DNA of 53,179 bases from Verrucomicrobiota bacterium (lineage in GTDB: Bacteria > Verrucomicrobiota > Verrucomicrobiia > Chthoniobacterales > UBA10450). The translations under genes and the position numbers were made by a program. The stretch lies in NCBI GenBank assembly GCA_003220055.1, contig QHRF01000080.1, positions 1 through 53,179 on the forward strand. Reading direction: 5' to 3'. The notes under the pieces are model-generated. The model was not told the origin of the DNA. It saw only the letters and a list, made by a program, of their open reading frames with translations, and searched no databases. How positions within the stretch are numbered: the stretch's first letter is position 1; each line of letters starts with the position of its first letter. Positions 1 through 53,179 of the stretch are shown here, piece by piece.

Positions 1-2
1 TT

Positions 3-563
3 GATGAAGTGATCGAAAGACTGGGCGAGCTGCGCGACGGAAAAACGTCTACGGAAAAAAAAACGTTAGCCGCCGCGCCTGAGAGCAGCGCGAAGCAGTC
101 TTCTGTAGTGGCAGGTCCGAGCCGGACTGGCATTGTCTCGGCTGCGTCCCCTCCTGAGAACGGCGAACAAAGAGCGCCGCGCGTCGCTGAATCAGCGGAT
201 GGTAACAACGACGTCGAAAAAATCTGGGAGCGCGCTTTTTCGAAAATCCCAAACCAGAAGGCGTTCGTCCGGAATTCAGCCGCAGTCGCGCATGTTCTTC
301 CGAGCGAAGGCCGCCATTTCGTCCTCGGATTTTCGCCTGATCAAAAATCGCCAATGGATATTTTGAGCACGGCGACCAATCGCAAACTCATCGAAACGCT
401 GTTGCGCGAAGTCAGCGGCAAAGATTGGACGCTGAAAATAACTGTCCGGGAAAATCTCTTACCAAAAGTGCAACCGGCGGGCGAAAATGCATCCGAGAAT
501 TACAAAGACGATCCGCTGATTCGCGAGGCGCTGCAGATGTTTAAAGGCCAGATCAGATCCTGA
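3..563 (+). CDS. dnaX: DNA polymerase III subunit gamma/tau, C-terminal part (5' end outside window)
   Basis: Frame is open to the left edge. Low-complexity linker followed by a small C-terminal domain, directly upstream of a YbaB/EbfC gene (classic dnaX-ybaB linkage). Confidence 0.7.
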   Translation, partial: DEVIERLGELRDGKTSTEKKTLAAAPESSAKQSSVVAGPSRTGIVSAASPPENGEQRAPRVAESADGNNDVEKIWERAFSKIPNQKAFVRNSAAVAHVLPSEGRHFVLGFSPDQKSPMDILSTATNRKLIETLLREVSGKDWTLKITVRENLLPKVQPAGENASENYKDDPLIREALQMFKGQIRS

Positions 564-573
564 ATTCACGACG

Positions 574-879
574 ATGAATCTCAACAAATTGATGAAACAG
601 GCGCAGCAGATGCAGGCCCAAATGGCCAAGGCCCAGGCTGAGCTTGAAGAAAAGACCGTCGAAGTAACCGCAGCGGGCGGAAAAATAAAAGTGACTGCCA
701 ACGGCGCCGGCGAAATTCTCTCAATCAAGATCGATCAGGCAATTATCGATCCAAGCGATGCCGAATTTTTGGAAGAAGCTGTTTTGAGCGGCGTGCAACA
801 GGCGATTGAGCAAGGCAAAGCGCTGGCTCAATCGGAAATGAAAAAGATCACCGGCGGTTTGGGAATGCCTGGACTGTAG
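574..879 (+). CDS. ybaB: YbaB/EbfC family nucleoid-associated protein
   Basis: MNLNKLMKQAQQMQAQMAKAQAELEEKTVEVTAAGGKIKVTANGAGEILSIKID is the canonical YbaB start and core. Confidence 0.95.
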   Translation: MNLNKLMKQAQQMQAQMAKAQAELEEKTVEVTAAGGKIKVTANGAGEILSIKIDQAIIDPSDAEFLEEAVLSGVQQAIEQGKALAQSEMKKITGGLGMPGL

Positions 880-2068
880 TCGAGATCAAAAACCAGATCG
901 CGCCGGCACAAAAGAGCAGATAGGCAGCGTTGCGAAGCGCGACGATGAGAAAAGGCCAATAAGGACGGCCGGCAAAGTCCCAGTTACCGATCAACCAGGG
1001 GTTGCCACACAGATACCAATACAAAAAATAAATGTATCCGCCGGCGAGAATAATCGCAGGAATGAAGAACCAGCGTGAGAAAAAGAACCAAAACGGCAGC
1101 GACCAGGCAAAATATTGGAAAGAAAAGCCGTCGCTCAATGCGAGCACCACGATGTAAATGCCGGCAATCGTGGCGCAAAGTTCGGTCACGCTGCCCACGG
1201 AACGGCGCAGCCAGGTGACCAGGAGCGCAAGCGCCACCGCAATTAGCCAACTATTCGCAAGAAAAAGTAAGATCGGCGCGTGCAACGGCTCCGGCCAGTT
1301 TTGCGGCGCGGCGATGACCGAAAATAAAAGCAGGCGAGGTCCCCACGCCGGGACGCCAGCGGTGGTGTGCAAGATTTGCGCGCGATAACCGAAAACGTTT
1401 TGCCAAACAATGGCCGGATCCTCAATTAACGGTGGAACGTAGGTCGCGAGCGCGGCGACTGCGGCGACCGTTAAAAATAAAAATCGCCGACGCCAATTAG
1501 AAATGAAAAAGAACAGCGCTGGAATCGCCAGCACCGTCGGGAGTTTGATCCACAAACTCACTCCGAGGGCAATCGCGCCCGCGAGCAATTTGTCGTTCGA
1601 CAATAGCCAGACACAAAGCACCAAAAAGAAAGCAACCGCTGAATCGGCGTTGCCGTGATAGGCAGAGAAAATAATCGACAACGGGTTCAACCAGTAAACC
1701 GCAGCGCTTAGAAAGCGCCATTGGCTTGCGCCTAGCAATAAGAGCAAGAGAAAAGCCGTCATCGCGTCGAGCATTGCGAACGGCGCGCGCAAGAAAATTC
1801 GAAACGGAACACCGCTTTTTTCTGCTGCGCGCAGAAAGAGCGACTCTACTTCGGTGATGAATGGCGGATGATTCGCCGAAGGGTCGCCGTGGTAATAACC
1901 GATCAGTCCATGGTCGCGCACATCACGGGCGTGGCGCTCCCAAATCGCGACGTCTTGCGTTCCCTCCGTGAAAACGACCAGATAAAAACGCAGCGCGGCT
2001 CCGAGCGTGATAACGACCCAAAACCAAATACCAGGACGCGAATACCAGCGGGTGGGAACGTCTGTCAT
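848..2068 (-). CDS. Polytopic membrane protein, GT-C/GT39-like glycosyltransferase
   Basis: 406 aa with many hydrophobic helices; N-terminal loop with acidic and NHPPF motifs typical of GT-C mannosyltransferase-like proteins. Confidence 0.7.
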   Translation of the reverse strand: MTDVPTRWYSRPGIWFWVVITLGAALRFYLVVFTEGTQDVAIWERHARDVRDHGLIGYYHGDPSANHPPFITEVESLFLRAAEKSGVPFRIFLRAPFAMLDAMTAFLLLLLLGASQWRFLSAAVYWLNPLSIIFSAYHGNADSAVAFFLVLCVWLLSNDKLLAGAIALGVSLWIKLPTVLAIPALFFFISNWRRRFLFLTVAAVAALATYVPPLIEDPAIVWQNVFGYRAQILHTTAGVPAWGPRLLLFSVIAAPQNWPEPLHAPILLFLANSWLIAVALALLVTWLRRSVGSVTELCATIAGIYIVVLALSDGFSFQYFAWSLPFWFFFSRWFFIPAIILAGGYIYFLYWYLCGNPWLIGNWDFAGRPYWPFLIVALRNAAYLLFCAGAIWFLISTTVQAFPNRR

Positions 2069-2077
2069 TCCGAGAAT

Positions 2078-2107
2078 GGTAGGGGAGGCACCCCGCCTGC
2101 CCTACCA
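2078..2107. repeat. Single hairpin GGTAGGGGAGGC-acccc-GCCTGCCCTACC over the stop codon of the PHP gene
   Basis: Inverted repeat seen directly; resembles one arm of the GTAG...CTAC twin-hairpin elements. Confidence 0.65.
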
Positions 2108-2884
2108 TCTTTTGATTAAGCGCTTGTGTTTGTCGTAAACACAAACTTCGCGCACTCCCAAGATCGACATCTTTCCGGCCAGCCGGTCGAAATTTTCGGC
2201 GAGCTGCACATGTGAATGCGCGTCGGACGCAGTTGTAAACGCAATTCCTTTTTTGATCGCGAGCTCGATGATGCGATCGCTCGGATAAAGTTCGTCCACC
2301 GGTTTGCGCCAGCCGGCGGTTGAAAGTTCGATGGCGAGATTGCGCGGTCGAATGAAATCGAGAGTCTCGTTGATGATCGATCGAACGTCGCCGCAAGGCC
2401 GGTGTCCGTGGATCTTAATCAGATCAAGATGCGACAGACAATCGACCAGACCTGTCGCGGCGATGTCACGCACCCGATGAAAGTAGTCCTCATAAATCTC
2501 GTCGATGCTGCGCCCGACAAACTGTCCCGCACCGTCAGGCACGCTGTCGAACATTTGCGTCGGGTCATCGAGGTAGTGGACTGAGCCGAGAACGAAATCG
2601 AGTTTGTCCCAATTCTTTTCGACCCATCTCCGTCCAGCTGCTGACGTTTGCGGATCATTATCGAGCTCGATGCCGGCGCGAATTTTCAGATCAGGATTCA
2701 CCGCGCGCAATTTGTCGATTTCATCGAAATCGATCCCGGCATGGAAACGGTCGTGATCGGTAAACGCAATATCGTTCAAACCGCGGGCGCGTGCGCTGTC
2801 GACCCACGGCTGCAAGAGTTCTCGCGAATACGGTTGAACGCGATGTCCTTGCGGATGGGTATGGTAATCGCTGAAAAGTTTCAT
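2102..2884 (-). CDS. PHP-domain protein, histidinol-phosphatase-like
   Basis: DYHTHPQGH, TDHD, and C-terminal TTASDAHSH metal-binding motifs of the PHP superfamily. Confidence 0.9.
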   Translation of the reverse strand: MKLFSDYHTHPQGHRVQPYSRELLQPWVDSARARGLNDIAFTDHDRFHAGIDFDEIDKLRAVNPDLKIRAGIELDNDPQTSAAGRRWVEKNWDKLDFVLGSVHYLDDPTQMFDSVPDGAGQFVGRSIDEIYEDYFHRVRDIAATGLVDCLSHLDLIKIHGHRPCGDVRSIINETLDFIRPRNLAIELSTAGWRKPVDELYPSDRIIELAIKKGIAFTTASDAHSHVQLAENFDRLAGKMSILGVREVCVYDKHKRLIKRW

Positions 2885-3002
2885 GGTGGATCGGCCGCCC
2901 CGCGAGCGATGCTAAAGCTACTCTCTTCGCCGACATTTATAACATCGAGCTCGCCACGGGACGAGTCCGTCCGTCGGCGGACAAGGGACTGCTCGATCCA
3001 CC
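2885..3002. mobile_element. MITE-like intergenic element, about 118 bp, termini GGTGGATCG / CGATCCACC
   Basis: Terminal inverted repeat at both ends; left half closely matches 32324-32388. Confidence 0.5.
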
Positions 3003-3010
3003 TATTCCAC

Positions 3011-3631
3011 CTACGGCTCGGTCAGAAATTTCTGCCGGACGTGAAGCTCGGGATATTTCGGAAAAAAAACGTCGGCGGTAAAGACTCGGCCTGGTGTCAG
3101 ATCGCGGGTCGCGATGTTTTCCTTGTATTCGACGTGCTCCCCCGGATTGATGAGAATTGTCCCGGGCTTGTCTTTAATGGCGTGGTTCTCAGACCATTTG
3201 GTCAGGACGGCGTCGGCGGCATTGAGCAATTGAATCTCGATTCGTTGATCGGTCGGGAAATCGAGCGGGATCATGTGGTTGCCCATGTTGGTCACGGTCA
3301 CTTTGACTTCCATTTGTCGAACCTCCGAGAGCCGCACCGGCTGGGGTGAGACCTGGAGGTCGAGAATCAATCCGCGCAGTTTGCGATCGTTGTATTTTGG
3401 CAGCACTTCGGATGAGGAAAACGGATGCAGGATGCGGCCGAAGAGGCCTCGCTTCTTCAGAGTTGTGGTTGTAATCGGTGTCGGCGTCGGAACCGGGGTC
3501 GCCGCTACCGACGGCCTTGTTTTTGGTGCGGCCGAAGGCTCCGGCCCGGTTTCCTGCGCCGGCAGACCAGCGGCCAAGGCGAGCAGGATCGAAAAAATGA
3601 TGGCGAGACGAATCATCGACGGGTTAAACAC
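3011..3631 (-). CDS. Secreted hypothetical protein (signal peptide, Pro/Thr-rich linker, beta-rich domain)
   Basis: ORF 206 aa; MIRLAIIFSILLALAAGLPAQ signal peptide. Confidence 0.75.
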   Translation of the reverse strand: MFNPSMIRLAIIFSILLALAAGLPAQETGPEPSAAPKTRPSVAATPVPTPTPITTTTLKKRGLFGRILHPFSSSEVLPKYNDRKLRGLILDLQVSPQPVRLSEVRQMEVKVTVTNMGNHMIPLDFPTDQRIEIQLLNAADAVLTKWSENHAIKDKPGTILINPGEHVEYKENIATRDLTPGRVFTADVFFPKYPELHVRQKFLTEP

Positions 3632-3656
3632 GAAAAGGTAGCGTTATCAATCGATC

Positions 3657-4124
3657 ATGAAATCCATTTTCGCGAGTCTGATTCTGGCACTTTTCGCCGT
3701 TTCCGTCGCGGGTAAAGAGCAACATTGTATATTTCGCGTCCACGCGGAAGCGAACCCAAACGATACGGCCGTCTTCTCCAGCTCGGTTCGCGCATTGTTT
3801 TCCGGAAAACAGGTCGCGATCGAGCGCATGCCGCGCTTGTCCGAACGCGACGTGGTCGCCTTTTATCCATACTCGGCTGGCGATGGAAATTACGGCGCGC
3901 TCTTTGAACTGGATGAACACGGCCGTCTCGCGCTCGACGCGCTCAGCATCGAGCGGCGTGGCAGTTTGCTTTTTGTCCTGATCAATGGCCGGTCGATCAC
4001 GGAATTGCAGATCGACCGCCGCGTTTCCGACGGCCGGATTTATATCCCGTCCGGACTGACCAAAGCCGACATCGAGTTGATGAAAAAGGACTGGCGACTG
4101 ATCGGACAAAAACGAAAACGCTAG
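3657..4124 (+). CDS. Secreted protein, DUF4174-like
   Basis: Signal peptide MKSIFASLILALFAVSVAG; small thioredoxin-like architecture ending SGLTKADIELMKKDW. Confidence 0.65.
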   Translation: MKSIFASLILALFAVSVAGKEQHCIFRVHAEANPNDTAVFSSSVRALFSGKQVAIERMPRLSERDVVAFYPYSAGDGNYGALFELDEHGRLALDALSIERRGSLLFVLINGRSITELQIDRRVSDGRIYIPSGLTKADIELMKKDWRLIGQKRKR

Positions 4125-4129
4125 TTCGG

Positions 4130-5167
4130 ATGCGTTCATTATTAGTCATCCTGATCGTGGTCTGCTCGTTTCAAGTCATGGCTGTGGCCCAAACAGAAAC
4201 GGCGACTGTCGATCTGGCGTTGCCGACCGACAATGACGCGATTTTTCACGGTGGCGGGCCGGACTTCTATCAATATGTCGAGCGCGATTACCGCGGTGAA
4301 AAATCGACGCCGTGGGAAGGCGGCCAATACGGTTTCGTGCGCGATCCGGAGCAGACGCGCGCCGGCGTTGTTTACACCCGCTTTCACGAAGGCATCGACA
4401 TTCGCTGTCTGCATCGCGATGAGCGCGGCGAGCCGTTGGACGAAGTGCGCGCGATCGCCGAGGGCAAAGTGGTCTACACGAATTCGGTTCCCGGTTACTC
4501 AAACTACGGGAAGTACATCGTGATCGAACATCGCTGGGGCGGCTCGCCTTATTTCAGTCTCTACGGGCATCTCAGTAAAATCGACGTTCGAACCGGAGAC
4601 GCGGTGCATCGCGGGCAGCAGATCGCGGTGATGGGTTACACCGGAGCGGGAATCAATCGCGAGCGGGCGCATTTGCACTTGGAGTTGAACCTGATGCTCA
4701 ATCACAACTTCCAGGAATGGTACAGTTCCTTCCTCCACGAAAACGATCCGAACCACCACGGCATTTACAACGGGATCAATCTGGTCGGGCTCAACATCGC
4801 GCAGCTCTATTTGAAGTTGCGCGAAAATCCATCGCTCACGATTCCGCAATTTCTCGGCGAAGAAGAGATTTTTTATAAAGTAGCGCTGCCGAAATCGCGT
4901 CACTTCGAACTTCCAAATCTTTACCCCTGGATGGTAAACGGAACCGCGGAGGCGCGATCCTGGACCGTTAGCTTTGCGCGGAGCGGGTTGCCGCTCAAAA
5001 TCGAGCCGAGCGAGCTGAAGGTGAAACAGCCGGAGATTGTTTATGTGAAACCAAGCTCGCTTAATGCGTCTTACCTAACGGATGGCATCGCTACCGGGCC
5101 GACGACTCATGCCCATCTCACCGAACATGGAAAACAGTTGATGCAGTTGCTGACGTTTCCTGATTGA
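4130..5167 (+). CDS. M23-family (LytM/peptidase_M23) metallopeptidase
   Basis: HEGIDIRC, GYSNYGKYIVIEH, YGHLSKIDVRTGDAVHRGQQIAVMGYTG, RAHLHLEL motifs. Confidence 0.9.
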   Translation: MRSLLVILIVVCSFQVMAVAQTETATVDLALPTDNDAIFHGGGPDFYQYVERDYRGEKSTPWEGGQYGFVRDPEQTRAGVVYTRFHEGIDIRCLHRDERGEPLDEVRAIAEGKVVYTNSVPGYSNYGKYIVIEHRWGGSPYFSLYGHLSKIDVRTGDAVHRGQQIAVMGYTGAGINRERAHLHLELNLMLNHNFQEWYSSFLHENDPNHHGIYNGINLVGLNIAQLYLKLRENPSLTIPQFLGEEEIFYKVALPKSRHFELPNLYPWMVNGTAEARSWTVSFARSGLPLKIEPSELKVKQPEIVYVKPSSLNASYLTDGIATGPTTHAHLTEHGKQLMQLLTFPD

Positions 5168-5181
5168 AAGATCGCCAACCA

Positions 5182-5254
5182 GGTAGGGGCGGTTCACCGA
5201 ACCGCCCGCAAACGCCAATCCGGCCCGGATCGATTGGGGTCAATCGCCCCTACC
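5182..5254. repeat. Twin-hairpin element GGTAGGGGCGGTTC...GCCCCTACC
   Basis: Arm 1 GGGCGGTTC-acc-GAACCGCCC; arm 2 CGATTG-gggt-CAATCG; outer GGTAGGGGC/GCCCCTACC. Confidence 0.75.
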
Positions 5255-5275
5255 TCTTCTCCGCCAGATTCACAA

Positions 5276-5758
5276 TCAACACGAAGTCGGCGCACGTTGC
5301 GCGACCGCGACGCCATGCGCAATTGCGCCGGCGACAAACCCGAGACATTCCACGGCACCACTCGGTTTGCCCGGAAGCGCAATCACGAGCGAATCATCAA
5401 CCACCGCGGCGAGATTGCGCGAGATAATCGCGTTGGGCGTAATCTTCATCGATTCGGCGCGCATTACTTCACCAAAACCCGGGAGTTCCACCCGCATGAT
5501 TGCGCGAATCGCTTCCGGCGTGACGTCGCGCGGTCCAATCCCGGTGCCGCCAGTCGTCAGAATCAACCCACAGCCCTGTTTCGAAAACGAACGGACTGTT
5601 TCCTGAATTTTCGTAGCGTCGTCCGGAATTACCGCTTCACACAGCACTTGCCATTCATTCTCCTGAGCGACTTCCTTGAGCGCGGGTCCGCCAAGATCTT
5701 TGTAATCGCCAGCGCTAGCCCGATCCGAAATGGTGATAATCCCGACAACGATCTGCAT
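5276..5758 (-). CDS. moaB: MogA/MoaB family molybdenum cofactor biosynthesis protein
   Basis: GIITISDRASAGDYKDLGGP, LILTTGGTGIGPRDVTPEA motifs; adjacent to moaC and moaA. Confidence 0.92.
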   Translation of the reverse strand: MQIVVGIITISDRASAGDYKDLGGPALKEVAQENEWQVLCEAVIPDDATKIQETVRSFSKQGCGLILTTGGTGIGPRDVTPEAIRAIMRVELPGFGEVMRAESMKITPNAIISRNLAAVVDDSLVIALPGKPSGAVECLGFVAGAIAHGVAVAQRAPTSC

Positions 5759-6204
5759 TAAACTTTCGTTTTCTTAATTAATCGGACATCTGCGATCTGC
5801 ATCTTCTTATCGACGGCTTTGCACATATCGTAAATGGTGAGCAACGCGATGGAAACGCCTGTGAGCGCTTCCATCTCGACGCCGGTTTGGGCGACCGTGC
5901 GCGTAGTGCACGTGACCTCGGCGCTGTCGCTTGCGCCCATGATATCGATCTTCACATCGCTCAACGGCAGCGTGTGGCAAAGCGGAATGAGATTCGCGGT
6001 CTGTTTCGCCGCTTGAATTCCCGCGAGGCGCGCGGTCGCGAAAACGTTTCCTTTTGCGATCCGATCTTTTGAGATCAGATCGAGCGTCTTGCGCTGGAGC
6101 TTGATCTTTCCCTTCGCGATGGCGGTACGAGTGCTCATCGGTTTCGCTGAGACATCAACCATTTGGGCGCGGCCGTCGGAGCCGATGTGAGACAGTCGAT
6201 CCAT
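5758..6204 (-). CDS. moaC: Cyclic pyranopterin monophosphate synthase MoaC
   Basis: MVDVSAKPMSTRTAIA, AGIQAAKQTANLIPLCHTLPL, VEMEALTGVSIALLTIYDMCKA. Confidence 0.97.
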   Translation of the reverse strand: MDRLSHIGSDGRAQMVDVSAKPMSTRTAIAKGKIKLQRKTLDLISKDRIAKGNVFATARLAGIQAAKQTANLIPLCHTLPLSDVKIDIMGASDSAEVTCTTRTVAQTGVEMEALTGVSIALLTIYDMCKAVDKKMQIADVRLIKKTKV

Positions 6205-6207
6205 CGC

Positions 6208-7248
6208 TCAGCCGCCGATGGCGATCATCTTGCGGTCCGGCTGATAATTATTCCGGAAATCGTGCTGCTCCGGCTTGCGGTCGACCACACCGATGAAAAA
6301 CCGGCGCAACTCGTCATCGCTCGCGCCCGCGCGCAGCGGTTTCATGATATCGAACTCGAGATAACTGCCGAGGCACGGCCGCAGCTTGCCGTCGCACGTA
6401 AGGCGAAGCTTGTTGCAACTTTCGCAGAAGTGAAGGTTCGTCATCGCCCCGATGAATCCGATCCGTTGTTCACGACCGGGGATTTGATAATACGTCGCCG
6501 GGCCATTTGTTCGAAATGAGGGTTCGGGAATCAAATCGCCGAAGCGTTTTTCGATCGTCCGCTTTGCGTCGGCGATCGGAAGGAAATTTTCGTCGCTCAA
6601 CACTTCGGTGGTGCTGACCGGCATCATCTCGATGAAGCGAAGGATCAGATTTCGCGAACCCGCGAATTCAGTCAGCGGAACCAATTGGTCGTCGTTTCGA
6701 CCGCGCATCAGGACCGTGTTCAGTTTGATTTGGTCGAATCCGGCCTGGATCGCGGCTTCGATCCCTTCCAGGACCTGCGCGTGGAAATCACGCCCGGTAA
6801 TTTGCGCGTAAAGATGTTGATCCAAAGTGTCGAGCGAGACGTTGATCGATTGCACGCCTGCGCTACGCAATGCCGCCGCCATTGTTTGTCCCGGCGCAAT
6901 TTCACGCGTGAGTAAGGTCCCGTTCGTCGAAATCCCGAGGCTGGCGATTCCGGGGATTTTTGGAATTTCGCGAACGAAATCGACGACATTGCGGCGAGTG
7001 AGCGGTTCCCCACCGGTAACGCGAACTTTTGTTACGCCCAAATCTGCTGCGATCCGAATGAGCCGCAGCGTTTCTTCGTAGCTGAGAATCTCATCACGCG
7101 GCAGCCATTCCTGGAGCTCGCGGGGCATGCAATAGTTGCAACGCTCGTTGCAACGATCGGTGATCGAAACGCGGAGGTAAGAGATGCGATGGCCGTAACG
7201 ATCTTCCATGTGCGAAGCAACGTTACGGTTTCCCCAGTGTTGAATCAA
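6208..7248 (-). CDS. moaA: GTP 3',8-cyclase MoaA (radical SAM)
   Basis: SITDRCNERCNYCMP radical-SAM motif and C-terminal CESCNKLRLTCDGKLRPCL cluster motif. Confidence 0.97.
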   Translation of the reverse strand: MIQHWGNRNVASHMEDRYGHRISYLRVSITDRCNERCNYCMPRELQEWLPRDEILSYEETLRLIRIAADLGVTKVRVTGGEPLTRRNVVDFVREIPKIPGIASLGISTNGTLLTREIAPGQTMAAALRSAGVQSINVSLDTLDQHLYAQITGRDFHAQVLEGIEAAIQAGFDQIKLNTVLMRGRNDDQLVPLTEFAGSRNLILRFIEMMPVSTTEVLSDENFLPIADAKRTIEKRFGDLIPEPSFRTNGPATYYQIPGREQRIGFIGAMTNLHFCESCNKLRLTCDGKLRPCLGSYLEFDIMKPLRAGASDDELRRFFIGVVDRKPEQHDFRNNYQPDRKMIAIGG

Positions 7249-7294
7249 GGAGCTGGGAAAATTGACTGACCATGTCGCGGCTGTATCATTTTTT

Positions 7295-7816
7295 ATGAAG
7301 ACAATTTCAAAGACTTTGTTGTTAGGTTTGGCCGCCGTCGGGCTGTGCCTAACAAGTTGCGAGACGGTGGAGAACCGGATTTCCGAGCATCAGGACATGT
7401 TCAATAGTCTTTCGCCGCGCGATCAGGCGCTGGTGCGACAAGGGCAAATTCGATCTGGCATGTCGATGAATGCAGTCTGGCTGGCGTGGGGTTCGCCCGA
7501 GCAAAAGGCCGTCGGCGAAATGCGCGGCCATCCCACCGAAACCTGGATTTATGTGGAAAATAGGACCGCGCCGTACGGCTCAGCATATTACCCTTATTAT
7601 GGTTACGGTCCGGGATTTTACGGCGGTTTTGGCGGCGGCTTCGGATTCGCCCGAACGCATCATCATGGTCGCTCATTCATTTTCTTCGGCGATCCGTTCT
7701 ACGACCCTTTCTATTACTCCTACATTCCGCCGACGATTTCGGTGCCGTACCGAACCGTCACGTTTTCAAACGGGCGCGTGATGTCGTTCCAGTATTTGGC
7801 GCCACCATATCGATAA
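7295..7816 (+). CDS. Secreted/lipoprotein-type hypothetical protein (Tyr/Gly-rich)
   Basis: MKTISKTLLLGLAAVGLCLTSC lipobox; internal Met chosen over the ORF start at 7262. Confidence 0.75.
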   Translation: MKTISKTLLLGLAAVGLCLTSCETVENRISEHQDMFNSLSPRDQALVRQGQIRSGMSMNAVWLAWGSPEQKAVGEMRGHPTETWIYVENRTAPYGSAYYPYYGYGPGFYGGFGGGFGFARTHHHGRSFIFFGDPFYDPFYYSYIPPTISVPYRTVTFSNGRVMSFQYLAPPYR

Positions 7817-7867
7817 ATTCTGGTCGCGTAATAACGCGGACCGCGCCAGTGTAGTGCCAGAGCACAC

Positions 7868-9349
7868 ATGGCTTATCGCTCATTTCGGCATTTTCTCGAA
7901 ACGCTTGAACAAGCGGGCGAGCTGACCCGCGTTGCCGATTCGGTCGACACCAATTTGCTCATTGCGGAATGGGCTGACCGCGAGATGAAATCACCCGGCG
8001 GCGGAAAGGCCTTGCTGTTCGAGCAGCCTGTCGTCGATGGGAAAATTTCGAAATTTCCGGTGGCGATCAACACGATGGGCTCGCGCAAGCGGATCGCGAT
8101 GGCGCTCGGACGCGAAAGCATTGATGAGATCGCGCAGGAAATTCAGCTGATTCTCAAAGCAAAACCGCCGACCGATCTGCGCGAAGGCTGGAGTTTGCTC
8201 AAACAGGGAATTCATCTGCTGCACGCGCGACCGAAGAATGTGCGTGAAGCGGCATGCCAGGAAGTCGTCCACAACATCGAGTCCGGTACCGGACCGGCGG
8301 ATGATTTTTCGCTGCGCGATCTGCCGATTTTGAAATGCTGGCCGAAGGATGGCGGGCGTTTCATCACCCTGCCGAATGTGCACACGCGCGATCCCGAAAC
8401 CGGCGCGCGCAACGTCGGCGTGTATCGGATGCAAATTTTCGATGAACGAACGACGGCGATGCATTGGCAGGTCCACAAAGTGGGCGCGCGCCACGGCAAA
8501 CGTTATTACGAACGCAACGAACGGATGCCGGTCGCGGTCACCCTCGGCGGCGATCCGGCACTCTCTTTCGCGGCGACTGCGCCATTGCCGGATGGCCTGG
8601 ATGAAATTTTGTTCGCCGGATTTTTGCGGCGCAAATCGATCGAAATGGTGCAATGCAAAACGATCGATCTCGAAGTCCCGGCTGATGTCGATTTTGTTTT
8701 AGAAGGCTACGTCCAACCAGGGGAGATGCTGCCGGAAGGACCGTTCGGCGACCACACCGGTTATTACACCGCGGTCGAGGACTATCCCGTTTTTCATTTG
8801 ACCACAATCACGCATCGACGGGACCCCGTTTACCCAACGACGATCGTCGGAATTCCGCCGATGGAGGATTTTTACATCGGCGACGCGGTCGTGCGGATTT
8901 TTCTGCCGGTGTTCAAGATGAATTTTCCGGAATTGGTGAACATGACCCTGCCGGCTGAGGGTGTTTTTCACAATCTTGTCTTCGTCAGCATTCGGAAACA
9001 GTATCCCTATCAGGCGTTCAAGGTGATGCACGGACTCTGGGGCATGGGCCAGATGATGTTCAGCAAATACATCGTGGTCGTGGACGAAGACTGCGACGTG
9101 CACAACACCAGCGAAGTGTTGTTCCGCCTCTGCGCCAATACCGATCCTGCGCGCGATACAACCGTCATCAAAAATCCGAGTGATTCCCTCGATCACGCGC
9201 CGACCGAGCAAAATATCGGTTCGCACATGGGGTTTGACGCAACGCGCAAATTGCCGGGTGAAAATTATCACCGGCAGTGGCCGGAGCTGCTTAAGATGAC
9301 AGACGAAGCGAAGGCGTTGGTGGATGCGCTGCAAAAGAAAACGCGTTGA
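7868..9349 (+). CDS. UbiD family decarboxylase
   Basis: Full-length UbiD-like protein: GVYRMQIFDERTTAMHWQVHKVGARH, PEGPFGDHTGYY, SKYIVVVDEDCDVHN. Confidence 0.93.
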   Translation: MAYRSFRHFLETLEQAGELTRVADSVDTNLLIAEWADREMKSPGGGKALLFEQPVVDGKISKFPVAINTMGSRKRIAMALGRESIDEIAQEIQLILKAKPPTDLREGWSLLKQGIHLLHARPKNVREAACQEVVHNIESGTGPADDFSLRDLPILKCWPKDGGRFITLPNVHTRDPETGARNVGVYRMQIFDERTTAMHWQVHKVGARHGKRYYERNERMPVAVTLGGDPALSFAATAPLPDGLDEILFAGFLRRKSIEMVQCKTIDLEVPADVDFVLEGYVQPGEMLPEGPFGDHTGYYTAVEDYPVFHLTTITHRRDPVYPTTIVGIPPMEDFYIGDAVVRIFLPVFKMNFPELVNMTLPAEGVFHNLVFVSIRKQYPYQAFKVMHGLWGMGQMMFSKYIVVVDEDCDVHNTSEVLFRLCANTDPARDTTVIKNPSDSLDHAPTEQNIGSHMGFDATRKLPGENYHRQWPELLKMTDEAKALVDALQKKTR

Positions 9350-9373
9350 TCCGCGCCCGCGGGATCAACGCGT
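9341..9373 (+). terminator. Strong hairpin overlapping the stop codon of the UbiD gene
   Basis: ACGCGTTGATCC - gcgcccgcg - GGATCAACGCGT, perfect 12-bp stem, no T tract. Confidence 0.55.
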
Positions 9374-9396
9374 CGCTGAAGTAATCAATTCCTAAA

Positions 9397-9786
9397 TTAC
9401 GGTCTGCGGAATAACTTGCCGGTATCGACATCGCGCGTCAATCCACCCGGCGGAACCCCCCGCAAATCATAAACACGTCCGGTGTAAGGACTGCGATACA
9501 TTCCCGGTCCACCGGCACGGGTCGCGAACGGATAACCTCCCGACGGTGGCGGACCGTATTCGCGAGCCCGATCTTCCTGGATCGCGTGGCCAATCAAGGC
9601 GCCCGTGGCGGCTCCAGCAGCTGCGCCGATTAGAGCGCCGCGCGGACCACCGCTGGCGAGACCGCCGATGAGAGCACCGGCACCGGCGCCGGCCGCAGCT
9701 CCCTGGCCGGTTGGGGTATCGCACGAGTAGAGACCGAACGCGGCGAGCAAAACGCCGCACATCAGTGTGAAAAGCTTCTTGTTCAT
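9397..9786 (-). CDS. Glycine-zipper outer-membrane lipoprotein
   Basis: MNKKLFTLMCGVLLAAFGLYSC lipobox; GAAAGAGAGALIGGLASGGPRGALIGAAAGAATGALIGHAI glycine zipper. Confidence 0.85.
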   Translation of the reverse strand: MNKKLFTLMCGVLLAAFGLYSCDTPTGQGAAAGAGAGALIGGLASGGPRGALIGAAAGAATGALIGHAIQEDRAREYGPPPSGGYPFATRAGGPGMYRSPYTGRVYDLRGVPPGGLTRDVDTGKLFRRP

Positions 9787-9868
9787 AATGATCTCTTCGC
9801 TAGCCCATTGAACGCGCAAGTAAAACGAATGTTGCGCTCCAAAAACGAACTATCCCCCGCGAAAATGA

Positions 9869-10177
9869 CTATGGCTTGCGGAAAAGCTTGTTCACACCCT
9901 CGTCCAGGATCAACGTCCCGTGTCCCAATTTTCGGGCATCGTAGACCCGGGCGGAGTACGGGCTTTGCACGAAGCCCGAAGCCGTAGCGGAGCCTTTGTT
10001 CGCGTTAATTCCCGCCGGGTAATCTTTTCCCTTGGGCATTGGGTATTTCTTGGCTGCATCTTCGGGCGTTACCACAACCGCCTTGGGTTCCTCGCCGAGT
10101 GCGTAGAGCTTGGTAAGTGGAGCAAACGTTACGGATGCGACCAACAATGCTGAAACTAATGCTAAGTATTTCTTCAT
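9869..10177 (-). CDS. Small secreted hypothetical protein
   Basis: Signal peptide; C-terminus SPYSARVYDARK...NKLFRKP similar to the neighbouring gene. Confidence 0.75.
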   Translation of the reverse strand: MKKYLALVSALLVASVTFAPLTKLYALGEEPKAVVVTPEDAAKKYPMPKGKDYPAGINANKGSATASGFVQSPYSARVYDARKLGHGTLILDEGVNKLFRKP

Positions 10178-10227
10178 ATTAATAATTACGGTTTCGATGG
10201 CTCAGACGGATGGCGCTTTCTGCTCAT

Positions 10228-11049
10228 TCAAAAGAGTTTGAGCAGTTGGGTTGCAATCCGGGCGGCCTTTTCCAATTTGTTTAGGCCATATTCTTTTTCG
10301 AACACACGAAATTTGTCCAGCTCCATTCGGCGCAATAGCCCCCGGTAAATCGACGCCATGATCTCTGCCGCCACCATCGACTTACGATCTTCCCGCGGCA
10401 AAGTTTCAGCGGCGCGCGCGAAGAAGTGCCGCGCCCGTCCGGCCTCAAACTGCATCAGTTGGACAAAGCGGTCGTTGTATTGTCGATCTTGGAGTTCCTT
10501 CTCCGAATAATTGAAACGCGCCAAATCCTCGAGCGGCAAATAAATCCGGTCAGCGCGCAGGTCTTTGCGGACGTCGCGGATAATATTAGTCACCTGCAAA
10601 GCCAGCCCGAGCTGGACGGCATATTCCTTACAGGCGGGATTGCGGTAACCGAAAATTTCAATGCTAACCAGTCCGACGGCGCTGGCCACTCGATAACAAT
10701 AGACCCGCAATTCATCGAACGTCTGGTAACGCTTGATGCTCAGGTCCATTTCGACGCCGGCGATGATCTCCTCGAGCATTTCCGGAGTAAGCGCGTACTT
10801 CTCCATCAGCTGGCGGACGTCAGCTGCGAATGAGGATTCGTCAGGCCGAGCCTTCCGCAACCATTCCCGCCACCCGTTCAACCGGCGCCTTTTCTCCTCC
10901 GTCCTAAGATCGACATCGTCCGCGATGTCATCAATCACGCGGCAAAAGGCATAGAAAGTTGTGATATCGCCCCGGCGTTCCCGTCCGAGCGAAACAAAAG
11001 CGAGCGCGAGATTTGATTTGCTGGTTCGGGTAATTTTCGCCGCATTCAC
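10228..11049 (-). CDS. Squalene/phytoene synthase family protein (HpnD/CrtB-like)
   Basis: FYAFCRVIDDIADD and ALQVTNIIRDVRKDLRADRIYLP prenyl-diphosphate-binding motifs. Confidence 0.92.
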   Translation of the reverse strand: MNAAKITRTSKSNLALAFVSLGRERRGDITTFYAFCRVIDDIADDVDLRTEEKRRRLNGWREWLRKARPDESSFAADVRQLMEKYALTPEMLEEIIAGVEMDLSIKRYQTFDELRVYCYRVASAVGLVSIEIFGYRNPACKEYAVQLGLALQVTNIIRDVRKDLRADRIYLPLEDLARFNYSEKELQDRQYNDRFVQLMQFEAGRARHFFARAAETLPREDRKSMVAAEIMASIYRGLLRRMELDKFRVFEKEYGLNKLEKAARIATQLLKLF

Positions 11050-11067
11050 GACCGGAGTTTGGGCTTT

Positions 11068-12246
11068 TTAATATTCAATCCACGCCTGTTGATAGACATG
11101 GCCGGTTTCGCCACGCCGGAACAGGCAAACCCATGAGGCAAGCAACCAACCTGTGATAAACCCGCGCAGGAAAACAAAAATCGATTTCCAAATGATCATC
11201 GCGACCAGGCGATCGGCGATGGCGCCGCGCATGATGGCATCCGCGGTTGTGAGAAAGAAAAAGTGGATCCCGGAAATGAGCAGGAACCAGCCGAATCGGC
11301 TGAGATTATTCCGAATAAATTCGCGATGCGCCCGGATAGCTTCGCGCAAGGTCTCATTATGGAGTGCGAGCGAAATTTGGACTGAACTGAAAGCGATGAT
11401 CAATCCGCACATCAGCACGCGCTCGATCGGGAGATAATCAAGCACGTCGGGAATGTTCATGAAGTAAGCAAGCAAGAGCGGAAGCCGCACAATCAAAAAG
11501 CCCACCAGCACGACGATGCCGGCCCATTCCAAAACGTAACTGAACCGACGCATGCCAAAGCGGAAAAGCTCGCCTTCCTCAAAACTCAAACCGCGGATCC
11601 AGGCGAAGCAAACCGCTATTAAATAAACCTGGATGTAAACGCCGAAGAGATATTCAAAGATAAATGCCACTGCATCGACACTCGCGGAGACTTGCAAGAC
11701 GCCTTGCTCTGGGAGCAATCCGCCCCACAACGGCAGCGCCCAGTAGATAATCGGTTTGCTCAGCGCCGCGACCGCGCTGAGCAACACGATCAGATAAACC
11801 AGATAACCCCAAAAATGGAACCGCTTCTGCAACGCGCGCACGAGCGCGCCGTGCAAACCCCGCCAGTTGATCAGCATCAGCACGGCCGCAATTGCCGATA
11901 ATGGATAAGTGGTCGTGGCGTTGTCGAAAATTCCAGCGACGCCTTCCAACGCCGGCAGCGGCGCTTCCCGCCAGATCTCCATGAATGTTGGCCAATGCCA
12001 GTTTGCCATCGATACGATCTGCGTGAGATCGACATCGGCCGTGCTTTGAATCGGAGTGAACGTGGAAAACTGAAAGGCAAAATAAGCGAACCCGAGGAGC
12101 ACGAACGTGAGCCAGACACGCTTGTAACGAAGCACACAACGAAAGCCGTCACGCAACGGCACGCGGACGGGATTAAAGAGCAGGACGATGACATAGCCGC
12201 TGAACAACCCGATCAGCGGGTAGACGCGGGACAAACCCGTGGACAT
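11068..12246 (-). CDS. Polytopic membrane protein of unknown function
   Basis: About 392 aa, multiple transmembrane segments; start placed at the internal Met (MSTGLSRVYPL). Confidence 0.75.
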   Translation of the reverse strand: MSTGLSRVYPLIGLFSGYVIVLLFNPVRVPLRDGFRCVLRYKRVWLTFVLLGFAYFAFQFSTFTPIQSTADVDLTQIVSMANWHWPTFMEIWREAPLPALEGVAGIFDNATTTYPLSAIAAVLMLINWRGLHGALVRALQKRFHFWGYLVYLIVLLSAVAALSKPIIYWALPLWGGLLPEQGVLQVSASVDAVAFIFEYLFGVYIQVYLIAVCFAWIRGLSFEEGELFRFGMRRFSYVLEWAGIVVLVGFLIVRLPLLLAYFMNIPDVLDYLPIERVLMCGLIIAFSSVQISLALHNETLREAIRAHREFIRNNLSRFGWFLLISGIHFFFLTTADAIMRGAIADRLVAMIIWKSIFVFLRGFITGWLLASWVCLFRRGETGHVYQQAWIEY

Positions 12247-12254
12247 CTTTAGGC

Positions 12255-13334
12255 CTAACGAATCAAGCCCCAGTGCGGAATGAATGGCCAGTAGACAAAC
12301 AATCCGCGTCCGACCAAGTTTCTTTCCGGCACCGGCCCCCACCAGCGGCTGTCAAAACTGTTGTAGCTGTTGTCGCCCATCGCGAAATAGGTGTGCCTCG
12401 GCACTTCAAACGCTTTCACCGGATCGGACAGCGCCAGATGCCCCGGACCATATCCCCGGTATCCATCTCGCGCTTCCATCACTCGTTGGAAGCCAAAACC
12501 TTCCACGACCTTTCCGTTGACATACAACTTCGGCGGCTCGATTCGCAAACTGTCCCCGGGTAAACCGGCCAACCGCTTAATGTAGAACTGTGTTTGATCG
12601 CCAATGTCGGGAATGTTTTTCGTCCGAAAAACAAATACATCGCCACGATGCGGTTTGACAAAGTTGTAACTAAATTTGTCGACGAATACCTGGTCGCCCG
12701 TGTCGACCGCGCCGCGGGCGATGACTTCGCCGCGATGATAACGAACTCCGGGTGAGACCCTGAAATCCGCTCCCAATTGCTCCGGGGGACAGTAAACCAG
12801 GAATTTCTGATGCTGGCAGATGATTCTCGACCAGGTGAAGAAAAAGAAAAACTTCTGACGTTGAACTTGCAAGACCTCGTCGTTCTCGCGCGAAACGACG
12901 TTGATGTAATTGCGACCGCGAAGAATAAACTCAGCGACCTGCTGAAAAATACCCGGCGGTTCCTTCGTCATCGGATGCCCGATGATGCCGTTGAGCGTCG
13001 GCTGCATCGAACCGGTCGGGATTTTGAACGGCTGCAGAAAGTAGGAGCGAATACTGATCGCCACGACAATCGCGACCAGAATCACTTCGCAATTCTCCCG
13101 CCAATGCGATTCCCACGTCACCGGCGTGAGCTGGTGGAGTTTCGCATCCAGCTCTTCAGCGCGACCTTCAATCTGTTTTCGGTCGTGTTGGCGCAACGCG
13201 GCATGAAGTCGCCGAATGTCCGCGGCGACCGCATCATAGGTCTCGGCGTCCAAAACATCGCGCTTGTAGCGCAAATATTTCTGGGCGTGGCGGAGCAACA
13301 GTTTGCTGTGTTTAACGTAGCGCGACGTGAACAT
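12255..13334 (-). CDS. lepB: Signal peptidase I
   Basis: IPTGSMQPTL catalytic Ser motif, DVFVFR, YIKRLAGLPGD, MGDNSYNSFDSRWWGPVPERNLVG. Confidence 0.95.
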   Translation of the reverse strand: MFTSRYVKHSKLLLRHAQKYLRYKRDVLDAETYDAVAADIRRLHAALRQHDRKQIEGRAEELDAKLHQLTPVTWESHWRENCEVILVAIVVAISIRSYFLQPFKIPTGSMQPTLNGIIGHPMTKEPPGIFQQVAEFILRGRNYINVVSRENDEVLQVQRQKFFFFFTWSRIICQHQKFLVYCPPEQLGADFRVSPGVRYHRGEVIARGAVDTGDQVFVDKFSYNFVKPHRGDVFVFRTKNIPDIGDQTQFYIKRLAGLPGDSLRIEPPKLYVNGKVVEGFGFQRVMEARDGYRGYGPGHLALSDPVKAFEVPRHTYFAMGDNSYNSFDSRWWGPVPERNLVGRGLFVYWPFIPHWGLIR

Positions 13335-13485
13335 GAGTTAAATGACGAAGCACGAATGTCGAAACACGAAATAATGACAAAGCCCGAATAACAAAAGGGT
13401 CATCGACGCCGCAGTCTCGTTCACGGTTCGAGCTTTAGTCATTCGGATTTCATTCGTCATTCCTGTTTCGTCCTTTCAAAGCGCA

Positions 13486-15282
13486 TCATTGCGCTTTCAG
13501 CACCTCAATAAATGCTTCCTGCGGAATGTTGATCTTCCCGATGCTCTTCATTCGTTTTTTTCCTTCTTTCTGTTTCTCCAGCAGTTTGCGTTTCCGGGTG
13601 ATGTCGCCGCCGTAGCATTTCGCGGTCACGTTTTTTCGCAAGGCCGAAACACTCTCGCGCGCAATAATTTTTCCACCAATCGCCGCCTGAATCGCCACCT
13701 GATAAAGCTGCCTCGGAATCACTTCCTTTAGCTTCGACGCCAGCTGACGTCCCCTTCCCTCTGCCCGGTCCTTGTGAACAATGGTCGAAAACGCGTCCAC
13801 CGGCTCGCCATTTACGAGCAGATCGAGTTTCACCAGTTTCGCAGCGCGATAACCGGTGTGTTCGTAATCCATCGAACCATAGCCGCGCGTGATCGACTTA
13901 ATCTTGTCGTTAAAATCAACCAGGATCTCGTTCAACGGCAGTTCGCAATGCAACATCACCCGCCGCGAATCCAGCGTCTCGGTGTGGTCCATTTGTCCGC
14001 GCTTCTCCAAAATCAATTGCAACAGGTCGCCAATATTTTCGTTCGGGCAAAGCACGTAGGCTTTCACGATCGGCTCCCGGATTTCCTTGATCTGGCTCGG
14101 ATCCGGCAAATGCGCCGGATTGTCGATTAAGAGCGTTTCGCCACGCGTCGTTACCACTTCGTAAACCACGCTCGGGCTCGTCGCGATGATGTCCATATTG
14201 TATTCGCGTCGCAATCGCTCCTGGATGATTTCCATGTGGAGCAGTCCGAGAAATCCACAGCGAAAACCAAATCCAAGCGCGACTGAGCTCTCCGGTGTGT
14301 AAATGAACGCTGAATCGTTCAAGCGCAGTTTCCCAATCGCGGTTTTCAAATGTTCGAAGTCGCCGGTGTTGATCGGATAAATCCCGCTGAACACCATTGG
14401 GTGAATTTCTTGAAATCCCGGTAGCGGTTCCCGCGCGGGATTACGCTGATCGGTGATCGTGTCGCCGATTTTCATGTCGGCGATCGTTTTGATGTTGGCG
14501 ATAAAATAACCGACGTCGCCCGCGTGCAGCCGCTGCTGTGTAAACATTTTTGGCGTGAATATGCCCACTTCTTTGATTTCGTAGCGGCCGTCGTTGCTCA
14601 TCATCCTGATCGCCTGATCTGGTTCCATTTTTCCCGATACCACCCGGACGTGTCCGATAACGCCGCGATAAACGTCGAAGACAGAATCGAACACCAGCGC
14701 ACGCAATGTTTCGTCCTTCGGTTTTTCCGGCGCCGGAATCCGGTGCACAATCGCTTCCAGAATTTCGTCGATCCCGATTCCCATCTTCGCGCTCGCTTCG
14801 ATCGCCTCCTCGGCTGGAATCGCGAGAATTTCCTCCAGTTGACGCTTCACCGACGGCACATCCGCGTTCGGCAAATCGATTTTGTTAATAATCGGCACAA
14901 TCGTCAGGCCTTGTTTATGCGCGAGATGGACGTTCGCCACTGTTTGCGCCTCTACTCCTTGCGCAGCATCGACAATCAAGAGCGCGCCTTCGCACGCGGC
15001 GAGGCTTCGTGAAACCTCGTAGGCAAAATCGACGTGGCCAGGCGTGTCGAGAAGGTTCAAAAGATACGTCTGCCCGTCTTTTGCGCGATAATGCATCGTC
15101 ACCGGATGCGCTTTGATCGTGATCCCGCGTTCGCGCTCCAAATCCATCGAATCAAGAAGTTGATCTTGCTTGTCGCGCTCGTGGATCGTCCCCGTCGTCT
15201 CGAGCAATCGATCGGACAAAGTGGTTTTGCCGTGATCGATGTGCGCGATGATGCAGAAATTGCGCGTCAGTTCGATTGCCAT
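13486..15282 (-). CDS. lepA: Elongation factor 4 (LepA)
   Basis: NFCIIAHIDHGKTTLSDRLLE...; full-length LepA ending GKINIPQEAFIEVLK. Confidence 0.98.
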   Translation of the reverse strand: MAIELTRNFCIIAHIDHGKTTLSDRLLETTGTIHERDKQDQLLDSMDLERERGITIKAHPVTMHYRAKDGQTYLLNLLDTPGHVDFAYEVSRSLAACEGALLIVDAAQGVEAQTVANVHLAHKQGLTIVPIINKIDLPNADVPSVKRQLEEILAIPAEEAIEASAKMGIGIDEILEAIVHRIPAPEKPKDETLRALVFDSVFDVYRGVIGHVRVVSGKMEPDQAIRMMSNDGRYEIKEVGIFTPKMFTQQRLHAGDVGYFIANIKTIADMKIGDTITDQRNPAREPLPGFQEIHPMVFSGIYPINTGDFEHLKTAIGKLRLNDSAFIYTPESSVALGFGFRCGFLGLLHMEIIQERLRREYNMDIIATSPSVVYEVVTTRGETLLIDNPAHLPDPSQIKEIREPIVKAYVLCPNENIGDLLQLILEKRGQMDHTETLDSRRVMLHCELPLNEILVDFNDKIKSITRGYGSMDYEHTGYRAAKLVKLDLLVNGEPVDAFSTIVHKDRAEGRGRQLASKLKEVIPRQLYQVAIQAAIGGKIIARESVSALRKNVTAKCYGGDITRKRKLLEKQKEGKKRMKSIGKINIPQEAFIEVLKAQ

Positions 15283-15331
15283 GAAAGTCGCACTATGCTG
15301 GGCGGCGGATGCTCGGTCAATCGTACCCCTT

Positions 15332-15442
15332 TGTCATTTCGACCGAAGGGGAAAAGTCTCTAAATATTTCCGAGCGCGACGGAACTGAAATAGTAAGAGA
15401 TGTCTCGGTCCGAGCCGGACTGGCATATGGCTCGACATGACA
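15332..15442. mobile_element. MITE-like palindromic element, 111 bp, termini TGTCATTTCGA / TCGACATGACA
   Basis: 10/11 terminal inverted repeat; inner imperfect inverted repeat GTCTCTAAATATTTC / GAAATAGTAAGAGATGTC. Confidence 0.65.
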
Positions 15443-15473
15443 GGAAATTTGTCGGTAACGTAACATCGACATC

Positions 15474-15974
15474 ATGCCCAAGCTGGTTCTCACGACCGAA
15501 GCCCAAGGCAAAGTCGCCTACGAATTTGCCGAGCGCTCGATCACCATCGGCCGCGCGCCCGACAACATGATCGTGATCGACGATCCGTCGGTTTCGAACC
15601 GGCATGCGCAATTGGAGCTGAGCGGTGAGACTTATCGCCTGAAAGATCTCGATTCGACCAACGGCACGAAGGTCAACGGCATTCCCATTACCCAGACAAC
15701 GCTGCGTTTCGAGGACCGGATTCGTTTCGGCGCAATCGAAGCCCGTTTCGAGCCGGACGTCCGCGGATCGCAACCGCTCCCGCAACGCGAAACAATCGAA
15801 GCCAAGCTAGCCGAATCGAGCGCCGCGCCGTCTGGTTTTGGCAATGCCTCACCATTCCGGCAGAGATCGACATCTCGTGATTCGGAGCGTTTTATCGTTT
15901 TCGGAATCGCCGCCGTCGCGGTTCTCACATTTCTCGGCAGCATGATTGCCGTGCTCGTGATGCGCGCGCCGTGA
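15474..15974 (+). CDS. FHA-domain protein with C-terminal transmembrane helix
   Basis: ITIGRAPDNMIVIDDPSVSNRHAQLE...LKDLDSTNGTKVNG FHA core. Confidence 0.9.
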   Translation: MPKLVLTTEAQGKVAYEFAERSITIGRAPDNMIVIDDPSVSNRHAQLELSGETYRLKDLDSTNGTKVNGIPITQTTLRFEDRIRFGAIEARFEPDVRGSQPLPQRETIEAKLAESSAAPSGFGNASPFRQRSTSRDSERFIVFGIAAVAVLTFLGSMIAVLVMRAP

Positions 15975-16016
15975 TTTGTCCTACCATCTGCAAAAATCTG
16001 CGTAATCTGTGGATGA

Positions 16017-16700
16017 ATGCAGAAACGTTTGTTGCTTTTCGACATCGATGGCACCCTGATTCATTCCGGGGGCGCCGGCGTTGAAGCGCTCAAGCGCGCG
16101 CTGACCGAACGCTTTGGCATCAAGGACAACCTCCACGATATCGAAATCGCCGGCATGACCGATTCCGGAATCGTGATTAGCATCCTGAAAAAGCACAAAA
16201 TCCCGACAACCGCCGACAACATTGCCGCGTTTCTCGATAGTTACGTCCATTTTCTCTCGCTCGAATTGCCGCGCCGCAAAGGCAAACTACTGCCCGGCGT
16301 GCTCGAGCTGCTTGAAAAGCTGAAAACGCGAAAACACCTCGTCCTCGGGCTCCTTACCGGCAACGTCTCACGCGGCGCACAACTCAAACTCGGCCACTAC
16401 GGTGTCTGGCATTTCTTTGAATTTGGCGCCTTCGCCGACGACCACCACAATCGGAATGAGCTCGGTGCATTTGCCCGCGCCCGCGCCAAAGAAAAGCACG
16501 GCTGCGAATTTTCCGCGGACGAGATCGACATCATCGGCGACACGCCGCGCGATATCGCCTGCGGAAAAGCGCTCGGCGCACGCACCATCGCCGTCGCCAC
16601 CGGTACTTGGAGCCGCGAAAAACTGGCGGAGCATTATCCCGATATTTTAATCGATGATCTTTCCGATGTTGACCGTCTAATTAATACGCTCGGTTGGTGA
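16017..16700 (+). CDS. HAD-family hydrolase (phosphoglycolate-phosphatase-like)
   Basis: LLFDIDGTLIHSGGAG motif I; IIGDTPRDIACGKALGARTIAVATG motif IV. Confidence 0.9.
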   Translation: MQKRLLLFDIDGTLIHSGGAGVEALKRALTERFGIKDNLHDIEIAGMTDSGIVISILKKHKIPTTADNIAAFLDSYVHFLSLELPRRKGKLLPGVLELLEKLKTRKHLVLGLLTGNVSRGAQLKLGHYGVWHFFEFGAFADDHHNRNELGAFARARAKEKHGCEFSADEIDIIGDTPRDIACGKALGARTIAVATGTWSREKLAEHYPDILIDDLSDVDRLINTLGW

Positions 16701-17074
16701 TCGACCGGCGATGCCTTGGGAAAATGACAATGAAACCGTCAGTTTCTCGTCCTATGCCACTAGAAGAACAACCTAACGTTTTGCCGCTTGAGGGCGAGAT
16801 CGACCTCCACGTTTCACCGGGGGTCGCGGAATCGTTGCGTACAATGATTGCCAAGAAGCCGAAAGTCGTGGTGGTCGATCTTACCAAAGTGACCTACTTC
16901 GACAGCTCCGGCCTCGCCGCCCTTATCGAAGGCATGCAAAAGGTTCAGGAATACGGCGGCCGACTCGCGCTCGCCGGTGTTCAGGAAAGCGTAACGCACA
17001 TTTTGGAGATCGCTCGGCTCGACCAGGTCTTCCAAATTTTTCCCGACGTCGATTCCGCGCTCGCCGCGAAGTGA
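16694..17074 (+). CDS. STAS-domain anti-sigma-factor antagonist-like protein (copy 1)
   Basis: VVVVDLTKVTYFDSSGLAALIEGM STAS core; real start may be internal (about 16724). Confidence 0.88.
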   Translation: MVIDRRCLGKMTMKPSVSRPMPLEEQPNVLPLEGEIDLHVSPGVAESLRTMIAKKPKVVVVDLTKVTYFDSSGLAALIEGMQKVQEYGGRLALAGVQESVTHILEIARLDQVFQIFPDVDSALAAK

Positions 17075-17141
17075 ATTAGAGGCGACGCATTCGAAACCGT
17101 CGCTAATCCGGAACAAGATCTGCTGCAATTTGTGCCCGAAA

Positions 17142-17462
17142 ATGGCGGCGCCAGATCCGGTAAATGTTCTCCCACTTGAAGGAGAAATCGATCTTCATGT
17201 TTCCCCACGCCTCGCCAGGTCGCTCGCTAGGATGATCGCCAAGTGTCCGGAGCACGTCGTGGTCGATCTTTCCGGAGTCACATTCATCGACAGCTCAGGA
17301 CTGGCCGTCTTAATCAACGCAATGCAAGACATGAAAGAATACGGCGGGAAGCTCACTCTCGCCGGAATCAATACTAACGTGCGATCAATCTTCGAAACGG
17401 CACGGCTCGATCAGTTCTTCCTGATTGACCGTCGCGACGATGAACTGCTCGCGGCCGACTGA
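17142..17462 (+). CDS. STAS-domain anti-sigma-factor antagonist-like protein (copy 2)
   Basis: HVVVDLSGVTFIDSSGLAVLINAMQ; clearly paralogous to the upstream gene. Confidence 0.88.
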   Translation: MAAPDPVNVLPLEGEIDLHVSPRLARSLARMIAKCPEHVVVDLSGVTFIDSSGLAVLINAMQDMKEYGGKLTLAGINTNVRSIFETARLDQFFLIDRRDDELLAAD

Positions 17463-18568
17463 AACAAGATCTTCAGCGTCGCCGCGACATTGATTGCGAT
17501 GTCGAACTGCGACGCCCGCTCAGTAGTGATCGATCTTGCAGAAGCGCGACGCGATTCGTCAGACCAGAAATGAATTGCGTCGCGCAACGCAGCGCTATCG
17601 TTGGAACGATCGACAATCGAGCCGTGAACGCCGTTCTCGATGATTTCGCTGAAGCCATTGTCGCGCGTTGTGATGACCGGCAATCCCGACGCAAGGGCTT
17701 CCAGACAAGCGTTTGAGAACGGATCGTAAATGCTCGGCAAAATGAAAATGTCGGCCGCGGCGTAGCTAGGCCGGAGATCGGCAACTTCGCCGAGAAAACG
17801 GACCGGCTCCTCAGTAAAAAAGCGTCTTGGTTTGTAATCGCGCTCATTGCCGCGACCGGCGACAAGCAAACGAAGTTTACGGTCGCGACAGAGTTCTATC
17901 GCTTCAATTGCGAACCGCAAACCTTTGCGTTCCCAGCCCGAGCCGGCAAAGAGCAACGCGACTTCGTCGGGCTTCAATTTCAGGTCGATCCGCGATTTTT
18001 CTCGCATCGCCGGATCGGATCGAAATCGATCCAGCGGCACAGCGTTACGAACGATGTCGATCTTGTCGGCGGGATAACGATACAGATCGACAATCTCGTC
18101 CTTCACCATATCAGAATTCGCGATGACGCGGCCCGCGCCGCCTTTTGCGAAGAGCGATTCCTCGAGCTGCAAAATGTCGCGATGCTTTCGATTGAGGCCG
18201 CGCACAAATCGCTGCAGCGGCATTTCAAATCTTCTTCGGCGATTCAGCCATGCCTGATGCACGCCGTCACCAGCACGATAAACATCGCAGCACCAGACGC
18301 GTTCGAGACTCATCAAGACGTCGCAGCCAAGTTGCGGACGCGTTGTCTTCAGCTCATCGGCAAAGCCGATCGCCGAGTTTGCCTTCACTCGCGTAATCGA
18401 ACCGAAACTCCACTCGCTAGTCGGCCAATCATCGGTCGCGACCAGTTGCACTTCGTTCCCAAGATCGACAATCCCCTGCGCCAGCCTTTTTAGATAGGCT
18501 TCGGCGCCGCCGCTCGGCGAATAGCCGCGACGGGCGAAAGCGATGGTGAGTTTTCGAGTATCCGCCAA
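17411..18568 (-). CDS. Glycosyltransferase family 4
   Basis: GYSPSGGAEAYLKRLA, GSGWERKGL, FILPSIYDPFSNACLEALASGLPVITT; TTG start near 18568 preferred because the ORF extension to 18838 overlaps the divergent gene. Confidence 0.82.
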   Translation of the reverse strand: MADTRKLTIAFARRGYSPSGGAEAYLKRLAQGIVDLGNEVQLVATDDWPTSEWSFGSITRVKANSAIGFADELKTTRPQLGCDVLMSLERVWCCDVYRAGDGVHQAWLNRRRRFEMPLQRFVRGLNRKHRDILQLEESLFAKGGAGRVIANSDMVKDEIVDLYRYPADKIDIVRNAVPLDRFRSDPAMREKSRIDLKLKPDEVALLFAGSGWERKGLRFAIEAIELCRDRKLRLLVAGRGNERDYKPRRFFTEEPVRFLGEVADLRPSYAAADIFILPSIYDPFSNACLEALASGLPVITTRDNGFSEIIENGVHGSIVDRSNDSAALRDAIHFWSDESRRASARSITTERASQFDIAINVAATLKILFQSAASSSSSRRSIRKN

Positions 18569-18619
18569 ACACGCCAAATGACGCCAAGAATCCGTGCAAA
18601 AGCAATGTATCTTTGACTT

Positions 18620-19819
18620 TTGGCGTGCTTTAGCGTGGACGCTTCTCACAATCTCGTCTCGATGAGCCAGTCTCTGCTGCCGAAAAGTTTGCTTTACTCC
18701 ATTTTCGCGCGAATCAGCGGGCCGGGGCTCGATACCGACTCGTTTGAAGCTTTGCGCGCGTCGTATCGCGGAAATTTTCTCGGCAAAGCGATCGCCTACG
18801 ACAACCGCCAACGCGAGATCCCTTCGCGTTTCATTCAATCACTTCGCTGGCATCCGGTCCGGCTGATTTCGTTCCTCGACCGGCCCTATTATTACGGAGC
18901 AAAGAAAAAATACCTGGATTGGATCGCGTCGCGCCATCTCGAAGGCGGCCGCTACGATTTCTTTCACAGCTGGTCCGGCGATTGCCTGGAGACGCTGCGA
19001 GTCGCAAAAAACAGGAAGATTCCGACGCTGATTGAAATCCCAACCTGGCACCGCGGAAGTCAGCGGGCAGAGGTCAGCGGTCAGACGTCAGAGGTCAGAC
19101 CGACGTCGTGGAAGTCGCGCTTCTTGCTCGAGCGGGAGAGATTTCTGGAAGAATATGAGCTTGCCACGCTGGTCGTGGTCCTTTCCGAAAAGGCGGCCGA
19201 ATCTTTTCGCGTCGCAGGTTTTCCGGATGAAAAGCTATTTTATCTGCCGCGCGGCGTTGACGTGGAGCGATTCAAACCGGGAACGCGGCCGCCAATTTTC
19301 CGCGCAATTTTTTCGGGCGCGCTGATCAAGCGGAAAGGGATTCATCATCTGCTCGAAGCCTGGCACCGGTTGAACCTGCGCGACGCCGAACTTTGGTTGC
19401 TCGGCAGCATTCATGACGAAGCGAAGCCATATCTGAAGCAATTCGGGCGCGAAAATGTTCGCGTTCTCGGTTTCAAACGCGATCTCGAGAATTATCTCAA
19501 TCAAGGATCGGTTTACGTTTTTCCATCGCGGCTCGAAGGCAGCGCCAAAACGATTTACGAAGCGGCCGCAACCGGCTTGCCCATGATCACCACCCGCGAA
19601 GCGGGGGACGTGGTCCGCGACGGCGTGGAAGGAATTATCGTTCAGCCCGGAGATGTGGATGCCATCGCGGCCGCGATCGAGCATTTGTATCGACATCCTG
19701 AGATTGTCGCGACCATGGGCGGCGCAGCGCGACAACGCGCGCTGGAAAATTTCACGTGGGACCATTATCGGACGCGTTTGTTAGGCGCCTACGAAAGAGC
19801 GATCCAAATGGCGCGATAA
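18620..19819 (+). CDS. Glycosyltransferase family 4
   Basis: GVDVERFKPG, FSGALIKRKGIHHLLEAW, VYVFPSRLEGSAKTIYEAAATGLPMITT. Confidence 0.88.
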   Translation: MACFSVDASHNLVSMSQSLLPKSLLYSIFARISGPGLDTDSFEALRASYRGNFLGKAIAYDNRQREIPSRFIQSLRWHPVRLISFLDRPYYYGAKKKYLDWIASRHLEGGRYDFFHSWSGDCLETLRVAKNRKIPTLIEIPTWHRGSQRAEVSGQTSEVRPTSWKSRFLLERERFLEEYELATLVVVLSEKAAESFRVAGFPDEKLFYLPRGVDVERFKPGTRPPIFRAIFSGALIKRKGIHHLLEAWHRLNLRDAELWLLGSIHDEAKPYLKQFGRENVRVLGFKRDLENYLNQGSVYVFPSRLEGSAKTIYEAAATGLPMITTREAGDVVRDGVEGIIVQPGDVDAIAAAIEHLYRHPEIVATMGGAARQRALENFTWDHYRTRLLGAYERAIQMAR

Positions 19820-19828
19820 ATTTTCTTC

Positions 19829-19889
19829 TGTAGCGGCGGTCTCTGACCGTCGCATTATTCCCGGTCGGCGGTGAGACACCACCGCTACA
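19829..19889. repeat. Twin-hairpin element TGTAGCGGCGGTC...CACCGCTACA
   Basis: TGTAGCGG / CCGCTACA ends; inner hairpins GCGGTC-tct-GACCGT(C) and GCGGTG-agaca-CCACCGC; lies 4 bp before the next start codon. Confidence 0.7.
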
Positions 19890-19893
19890 AAAA

Positions 19894-20916
19894 ATGAAGA
19901 TTCTGCTCATTCAGCTCAAACGCATCGGCGATTTGATTTTGACCACGCCGGCGATCGCGGCCGTACGCGGCAAATTTCCGGGTGCGCACTTAACGCTGGT
20001 CATTGCGCCGGAGTGCAAAGCGCTCGCGCCTGCGATTACTGGCGTGAACAAGCTGTTGGTCATGCCGCGCGGTTTAAGCGGACTTGTGACGATCGCCGCG
20101 ATCGCGTGCGGCAAATTTGATTACTGCGTCGATTTTACGCGTAACGATCGCTCGGCGTTGCTCGTTCTGCTCTCGCGTGCGCGCAAACGGATCGTCTCGT
20201 TTCGAATCAAAGTGCGTTCAAAATTTCGAACACGATTTTATAACGAATTCGCCCAGCACCGGATGCGAGACATGCACACGATCGATTACCATCTCGCGCT
20301 GCTCGAGCCGCTCGAAATTTCCAACGCTTCACGCGCGGTCCGGTTGGAATTGCCGAAAAGCGCGCGTGAAACTGCCGACCAACTGTTGACCGAGAGTAAT
20401 GTCAGGAAAGACTTCGTCATTTTTCACCCAGGGTCGGCGCGGACCGAAAAATTTTGGAACGCGGAATCATGGGCGGAAGTGATCACTCGTGCTCGCGATA
20501 ATCACGATGTCGATCTGGTGTTGACCGGCGGGTCGTCACGGCTCGAGCAAACGCACGTCAACGATATCAAATCGAAAGTGCGGCACCGGATTGTCAATCT
20601 TTCCGGCAAAACCGATTTGCTCACGCTTGCGGCGTTGATCGCCAGGGCGCGCTTGTTGATCACGGTGGATTCCGCGCCGATGCATCTGGCGTCGGCATCG
20701 CGCACACCACAGGTGATCCTGTTCGGCCCGACCAATCCGTTTCACTGGCGGCCGCGGGAAAGTCCGGCGTTAATTTTACAGGGAACATCGACATCGCCTT
20801 TTACTGAATTCGTGCCCAAGCAGCCCCGGTTGCCGATGAACCAAATCTCGACGCGGGGGGTGATCGATGCTATGGAGACGCTGTTGTCGGCTCCGGCAAC
20901 GTCGCCACCGTTATGA
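19894..20916 (+). CDS. Glycosyltransferase family 9 (heptosyltransferase-like)
   Basis: MKILLIQLKRIGDLILTTPAI...; FHPGSARTEKFWNAESWAE; ITVDSAPMHLASA. Confidence 0.92.
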   Translation: MKILLIQLKRIGDLILTTPAIAAVRGKFPGAHLTLVIAPECKALAPAITGVNKLLVMPRGLSGLVTIAAIACGKFDYCVDFTRNDRSALLVLLSRARKRIVSFRIKVRSKFRTRFYNEFAQHRMRDMHTIDYHLALLEPLEISNASRAVRLELPKSARETADQLLTESNVRKDFVIFHPGSARTEKFWNAESWAEVITRARDNHDVDLVLTGGSSRLEQTHVNDIKSKVRHRIVNLSGKTDLLTLAALIARARLLITVDSAPMHLASASRTPQVILFGPTNPFHWRPRESPALILQGTSTSPFTEFVPKQPRLPMNQISTRGVIDAMETLLSAPATSPPL

Positions 20917-22799
20917 GCAAGGCAGAAGGCGCCAAAGTAAAACTCTCGTTCTGGGAAACCATGCGGACCGCATGGAAACCGTACCGGCGTCTCTACAGCT
21001 ACGCTGGTCCCTACAAATCGCGCTTTGCTCTTGGTCTCGCCTTCGGCATCGCTTACGGCATCCTAACGTCGGTTCTGCCATTGACCGTTCTTCAGGTCTC
21101 AAACTTCATTTTTCGCGGTGCGGCACCGAATCCGCGCATGGTGATGGCCCATCGCGACATGCTCAACATCGGTCCGAAGATCGACTCGATCGTTTGGATT
21201 TGTCTACTTATTCCACTGGTCATGACGGTCCGAAGTCTTTGCTCGTACGGCAACGCTTATTACATGAACTGGGTCAGCAACAAAGTGGTGAACGACGTGC
21301 GCAATCAGCTCTTCGCCAAAGTGGTGCGACACTCGATGGATTTCTTTAACCGGATGCAAACCGGTTTTCTGATGTCGCGGATCGCAAATGATACCCGGAG
21401 CCTGCAACAAGCGCTGTCCAGCGTGAGCAGCGACGTGTTCAAGCAGCCGGTCACCATCGTTGGAGCGGTGATCGTGCTTCTTCTCATCGATTGGAAATTC
21501 ACCGTGGTTAGTTTGGTGCTGTTTCCGATTTGCATCGTGCCGATTCGAATTTTTGGGCGCCGTGCGCGCCAGGCTGTTCAGCTTGATCAACGCGGCGCAG
21601 CCTTGATGTCGGTGACGATGCAGGAGAGTTTCGCCGGCATTCGAGTGATCAAATCGTTCGCGCGGGAAGATCAGCAGGAGAAATCATTTCGGCGCAGCGC
21701 ACAGCTCTCCTTCTCGAATACGATGCGAACGGTCAAAGCGACAGAAGCAGTCGGACCGCTCGTCGAAATCATCGCGTCGATCGGCGTTGGGTTTGCGCTG
21801 TTGTATGTTTACGCCGCTAACCTCACCGCTGGCCGCTTCTTCGGCCTGATCTCCGGTATTTTCATTCTTTATGAGCCGATCAAAACGTTGAGCAAGCTCC
21901 ACATCGTGATGCAACGCTCGCTCGGTGCGACGACCCAAATCTTTTCGATCCTCGATTCAAAGCCGGCGGTGCAAGACGCGCCAAATGCGGTTGAATTGGT
22001 TTCCTCCAAGGGCCAAATCGAGTTTGAAAACGTAACCTTTCGCTACTCGACCGGTGTGACCGACGCGGTGCGCGATATTAATCTGCACATCGAGCCCGGT
22101 AAAACTTATGCGCTCGTGGGCGCGAGCGGCGCGGGCAAGAGCACTATTTTGTCGCTCATTCTGCGGCTCTACGATCCGACCTCCGGCGCGGTGAAAATTG
22201 ATGGCCACAATTTGCGCACGTTGACCCAAAAATCGTTGCGCGAGCAAATCGGCCTCGTCACCCAGGAAACATTTTTATTTCACGAAACGATTTTCAAAAA
22301 CATTCAGTTCGGTCGCCCTAATGCCACCTTGGAAGAAGTTCACGCGGCCGCGCAGACCGCGTTCGCTCACGAATTTATTCTGGCGCAGCCCGACGGCTAC
22401 GACACCGTTATTGGCGATAAAGGCTGCCTCATCTCGGGCGGCCAGCAACAACGTCTGGCCATCGCGCGCGCGCTTTTGAAAAACGCGCCCATTCTTTTGC
22501 TCGACGAAGCGACTTCGTCACTCGATACCGAATCGGAAAAACAAATCCAGAAAGCGCTGGAGAAACTCGCAGCCGGACGAACGGTCATCGCGATCGCGCA
22601 CCGGCTTTCCACGATTCTGTCGGCCGACAAAATTGTCGTGCTTGATCACGGCAGCATTAAAGAAATCGGCACCCACGCTGAGCTGCTCGAAAAATCGGGT
22701 TACTATCGTCGCCTCTACGATCTGCAGTTTAATCAGCCGACCGAAATGCCGTCAGAAGCCGCATCCGAGCCGGACGTGCTTGCCGAGGAGCTCGTTTAA
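20913..22799 (+). CDS. ABC transporter, fused permease/ATP-binding (MsbA-like exporter)
   Basis: N-terminal TM domain; Walker A VGASGAGKST; signature LISGGQQQRLAIARALL; Walker B ILLLDEATSSLD. Confidence 0.95.
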   Translation: MSKAEGAKVKLSFWETMRTAWKPYRRLYSYAGPYKSRFALGLAFGIAYGILTSVLPLTVLQVSNFIFRGAAPNPRMVMAHRDMLNIGPKIDSIVWICLLIPLVMTVRSLCSYGNAYYMNWVSNKVVNDVRNQLFAKVVRHSMDFFNRMQTGFLMSRIANDTRSLQQALSSVSSDVFKQPVTIVGAVIVLLLIDWKFTVVSLVLFPICIVPIRIFGRRARQAVQLDQRGAALMSVTMQESFAGIRVIKSFAREDQQEKSFRRSAQLSFSNTMRTVKATEAVGPLVEIIASIGVGFALLYVYAANLTAGRFFGLISGIFILYEPIKTLSKLHIVMQRSLGATTQIFSILDSKPAVQDAPNAVELVSSKGQIEFENVTFRYSTGVTDAVRDINLHIEPGKTYALVGASGAGKSTILSLILRLYDPTSGAVKIDGHNLRTLTQKSLREQIGLVTQETFLFHETIFKNIQFGRPNATLEEVHAAAQTAFAHEFILAQPDGYDTVIGDKGCLISGGQQQRLAIARALLKNAPILLLDEATSSLDTESEKQIQKALEKLAAGRTVIAIAHRLSTILSADKIVVLDHGSIKEIGTHAELLEKSGYYRRLYDLQFNQPTEMPSEAASEPDVLAEELV

Positions 22800-22841
22800 T
22801 TTTTCGCGCGCCAAGATGTAAGATCGACATCAACCCAACCA

Positions 22842-23576
22842 ATGCCCTTCAATTTCGACCTTCACACCCATTCGTTCTTTTCGGGCGACGGCGTTTCCAG
22901 TCCGGAAGATTTGATCGCGGGCGCGCGTGCGAAAGGCTTGCACGGGATCGCCATGACCGACCACAACACTTGCGACGCGGTGACCTACATGCTCGAAAAA
23001 GGTTTAATGCGTCTCGACGGCCAGCCGGTCGACGGCTTTCTGGTTCTGCCCGGTGTCGAAGTCACGACGGCCGACGGTCACCTGCTTTGCATCGGCGCGG
23101 AGCTGCCTTATTTAAAAGGAAAGCCGGCGCGCGAGGTTTGCGAAATTATTCACGCGCGCGGCGGCCTCGCGATCCCGCCGCACCCCTACGATCTTTTCCG
23201 CGCCGGGATTCGTTTCTCGGTCCTGGAAACGCTACCGGTTGATGCGATCGAAGTTTTTAACGCCGCAACTACGCTGCGTCGCTATAATCGCTACGCGTTC
23301 AAGTACGCACAGGTCCGGAATCTTCCCATGGTCGCGGCCAGCGACGCGCATCAGGCCGCGGCGGTCGGCACTGCTTACACCATTTTGAATACGAACGATT
23401 TTTCAGTAAGGGGGATTCTCGCCCAGATCCTCAAGAGCAACGAGCTCAACCAGAGATATCTCACACCGCGCGACAGCCTGCGCAAAACCTGGAACAACTG
23501 GTTGCGTCTTCGTCGCCGCAAAAAAATTCCCGAGCTTGCGGCTAAAGATAGCGGTAACGGCGGTCCGCGTTTCTGA
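22842..23576 (+). CDS. PHP-domain metal-dependent phosphoesterase
   Basis: FDLHTHSFFSGDG, AMTDHNTCD, AASDAHQ motifs. Confidence 0.9.
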   Translation: MPFNFDLHTHSFFSGDGVSSPEDLIAGARAKGLHGIAMTDHNTCDAVTYMLEKGLMRLDGQPVDGFLVLPGVEVTTADGHLLCIGAELPYLKGKPAREVCEIIHARGGLAIPPHPYDLFRAGIRFSVLETLPVDAIEVFNAATTLRRYNRYAFKYAQVRNLPMVAASDAHQAAAVGTAYTILNTNDFSVRGILAQILKSNELNQRYLTPRDSLRKTWNNWLRLRRRKKIPELAAKDSGNGGPRF

Positions 23577-23599
23577 TTTTTACTTTCTGACCTCCGATT

Positions 23600-23887
23600 A
23601 TGTCCGCTTACGTCGTTGTCGAAATCGAGATTCTCGATCCCGTCGGCTACGAAGAATACAAGAAGCAAGCTGCGGCGACCGTTCACAAATACGGCGGTAA
23701 ATACATTGCCCGCGGCGGCAAAACCGAAGTGCTGGAAGGCGATTGGAATCCGAAACGGATTGTTGTGCTTCAATTCGAATCGATGGAACGCGCCAAAGAA
23801 TGGCTGAACTGCGAGGAATACCGCGAACCGCGCAAAATGCGTCACCGCACCGCCAAGACGAACATGATCCTCGTCGAAGGCGTCTAA
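23600..23887 (+). CDS. DUF1330 family protein
   Basis: [49 protein letters not shown] is a typical DUF1330 sequence. Confidence 0.92.
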
Positions 23888-26058
23888 GGAGCTGATAGGA
23901 GATTGCCTAACGCTTTCCGATCTGTCACTGGCGCTTTGCAGGTGAAATTCTCGCAGACGTAGGCCGCGGGTTTGCCGTCGACTGGAGACATGGCGCTGAT
24001 GGCCTCGTTCTTTTCGGAAAAGAATTTCTGGCCTTCGCTACCATCGGCAAGAATGAGAATTTTCCTTGGCAGAAAATGTCGATGCACTTCCGCCAGGAGG
24101 GCTTTCGTCTCATTGTCGTCGATCTTTCCGGCAACGACGATTTGGCGTGGTTTGCTTAAAGAGTAATCGACCGCAACCAGCATTTGCGGCATGGCACTGG
24201 CGAAATGCGAAAGGGTTGGGGCAAATGCGCCGATTGTTTTCCGAGCGCGTTCGTCCAGTTTCTTGTCGTCGCGAAATTGCGCGAGTCGCAAAAGATTTAA
24301 GGCTGCGATGGAGCTCGCGGCAGGTTCGGCGCTGTCATTGTCGTCCTTCATCCGGAGAACAACACTTTTGTCTTTGCCACTGGTAGAGAAGTAGCCGCCG
24401 TTCTTTTCATCGTAGAACAAATCGTCCTGCATTCGCTGCAACTCGATTGCAAACTTTAGCCACTCGACCTCGAGCGAGACTTCGTAAAGATCGAGAAGTC
24501 CTTGAATGACGAATGCGTAGTCATCGGCGAAGCCTTCGACATCGCTGCGACTTTCGCGATAATTGCGAAAGAGCAGTTTGCTTTTTTCGTCGTAAAGATT
24601 TGAGCGCAGGAACTTTGTTGCTCGCGTCGCACTCTCAAGATAACGCGGCTCATCCAAAACTTGCGCCCCACGCGCATAAGCCGAAATCATCAGGCCGTTC
24701 CAAGCCGCGATGATTTTGTCGTCGAGATGCGGACGCGGCCGCTTGTTTCGGATCGTCAATAACTTCTCGCGACTGCGCATGAGTGATTGTCGAATTTCAT
24801 CATCGCTCTTTTTGAAATGCTTCGCCGTCTCGGCAAGCGTGTGCCGCTGAATCAGAATGTTTTTGCCGCGGAATTCATCCTGCGGGTCGCTCCCTTCCGG
24901 CGCGTTACCGTGTGGCTGGACGCCGAAGTGAACCTTGAATACTGCGGCGTCGGCACCGAGGGCGTCGTCGATCTGTTTTTCCGTCCAGACATAAAACGCG
25001 CCCTCGCCGTGCTCCGGCTTTCCGTGTTCGAAAAGGCTGTCCGCGTCCTCGGCCGAAAAAAATCCGCCGTCTTTTGACGTTATGTCGCGCGCGACGTAAT
25101 CGAGAATGTCGCGGGCCGCATCGGCATATTGTCGATCTTGGGTGATTTGAAATGCGTCGAGATATGCGCTCGCGAGCTGCGCCTGATCATAGAGCATTTT
25201 TTCAAAATGCGGCACATGCCAGTAGCGATCGACTGAGTAACGATGGAATCCGCCGCCAAGATGATCGTGCATTCCACCCGCAGCCATTTTGCGCAGCGTG
25301 AACAAATCCATTTCGAGTGCGTGCTTCCCGGATTCGCCCTTGGGATCGCTCGCGTAAAATCGCGTTAGAAAATTCAGCGAGACCGGGCGCGGAAATTTCG
25401 GGGCGGTGCCGAAGCCGCCTTCCTTGTCGTCGAACGAGCGCGACAATTGTTCGTAGGCGGTTTGAAAAAACTGATTGTCGATCTTGGCAGTGGTTTCCGC
25501 CTGTGCGTTCTGCGATTCGCGAAGGGCTTCCACAATTTTGGATCCCTGCTCGGCAATTTTTTCATGGCCTTGCTTCCACGCCGCCGCGATTCGTTCCAAT
25601 ACCTTCGTAAAACCGGGCTGGCCGTATCGGTCTACTGGCGGAAAATATGTTCCCCCGACGAACGGTTTCAGATCGGGCGTGAGCCAGACACTCATCGGCC
25701 AACCGCCGCCCCCGGTTGTCGCTTGGACGAAGGTCATGTAAACGCGATCGACATCGGGCCGTTCTTCACGATCGACTTTGATGTTCACAAACTCGCGATT
25801 CATGATCGCGGCCGTCTCTTCGTTTTCGAATGACTCGTGTGCCATCACGTGGCACCAGTGACAGGTCGAATAACCGATCGAGAGAAAGATCGGTTTGTTC
25901 TCGCGACGGGCTTTGGCGAATGCTTCTTCGCCCCACGGATACCAATCGACCGGATTATGCGCGTGCTGAAGAAGATAAGGCGACTTCTCGTGCGCGAGTC
26001 GGTTCGTATGCACCTGGTTAGCCGGTTGAATTTCCGCGACCATGGGAGTTGGTGTCAC
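23884..26058 (-). CDS. Thioredoxin-domain protein of the DUF255/YyaL (spermatogenesis-associated protein 20-like) family
   Basis: [48 protein letters not shown]. Confidence 0.95.
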
Positions 26059-26095
26059 TGATCAGCTTAACGTGAGAACGCAAAAGCGGAAGCAG

Positions 26096-26165
26096 TTGTA
26101 GCGGCGCTCGCCGCAGCGAGCGCCGAATCCAATAAAACAGGCGGTCGCCGCTGCGACCGCCTCTA
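26096..26165. repeat. Twin-hairpin element TTGTAGCGGCGCTCGC...GCGACCGCCTCTA
   Basis: Arm 1 GGCGCTCGC-cgca-GCGAGCGCC; spacer GAATCCAATAAAACA; arm 2 GGCGGTCGC-cgct-GCGACCGCC. Confidence 0.8.
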
Positions 26166-26181
26166 TATTCTCGCAACAACA

Positions 26182-26919
26182 ATGGATACCGCCCAGCTCG
26201 CTTTCCTTTGTCTCGCCATCGCCATGATCGCGTTCCTTTATTCATCCGTCGGGCACGCGGGCGCGTCGGGTTATATCGCGACCATGACTTTGTTGGGACT
26301 TGCCGCGACCGTCATTCGACCGACGGCGCTGGTCCTGAACATTCTCGTGGCAACGATCGGTTCGTTTCAATTTTGGCGGGCCGGTCATTTCTCTTGGAAA
26401 TTATTTTGGCCATTCGCGCTGCTCTCGGTTCCGGCCGCATATCTCGGCGGTTATATCCAGCCCTCGGCTTCAATTCTAAGAATCTTGATCGGACTGGTGC
26501 TGCTTTTCTCAGCTGCGCGATTGATCTTTCGCCGTGGCGATCCCGCCGAAACGGTCGCTCCATCGAAACCAACAGCGGTCGGAGTTGGAGCAGGCTTGGG
26601 ATTTCTGTCGGGCCTGACCGGGACCGGTGGCGGAATTTTTCTCACGCCGCTCCTTTTATTCTGCCGGTGGGCGCATATTCGTCAGGCGGCGGCGGTGTCG
26701 GCCGTGTTCATTTTGGTGAATTCAATCGGCGGACTGGTCGGATATTTCACGGCAGTTCGCTCCCTTCCAGTGCTCGGACTTTATCTGGCCATCCCAGCCA
26801 TCATTGGTGGTGCTATCGGGTCACATTTAGGCAGCCGACGTTTACCCGTCCGCGCGATTTCAATTCTCCTCGCGATCGTCCTCGCGATTGCTGGAACCAA
26901 ACTAATTTTTACGAGGTGA
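26182..26919 (+). CDS. Sulfite exporter TauE/SafE family membrane protein
   Basis: Hydrophobic 245 aa; GLGFLSGLTGTGGGIFLTPLLL motif. Confidence 0.9.
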   Translation: MDTAQLAFLCLAIAMIAFLYSSVGHAGASGYIATMTLLGLAATVIRPTALVLNILVATIGSFQFWRAGHFSWKLFWPFALLSVPAAYLGGYIQPSASILRILIGLVLLFSAARLIFRRGDPAETVAPSKPTAVGVGAGLGFLSGLTGTGGGIFLTPLLLFCRWAHIRQAAAVSAVFILVNSIGGLVGYFTAVRSLPVLGLYLAIPAIIGGAIGSHLGSRRLPVRAISILLAIVLAIAGTKLIFTR

Positions 26920-27465
26920 CAATTCTACCTTCGGCGCAGTCTTGGGCGACCACGGATTCACCTTCAAATCGGAGTCAGTGATTTTCTCTCGCGTGGCCCG
27001 TAAAACATCGACCAACGCCAAAACATCGAGCGCGTGATGCCGCGGACCGAATCTCGACAAGTTTTTTTCCGCCAATTCGAAGAGTTTAACGGCCGGGCGC
27101 AGACGCCGGCTGTGCTTAGCGTGTGTTGGGTGTTCGAAATTCTTTTGGAGATGGACGAAAGCGCCCGCCGCCTGAATCAGTCCTTTGAAGAAATTGTCGT
27201 CTTCGGTGTCGCTATTGAGCCAAAGCTGTTCCAGCACGTCGTGCGCTTCATAGTAACGTTGCTCGTTCCAGCAGCGAAAAAACGCGCGGTAAAATGGATG
27301 GGTCGCTACGTCGCCGGAAGGATTGACCTCGTCGCCCTCGAGCTCGCGGACAAACTGCGAAATCCTCTCGCCTTTGCTCATGGAGGGCTTAATTTCATCA
27401 TGCCTCAGATGATGGGCAAACCGACTTTTCCGGAGGGTCACGAAAGCGTTCGGGACCGCGGCCAA
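26902..27465 (-). CDS. DUF309 domain-containing protein
   Basis: FFRCWNEQRYYEAHDVLEQLWLNS...FFKGLIQAAGAFVHLQKN is the DUF309 signature. Confidence 0.88.
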   Translation of the reverse strand: MAAVPNAFVTLRKSRFAHHLRHDEIKPSMSKGERISQFVRELEGDEVNPSGDVATHPFYRAFFRCWNEQRYYEAHDVLEQLWLNSDTEDDNFFKGLIQAAGAFVHLQKNFEHPTHAKHSRRLRPAVKLFELAEKNLSRFGPRHHALDVLALVDVLRATREKITDSDLKVNPWSPKTAPKVELSPRKN

Positions 27466-27467
27466 GA

Positions 27468-28754
27468 ATGACGCCGGTTGCGCTGGGAATCGTTCTCGTC
27501 GCCACCGCCGCGCTGATTTTTGTCTCGGCGCTTTTTTCCGGACTGGAAACGGCGCTTTTTTCGCTCCGGCCGCACCAATTACGGCGGTTGGAGCAAAATC
27601 ACCCTGGGCTCGTCAATTTCGTCCAACTTTTTCGCGACAAGCCCCGACGCGTCCTGAACGTGCTCCTGCTCGGCGATGGGCTCGTCAAAGTGCCGCTGGT
27701 CGTGCTTTGTCTTTTTTTACTTTGGCGCGGGCCGCTCGCCGGACATCTGCCGCAATGGGTCGCCGCGATTCTGATTTTCGCAATCGTCGTCTTACTCTGC
27801 GATCTGGTCCCAAAACTGATCGCGCTCGCAGCGCCCTACCGGCTTTCCACCGTCGGCGCTTTTGTGCTCCAGGCGTCCGTCGGCTTACTCGATCGCGTCG
27901 GGCGGATACTCGAGAGCGTTAGCACGGCGATCGTTGATCTCCTCACACCGCAGCGTCTTCGCACGCGTGCGCGCTTAAGCGACGAAGAACTCGAGACGCT
28001 CGTCGAGATTGGAGAGGAAGAAGGGACGCTCCACCAAGCCGAGGGCGAGATGATCCAGGAGATCATCAAGATGGGCGACAAAACAGCGAAGGATTGTATG
28101 ACGCCGCGAGTCGAAACGTTTGCTCTGGCGGACGATCTCACAAATGAACAGGCAATCGCGCAGTTAAAAGAGAAACGCTACCGCCGGGTTCCGGTTTACG
28201 CCGACACGCCGGACAACGTCGTTGGCATCATCGACGTCAAACTGTTCCTGCTCGATTCGTCCGAACATTACACCGAGTCCTTGCTGGCGCCGTCGTTCGT
28301 GCCGGAAACGATGCACGCGCTCGATCTGCTCAAACTTTTCCTGACCCATCCGCAATCGCTCGCAATTGTGGTCGACGAATTTGGCGGCACCGAAGGAATT
28401 ATCACCATGTCGGACATCGTTGAGGAAATCCTCAGTGGCGCGGCGCCGCCCCGCGGAGAGGTCGATCTTTACATTGAGCCGCTTGAAGATGGAAAGTTTC
28501 TGGTCAGCGGTCACGCGCGCCTCGACGATTTGCACGAGCATCTCGGCTTTGAATTGGAAGCGGACGGAATCGACACCATCGGCGGTCTGGTCTTCAACCG
28601 GCTCGGCTATTTGCCACAAGCCGGCGCCAAGATCGAATTGCCGCGACTGGCGGTCACGGTCAGGCGCACAAGTCGAAAACGAATCGAGGAATTGCTCCTC
28701 GAAAAGACCACCTGCCTCGAAGATCAACCGGACGCTAACACCGCCGCCGCATGA
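27468..28754 (+). CDS. CNNM/CBS-pair HlyC/CorC-family transporter (copy 1)
   Basis: DUF21-like TM domain, CBS pair (DCMTPRVETFAL, YRRVPVYADTPDNVVGIIDVK, VVDEFGGTEGIITMSDIVEEI), C-terminal CorC_HlyC domain. Confidence 0.92.
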   Translation: MTPVALGIVLVATAALIFVSALFSGLETALFSLRPHQLRRLEQNHPGLVNFVQLFRDKPRRVLNVLLLGDGLVKVPLVVLCLFLLWRGPLAGHLPQWVAAILIFAIVVLLCDLVPKLIALAAPYRLSTVGAFVLQASVGLLDRVGRILESVSTAIVDLLTPQRLRTRARLSDEELETLVEIGEEEGTLHQAEGEMIQEIIKMGDKTAKDCMTPRVETFALADDLTNEQAIAQLKEKRYRRVPVYADTPDNVVGIIDVKLFLLDSSEHYTESLLAPSFVPETMHALDLLKLFLTHPQSLAIVVDEFGGTEGIITMSDIVEEILSGAAPPRGEVDLYIEPLEDGKFLVSGHARLDDLHEHLGFELEADGIDTIGGLVFNRLGYLPQAGAKIELPRLAVTVRRTSRKRIEELLLEKTTCLEDQPDANTAAA

Positions 28755-29695
28755 AGGATTTTTTTATCATCGGAGGTTGCTGGGCGATTTCGTTTCTCTT
28801 CAACGGAATCGAAGCGGGACTGACCTCAATCGATCCAGTCCGATTGCGTCATCACGTAAAATTGAACCGGCCGGCGGCGGTCCGACTTGATCGATTATTG
28901 AAGACACCGGAGCGGTTGCTGGTCACGGTTTTGCTGATCACAAATCTCGCCGACATCCTCGCGTTGTTTGTGATGACGCGATTTCTCGTTTCCAGATTTG
29001 CTGCGACGGGCTTTTTCCTGGCGGTACTCGTCGCGTTACCTGTCTATCTTTTCGTCCTTAGCGTTTTGCCGAAGTCGCTCTTCCGTCGGTTTCCTTTTCG
29101 CGCGCTTTCTCTACTCGCCCGCCTTCTTGAAATAGTAATGACAGCGCTCTGGCCGATCGTGGCAACTGGTAAACTCATTGGCCGCCTCTTTTTGCCAGCG
29201 CAAAAGAAACGCGCTCGTCTTTTCGCTGCCCGCGAGGAATTGAAACAGATCACGACACAAAGCGAACGCGAAGGTTCTCTCACGGCGACCGAACGCGCGA
29301 TGATCCATAACGTGGTCGATTTTCAAAACGTGACTGCGCGCGATGTGATGAAGCCATTGTCGAGAGTCGCCAGCTTGAAGCCGGACTCACCGATCGAAGA
29401 TGTATTCCGCGTCAGCCGTTCGACCGGGTTCGATCGCTTACCCGTGATCGGCGCCAACGGCGATGCGGTCGGTCTGGTGAATGTGGTCGATATTTTGCTC
29501 GATAGAGATCACCCGCAGTCGATCAGCCGCTATATCCGGCGAATGGTCACGGTCCAGGAAAGTGAACCGGCCGCGCGCGCCGTCCAGCGATTGCGGGCTG
29601 CGCGGCTTGGCCTGGCCGCGGTCGTCGATCAAAAAAGAAATTTGATCGGTGTCGTCACGAGTGAGGACCTGATCGCGCGATTGGTTCGCGCATGA
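28751..29695 (+). CDS. CNNM/CBS-pair protein (copy 2, shorter, lacks CorC_HlyC C-terminal domain)
   Basis: TM domain and CBS pair; overlaps copy 1 by 4 nt. Confidence 0.88.
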   Translation: MKDFFIIGGCWAISFLFNGIEAGLTSIDPVRLRHHVKLNRPAAVRLDRLLKTPERLLVTVLLITNLADILALFVMTRFLVSRFAATGFFLAVLVALPVYLFVLSVLPKSLFRRFPFRALSLLARLLEIVMTALWPIVATGKLIGRLFLPAQKKRARLFAAREELKQITTQSEREGSLTATERAMIHNVVDFQNVTARDVMKPLSRVASLKPDSPIEDVFRVSRSTGFDRLPVIGANGDAVGLVNVVDILLDRDHPQSISRYIRRMVTVQESEPAARAVQRLRAARLGLAAVVDQKRNLIGVVTSEDLIARLVRA

Positions 29696-29703
29696 AATTA
29701 TTG

Positions 29704-30201
29704 TTAGCCCGGAGCTGCGTCCGCAAGTTTCGCGATTCCGTCGCGCTTTAATCGGAACACAGTCCAATCGTCCATCGGCTTGGCTCCGAGCTTGCGATAA
29801 AATTGGATCGCGGGCTCATTCCAATCGAGCACCGCCCACTCCATCCGTCCACAGCCGCGGTCACGCGCGATTTTCGCCAGATGAATCAGTAGGGCGCGGC
29901 CATAGCCTTTGCCGCGATCTTCCGGCCTAACAAATAGATCTTCGAGATAAAGTCCCGGCCGGCCGAGCCAGGTCGAGAAATTGTGAAAGAAAACCGCAAA
30001 GCCGACTGCCGTTTCATTTTCAAACGCGAGCAAAACTTCCGCCGCCGGTTTTTCGCCGAACAAAACTTTGCTCAGACCATCTTCGGTGGCAGTAACTTCG
30101 TTCGGCGCGCGTTCGTAAGTCGCAAGAGCCCGAATCAACTCAAGAATGATCGGAACATCGGCGGCTGTGGCCAGGCGGATCGCGAAATTCTCGGTTTTCA
30201 T
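29704..30201 (-). CDS. GNAT family N-acetyltransferase
   Basis: IRLATAADVPIILELIRALATYE; LYLEDLFVRPEDRGKGYGRALLIHLA acetyl-CoA-binding motif. Confidence 0.93.
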   Translation of the reverse strand: MKTENFAIRLATAADVPIILELIRALATYERAPNEVTATEDGLSKVLFGEKPAAEVLLAFENETAVGFAVFFHNFSTWLGRPGLYLEDLFVRPEDRGKGYGRALLIHLAKIARDRGCGRMEWAVLDWNEPAIQFYRKLGAKPMDDWTVFRLKRDGIAKLADAAPG

Positions 30202-31733
30202 TTCGACACGGGGTTGAGCTGGTAGATTTTAAACTCCGGGGTCGCGGCCACGAGCGATGACGTGGCCTCCAGATGTTGTCGGAATTGAGCGTAGTAATCG
30301 AGCCACCACGAAGTGTTTGAAGTGAACACAAGATAACCTGCGCCGCGGTTTCTCAACCCTTCAAGATCGACAATTGCCTGCGCGCTATCTCTTGGCTCGC
30401 CATCGTAGATCCCGTTCTTCTCCAGAAAATGCCAGCCTTTGCGTTCGGCATAATACAAAACGGTCGGGTCGCCGTTATCGGCAGCGGCGACCAGCGCGTT
30501 CGACGGCGTCACGGCTTTTAATTTCAATCCGGCATCGCGCAACGGGGCCGCGCTCGGTCGATAAAAGCCGCGCGCATAGACGAATACGGAAAAACTGAAG
30601 AGTGCAGCCAACAAAATCGAAAAAGCAATTTTCGCCGCCTGACTGGAGATTTTCGAGCCGACAAAAACGCACGTGACACCCGCGAACACGGCGGCAATCG
30701 GGATAAGCGGTAATTGATACCACTGGTGCCGATTTCCGTAACCAACGATGACGATGAACAAAATCATTGCCGCGAGCCACCAGTGAAACATTCGCGTAGC
30801 GTCCCGCGGCCGCGGGATCGACCCATTCGACTGACGCTCAGGGCAGGTTCTTGTGACCAGCACGCCGACACCACCCAGAACAAAAACAAAAGGCGTGAGC
30901 GTCGAGGTCACGATTTCCTTCACGATTTTCAGATACCACGCCGCGGACATGATTTGAACTCCCCCGGCTCCAAAAAAGTGATGCGGATAAAATTGCAACG
31001 CGATTTGGTAGGCATGCCCGTACCAAAGCGCGGATGGCAAAAGTGCAAGCGCGCCAAAGGACCACAGGGAAAGATTTCGAAATGCTGCTCCGAGCCGGAG
31101 TGGCGGTATACTGAAACGCTGAAATGCCAGGCACGCGAGCGGCGCACCGATTAAAATGCTCGGCAGTTTGATTAAAATCGACAGCGAAATCGCGATCGCG
31201 GCTACAAAAAATGACGTCGATCTTGCAAGCGATTCCCGCGCGGACTCCTCGATCCAGCGTTGGAAGAAATACAAACCGATGATGGAGAGCGCAAGCGATG
31301 GGATGTCCGGCATAAAACATCGGCCGGCCATGATTCCGAGTGGCGCAAAGCTGTAAAAGAAAAGCGCCCAACTCGCAGCGGTTTCTCCGAAAACATTGCG
31401 GACCAACAAAAAGAAGAACGGTAGCGAAAGCGCGAATAATATGACCGCTTGGACGCGTCCAACCCATTCGTGGACGCCAACTATTTTATAACAGATCGCG
31501 GCCAGAAACGGCAGAACCGGAAATTCCGTCCCGACGTAACCCGGTTGGTCTCCCGCCCAATCGATTTGCGGCCGGGCAAAATGAAAACCGCCCTGGAAAT
31601 AATTTCGCGCAATCGCGGCGACGTCGCCCTGCCGCCAGCTCCAGTTGTCGATGTACGGTTGATTGATGCCGATCAATCGAACGGCCACGGCCAGGATCGA
31701 CATCAAAATCGCCAGTCGCGTCGCCCGTGTCAT
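30198..31733 (-). CDS. Glycosyltransferase family 39-like membrane protein
   Basis: 511 aa polytopic; DNWSWRQGDVAAIARN N-terminal motif. Confidence 0.8.
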   Translation of the reverse strand: MTRATRLAILMSILAVAVRLIGINQPYIDNWSWRQGDVAAIARNYFQGGFHFARPQIDWAGDQPGYVGTEFPVLPFLAAICYKIVGVHEWVGRVQAVILFALSLPFFFLLVRNVFGETAASWALFFYSFAPLGIMAGRCFMPDIPSLALSIIGLYFFQRWIEESARESLARSTSFFVAAIAISLSILIKLPSILIGAPLACLAFQRFSIPPLRLGAAFRNLSLWSFGALALLPSALWYGHAYQIALQFYPHHFFGAGGVQIMSAAWYLKIVKEIVTSTLTPFVFVLGGVGVLVTRTCPERQSNGSIPRPRDATRMFHWWLAAMILFIVIVGYGNRHQWYQLPLIPIAAVFAGVTCVFVGSKISSQAAKIAFSILLAALFSFSVFVYARGFYRPSAAPLRDAGLKLKAVTPSNALVAAADNGDPTVLYYAERKGWHFLEKNGIYDGEPRDSAQAIVDLEGLRNRGAGYLVFTSNTSWWLDYYAQFRQHLEATSSLVAATPEFKIYQLNPVSK

Positions 31734-31787
31734 GGATCGCCTCTTGACAAAGCATCAGGGCAAAGTCAATCGAGTAGCTGACCCGGA

Positions 31788-32321
31788 ATGAAAACACTCG
31801 TTTTTGCACTTACGCTCGCGCTCGGCTTCGCTGCAATCGGATTGCGCGCGCAGGATGAGCCAAATTTGATCCCGGACGTGGTCGACCCGGCGAAGTTAAT
31901 TCCCATTTTACCGGACGCGCCCGCCGGCTGGACCGCGGAGAACCCCGAAGGCTCGAGCGACGACGTGGGCGGATTCAAGATCACAAACGTTCATCGGGAT
32001 TATCGGAAAGGCGAAGGCGCTGACGCGCCGACCGCTGCGATCAGCATTCTGGATTCAGTGGCGAACCCGGATTACGTGGAAGCGACAAGCGGAGCCTGGA
32101 AGCAGAGTAGCGAGACGCCCGAAGGTTACGGCAAGCCGGTGACGATTGATGGGAATCCCGGCCGCGAGGATTACGATAAAGAACAAAAGCACGCGACGCT
32201 TTGGGTCATGGTCGCGAAGCGCTATTTCGTCACAATCGAACTGCAAAAGCAGGACCCGAAACAATTGCAGGAATGGATCAAACGGGTCGACCTGAAAAAA
32301 CTGGCGGAGATTAAGAAATGA
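31788..32321 (+). CDS. Secreted hypothetical protein
   Basis: Signal peptide MKTLVFALTLALGFAAIGLRAQ; 177 aa ORF. Confidence 0.75.
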   Translation: MKTLVFALTLALGFAAIGLRAQDEPNLIPDVVDPAKLIPILPDAPAGWTAENPEGSSDDVGGFKITNVHRDYRKGEGADAPTAAISILDSVANPDYVEATSGAWKQSSETPEGYGKPVTIDGNPGREDYDKEQKHATLWVMVAKRYFVTIELQKQDPKQLQEWIKRVDLKKLAEIKK

Positions 32322-32323
32322 AG

Positions 32324-32405
32324 ATGGATCGGCCGCTCCGCGGGCGATCCTAAAAATTTTGCGGCTTCTCCGCCATTTGAAATATCGAGGTCCGAGCCGG
32401 ACTGC
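32324..32405. repeat. Intergenic repeat homologous to 2885-2960
   Basis: TGGATCGGCCGCtCCGCGgGCGATcCTAAA...CGCCATTTgaAAtATCGAG versus the copy at 2887 onward. Confidence 0.6.
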
Positions 32406-32445
32406 GATGAGGGCATCGGCGGTTACAATTGCCAGTTCTCACTCG

Positions 32446-33171
32446 TCACTGGTCACTTTTTTTGGCTGCTTCGCCCGTCATCTCCACAAAGCGCACCGGT
32501 AAAATCGCGCGCTGCGCCAGTTCGCCGTTCTTCTTTTCCAGCAGATAGAGCTGTTGATCCATCATTCCGCTGCCCACGGGAATGATCATGCGTCCGCCTT
32601 CTTTGAGTTGTTGCGTCAGTGGTTGCGGCACTTTGTCGGGCGCACAGGTTACGATGATCGCATCGAACGGCGCGACCTCCGGCCAGCCTTGATAGCCGTC
32701 GCCGGCTTTCACGTGCGCATTTTTGTAACCGAGTCGCGCGAGCCCGGCCGAAGCGTCCTTTGCAAGCGGCTCGATGATCTCAATCGTGTAAACCTCTTTG
32801 GCCAATTCCGCGAGGATTGCGGCTTGGTACCCTGAACCAGTCCCAATCTCAAGAACCCGATCGGTCGGTTGCAAGCGCAGCTGTTCGGTCATGTACGCGA
32901 CGATGAATGGTTGCGAGATCGTTTGATCGTGACCGATCGGCAACGCGCTATCGGCGTAACTTTGAGGCCGCATGTTCTGGGGCACGAATTCTTCCCGTGG
33001 CACTTTTGCCATCGTCGCCAGAACGCGCTCGTCATGAATCCCGCGCGGTTTGAGTTGCTCCTCCACCATCTTTTGCCGTTCGGCCGCGGCCTCCGAGGTA
33101 GATATCGTTCTTTGATGGCAGCCAGTCGCCGCCAGAACCACCACGATCAGCCATTGCCAAATTCGTGTCAT
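32446..33171 (-). CDS. pcm: Protein-L-isoaspartate O-methyltransferase with N-terminal lipoprotein-like signal
   Basis: DRVLEIGTGSGYQAAILAELAKEVYTIEI SAM motif; start at 33171 gives MTRIWQWLIVVVLAATGC. Confidence 0.88.
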   Translation of the reverse strand: MTRIWQWLIVVVLAATGCHQRTISTSEAAAERQKMVEEQLKPRGIHDERVLATMAKVPREEFVPQNMRPQSYADSALPIGHDQTISQPFIVAYMTEQLRLQPTDRVLEIGTGSGYQAAILAELAKEVYTIEIIEPLAKDASAGLARLGYKNAHVKAGDGYQGWPEVAPFDAIIVTCAPDKVPQPLTQQLKEGGRMIIPVGSGMMDQQLYLLEKKNGELAQRAILPVRFVEMTGEAAKKSDQ

Positions 33172-33288
33172 TCCAAAAAATATTCGCACCAGGCCGGGAC
33201 GAAAGATGCAGTTTGTTATCAATTGTTGGCTCTGATTTGAATCTACAAATTTCTCGTCTCCTTCCGGGCCTTTGTGGTTAATGCACCT

Positions 33289-34701
33289 ATGCGCCATCAA
33301 CGATCTCTTTTCGCAAAGATCCGCGAACGCGCATTCGCACCTGTTGATATCGCGTCGATCGTTTTCTTCCGCGTCGCATTCGGTTTGGTGATGGTGGCAG
33401 AGGTTGTCCTGATGCGTAACCAAATTGCCACCTACTGGATCCAGCCGCGGTTTCTATTCAAGTACTACGGGTTTTCCTGGGTTCATCTCTGGCCCGGCAA
33501 TGGAGTCTACATTCATTGGACCGTGTTCGGCGTCCTGGCGGCATTTATAGCTGCCGGATTTCTCTATCGCATTAGCGCCGTGCTTTTTTTCCTCAGCTGC
33601 AGCTATTTCTTTCTTCTCGATGAAGGCCGGTATGTAAACCACACCTACCTGATGTGCCTTTTTGGGTTCCTCTTGATTTTCATTCCGGCCCACCGCGCGT
33701 TCTCAGTCGACGCATGGCTGCGGCCTAAACTTCGTTCCCAGACTGCGCCGGCCTGGGCGCTGTGGTTGCTCCGCGCCCAAATGGCTGTGGTCTATTTTTT
33801 TGCTGGCATAGCAAAGGTTTCGTCGGATTGGCTCCACGGCGAACCTATGCGGGCCTGGCTGACGCACATCATCCATTCACCGTTGATTGACAGATTTTCC
33901 CACTACCGATGGACTCCCTATCTTGCGAGTTACGCCGCATTGCTGCTCGATTTGCTAGCCGCTCCGCTTCTTTTGTGGCGGCGTACTCGTCTGGCGACCT
34001 TTTGTTTGGTCGTTTTTTTTCACATCCTCAATGAGCAATTCTTTCCAATTGGCGTTTTTCCCTGGCTCGCGATCGCTGGAACTACAACTTTTCTCTCACC
34101 AAGCTGGCCGCGTCGGATCATGTCCCTCGTCCGCCCCACCGCCGCGTTGCTATCAATCAAAAAAGTCGCACCGCTTCCTCATAAAAAGCAGATCCTAGTA
34201 TTTAGTTTCGTCGCGACTTACGTCGCCATTCAAATTTTGGTGCCGTTGGCGCACTTCTTCTATCCCGGCGGCATCGAATGGACCTACGCAGAACATCATT
34301 TTGCATGGCAAATGATGGTTCGCCGCAAAAGCACGACCGCTTTTTTTTACGTTACCGATCCTAATAACGGCGAAACGTATCAAGTGAAGCCGCGCGATTA
34401 CCTCGATCCCCGCCAGATTGCCCGCATGGGGTGGAGGCCGGACATGGTGCAACAATTCGCCCGTTACCTCACCACTGTCATGCTTCGAGCCGGCCCCGAG
34501 CCGCTCAAGGTGCAAGTGCGAATGTTCGTCTCCATCAACGGTCGAAAGCCGCAATTAGTTTTCGATCCAAATGTCGATCTGGCCGCGGAGCCGCATGTTT
34601 GGGGCCGGCCGCGCTGGCTTCTGCAAATCCACGGACCGCTTCCGCCGGTTGGCCAGGATTTTACTCAAAATCTTTTTGTCACCAGCTCCGAAGGAGATTG
34701 A
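33289..34701 (+). CDS. HTTM-domain (vitamin K-dependent gamma-carboxylase-like) membrane protein
   Basis: Polytopic; PVDIASIVFFRVAFGLVM, YFFAGIAKVSSDWLHGEPM, FHILNEQFFPIGVFPWLAI typical of HTTM proteins. Confidence 0.85.
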   Translation: MRHQRSLFAKIRERAFAPVDIASIVFFRVAFGLVMVAEVVLMRNQIATYWIQPRFLFKYYGFSWVHLWPGNGVYIHWTVFGVLAAFIAAGFLYRISAVLFFLSCSYFFLLDEGRYVNHTYLMCLFGFLLIFIPAHRAFSVDAWLRPKLRSQTAPAWALWLLRAQMAVVYFFAGIAKVSSDWLHGEPMRAWLTHIIHSPLIDRFSHYRWTPYLASYAALLLDLLAAPLLLWRRTRLATFCLVVFFHILNEQFFPIGVFPWLAIAGTTTFLSPSWPRRIMSLVRPTAALLSIKKVAPLPHKKQILVFSFVATYVAIQILVPLAHFFYPGGIEWTYAEHHFAWQMMVRRKSTTAFFYVTDPNNGETYQVKPRDYLDPRQIARMGWRPDMVQQFARYLTTVMLRAGPEPLKVQVRMFVSINGRKPQLVFDPNVDLAAEPHVWGRPRWLLQIHGPLPPVGQDFTQNLFVTSSEGD

Positions 34702-34789
34702 TTCTTTGTCGGTCCTAGGCGAATCCCTTCTTGCGCGACAAATTCTTCGTGTCCTTCATCTGCTTCGTGGTTAATTTCACCGGCCTTTC

Positions 34790-36730
34790 ATGAACGAAGA
34801 TCGCAAAACTTTAGAACAGCGTGCGCAGATGACAGACATCGAGCGTCTTCGTCATTCGGCATCCCATGTTCTGGCCACCGCGATCTTAAAAATCTGGCCG
34901 GAAGCGCAGTTCGCTGCCGGTCCGCCGGTCGAGAACGGTTTTTATTACGATGTCGATCTTCCGCACCGCATTTCGCCGGACGATTTCGAAAAAATCGAGG
35001 CCGAGATGAAAAAGGAGATCAAAGCGAACCATCCGTTCGAAAAGATGGAGGTCTCGCGCGACGAAGGGCTGGCGATGGGGAAAAAAGGACGGCTCGCCGC
35101 GCTGAGCGATCGGCCTCAGCCGAGCAAATTTAAGATCGACATCATCGAAAACATTCCGCCCGGCGAAAAGATCTCGCTCTATCGGAATGGCGACTTCATC
35201 GATCTCTGCGCCGGGCCGCACGTGATGCGCACCGGAAACATCGGCGCGTTCAAGCTCACTAGCGTTGCCAGCGCCTATTACAAAGGCGACGAAAAGAATC
35301 CGCAGCTTCAACGCGTTTACGGCACCGCGTTCAAAACGAAAAAGGAACTCGACGATTATTTCGCGATGCTCGAGGAAGGGAAAAAGCGCGACCATCGCAA
35401 GCTCGGGCGCGAACTGGAAATATTTGTCTTGGACGACGACGTCGGTCCCGGTTTGCCAATGTGGCTGCCGCGCGGCGCCGCGATCATTGACGAGCTAGAG
35501 AAACTTGCGCGAGAAACCGAGTTCGCCGCCGGCTATCAACGTGTCCGTACTCCGCACATCGCCCGTGAAATTCTCTATAAGAAGAGCGGACACCTTCCTT
35601 ATTACGCCGAATCGATGTTCCCGCCGATGCAGTTGAAGCGCGAAGGCAAAGATGTCGATGTAAAGAGACAGCGTTTCGAAGCGCTAAATGCAATTGTCGA
35701 AGCAAAAAAGGAAACGCCAGAACAGTATCGGGAATTCAAAGAGCTCCAACACGAATTGCTCGACTCCGACAAATACTACCTCAAGGCGATGAACTGCCCG
35801 CATCATCACAAGTTGTTTGCGGCGGTGCCGCGGAGTTATCGCGATCTGCCGCTGCGGCTGGCGGAGTACGGGACCTGTTACCGATACGAACAGAGCGGCG
35901 AGTTGTTCGGGCTGATGCGGGTGCGCTCGATGCAAATGAACGACGCGCATCTCTATATGACGCCGGAGCAGTTCGAAGCGGAGTTCAACGGCGTGAACCA
36001 GATGTATCTGAATTATTTCAAGCTCTTCGGGATCGAGAAATATCTGATGCGTTTCTCGACGCACGATCCGACGAAGCTCGGCCAAAAATTCGTCGATGAA
36101 CCGGAGTTTTGGAAACAAACCGAAGTGATGACGCGCAACGTCTTAAAGGATTCGGGAATCAATTATGTCGAGGTTCCCAACGAAGCCGCGTTTTACGGAC
36201 CGAAGATCGACGTCCAAGCGTGGAGCGTGATTGGCCGCGAATTTTCGATTGCGACCAATCAAGTCGATTTCGCGCAGCCGCGCCGGTTCAATCTCGTTTA
36301 CAAAGACAAAGACAACACCGAGAAGACACCGCTTTGCATTCATCGCGCACCCCTCGGCACCCATGAGCGATTCATCGGATTCTTAATCGAACATTACGCC
36401 GGCAATTTCCCGCTGTGGCTGTCGCCTGAGCAGGTGCGCATCCTCACGATTGGCGACGACGCGAAGCTGATCGATTATTCGATGTCGATCTTAAATGAGT
36501 TGCGCGCGCATCAAGTTCGTGCCGAGATCGAGAAGAGCACCGATCAGATCAACGGCAAGATTCAGCGCGCCGAGCAAATGAAAGTTCACACCATGTTCGT
36601 AATCGGTAAACGCGACATGGAAGCCGACGCCGTCAGCGTCCGAATTCACGGTAAAGGAAATCTCGGCGCCAAACCGCGCGCAGAAGCAATCGCAGAGCTT
36701 CTATCGTCGATCAAAGAACGCCGCGCTTGA
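34790..36730 (+). CDS. thrS: Threonine--tRNA ligase
   Basis: HSASHVLATAIL, AYYKGDEKNPQLQRVYGTAF, YYLKAMNCPHHHKLF, PLRLAEYGTCYRYEQSGELFGLMRVRSM. Confidence 0.97.
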   Translation: MNEDRKTLEQRAQMTDIERLRHSASHVLATAILKIWPEAQFAAGPPVENGFYYDVDLPHRISPDDFEKIEAEMKKEIKANHPFEKMEVSRDEGLAMGKKGRLAALSDRPQPSKFKIDIIENIPPGEKISLYRNGDFIDLCAGPHVMRTGNIGAFKLTSVASAYYKGDEKNPQLQRVYGTAFKTKKELDDYFAMLEEGKKRDHRKLGRELEIFVLDDDVGPGLPMWLPRGAAIIDELEKLARETEFAAGYQRVRTPHIAREILYKKSGHLPYYAESMFPPMQLKREGKDVDVKRQRFEALNAIVEAKKETPEQYREFKELQHELLDSDKYYLKAMNCPHHHKLFAAVPRSYRDLPLRLAEYGTCYRYEQSGELFGLMRVRSMQMNDAHLYMTPEQFEAEFNGVNQMYLNYFKLFGIEKYLMRFSTHDPTKLGQKFVDEPEFWKQTEVMTRNVLKDSGINYVEVPNEAAFYGPKIDVQAWSVIGREFSIATNQVDFAQPRRFNLVYKDKDNTEKTPLCIHRAPLGTHERFIGFLIEHYAGNFPLWLSPEQVRILTIGDDAKLIDYSMSILNELRAHQVRAEIEKSTDQINGKIQRAEQMKVHTMFVIGKRDMEADAVSVRIHGKGNLGAKPRAEAIAELLSSIKERRA

Positions 36731-36773
36731 TTTCGGCTGGGCGAAACGGCATCGAATCGTTTAGAATTTTCGA

Positions 36774-38603
36774 ATGGATCTCCCCAGTTCCCTGAAGAAG
36801 CATTTTGGCTACGACGAATTTCGGCCATTGCAGGAGGAGATCGTAAGCGATGCACTTGCGGGTCGCGACGTGTTTGCGTTGATGCCGACGGGCGGCGGGA
36901 AATCGCTTTGCTTTCAATTGCCGGCGTTGTTGCGTGATGGACTGACGATTGTGATTTCACCGCTCATCTCGTTAATGAAAGACCAGGTGGATGCCCTGCA
37001 AACGAGCGGGATCGCAGCGACATTTCTGAATTCGGCGCTGGATCGACATGAAGCGGTCGAGCGGTTACGCGGATTGAATCGTGGTCAATACCGGATGCTC
37101 TACCTCGCGCCCGAGCGGTTGATGCTCGACGGATTTTTGGAGCGCGCTCTGAACTGGAACATCACTCAGATCGCAATCGACGAAGCGCATTGCATCAGCG
37201 AATGGGGCCACGATTTCCGGCCGGAGTATCGTGAGTTGAAAAAACTGCGCAGACATTTACCAGATGTGCCGATCATGGCGCTAACAGCGACTGCGACCAA
37301 GCGGGTACGCAAAGATATTGTCGATCAATTGCATTTGGACAACGCGCGATGCTACGTCGCGAGTTTTAATCGTCCGAACCTGACCTATCGCGTCGTTCCG
37401 AAATCATCGCCCTACGAACAAGTGCTCACGTTCATTCGGAGCCGGCCCAACGAGAGCGGAATTGTTTATTGCGCGAGCAGAAAGACGGCGGATTCGTTGG
37501 CGACAAAGTTGAACGACGATGGAGTCAAAGCGAAGCCGTATCACGCCGGACTCCAAGCGAAAGAGCGGACAAAACATCAGGAACTTTTTCTGCGCGACGA
37601 CGCGCGCGTGATCACGGCGACGATTGCGTTCGGAATGGGGATCAACAAACCGAATGTCCGTTTTGTTGTTCATCACGATCTGCCGAAGAACATCGAAAGT
37701 TATTATCAAGAAACGGGACGGGCCGGGCGCGATGGCTTGCCCAGTGAATGTGAGCTGCTCTTCAGCGCGAGCGATGTCGTGAAACAACGACGCTTCATCG
37801 AGGAAAAAAGCGAACGCGAGCAGCGCATCGCGCGGGAACAACTGCGCGACATGATTCATTACGCCGAAACCCGCGACTGCCGGCGCGCAACGCTACTGAA
37901 ATACTTCGGTGAGGAATTTCCGGCCTCATGCAATGGCTGCGATAATTGTCTGGAGCCGCGGGAAACGTTCGATGGCACGGTGCCAGCGCAGAAATTCTTG
38001 TCGTGTATTCAGCGTGTGCGGCAAAAGAGCGGGTTTTCTTTCGGCCTGAATCACATTGTCGATGTTCTGAATGGCGCTGATACGGAACCGATTCGGCAGC
38101 GCGGCCATGATCAACTTTCAACCTACGGCATTGGTCAGGATCTAAAACGCGGCGCGTGGCTGGCGATCGGGCGGGAATTGTTGCGACTCGGATTGGTGAC
38201 GGCGGCACCGGGTAGATTCGCGACTCTCGAACTGACCGAGGCCGGTTGGGCGGCGTTGCGGGAGCGAAAACAGATCACATTGACCAAGCCATACGAGGTC
38301 CAGGAGAAAAAACGATCGAAACGTCGTACCGGCGAAATCGAATGCGACGAAGCGCTCTTCGAAAAGCTGCGGACTTTGCGCCGCAAACTCGCCGACGAAC
38401 GCGATGTGCCCGCCTACATCATTTTTTCCGATGTGGCGCTGCGCGAAATGGCACGCGCTTATCCGACGACGACGGCCGAGTTCGGTCGAATTCCCGGCGT
38501 TGGTCAGCAAAAGCTGCGCGATTTTGCGGAACCGTTTACGACAGCAATCGCGGAATATCTTGCGAAAAGATCCAGGCAGTCTGCGAAAGCCATCGAAGCC
38601 TGA
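36774..38603 (+). CDS. recQ: ATP-dependent DNA helicase RecQ
   Basis: MPTGGGKSLCFQLPALL, IDEAHCISEWGHDFRPEY, YYQETGRAGRDGLPSEC, zinc Cys cluster, C-terminal HRDC. Confidence 0.97.
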   Translation: MDLPSSLKKHFGYDEFRPLQEEIVSDALAGRDVFALMPTGGGKSLCFQLPALLRDGLTIVISPLISLMKDQVDALQTSGIAATFLNSALDRHEAVERLRGLNRGQYRMLYLAPERLMLDGFLERALNWNITQIAIDEAHCISEWGHDFRPEYRELKKLRRHLPDVPIMALTATATKRVRKDIVDQLHLDNARCYVASFNRPNLTYRVVPKSSPYEQVLTFIRSRPNESGIVYCASRKTADSLATKLNDDGVKAKPYHAGLQAKERTKHQELFLRDDARVITATIAFGMGINKPNVRFVVHHDLPKNIESYYQETGRAGRDGLPSECELLFSASDVVKQRRFIEEKSEREQRIAREQLRDMIHYAETRDCRRATLLKYFGEEFPASCNGCDNCLEPRETFDGTVPAQKFLSCIQRVRQKSGFSFGLNHIVDVLNGADTEPIRQRGHDQLSTYGIGQDLKRGAWLAIGRELLRLGLVTAAPGRFATLELTEAGWAALRERKQITLTKPYEVQEKKRSKRRTGEIECDEALFEKLRTLRRKLADERDVPAYIIFSDVALREMARAYPTTTAEFGRIPGVGQQKLRDFAEPFTTAIAEYLAKRSRQSAKAIEA

Positions 38604-38746
38604 TCAATTATTGTTTTTCTCCTTCCATGCGGTTCGCCGGCCGCGCAGGGCCCATGGACGTCCTGGCATGGACTTTCCTGGCGGCCAATTTCGCTGTTAG
38701 TCTTGGATTGACGTTTCCTATTCACCGGCTTTAACGACTCAACTCC

Positions 38747-40321
38747 ATGCGGCGGCATTTGCCTTTTCTTCTGATCCTTGTCGGAATGGCGATCGTTCGT
38801 TTCGTCATTTTGTTCGTCTCGCAAACCCACGTCACTAGTGATGAAGCGATCATCGGGTTGATGGCGAAACACATTCTCGAGGGCCGCTATTTTCCATTTT
38901 ATTTTTACGGCATCTCCTACAATGCCTCCTGCGCATGGGAAGCGTACCTTGCGGTTGTCCCGTTCGCGATCGCCGGCGTCGGGGTGGTCGCGTTGAAGAT
39001 ACCGACGGTTTTGTTGTCACTCGCTTGTCTCGCGCTCTTTTACGCGATGACAACGCGGCTCTACTCCATTCGCGTGGCGACATTGGCCAGTCTCATCTTC
39101 GCGCTCTGGCCGGGATTACTGAAGTGGCACTTCCAGCCGCGCGGTTATGCATTTTACTTTTTGTTCATTCCGGCGCTGGTGATTTTGTTTCTAATCATCG
39201 AAAAGGAAAAGGTCCGGCGCGCGCGCGACTTTCTTTTCTTCGGACTCGTCTGCGGCATCGCCTTCTGGAGCATGGAACTTCTTCTCATCACTATCGTGGC
39301 GCTTTGGGCTTTGCTTTTTCTCCGGCGCAAATTTTCCATTCAGACTTTCGCCGTTTGCGTTGGCGGCTTCGTCATCGGCTACGCTCCCGCGATTTGGTGG
39401 AACCTGACTCATTCTCTCCGGAACTGGCATTTTTTGTTTTTCGAAAAACCTGAGGCCGGCGGTCTTGCGACGCGATTCGGCTTGCAGGCCTGGCGCGAGA
39501 TTTTTCTTTACGAAATGCCTAAGTTCTTTAGCGCAGAGACTGTCCTTTGGTATTACCCCGAAACACATTGGTCGGGTTACATTTTGTATTTTGTAACTGC
39601 GCTTGCCGTGGTGATCGCCGCCTGGGGCGCACTTCCAAAAATTCGAAATGCGTTCAGCTCGGGTTTTGCTACGACCGACACAAATAAAGATTTGCTGATG
39701 CTGATTTTGATCGGCGTAAGCTTTATTCCCTACATCATCGCACCGCTTCGCGTGCCGGGATATTTCCTTGGCGCGACATTTTTCATGTCGATCTTGATTG
39801 CTCGCTGCGTCAATCGTTTTGTTGGCGACAATAAAATGCTCGTCCGGACAGTGGGCGGAGCGATGCTTTTGGCAGTCCTCGTCTGCGGAGTTGATGCCCT
39901 GATCGAGACTGCCGCGCACAACCAAATCGAAACGTTGACGCTTTGTCCGAATCGACAGGATCACTGCATGATTCGGGTCCCCGGCAAAGACATTGACGCG
40001 ATCAAACAAGATCTCGAACAAAACCGAATCAAAGCGGTCTGGACCACGATCTCCTTTGTTTACCCATTGATCTTTGAGACTGGTGAAAAACTGATTGCCT
40101 CCGAATCGATTTTCGGAGTCGACCGCCCGGTTTATCCGCCTTCCATCCCAAAGCCGGAGCCAAGCAACGAGGACCGAACGGTTTTCGTTGTCGAAACAAA
40201 TTCGCCGTATCGGCCGGAAATTGAAACGATTCTCGCTCAAAAAGGCGGCGCGCCGCCACGAATTACCGAGCACGGTACGCTCACCGTGATTGAGCAACGC
40301 CTTGCCTCGGAGTCGCAGTGA
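38747..40321 (+). CDS. GT39-like polytopic membrane glycosyltransferase
   Basis: 524 aa; HVTSDEAIIGLMAKHILEGRYFPFYFYG N-terminal motif. Confidence 0.75.
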   Translation: MRRHLPFLLILVGMAIVRFVILFVSQTHVTSDEAIIGLMAKHILEGRYFPFYFYGISYNASCAWEAYLAVVPFAIAGVGVVALKIPTVLLSLACLALFYAMTTRLYSIRVATLASLIFALWPGLLKWHFQPRGYAFYFLFIPALVILFLIIEKEKVRRARDFLFFGLVCGIAFWSMELLLITIVALWALLFLRRKFSIQTFAVCVGGFVIGYAPAIWWNLTHSLRNWHFLFFEKPEAGGLATRFGLQAWREIFLYEMPKFFSAETVLWYYPETHWSGYILYFVTALAVVIAAWGALPKIRNAFSSGFATTDTNKDLLMLILIGVSFIPYIIAPLRVPGYFLGATFFMSILIARCVNRFVGDNKMLVRTVGGAMLLAVLVCGVDALIETAAHNQIETLTLCPNRQDHCMIRVPGKDIDAIKQDLEQNRIKAVWTTISFVYPLIFETGEKLIASESIFGVDRPVYPPSIPKPEPSNEDRTVFVVETNSPYRPEIETILAQKGGAPPRITEHGTLTVIEQRLASESQ

Positions 40322-41817
40322 TGAAGTTATCCGAACAGAAACTGCGTTGGGCGATTGCTGGCCTCTGCCTGCTGGCTGCGATTCGCGTTTTTGTTTTTGC
40401 CGCCGCGTTCCCGTTTTTCAACAACGTAGACGAACAGGCGCATGTCGACCTTGTCGTCAAATATGCGCATGCCAAACTGCCGCGCAGCATCGAACCTTTC
40501 GCTTCCGACGCGGCGCTCTGCTTCGCGGTTTACAGCACGCCGGAATATTTCGTTAAACCGGAGCAGTACGGCGGACAGTATCCGCCGCCGAACTGGCTCT
40601 TACCGCGGGAACAGCTGCAAAAAGTCCTCGACGACGAAATTCCCTTTTGGGAGTCGCGATTGAATCACGAATCGGGCGAACCACCTCTTTATTACGCGCT
40701 CGCCGGCGGCTGGATGAATGTCGGTCACATCGTTGGCCTGCGGGGATTGCCACTGCTCTACTGGGTGCGTTTTCTCAACATCGGGCTCGCAGCCGCTCTC
40801 GTTTGGATTGGCTTCGCCGCAACAAGATCGACATTTCCGAACAATCAATTTCTGCAGCTCGGAGTCGCGATCTTGCTGGCGGTCTGGCCGCAGAGCGCCT
40901 TCTACTCAATTCAGGGTGACGCGCTGTCGCCACTTTGTTTCGGTATCGCGTTTCTCGGACTCACTAAGCTGGTGCAAAGCGAGCGCCCCGGAATTGTTGT
41001 CGCCGTTTGGACCGGCCTGGCCATTGCCGCGACTTGTCTTATCAAAACGAGCAATCTTCCGCTGCCACTGGTCGCAATCGGCGCGATCGCGTGGAAGATT
41101 TTTCTCAGCCCGAGGAACGGAAGTCTTCGACCACGCTTAATCACGCTCGGCGTCTTCCTTTTGTCACTGGCGGTGCCGCTCGGGATCTGGTTGGCGTGGA
41201 ATCATCACAATTTTGGCGACCTGACCGCGACCAAATCGAAAATCGAATTGTTAGGGTGGATCCGAAAGCCGTTTAGCGAATGGTGGTCGCATCCGATCTT
41301 CACACTGAACGGCATCACGGAATTTTGGCCGGGATTGATCGCGAGTTTCTGGCGCGGCGAATTTGTCTGGCACCTCCAGCGAATGGCTTCGACCGCGGCC
41401 GACGCGTTCTATGCAGTTTCATCCGCAATTATAATTCTCGCGACCGGCGTGCTCCTTTTGCGACGCCGATCGAACCCGGGCGATCAACGATTGATCCTAG
41501 CGGTCGCGCTTCTGAGTTTTTTGTCGATCGTCGCGTTTCTCGTCGTCTTATCGATCAGTTTTGATTTCGGCCAGTGCCCGTACCCGTCGCGCGAACATCC
41601 CTATTTCACATCCGGACGATTGTTGGACGCAGCCGCCATTCCTTTTTTCCTATTGTTCGTCTACGCCATTGATCGGTTCAGCGGCTGGACAAAACAGCAA
41701 TGGCTACGATGGACATTGCTCAGCGTCACTGTCCTGGTCGCGGTTGTTTCGCAATTAGAGGTCAACGCGCCGGCATTTTCCAGCCGGTACAATTTCTTTC
41801 AGCACCAAACGCCCTAG
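40318..41817 (+). CDS. Polytopic membrane protein, GT-C/DUF2142-like
   Basis: 499 aa; FFNNVDEQAHVDLVVKYAH N-terminal loop; overlaps upstream gene by 4 nt. Confidence 0.7.
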   Translation: MMKLSEQKLRWAIAGLCLLAAIRVFVFAAAFPFFNNVDEQAHVDLVVKYAHAKLPRSIEPFASDAALCFAVYSTPEYFVKPEQYGGQYPPPNWLLPREQLQKVLDDEIPFWESRLNHESGEPPLYYALAGGWMNVGHIVGLRGLPLLYWVRFLNIGLAAALVWIGFAATRSTFPNNQFLQLGVAILLAVWPQSAFYSIQGDALSPLCFGIAFLGLTKLVQSERPGIVVAVWTGLAIAATCLIKTSNLPLPLVAIGAIAWKIFLSPRNGSLRPRLITLGVFLLSLAVPLGIWLAWNHHNFGDLTATKSKIELLGWIRKPFSEWWSHPIFTLNGITEFWPGLIASFWRGEFVWHLQRMASTAADAFYAVSSAIIILATGVLLLRRRSNPGDQRLILAVALLSFLSIVAFLVVLSISFDFGQCPYPSREHPYFTSGRLLDAAAIPFFLLFVYAIDRFSGWTKQQWLRWTLLSVTVLVAVVSQLEVNAPAFSSRYNFFQHQTP

Positions 41818-41832
41818 CTGCGTCGCGGCTGT

Positions 41833-42024
41833 TTATTTGCGTTTACGTTTTCGGGTCGGCAGATTTTTGCGCTTGGTCTTGGCCACTCTCCGAAGTTCTT
41901 TTCGGCTCATCGATTTGTACATGCTTCTCGATGCGCCGCGCAGTGATGATTTCGACCGCTTACCGCGCTTAGCCGCTAGCGCCGCGCCCGCCGCCATTTG
42001 TTGTTTCTTTGATCTTGCTGGCAT
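41833..42024 (-). CDS. DUF3008 family small basic protein
   Basis: MPARSKKQQMAAGAALAAKRGKRSKSSLRGASRSMYKSMSRKELRRVA matches the DUF3008 pattern. Confidence 0.88.
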   Translation of the reverse strand: MPARSKKQQMAAGAALAAKRGKRSKSSLRGASRSMYKSMSRKELRRVAKTKRKNLPTRKRKRK

Positions 42025-42064
42025 AGCAAGAATGTTTCGCCGCCCGCAGGCGAAACGGATTTAC

Positions 42065-43561
42065 TCAAGCCGTCGCCGATTGTCTCCAGAAAAAATAAAC
42101 GGGCACGCCCGTCAGCACGAGCAACATTCCGATTCCTGAAGTTGCCGGCGCGAGGAAGGCAAGATCGACAATCAGCAAAGCGGCCAGCAACATCGACACA
42201 ATCGGCACGGTTGGGTAACCCCACGTCCGATACGGCCGCTCGGCCGCGGGAGCTTTTCGTCGCAGAACAATCAGCGCGAGGACCATCAGAAGATAAAAAA
42301 TCAGATCGGCCGAGACAATATATTCGAGCAACTGGGTATAAACATTTCCGTAGACGAGCTTGTGCGTCGCCGCGTTTGTCGTCACGGTTCGCGGCAAAGT
42401 CAGAAGCGCCGTCCAAATTCCCTGAGCGACCAGCGCAGCGGCCGGAACATGCTGGCGGTTGGTCGTTCCAACTTTGTTGAAGAATAAACGGTCCCGCGCC
42501 ATCGCGAAATAGACGCGCGCGCCCGAAAGAATCAGTCCGTTATTGCAACCGAAGGTGGAAATCATGATCGCTGCGGCCATGCACATCGCGCCCGGATTTC
42601 CGAATGCCGACTTCATTGCCGCGACGGCGACCCGATCTTGGGGCGCCTGCTGGATTTCCGGAAACGACAAGAGCGCGAGATAGGAAACATTCGCCAGCAC
42701 ATACAAAACCACGACGATGCCGGAGCCGATCAAAAGCGCGCGGACAAGATTTCGCCCCGGATCGCGCACTTCACTGCCCAGAAACGTGACGTTGGTCCAG
42801 GCGGTTTGGGCAAAGATCGGACCGATCATCGATTTTCCGAAAATCAAAACGAGCGCCAGGCCGCCCGCGAAAGTGAAACCCGGCTGCGCAATCTGCGGAC
42901 TCCAACCGTTCGCCCACGAGTCCCACCATCCCGATGTTCGGGCAGCGCTCGTCGCGCTCCAACCGAGCAAGAGCCCGACGACAACAACTCCGGCAAGTGC
43001 GGCAGTTTTTGCAAAAGTGAATGTATTTTGCACGAGCGTGCCCAGCTTCAGCCCGCGCGTATTCGTCCAGGTCAACAGCGCGATCAACCCGATCGCGGTC
43101 AATTGTTGAGTCGATAAACTGACGGCGTATCCGCCGCCCAGCAAAATCGGTTGTTTTGTGAAAAGATAATTGTCCGGCGAAATCGCGCTGACAAAAACGC
43201 CGAGAAATTTAGCGAACGCGATCGCGACGGCGGCAATCGTTCCGGTTTGCACGACCAGAAACAGCGTCCAGCCGTACAAAAATCCCATCGCCGGGCCGTA
43301 GGCTTCGCGAAAGAAGACATAAACACCGCCCGCACGCGGCATCATCGTTGCGAGCTCGGAACAGCAGAGCGCTCCCGTCATTGTAAGCAAACCGGCAATT
43401 ACCCACCCGAGCAAGAGCCATCCCGGCGCGCCGCTCAAACGCGCCGATTCCGCCGACGTAATAAAAATACCCGAGCCGATCATCGACCCGATCACGATCA
43501 TGGTGGCGTCGATCGGCCCAAGTGCGCGAACCAAACCGCTCGGCTGCTGGTCGTTGCTCAC
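42065..43561 (-). CDS. APC-family amino acid permease
   Basis: LGPIDATMIVIGSMIGSGIFI; GTG start at 43561 overlaps the pxpA stop. Confidence 0.92.
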   Translation of the reverse strand: MSNDQQPSGLVRALGPIDATMIVIGSMIGSGIFITSAESARLSGAPGWLLLGWVIAGLLTMTGALCCSELATMMPRAGGVYVFFREAYGPAMGFLYGWTLFLVVQTGTIAAVAIAFAKFLGVFVSAISPDNYLFTKQPILLGGGYAVSLSTQQLTAIGLIALLTWTNTRGLKLGTLVQNTFTFAKTAALAGVVVVGLLLGWSATSAARTSGWWDSWANGWSPQIAQPGFTFAGGLALVLIFGKSMIGPIFAQTAWTNVTFLGSEVRDPGRNLVRALLIGSGIVVVLYVLANVSYLALLSFPEIQQAPQDRVAVAAMKSAFGNPGAMCMAAAIMISTFGCNNGLILSGARVYFAMARDRLFFNKVGTTNRQHVPAAALVAQGIWTALLTLPRTVTTNAATHKLVYGNVYTQLLEYIVSADLIFYLLMVLALIVLRRKAPAAERPYRTWGYPTVPIVSMLLAALLIVDLAFLAPATSGIGMLLVLTGVPVYFFWRQSATA

Positions 43562-44313
43562 TTGGAAAACTTCGGCGCGCGAATGCTGACGCCTTCGCTC
43601 TCGAGACGCGACTTTAGAGCGCGGGCGAAATCTACCGCGCCCGGCGTATCGCCATGAACGCAAACCGTCTCGGCCCGAACATCGACATCCACGGCGTCGA
43701 CCGAGCGAACTTTGCCTTCACGCAACATTCGAACAACCCGCGCAGCGGCTTCTTCAGGATCATGTAACAATGCGTCCGATCGCGTCCGCGGGACAAGTGA
43801 GCCGTCGCTCAAATAATTTCGGTCGGCGAAGACTTCATGCGCGATTTGCAGTCCATTTGTTTTTCCCGCTCGTGCGAGCGCGCTATTTTGCGGCGCAAAC
43901 AGAATCAGGCTGAGATCGACTTTGGCAACTGCGCGGCCAATGGCATCGGCGAGCTCCTGGTCGCGCACCGCCATATTATAAAGCGCGCCGTGCGGTTTCA
44001 CGTGATTTGGCTGGACGCCGGCCGCTTCGGCGATCGCTTGGAAAATCCCAAGTTGATAGACGACCGCGTCGAAAACTTCGCCGTTCTTCACCGGCAGCTC
44101 TTTCCGCCCAAAATTCTCGCGATCGAACAAGCTGGGATGCGCGCCGACAGCGACCTTGCGGTCGCGCGCCGTTTCAATTGACCGGCGCATTGTTTCGGCG
44201 TCGCCGGCATGAAAGCCGCAGGCAATGTTGGCCGATGTGACCAGCACAAGAAGCTCGTCGTCGTGCCCTGCGCCTTCGCCGAGATCGGCATTTAGATCGA
44301 CCACCAGGCTCAT
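43558..44313 (-). CDS. pxpA: 5-oxoprolinase subunit PxpA (LamB/YcsF family)
   Basis: VDLNADLGEGAGHDDELL, SANIACGFHAGDAETM, VKPHGALYNMA. Confidence 0.95.
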   Translation of the reverse strand: MSLVVDLNADLGEGAGHDDELLVLVTSANIACGFHAGDAETMRRSIETARDRKVAVGAHPSLFDRENFGRKELPVKNGEVFDAVVYQLGIFQAIAEAAGVQPNHVKPHGALYNMAVRDQELADAIGRAVAKVDLSLILFAPQNSALARAGKTNGLQIAHEVFADRNYLSDGSLVPRTRSDALLHDPEEAAARVVRMLREGKVRSVDAVDVDVRAETVCVHGDTPGAVDFARALKSRLESEGVSIRAPKFSK

Positions 44314-45296
44314 TTAAAATGGGGCTCGAGTCCGCGACGGAATTGTTCCAGGTTTCGCTCCCGTTCGAGCAATAGCGCGTGCGCATCACGAATCGAAACT
44401 TCACTGAAACGAATTCTATTGCCGGGACACAACTGAGCGGCGATTGGAAGATCGACCGTGATCACGTGCGCGATCTTTGGATAGCCACCGATGGTTTGGC
44501 AATCATTCAGAAGCAGAATCGGTTGGCCGTTCGGCGGAACTTGGACCGTACCCGGAGCCACCGCCTCGGATAGAAGATCGACGTCTTCACTCCGCTCGAG
44601 ACGCGGACCGTCCAACCGAATTCCCATTCGGTCGGAATCCGGCGAGACGAAAAAGCCCTCACTGCTGAAGTGTTGAAGCGCTGATTCAACAAAGCGACCG
44701 GAATCCGCGCCGGGAAGGTAACGCAAGACCGGCGATCGCCGAGCCGGACTCGACCAATCGTGCGGCGGTTTCCAGCGCGCGATTTTTTCAGTGCGCAATT
44801 TTTCGATCAGAACTTTTGCGCGAGGCATATTTTCGCCGAGCGGAAATTCCTCGCCATCACGCACGGGCCGCCCTTTTACGCCGCCAAATCCGGCTCTCAA
44901 ATCCCCGGAGCGACTACGAAGCACTACTGGCACATCGATTCCGCCGGAAATCGCGAGCCAGGCGCGGCATCCGCCCGCCGGAGAGTCGATCGAAAATTCT
45001 TCGCCCGCGCGCACTAAAGCCGGATGACCCGCCGGCAACGATGTTGACCCAATCCGGACGTCGAAGTTGCCGCCACTCCAAACGACAATTCGGTCGTCGG
45101 CGAACCGCAGCCGCATGCCGCCGAAAGTAATTTCGAGACCGGCAGCTGATTCTTCATTGCCGGCGAGTAAATTCGCGACCCGCAATGCGTGTGGATCGAG
45201 CGCGCCGCTGAGCGAAACACCAAACTCCCTAAGACCGGCGCGTCCCAGATCTTGAACACTCGTCAAAAAGCCAGCGCGAACAGCCGTCGCATTCAC
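44310..45296 (-). CDS. pxpC: 5-oxoprolinase subunit PxpC (biotin-dependent carboxyltransferase/KipA family)
   Basis: GFLTSVQDLGRAGLREFGVSLSGALDPHALRVANLLAGN; DCQTIGGYPKIAHV. Confidence 0.95.
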   Translation of the reverse strand: MNATAVRAGFLTSVQDLGRAGLREFGVSLSGALDPHALRVANLLAGNEESAAGLEITFGGMRLRFADDRIVVWSGGNFDVRIGSTSLPAGHPALVRAGEEFSIDSPAGGCRAWLAISGGIDVPVVLRSRSGDLRAGFGGVKGRPVRDGEEFPLGENMPRAKVLIEKLRTEKIARWKPPHDWSSPARRSPVLRYLPGADSGRFVESALQHFSSEGFFVSPDSDRMGIRLDGPRLERSEDVDLLSEAVAPGTVQVPPNGQPILLLNDCQTIGGYPKIAHVITVDLPIAAQLCPGNRIRFSEVSIRDAHALLLERERNLEQFRRGLEPHFK

Positions 45297-46036
45297 TTCG
45301 TCGCTCTTTCGAACTCTTCACGCGTGATGGAGCGGAAGCGGACGCGGTCTCCAGCACGCAAAAGCACAGGCGGATTTTTTTGCGGATCGAACAATTGCAG
45401 CGGCGTCCGGCCAATCACGTTCCAGCCACCGGGCGATTTGATCGGATAAATTCCGGTTTGCCTTCCACCGATCGCGACCGAGCCGGCCGGAATCTCTTTG
45501 CGTGGAACATCGCGCCGCGGCGTCGCGAGCCGGCGCGGCAAACCGCCGAGAAAGGGAAAACCGGGCGTGAATCCGACGCAATGAACCCGGTAATCGGCTC
45601 CGCAATGAAGATCGACAACTTCTTTCCAATGAACGCCCGCGTTCCGTGCGACTTCATCGAGGTCGAAGGCGAACTCCTGGTCATAACAAACGGGAATCTC
45701 AATTGAATTGTAGCCGGGGACGTTGTCCCCGGCCTGCCTGCGGTCAGCCCCGAAAGCCTCCGGGGCGACTACAGATTTCAGGGCTTCATGAATCCGCTGT
45801 TCAAACCATCCAAAAACATTTTCGACCGGCGCGCCCGCGTCAATCGCGCCGATCGGATCACAAAAAAGCGCCACGGTGGTGTAGGCTGGCGCGAGCTCAA
45901 CGACGCCGCGAATTTGCGCAGCTTCAAGCGCACGCTTCGTCGCGAGCACTTTATTTAAGGCGCCGGTTGGAGCGTCGTAGAAATTTTCAGCGACACGAAT
46001 TAGCAGCGCGGAATCTCCGAGCGGCGTGATTTCCAT
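45293..46036 (-). CDS. pxpB: 5-oxoprolinase subunit PxpB (KipI family)
   Basis: EIPVCYDQEFAFDLDEVA, GFTPGFPFLGGLPRRLATPRRDVPRKEIPAGSVAIGGRQTGIYPIKSPGGWNVIGRTP. Confidence 0.95.
   Translation of the reverse strand: MEITPLGDSALLIRVAENFYDAPTGALNKVLATKRALEAAQIRGVVELAPAYTTVALFCDPIGAIDAGAPVENVFGWFEQRIHEALKSVVAPEAFGADRRQAGDNVPGYNSIEIPVCYDQEFAFDLDEVARNAGVHWKEVVDLHCGADYRVHCVGFTPGFPFLGGLPRRLATPRRDVPRKEIPAGSVAIGGRQTGIYPIKSPGGWNVIGRTPLQLFDPQKNPPVLLRAGDRVRFRSITREEFERATK
45708..45773. repeat. Twin-hairpin element located in frame inside pxpB
   Basis: TTGTAGCCGGGGAC-gtt-GTCCCCGG...CCCCG-aaagcctc-CGGGGCGACTACA. Confidence 0.75.
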
Positions 46037-46048
46037 GAAGCAATCGGA

Positions 46049-46288
46049 TCAGCTTTTCTCCGGCGACACTGCTTCCTTAACAGTCTCGACGTGCTCTTTG
46101 ATCTCGTGAACACGAGGGTGAACTTCTTTGATCAAATCATGCTCGGCCTGCGAGATCTGTTCGATGCGCTGGGTCATGTCGTGCAACTCCTTTAACATCG
46201 CATCCTGACGGGCTGAGATGCGATGCATCCACCAAAAACAGACGCACCAGCAGCTAAGTCCAACCCAGGTAAGAACGAAAAGGACCAT
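46049..46288 (-). CDS. Small membrane-anchored coiled-coil hypothetical protein
   Basis: 79 aa, N-terminal TM helix followed by helical heptads. Confidence 0.65.
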   Translation of the reverse strand: MVLFVLTWVGLSCWCVCFWWMHRISARQDAMLKELHDMTQRIEQISQAEHDLIKEVHPRVHEIKEHVETVKEAVSPEKS

Positions 46289-46289
46289 G

Positions 46290-46865
46290 TCACTGCGCCG
46301 TCGCCTCGATCTCGATGTTAACGGTGACGGTTTGACTAATTCCAGACATACTTTCCGCCGCCTGCGCGAACATCAAATTGAAGTCGCGACGCTTGAGCGG
46401 ATCCGTCGTCACGCTCCAACGCGTTCGCTTGCTGTCACTCGCTGAGGTCAGCAACTTCACATGCAGCGCGATCGGTTTGGTCACTCCATGCATCGTCAGG
46501 TCGCCAAGAATGTCCCCCTCGTGCGGACCGGTTTGTTTCACACTGCGGCTTTTGAACATGATGTCGGGATATTTCTCGATGCTGAAAAACTCCGGGCTGC
46601 GCAAATGATTATCGCGTTTCACGATTCCGGTATCGATGCTGCGAACAACGATTCGTGCGGTGACTGAGGAATTTTCCGGATGCTCTCGGTCGATCTCGAT
46701 TTTGCCATCGAATTTAGTGAACTTTCCCTGCGTCGTGCCGAGAAATTGATGAACCGAAAATCCGATCGTCGAATGCGATTGATCGAATTTATAAGTTTCG
46801 TTCGCTAGCGCGATCGAACTCAAAACGGCGATGGCAGCGACGGCAGCGACAATTCGTAATCTCAT
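46290..46865 (-). CDS. YceI family protein
   Basis: YKFDQSHSTIGFSVHQFLGTTQGKFTKFDGKIEID...LTMHGVTKPIALHVKL. Confidence 0.95.
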   Translation of the reverse strand: MRLRIVAAVAAIAVLSSIALANETYKFDQSHSTIGFSVHQFLGTTQGKFTKFDGKIEIDREHPENSSVTARIVVRSIDTGIVKRDNHLRSPEFFSIEKYPDIMFKSRSVKQTGPHEGDILGDLTMHGVTKPIALHVKLLTSASDSKRTRWSVTTDPLKRRDFNLMFAQAAESMSGISQTVTVNIEIEATAQ

Positions 46866-47446
46866 GCGGTCCCTTTTGCCTTGCCTTTCGCCTCGGATGC
46901 GAGCGTTTTCAAGAGCGGCGTGCGCGAGAGCGGCAATCTCCCAAACAAATTCCCCAGCGCGAAGGCCGGGTCGGCTTTGACACTTCTTTGTCCGGCGGCT
47001 GCCGGATGCACGCCGGCAATGCGCGCCAACTCAGTTTCGAAATGTGAAATCGCGCGCAAGTTTGGATCGTTGGCGTCAAGATAACCAAAGGCGCGACGCA
47101 AGAGCGCAAACAACTCTGGCTCGTGATGATCGCGCTCGGTACAAATCTCAATCAGTTCGACAAAGTAAGCGGCGGCTTGAGTGCGGAGATAATTTTTGCG
47201 GATGCCGGGGAACGGGTTCTTGAGGACCACTTCGGTCAGGGTGTGCAGGGTCGATTTGCGACTGGGGACGATCGAGATCTCCGTTTCGAAAAAAAGATCG
47301 AGCTTGCCCGCGAACGGAGTTTTCGCCCGGCGCGCACCTTTGGCCATGGTTTGAACGCAGCCTAACGACTCGGTGCACCAGGAGACAATCAGGCTGGTGT
47401 CGCTAAACTTGCGTTTGCGCAGAAGGATCGCGGCGGTGCTTTGCAC
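46862..47446 (-). CDS. recO: DNA repair protein RecO
   Basis: TAAILLRKRKFSDTSLIVSWCTESLGCVQTMAKGARRAKTPFAGKLDLFFETEI. Confidence 0.88.
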   Translation of the reverse strand: MQSTAAILLRKRKFSDTSLIVSWCTESLGCVQTMAKGARRAKTPFAGKLDLFFETEISIVPSRKSTLHTLTEVVLKNPFPGIRKNYLRTQAAAYFVELIEICTERDHHEPELFALLRRAFGYLDANDPNLRAISHFETELARIAGVHPAAAGQRSVKADPAFALGNLFGRLPLSRTPLLKTLASEAKGKAKGTA

Positions 47447-47467
47447 GCCACGAATTTAGCACAGCTT

Positions 47468-48298
47468 TTAGTGGCCGATCGGTCCGACGAGAATGTTGAC
47501 TTTGAACACCACCTGGTCGGCAGTTAAGTCGAGGTTGGCATTTCTCGGAAAAACAGGACCGCCACCTTCCATTTGGTGCTCGGTGACATCGCCCCAGTCG
47601 ATGTGTTTGTACTCCACGCCGACGCTGACAATATCAGTCAGCTTGTAATCGGTCCCGACGCCGCCATACCAGCCCGTCAGGACGTCTCCCTGGGTATGCA
47701 TTTTCCTGCTGACAATTTCGCCAATGAAACTTTGTCCCTGACGCGGTCCAACGACCGTTCGATTGTGCGGCGCATCTGTAGCCGGCTGGCTTGTGCCGAG
47801 ACCGTCACCAACAAAGCCAAAGAAGCTCGTATCGGCTTTTCCCCAGGAAGAAAAGTGAGCATCCGTGAACGCGGCTCCCCCGGTTCCATAAAAAAGCAAG
47901 CGGTTCCAGCAAAAACCGATATGGCCGCCGACAAATCCATTCCAGGTCGTTTCCACCATCCGCCTCAAACCGAAATCCGTTTCGGCAGTCACGTTTTGCC
48001 CTTCGGTGATCAAGAAAAGCTCGTTCTCCTGGAAGGCGTGGAATTTGCCGCCGGCGGTGCTCCCGTTTCCGATAAAGCTTCCTTCAGCGCCAACCACGAA
48101 GTGGCCAAACTGAAAATTGAACCCAGTTTGCCCGCCACCAATCGTTTCAGTGTCGGTCTCGTGATGTCCCGGTGTATGAAACGTGGCGAAGGTGTCTCCT
48201 GTTTCGCCAGGCTCGCCGATTAAATCGTAGAATTGCTCGGTCAGATCCATGTCGGTCGCATGTTTGCCGATATCGAAATGCGGCGCGGTCGCGACCAT
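47468..48298 (-). CDS. Outer-membrane beta-barrel protein, apparently lacking its N-terminus
   Basis: GGGQTGFNFQFGHFVVGAEGSF...GWYGGVGTDYKLTDIVSVGVEYKHIDWG; no signal peptide; 5' end abuts a truncated MFS gene. Confidence 0.7.
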   Translation of the reverse strand: MVATAPHFDIGKHATDMDLTEQFYDLIGEPGETGDTFATFHTPGHHETDTETIGGGQTGFNFQFGHFVVGAEGSFIGNGSTAGGKFHAFQENELFLITEGQNVTAETDFGLRRMVETTWNGFVGGHIGFCWNRLLFYGTGGAAFTDAHFSSWGKADTSFFGFVGDGLGTSQPATDAPHNRTVVGPRQGQSFIGEIVSRKMHTQGDVLTGWYGGVGTDYKLTDIVSVGVEYKHIDWGDVTEHQMEGGGPVFPRNANLDLTADQVVFKVNILVGPIGH

Positions 48299-49355
48299 CG
48301 GTTCGGCGCCGATGATGTTGTTCTCAGTCTGGGGCGGATCACTGGCCGATCTTTATCCGAAACGGTCGATTCTGATCACGACCCAGACCGCGCAAATGAT
48401 CTGCGCGTTTTTGCTCGCGATTGGAGTTTGGGCTGGATTCGCCAACGCCACGTTCATTGTCATCGTGGCAGCGTTCAATGGCATCGCGATGGGGTTTGAT
48501 ATGCCCGCGCGACAAGCGTTCACCGTTGAGATGACGAGTCGCGAAGATTTGCTCAACGCAATTTCGCTCAACAGCTCGATCGTCAATGGCGCACGGGTGA
48601 TCGGTCCGTCGCTCGCGGGATTAATGATTGGCGCCGTTGGCGTTTCGGCATGCTTTTTATTCAACGGTCTCAGTTTCGTCGCAGTTATCGCGGGTTTGTT
48701 AATGATGCGACTGCCGATTTTCGAGCGGAACATCGAGATCATTTCGCCGACGGAACATGCCTGGAATGGAATCGTCTATTCGTCTCAACATCCGCGCGTG
48801 CGCATGATTCTGCTGTTGTTTCTGGCAGTCGGAATTTTCGGCTGGTCTTATATGGTAATCATGCCCGCGTTTGCGCGCGACGTGCTCGGGCGCGGTGCGG
48901 ACGGTTACGGTGTCTTGATGTCGGCCAGTGGAATCGGCGCGTTAGTCGGCGCACTGATCGTGGCAACGTTCGGACATCAGTTCACGCCACGAAAGCTCGC
49001 GCTCGGCGGTGTCTGGTTATTTTCCGCGGCGCTACTCGCGTTTTCGTTCACGCGAAATTTCTACCTTGCGCTCGCATTTCTCTTCATCGGAGGGTTCGGA
49101 ATGCTCCTATTTTTCTCGACGACGAACACGGTGCTGCAAACCATCGTGCCCGACGATATGCGCGGCCGCGTCATGGGCGTGTGGTCGCTCATTTTCGGCG
49201 CCATGATCCCCGTTGGCAGTCTTGAAGCCGGCGCCGTTGCGCATTGGTTAGGCACTCCCTTCGCGCTGGCGTTAGGCGGGATCATTTGTGCGATATCCGC
49301 CCTCGTGGCGCTATTGGTGATCCAACGACGGGAAGCGCAACTCGCTCGAGCATGA
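48249..49355 (+). CDS. MFS transporter (MFS_3/EntS-like), apparently lacking its first TM helices
   Basis: GSAPMMLFSVWGGSLADLYPKRS, GFDMPARQAFTVEMTSREDLLNAISLNSSIVNGARVIGPSLAG; the usual N-terminal 50-60 aa are absent. Confidence 0.82.
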   Translation: MSVACLPISKCGAVATIGSAPMMLFSVWGGSLADLYPKRSILITTQTAQMICAFLLAIGVWAGFANATFIVIVAAFNGIAMGFDMPARQAFTVEMTSREDLLNAISLNSSIVNGARVIGPSLAGLMIGAVGVSACFLFNGLSFVAVIAGLLMMRLPIFERNIEIISPTEHAWNGIVYSSQHPRVRMILLLFLAVGIFGWSYMVIMPAFARDVLGRGADGYGVLMSASGIGALVGALIVATFGHQFTPRKLALGGVWLFSAALLAFSFTRNFYLALAFLFIGGFGMLLFFSTTNTVLQTIVPDDMRGRVMGVWSLIFGAMIPVGSLEAGAVAHWLGTPFALALGGIICAISALVALLVIQRREAQLARA

Positions 49356-49424
49356 GTTGCAGAGGCGCTTATACCAAGCGCCTGTTATTAGTTCGGCGTT
49401 CGCCGCGGCGAACGCCGCTACAAC
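49356..49424. repeat. Twin-hairpin element directly after the MFS stop codon
   Basis: GTTGCAG-AGGCGCTT-atacc-AAGCGCCT-GTTATTAGTTC-GGCGTTCGCC-gc-GGCGAACGCC-GCTACAAC; reverse complement matches 52265-52330. Confidence 0.8.
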
Positions 49425-49427
49425 AAC

Positions 49428-50840
49428 CTATCGATTCAGGATATGCAGCGCCCGCTTCTCCACATTCATCGCCGCTTCTTTCACAGCTTCGCTCAAAGTC
49501 GGATGCGAATGACAGGTCCGCGCGAGATCTTCAGAACTGCCGCCAAATTCAATTACTGAAACCGCTTCGGCGATTAGTTCCGACGCCGCGTGCTGCAAAA
49601 TGTGTGCGCCAAGAATCCGGTCGGTTTTCGCCTCGGCCACAAATTTGACGATTCCATCGAGGTCATCATTCGCAATTGCGCGAGCGTTGGCGCGGAATGG
49701 GAATCTCCCGACCCGATAATCGATCCCCTTCTCTTTCGCCTGGTCCTCAGTCAAACCGACGCCGGCCAGTTCCGGATTGGTATAAATGATTCCGGCGATC
49801 GCGTCATAATTAATATGGCCATCTTTGCCGGCGATCCTTTCCACACATGCAATTCCTTCGTCTTCGGCTTTGTGCGCCAGCATCGGGCCCGCGATTACGT
49901 CGCCGATCGCGTAAATGCCGTCGACATTCGTCTTAAAATGCTGGTCGACTTTGATCCGCTTCTTTTCGTCGAACTCAACTCCGACTTTCTCCGCGCCGAG
50001 ACCTTCGCTGAACGGTTTGCGCCCGACCGAGACGAGCACTTTGTCGGCTTCGAATTTCAGTTCTTCATTTCCTTTGGTGGCAGTCGCAGTGACACGGCCA
50101 TTGTCGATCTTGATCGCGCCGACCTTGGTTTCGAGATGGAAGGTAATGCCTTGTCCGGTTAGCGATCGTTGAAGCAGGTTCGACAACTCGAGATCGAAGC
50201 CGAGGGCGATCCGCGGCAAGAATTCGAGAATGGTCACTTTGGAACCAAGCCGGGCCCAAACCGATCCAAGCTCGAGACCAATCGCGCCCGCGCCGATGAC
50301 GAGGAATTCGGGCGGCGGTTCTGTGAAAGTAAGCGCTTCGGTGCTGCTGACGATTGTTTTGCCGTCAAACTTCGCAAACGGCAATTCGATCGGCGCGCTG
50401 CCAGTCGCGATGATGATGTTTTTGGTTTCAATCTCCTGTCCCGCGCCTGCGGGATCCGACGATTTGACCGAAACTTTTCCGGGCGCGGTTATTGTGCCGA
50501 AGCCTTCGAACGTCGTCACCTTGTTGGTCTTCATCAGCGCTCGCACGCCGCCCGTAAGCGTTTTCACGACCTTCTCCTTTCGCTGCTGCATCTTATTAAG
50601 ATCGACATCCACGTTGCCGATGACGATGCCGTGTTTCTCGGCTTCCTTTTTTGCAAACATCAAATGATCGCTCGAGGTCAGGAGCGCTTTGCTCGGAATG
50701 CAGCCCACGTTCAGACAAGTACCGCCGAGATCCTTGTCCTTCTCGACCATGGCGGTTTTGAGGCCGAGCTGTCCTGCGCGAATCGCCGCGACATACCCGC
50801 CCGGTCCTGAACCAATGATGACGACGTCAAATTTTTCCAT
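49428..50840 (-). CDS. lpdA: Dihydrolipoyl dehydrogenase
   Basis: DVVIIGSGPGGYVAAIRAGQLG, LGGTCLNVGCIPSKALL, CHSHPTLSEAVKEAAM. Confidence 0.97.
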   Translation of the reverse strand: MEKFDVVIIGSGPGGYVAAIRAGQLGLKTAMVEKDKDLGGTCLNVGCIPSKALLTSSDHLMFAKKEAEKHGIVIGNVDVDLNKMQQRKEKVVKTLTGGVRALMKTNKVTTFEGFGTITAPGKVSVKSSDPAGAGQEIETKNIIIATGSAPIELPFAKFDGKTIVSSTEALTFTEPPPEFLVIGAGAIGLELGSVWARLGSKVTILEFLPRIALGFDLELSNLLQRSLTGQGITFHLETKVGAIKIDNGRVTATATKGNEELKFEADKVLVSVGRKPFSEGLGAEKVGVEFDEKKRIKVDQHFKTNVDGIYAIGDVIAGPMLAHKAEDEGIACVERIAGKDGHINYDAIAGIIYTNPELAGVGLTEDQAKEKGIDYRVGRFPFRANARAIANDDLDGIVKFVAEAKTDRILGAHILQHAASELIAEAVSVIEFGGSSEDLARTCHSHPTLSEAVKEAAMNVEKRALHILNR

Positions 50841-50923
50841 ATATTCGCTATGTCATTCTGCGCAGAGCGAAGAATCTTTGGCCATTTCTCCCGTCTGCCA
50901 TGGGCGTGACAGAAAGTGAAACA

Positions 50924-52186
50924 TTAAAAATCCAGCGGGAGCTTCTTTGGGTCCTCGATGCATTCTTTCACTTTAATCAGGAACGACACGGCTTCCTTGC
51001 CGTCAATCGCGCGATGATCGTAACTGAGCGCGAGATACATCATCGGGCGCACTTCCACCTTGCCGTCGACCGCGGTCGGTCGCGGCATAATTTTGTGCAT
51101 ACCGAGAATTCCGCTTTGCGGTGGATTCAAAATCGGCGTGCTTAAGAGCGAGCCGTAAACGCCGCCGTTTGAAATCGTAAACGTGCCGCCGGTCAAATCC
51201 TCGATCTTCAATTTCCCTTCACGCGCTTTGGTCGCGTAGTTCGCGATGTCGCGCTCGAGATCGGCGAACGATTTTTTGTCGGCGTCGCGCACAATCGGCA
51301 CCACCAGTCCGCGCTCCGTTCCAACAGCGACGCCGATGTCATAGAAATTGTTTTGGATGAAATCCTCGTCTTCGATCCGTCCGTTGACCACGGGCACGGT
51401 TTTGAGCGCTTCGACGGACGCTTTGATGAAGAACGACATGAACCCCAGCTTCACGGAGTGCTTTTTCGTGAACGCTTCTTGCGACTTTGCGCGCAATTCC
51501 TGAACCGCGCTCATGTCGCATTCGTTGAATGTGGTCAGAATCGCGGCGGTGTGCTGCGCCATCACCAGCTGTGCTGCAATCTTTCGACGCAACGGCGACA
51601 TTTTCTTTCGGACAAACCGTCCGTCATGCGATTCTCGATTTTCTGTAGTAGGGGAAGCAGTCTGCTTCCCATCGGCTGGGACGCTGATAGCGTCCCCTAC
51701 AGTCTTGCTTTTGGTTTTGCTCGCCGCTTCGAGCGCGTCCGCTTTTGTCAGGCGTCCGTCCGGACCGGTCCCTGAAATTTTCTCCGGGTCGAGATGTTCT
51801 TCGTCGACAATACGACGAACAGCCGGCGATAGAGTCCGAGCCGGACTGGCAGTTTTCGCATCGGCAGATTCTTCTTTGGGAGGCGCGGCCGCTTGCGCCT
51901 CGGATTTTGCAGGGGCTTTCTTCTCTGCGGGCTTGGCTGCGGGCGCTTTTTTCGAGTCGTCGATGGTGGCGACGACTTCGCCGATTTTTACTTCCTGACC
52001 TTCAGGAACAATCGGGTCGAGCACGCCGGATGTTTCGGCCGCGATCTCAGTCGAAACTTTGTCGGTCTCAAGGGTAAAAAGCGCGTCACCGGCATTGACG
52101 AAATCGCCGGATTTCTTGTGCCAGACGGAAACGATTCCGCTTGTGATCGATTCACCGACAGCTGGAATTTTTACTTCGACGCTCAC
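50924..52186 (-). CDS. sucB: Dihydrolipoyllysine-residue succinyltransferase (2-oxoglutarate dehydrogenase E2)
   Basis: Lipoyl domain ([13 protein letters not shown]), E3-binding domain ([34 protein letters not shown]), catalytic [16 protein letters not shown]. Confidence 0.97.
51646..51702. repeat. Twin-hairpin element located in frame inside sucB linker
   Basis: TAGTAGGGGAAGCAG-t-CTGCTTCCC-ATCGGCT-GGGACGCT-gat-AGCGTCCC-CTACAG. Confidence 0.8.
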
Positions 52187-52264
52187 CGCGCCTAACTAAG
52201 CGCAGAAAAAACGCGCGGTCGAATCAAACGTTGAAACATTTGGCGTGCGGTCATCCTGAACGAA

Positions 52265-52330
52265 GTTGTAGCGGCATTTGTCTCAAACGCCGAATAATAA
52301 ACAGGCGCTTGGCAAAAGCGCCTCTGCAAC
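52265..52330. repeat. Twin-hairpin element just downstream of the sucA stop codon
   Basis: GTTGTAGCGGCATTTGTCTCAAACGCCGAATAATAAACAGGCGCTTGGCAAAAGCGCCTCTGCAAC. Confidence 0.8.
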
Positions 52331-52334
52331 GCAT

Positions 52335-53179
52335 TCAAACCTTGAAGGCGTCGGCGACGACACAGGCTTGTTCTCGCTTGTGTCGCACGAGCGAGCCGAC
52401 GGCAGGGCTCGCGCTGGCATCGCGACCCGCATAGGCGATGTCGCGTTCGAAAAGTTTACGCAAACGCGGCTCAATGAAACTCCATCCGCCCATATTCTCC
52501 GGTTCTTCCTGGCACCAGACGATTTCTATCGTTTTCGGAAAAGCTTTCATCATCGATTTCAATTTCGTTTCGTGCAGCGGATAAAGCTGTTCGATTCGAA
52601 TGATAGCGGCGTTATCGACCTTGTTTTCCGCGCGGTAATTGACGAGGTCGTAGTAAATTTTGCCGGAACAAAGAATGACGCGTTTCATTTTGTTGGCCGG
52701 TCCAACTTCGGGAGAACCGAGAATTTCCTCGAACTTGCCACTGGTAAATTCTTTCGCGGGCGACGACGCAAATTCGGCGCGCAATAAACTCTTCGGTGTC
52801 ATGATCACGAGCGGCTTGATGAAGTCGCGTTTCATTTGCCGGCGGAGCAGGTGAAAGTACTGCGCCGAAGTAGTTAGATTGCAGACCTGAATATTGTCCT
52901 CGGCACAAAGTTGAAGAAAGCGTTCAAGCCGGCCGCTGGAATGTTCGGGGCCCTGGCCTTCGTAACCGTGCGGCAGGAGCAAGACGATCCCGCTCGGCCG
53001 CTGCCATTTCGATTCCGCGGAAACGATGAATTGGTCGACGATGGTTTGCGCGCCATTCGAAAAATCGCCGAACTGCGCTTCCCACAGGCAAAGCATGCTC
53101 GGATAATCGAGCGAATAACCGTAATCGAACCCGAGGACGGCGGCTTCCGAGAGCAAGCTGTTATAGATGCAAATGCGCG
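52335..53179 (-). CDS. sucA: 2-oxoglutarate dehydrogenase E1 component, C-terminal part (5' end outside window)
   Basis: [43 protein letters not shown]...[25 protein letters not shown]; frame open to the right edge. Confidence 0.95.

Follow-up and report, generated by a model that had tools for sequence, protein, structure and literature searches.

The pxpB gene of a soil Verrucomicrobiota MAG (Chthoniobacterales) carries, inside its reading frame, a palindrome that is very probably a mobile REP doublet that landed in an inter-domain linker of the gene in the ancestor of its clade and has been tolerated there as a passenger. What is new here is that this linker, together with that of an exonuclease-ligase fusion gene, is occupied repeatedly, across genera, by differing palindromic repeats. 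The element lies in a stretch of 53,179 nt (the window) of a 2.08-Mb assembly (G000) of 148 contigs that is about 80% complete, and whose nearest relatives in a protein search were Chthoniobacterales and other Verrucomicrobia MAGs.

A GTAG-tagged doublet is translated within pxpB

The host gene is a clear member of its family (PF02682, 222 bits; TIGR00370 PxpB, above the cut-off) and is followed in its operon by an intact pxpC (Table 1). The original prediction had placed a twin-hairpin repeat at 45708-45773, translated in frame between the N-terminal domain and the IEIPVCYDQEF block. The repeat is indeed present, at 45709-45773, where it reads TGTAGCCGGGGACGTTGTCCCCGGC-CTGCCTGCGGTCAG-CCCCGAAAGCCTCCGGGG-CGACTACA, and its translation is as proposed, with KS-VVAPEAFGADRRQAGDNVPGY-NS-IEIPVCYDQEF running across it. 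Each unit has an outer GTAG followed by a palindrome, and the two units stand head-to-head with tags outside and hairpins inside, the arrangement of REPINs and BIMEs. When compared with dinucleotide shuffles, the palindrome was found to fold unusually well both as DNA (z -3.95; none of 200 as good) and as coding-strand RNA (-39.7 kcal/mol; z -3.97; one of 200 as good).

Table 1 Features of the window
Feature	Position	Strand	Description and basis
pxpC, intact, next in the pxpB operon	44310..45296	minus	NCBIfam TIGR00724, NF045499
pxpB, 5-oxoprolinase subunit B, 247 aa	45293..46036	minus	Host gene of the insertion; full-length Pfam PF02682 and NCBIfam TIGR00370
Pair of GTAG-tagged REPs, head to head (REPIN/BIME type), 65 bp, TGTAG...CTACA	45709..45773		Minus-strand translation is PxpB residues ~88-110; sequence, fold
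First REP: GTAG tag and hairpin CCGGGGAC-GTT-GTCCCCGG	45709..45733	plus	DNA fold; genomic match
Second hairpin, CCCCGAAAGCCTCCGGGG	45748..45765		Perfect form CCCCGAAAGCTTTCGGGG in G003 and G007
sucB doublet, translated	51644..51701		Inside sucB (50927-52195, minus); 423-aa open frame, TIGR01347
Third doublet, apparently intergenic	19829..19889		Two hairpins, not crossed by any long open frame

The first REP (25 nt) is 96% identical to part of another doublet at C48:49801-49825, and an exact search with its 25-nt pattern matched the pxpB copy only; judged from these sequences, it is the stems of such REPs that vary and the tags that stay constant. The tag of the second REP (CTACA on the plus strand) ends at 45773. 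Hairpins of the CCCCGAAAGCTTTCGGGG type also stand outside REPs in G000, G005, G006 and G007, and doublets of the same stem class that do not have this extra hairpin measure 48-50 bp, so that the pxpB copy appears to be composite, with a separate small palindrome nested in its second REP.

This small palindrome was also seen in other settings. It occurs twice, as CCCCGAANGCTTTCGGGG, inside an RNase P RNA gene of G005 (RF00010, 206.6 bits; C201, L103:1473-1901). Near position 1503 of L101 (G000:C48:27584-27605) the palindrome is seemingly translated as ELFAVGNPESFRGQGGYVVV, in an ORF that we take, by eye, to resemble prolyl oligopeptidase. A separate observation concerns tRNA-like sequences at G000:C32 (~30.5 and 30.9 kb; L005/L006), G005:C338 (L096) and G006:C206 (L093), which have CCCCGAAAGC[TC]TTCGGGG in place of the anticodon arm. 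ARAGORN and Rfam called only ordinary tRNA genes, elsewhere in the same loci, and none of the altered sequences, which are possibly repeat-invaded tRNA copies. An Rfam search of the window gave no match.

Doublets are dispersed through the genome, which also encodes a RAYT

The pattern TGTAG-N36..66-CTACA has 45 exact-tag sites in G000, about 40 of which are strongly folded twin hairpins of several stem classes; for the remaining genomes of the genus the count is 31-60 sites. Thus, copies are many and dispersed, as is usual for REPINs and BIMEs, and they are mostly extragenic: some 30 of the 40 doublets do not lie within a long frame flanked on both sides by conserved sequence. Since a reversed-pattern control outscored the tag pattern itself in site counts, making it a poor gauge of chance, we relied for controls on fold energy and on simulated windows. 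The real window holds three strongly folded TGTAG-N36..66-CTACA sites (Table 1), as against none in 60 simulated windows of matched dinucleotide content; a first simulation with fewer windows had given 0.00 tag pairs. Further TGTAG-type palindrome pieces lie at 26095-26127, 49352-49424 and 52286-52334 (inverted pairs I1 and I2), none of which matches the exact two-tag pattern.

The genome also encodes a REP-associated tyrosine transposase (RAYT; G000:C146, L165:1417-1881; NF047646, 86.7 bits against a cut-off of 80). RAYT genes are usually linked to REPs. No TGTAG doublet was found within 1.5 kb of this sole clear RAYT in the roughly 80% complete genome, and the failure to see the usual linkage counts against our explanation.

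The element overwrote an older linker

The insert is common to G000, G003 and G007, three species of one genus, while the pxpB orthologues of G004 and G005 (same genus), of genus g13 and of G038 do not have it. In a tree computed without the linker region, the carriers group in a single clade (SH-aLRT 94) that falls within the empty-site sequences of G004, G005 and g13, which dates the insertion, as far as the gene sequences tell, to the ancestor of the three species. A contig of G055, a member of another genus, carries a pxpB nearly identical to that of the window (G055:C147; L023/L072) alongside the pxpB of G055 itself, and is probably binning contamination from the window's species.

Alignment of orthologues had been expected to reveal a clean insertion of about 20 aa. 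The element is indeed absent from close relatives, but the linker was replaced rather than simply extended: between the same anchors it measures 45 nt in G004 and 75 nt with the element (net +30 nt, +10 aa), so that a gain of 30 nt from a 65-nt element implies that about 35 nt of the old linker were lost. We therefore rejected a clean insertion of 65-66 bp (~22 aa), as the empty sites show most of the ancestral linker to be overwritten. Overwriting is also seen at the second ligase element, and probably took place at the sucB element as well, to judge from the sequences; the sucB linker of G003 and G007 does not have the doublet of G000.

These comparisons bear on whether a mobile element need be invoked at all. 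The GC-rich local composition, and nothing else that we found, would suit a chance drift towards a GC-rich palindrome, or an artefact of assembly or contamination. Against this, MAGs of three species that were assembled separately share the insert (91% and 88% protein identity), its first REP recurs in the genome (96% over 25 nt) and no simulated window has a strongly folded TGTAG/CTACA pair; we consider such an origin extremely improbable.

Translated copies share one coding phase

The original prediction had called for a count of other ORFs with translated repeats. We found at least eight doublets translated internally, that is, with conserved sequence on both sides in the ORF, in seven conserved genes of G000: pxpB, a PLP-dependent decarboxylase (L009), dnaE2 (L013), sucB, whose doublet sits in the linker that joins the E3-binding domain to the catalytic domain, tgt (L017), a PAS histidine kinase (L106) and a fusion of an exonuclease with an ATP-dependent DNA ligase, which holds two elements (L113). 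Probable internal copies lie in the N-terminal region of rho (L011) and in a 407-aa ORF without a family (L118). Other copies stand near the starts of lysA (L105), of a ribD-like gene (L119) and of the open frames of L108 and L126, which by eye we take to be uvrC-like and ppdK-like, respectively; in these four cases the copy may precede the true start.

All ten of the internal or probable doublets start at codon position 3 (xxT GTA Gxx), a bias with p of about 0.002 against the two open phases, which are about equally stop-free, and the pxpB REPs checked in other species are all at codon position 3 too. A start at position 2 would bring in a TAG stop, and one at position 1 a Cys codon. One ligase element (C87) had seemed to lie in a different phase; this was rejected, since G007 and G003 show the real tag to be an inner TGTAG in the usual phase, which is mutated to TGTGG in G000. 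The frame through the pxpB palindrome is open, as had been noted, yet taken alone this is unremarkable: in either of the two TAG-avoiding phases 71-79% of REP doublets lack a stop, compared with about 70% when their interiors are shuffled. The idea that REPs are pre-adapted to coding was rejected on the same figures. Most elements are not multiples of 3 in length, so surviving intragenic copies must have had compensating changes.

The encoded peptide is little constrained

When differences between carriers were pooled for the pxpB, tgt and two ligase inserts, we counted 19 nonsynonymous and seven synonymous changes, compared with 114 and 234 over the remainder of the genes (Fisher p 7e-5), and pN/pS was about 1 (0.7-1.8) inside and 0.14-0.31 outside, the counts per single insert being small. 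This comparison indicates that the coded peptide is little constrained; with so few differences per insert, and with change in the inserts below the synonymous rate of their hosts, a weaker constraint on DNA or RNA is possible. In the AlphaFold model of PxpB (mean pLDDT 86.7; 15 sequences) the only segment with pLDDT below 50 is residues 92-107, inside the insert; none of three PDB alignments spans the insert.

A reading in which the insert now serves the protein as a useful part, such as a longer linker or docking loop, and is selected as protein, is very unlikely. Its retention in all three species of the clade and the identity of the G003 and G007 peptides would fit such a role, but over 23 codons G000 and G007 differ by five nonsynonymous changes and one synonymous change, and the insert is predicted to be disordered. 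We infer instead that the insert is a tolerated passenger, near neutral in the cell.

The same linkers are occupied repeatedly

Many pxpB orthologues of genus g14, as well as that of G002 (g3), carry a single GTAG REP of the TGTAGCCGNNGTC-NNT-GACNNCGGC type, which occupies this same linker and is read in the phase seen in G000. As the g14 sequences lie away from the window's clade in the tree, there were at least two insertions into pxpB, or one with several losses. The linker of the exonuclease-ligase fusion holds GTAG doublets in G000/G003/G007, G005, G006 and G044, and differing palindromes of other sequence in G004 and G071, in G073 and G067, and in G054 and G062. The sucB gene of G006 has, at the position of the G000 doublet, what appears to be a decayed doublet belonging to a different stem class. 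While one stem class could reflect a single insertion and later change, differently built repeat families can hardly have come from one insertion, as their sequences suggest. The long palindrome in G004 (L182) and G071 (L183) reads GGTAGCGCACGCGTC...GACGCGTACGCTACC in G004 and is translated as GSARVPGAGEGASPS...GTRDAYAT.

In the single REPs of g14 and g3 pxpB, 85.7% of stem cells pair, with both-sided changes in seven cells of two pairs, and the covariation score was reached by none of 500 shuffles, a control that ignores relatedness, while a slide of -3 retains much of the score. This covariation counts against a purely neutral passenger. Together with the retained pairing and the strong fold of the coding-strand RNA (-39.7 kcal/mol), it would suit a hairpin kept as nucleic acid, for instance as a co-translational pause or a structure for mRNA processing where the two domains meet, or as a gyrase/IHF-type site, with the peptide incidental. 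Besides the weakness of the control, however, re-insertion or gene conversion from other REPs gives the same covariation pattern, G004 and G005 do without the element and their pxpB genes have no evident damage, and the second stem of G000 differs from that of G003 and G007, with G-U replacing Watson-Crick pairs. We therefore judge a nucleic-acid role of this kind improbable. A broader proposal, that the pxpB and exonuclease-ligase linkers, and perhaps that of sucB, are, in this bacterial family, standing landing sites that unrelated palindromic families colonise time after time, and that the hairpins are then selected as nucleic acid, for example in pacing translation between domains, while the peptides drift, is in our view rather unlikely.

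Discussion

The preferred explanation, a mobile doublet tolerated as a passenger, would run as follows. A non-autonomous REPIN, for which a RAYT would presumably supply mobility in trans, and which is taken to be mobile from its presence or absence between species, would have landed between the two PxpB domains, in their flexible linker, in the common ancestor of three species. Insertion would have been preceded or followed by loss of about 35 nt of linker; with an element that is not a multiple of 3 and some 35 nt replaced, the net change was +30 nt and the frame survived. The element is read as xxT-GTA-Gxx, the sole phase that avoids both the TAG stop and a leading Cys codon, and the resulting loop of about 22 aa would have been tolerated, unused, and kept as a nearly neutral passenger.

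Here, a mobile repeat creates protein sequence in a soil lineage, and the empty sites permit a direct comparison of before and after. What deserves pursuit is that the same linkers are occupied again and again by different repeats, as a natural experiment that can tell at which protein positions invasion is tolerated and as a test of whether intragenic hairpins are simply tolerated or used.

Like REPINs and BIMEs (Bertels and Rainey 2011, PMC3116915; Nunvar et al. 2010, PMC2817692), the elements are GTAG-ended hairpin doublets in many copies in a genome with a RAYT. Unlike those systems, which are described as extragenic (PMC3116915, PMC2817692), about a quarter lie inside ORFs, and no repeat-flanked RAYT was found.

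The likeness to Rickettsia RPEs drawn in the original prediction holds for behaviour, as palindromic repeats have entered functional ORFs in frame (here eight or more elements, spread over seven conserved genes), but not for family. RPEs come from another phylum, we claim no sequence relationship to the pxpB element, and we know of no dedicated transposase for them. RPE-4 and RPE-6 are described as CGTC-tagged (PMC3733652), while the pxpB element is a GTAG-tagged REP doublet and falls outside the RPE sequence families.

The closest precedent is the work of Di Nocera et al. (2013, PMC3733652), who described GTAG-tagged REPs in the PVC group, the verrucomicrobium Opitutus terrae having the largest number of intragenic GTAG repeats. 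Over half of the intragenic inserts reported there are dimers or groups, coding for 20-30 aa, in hosts such as a DNA ligase and uvrA (O. terrae) and, outside that species, dnaE2, and the authors likened these translated repeats to RPEs (PMC3733652). The idea of translated repeats was therefore right in kind, while the claim that such a system would be new in this lineage does not stand, since it was known from the phylum in 2013. The O. terrae dimers and the elements described here share phylum, tag, head-to-head arrangement, translation within ORFs and a length of 20-30 aa (PMC3733652); pxpB was not seen among the hosts named in main-text passages of that article, which notes one case of such repeat occupancy, in recB of two Xanthomonas species. 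Relative to what is described there, the present analysis adds empty sites, codon phase, pN/pS, the overwriting of linkers and their repeated occupancy across genera.
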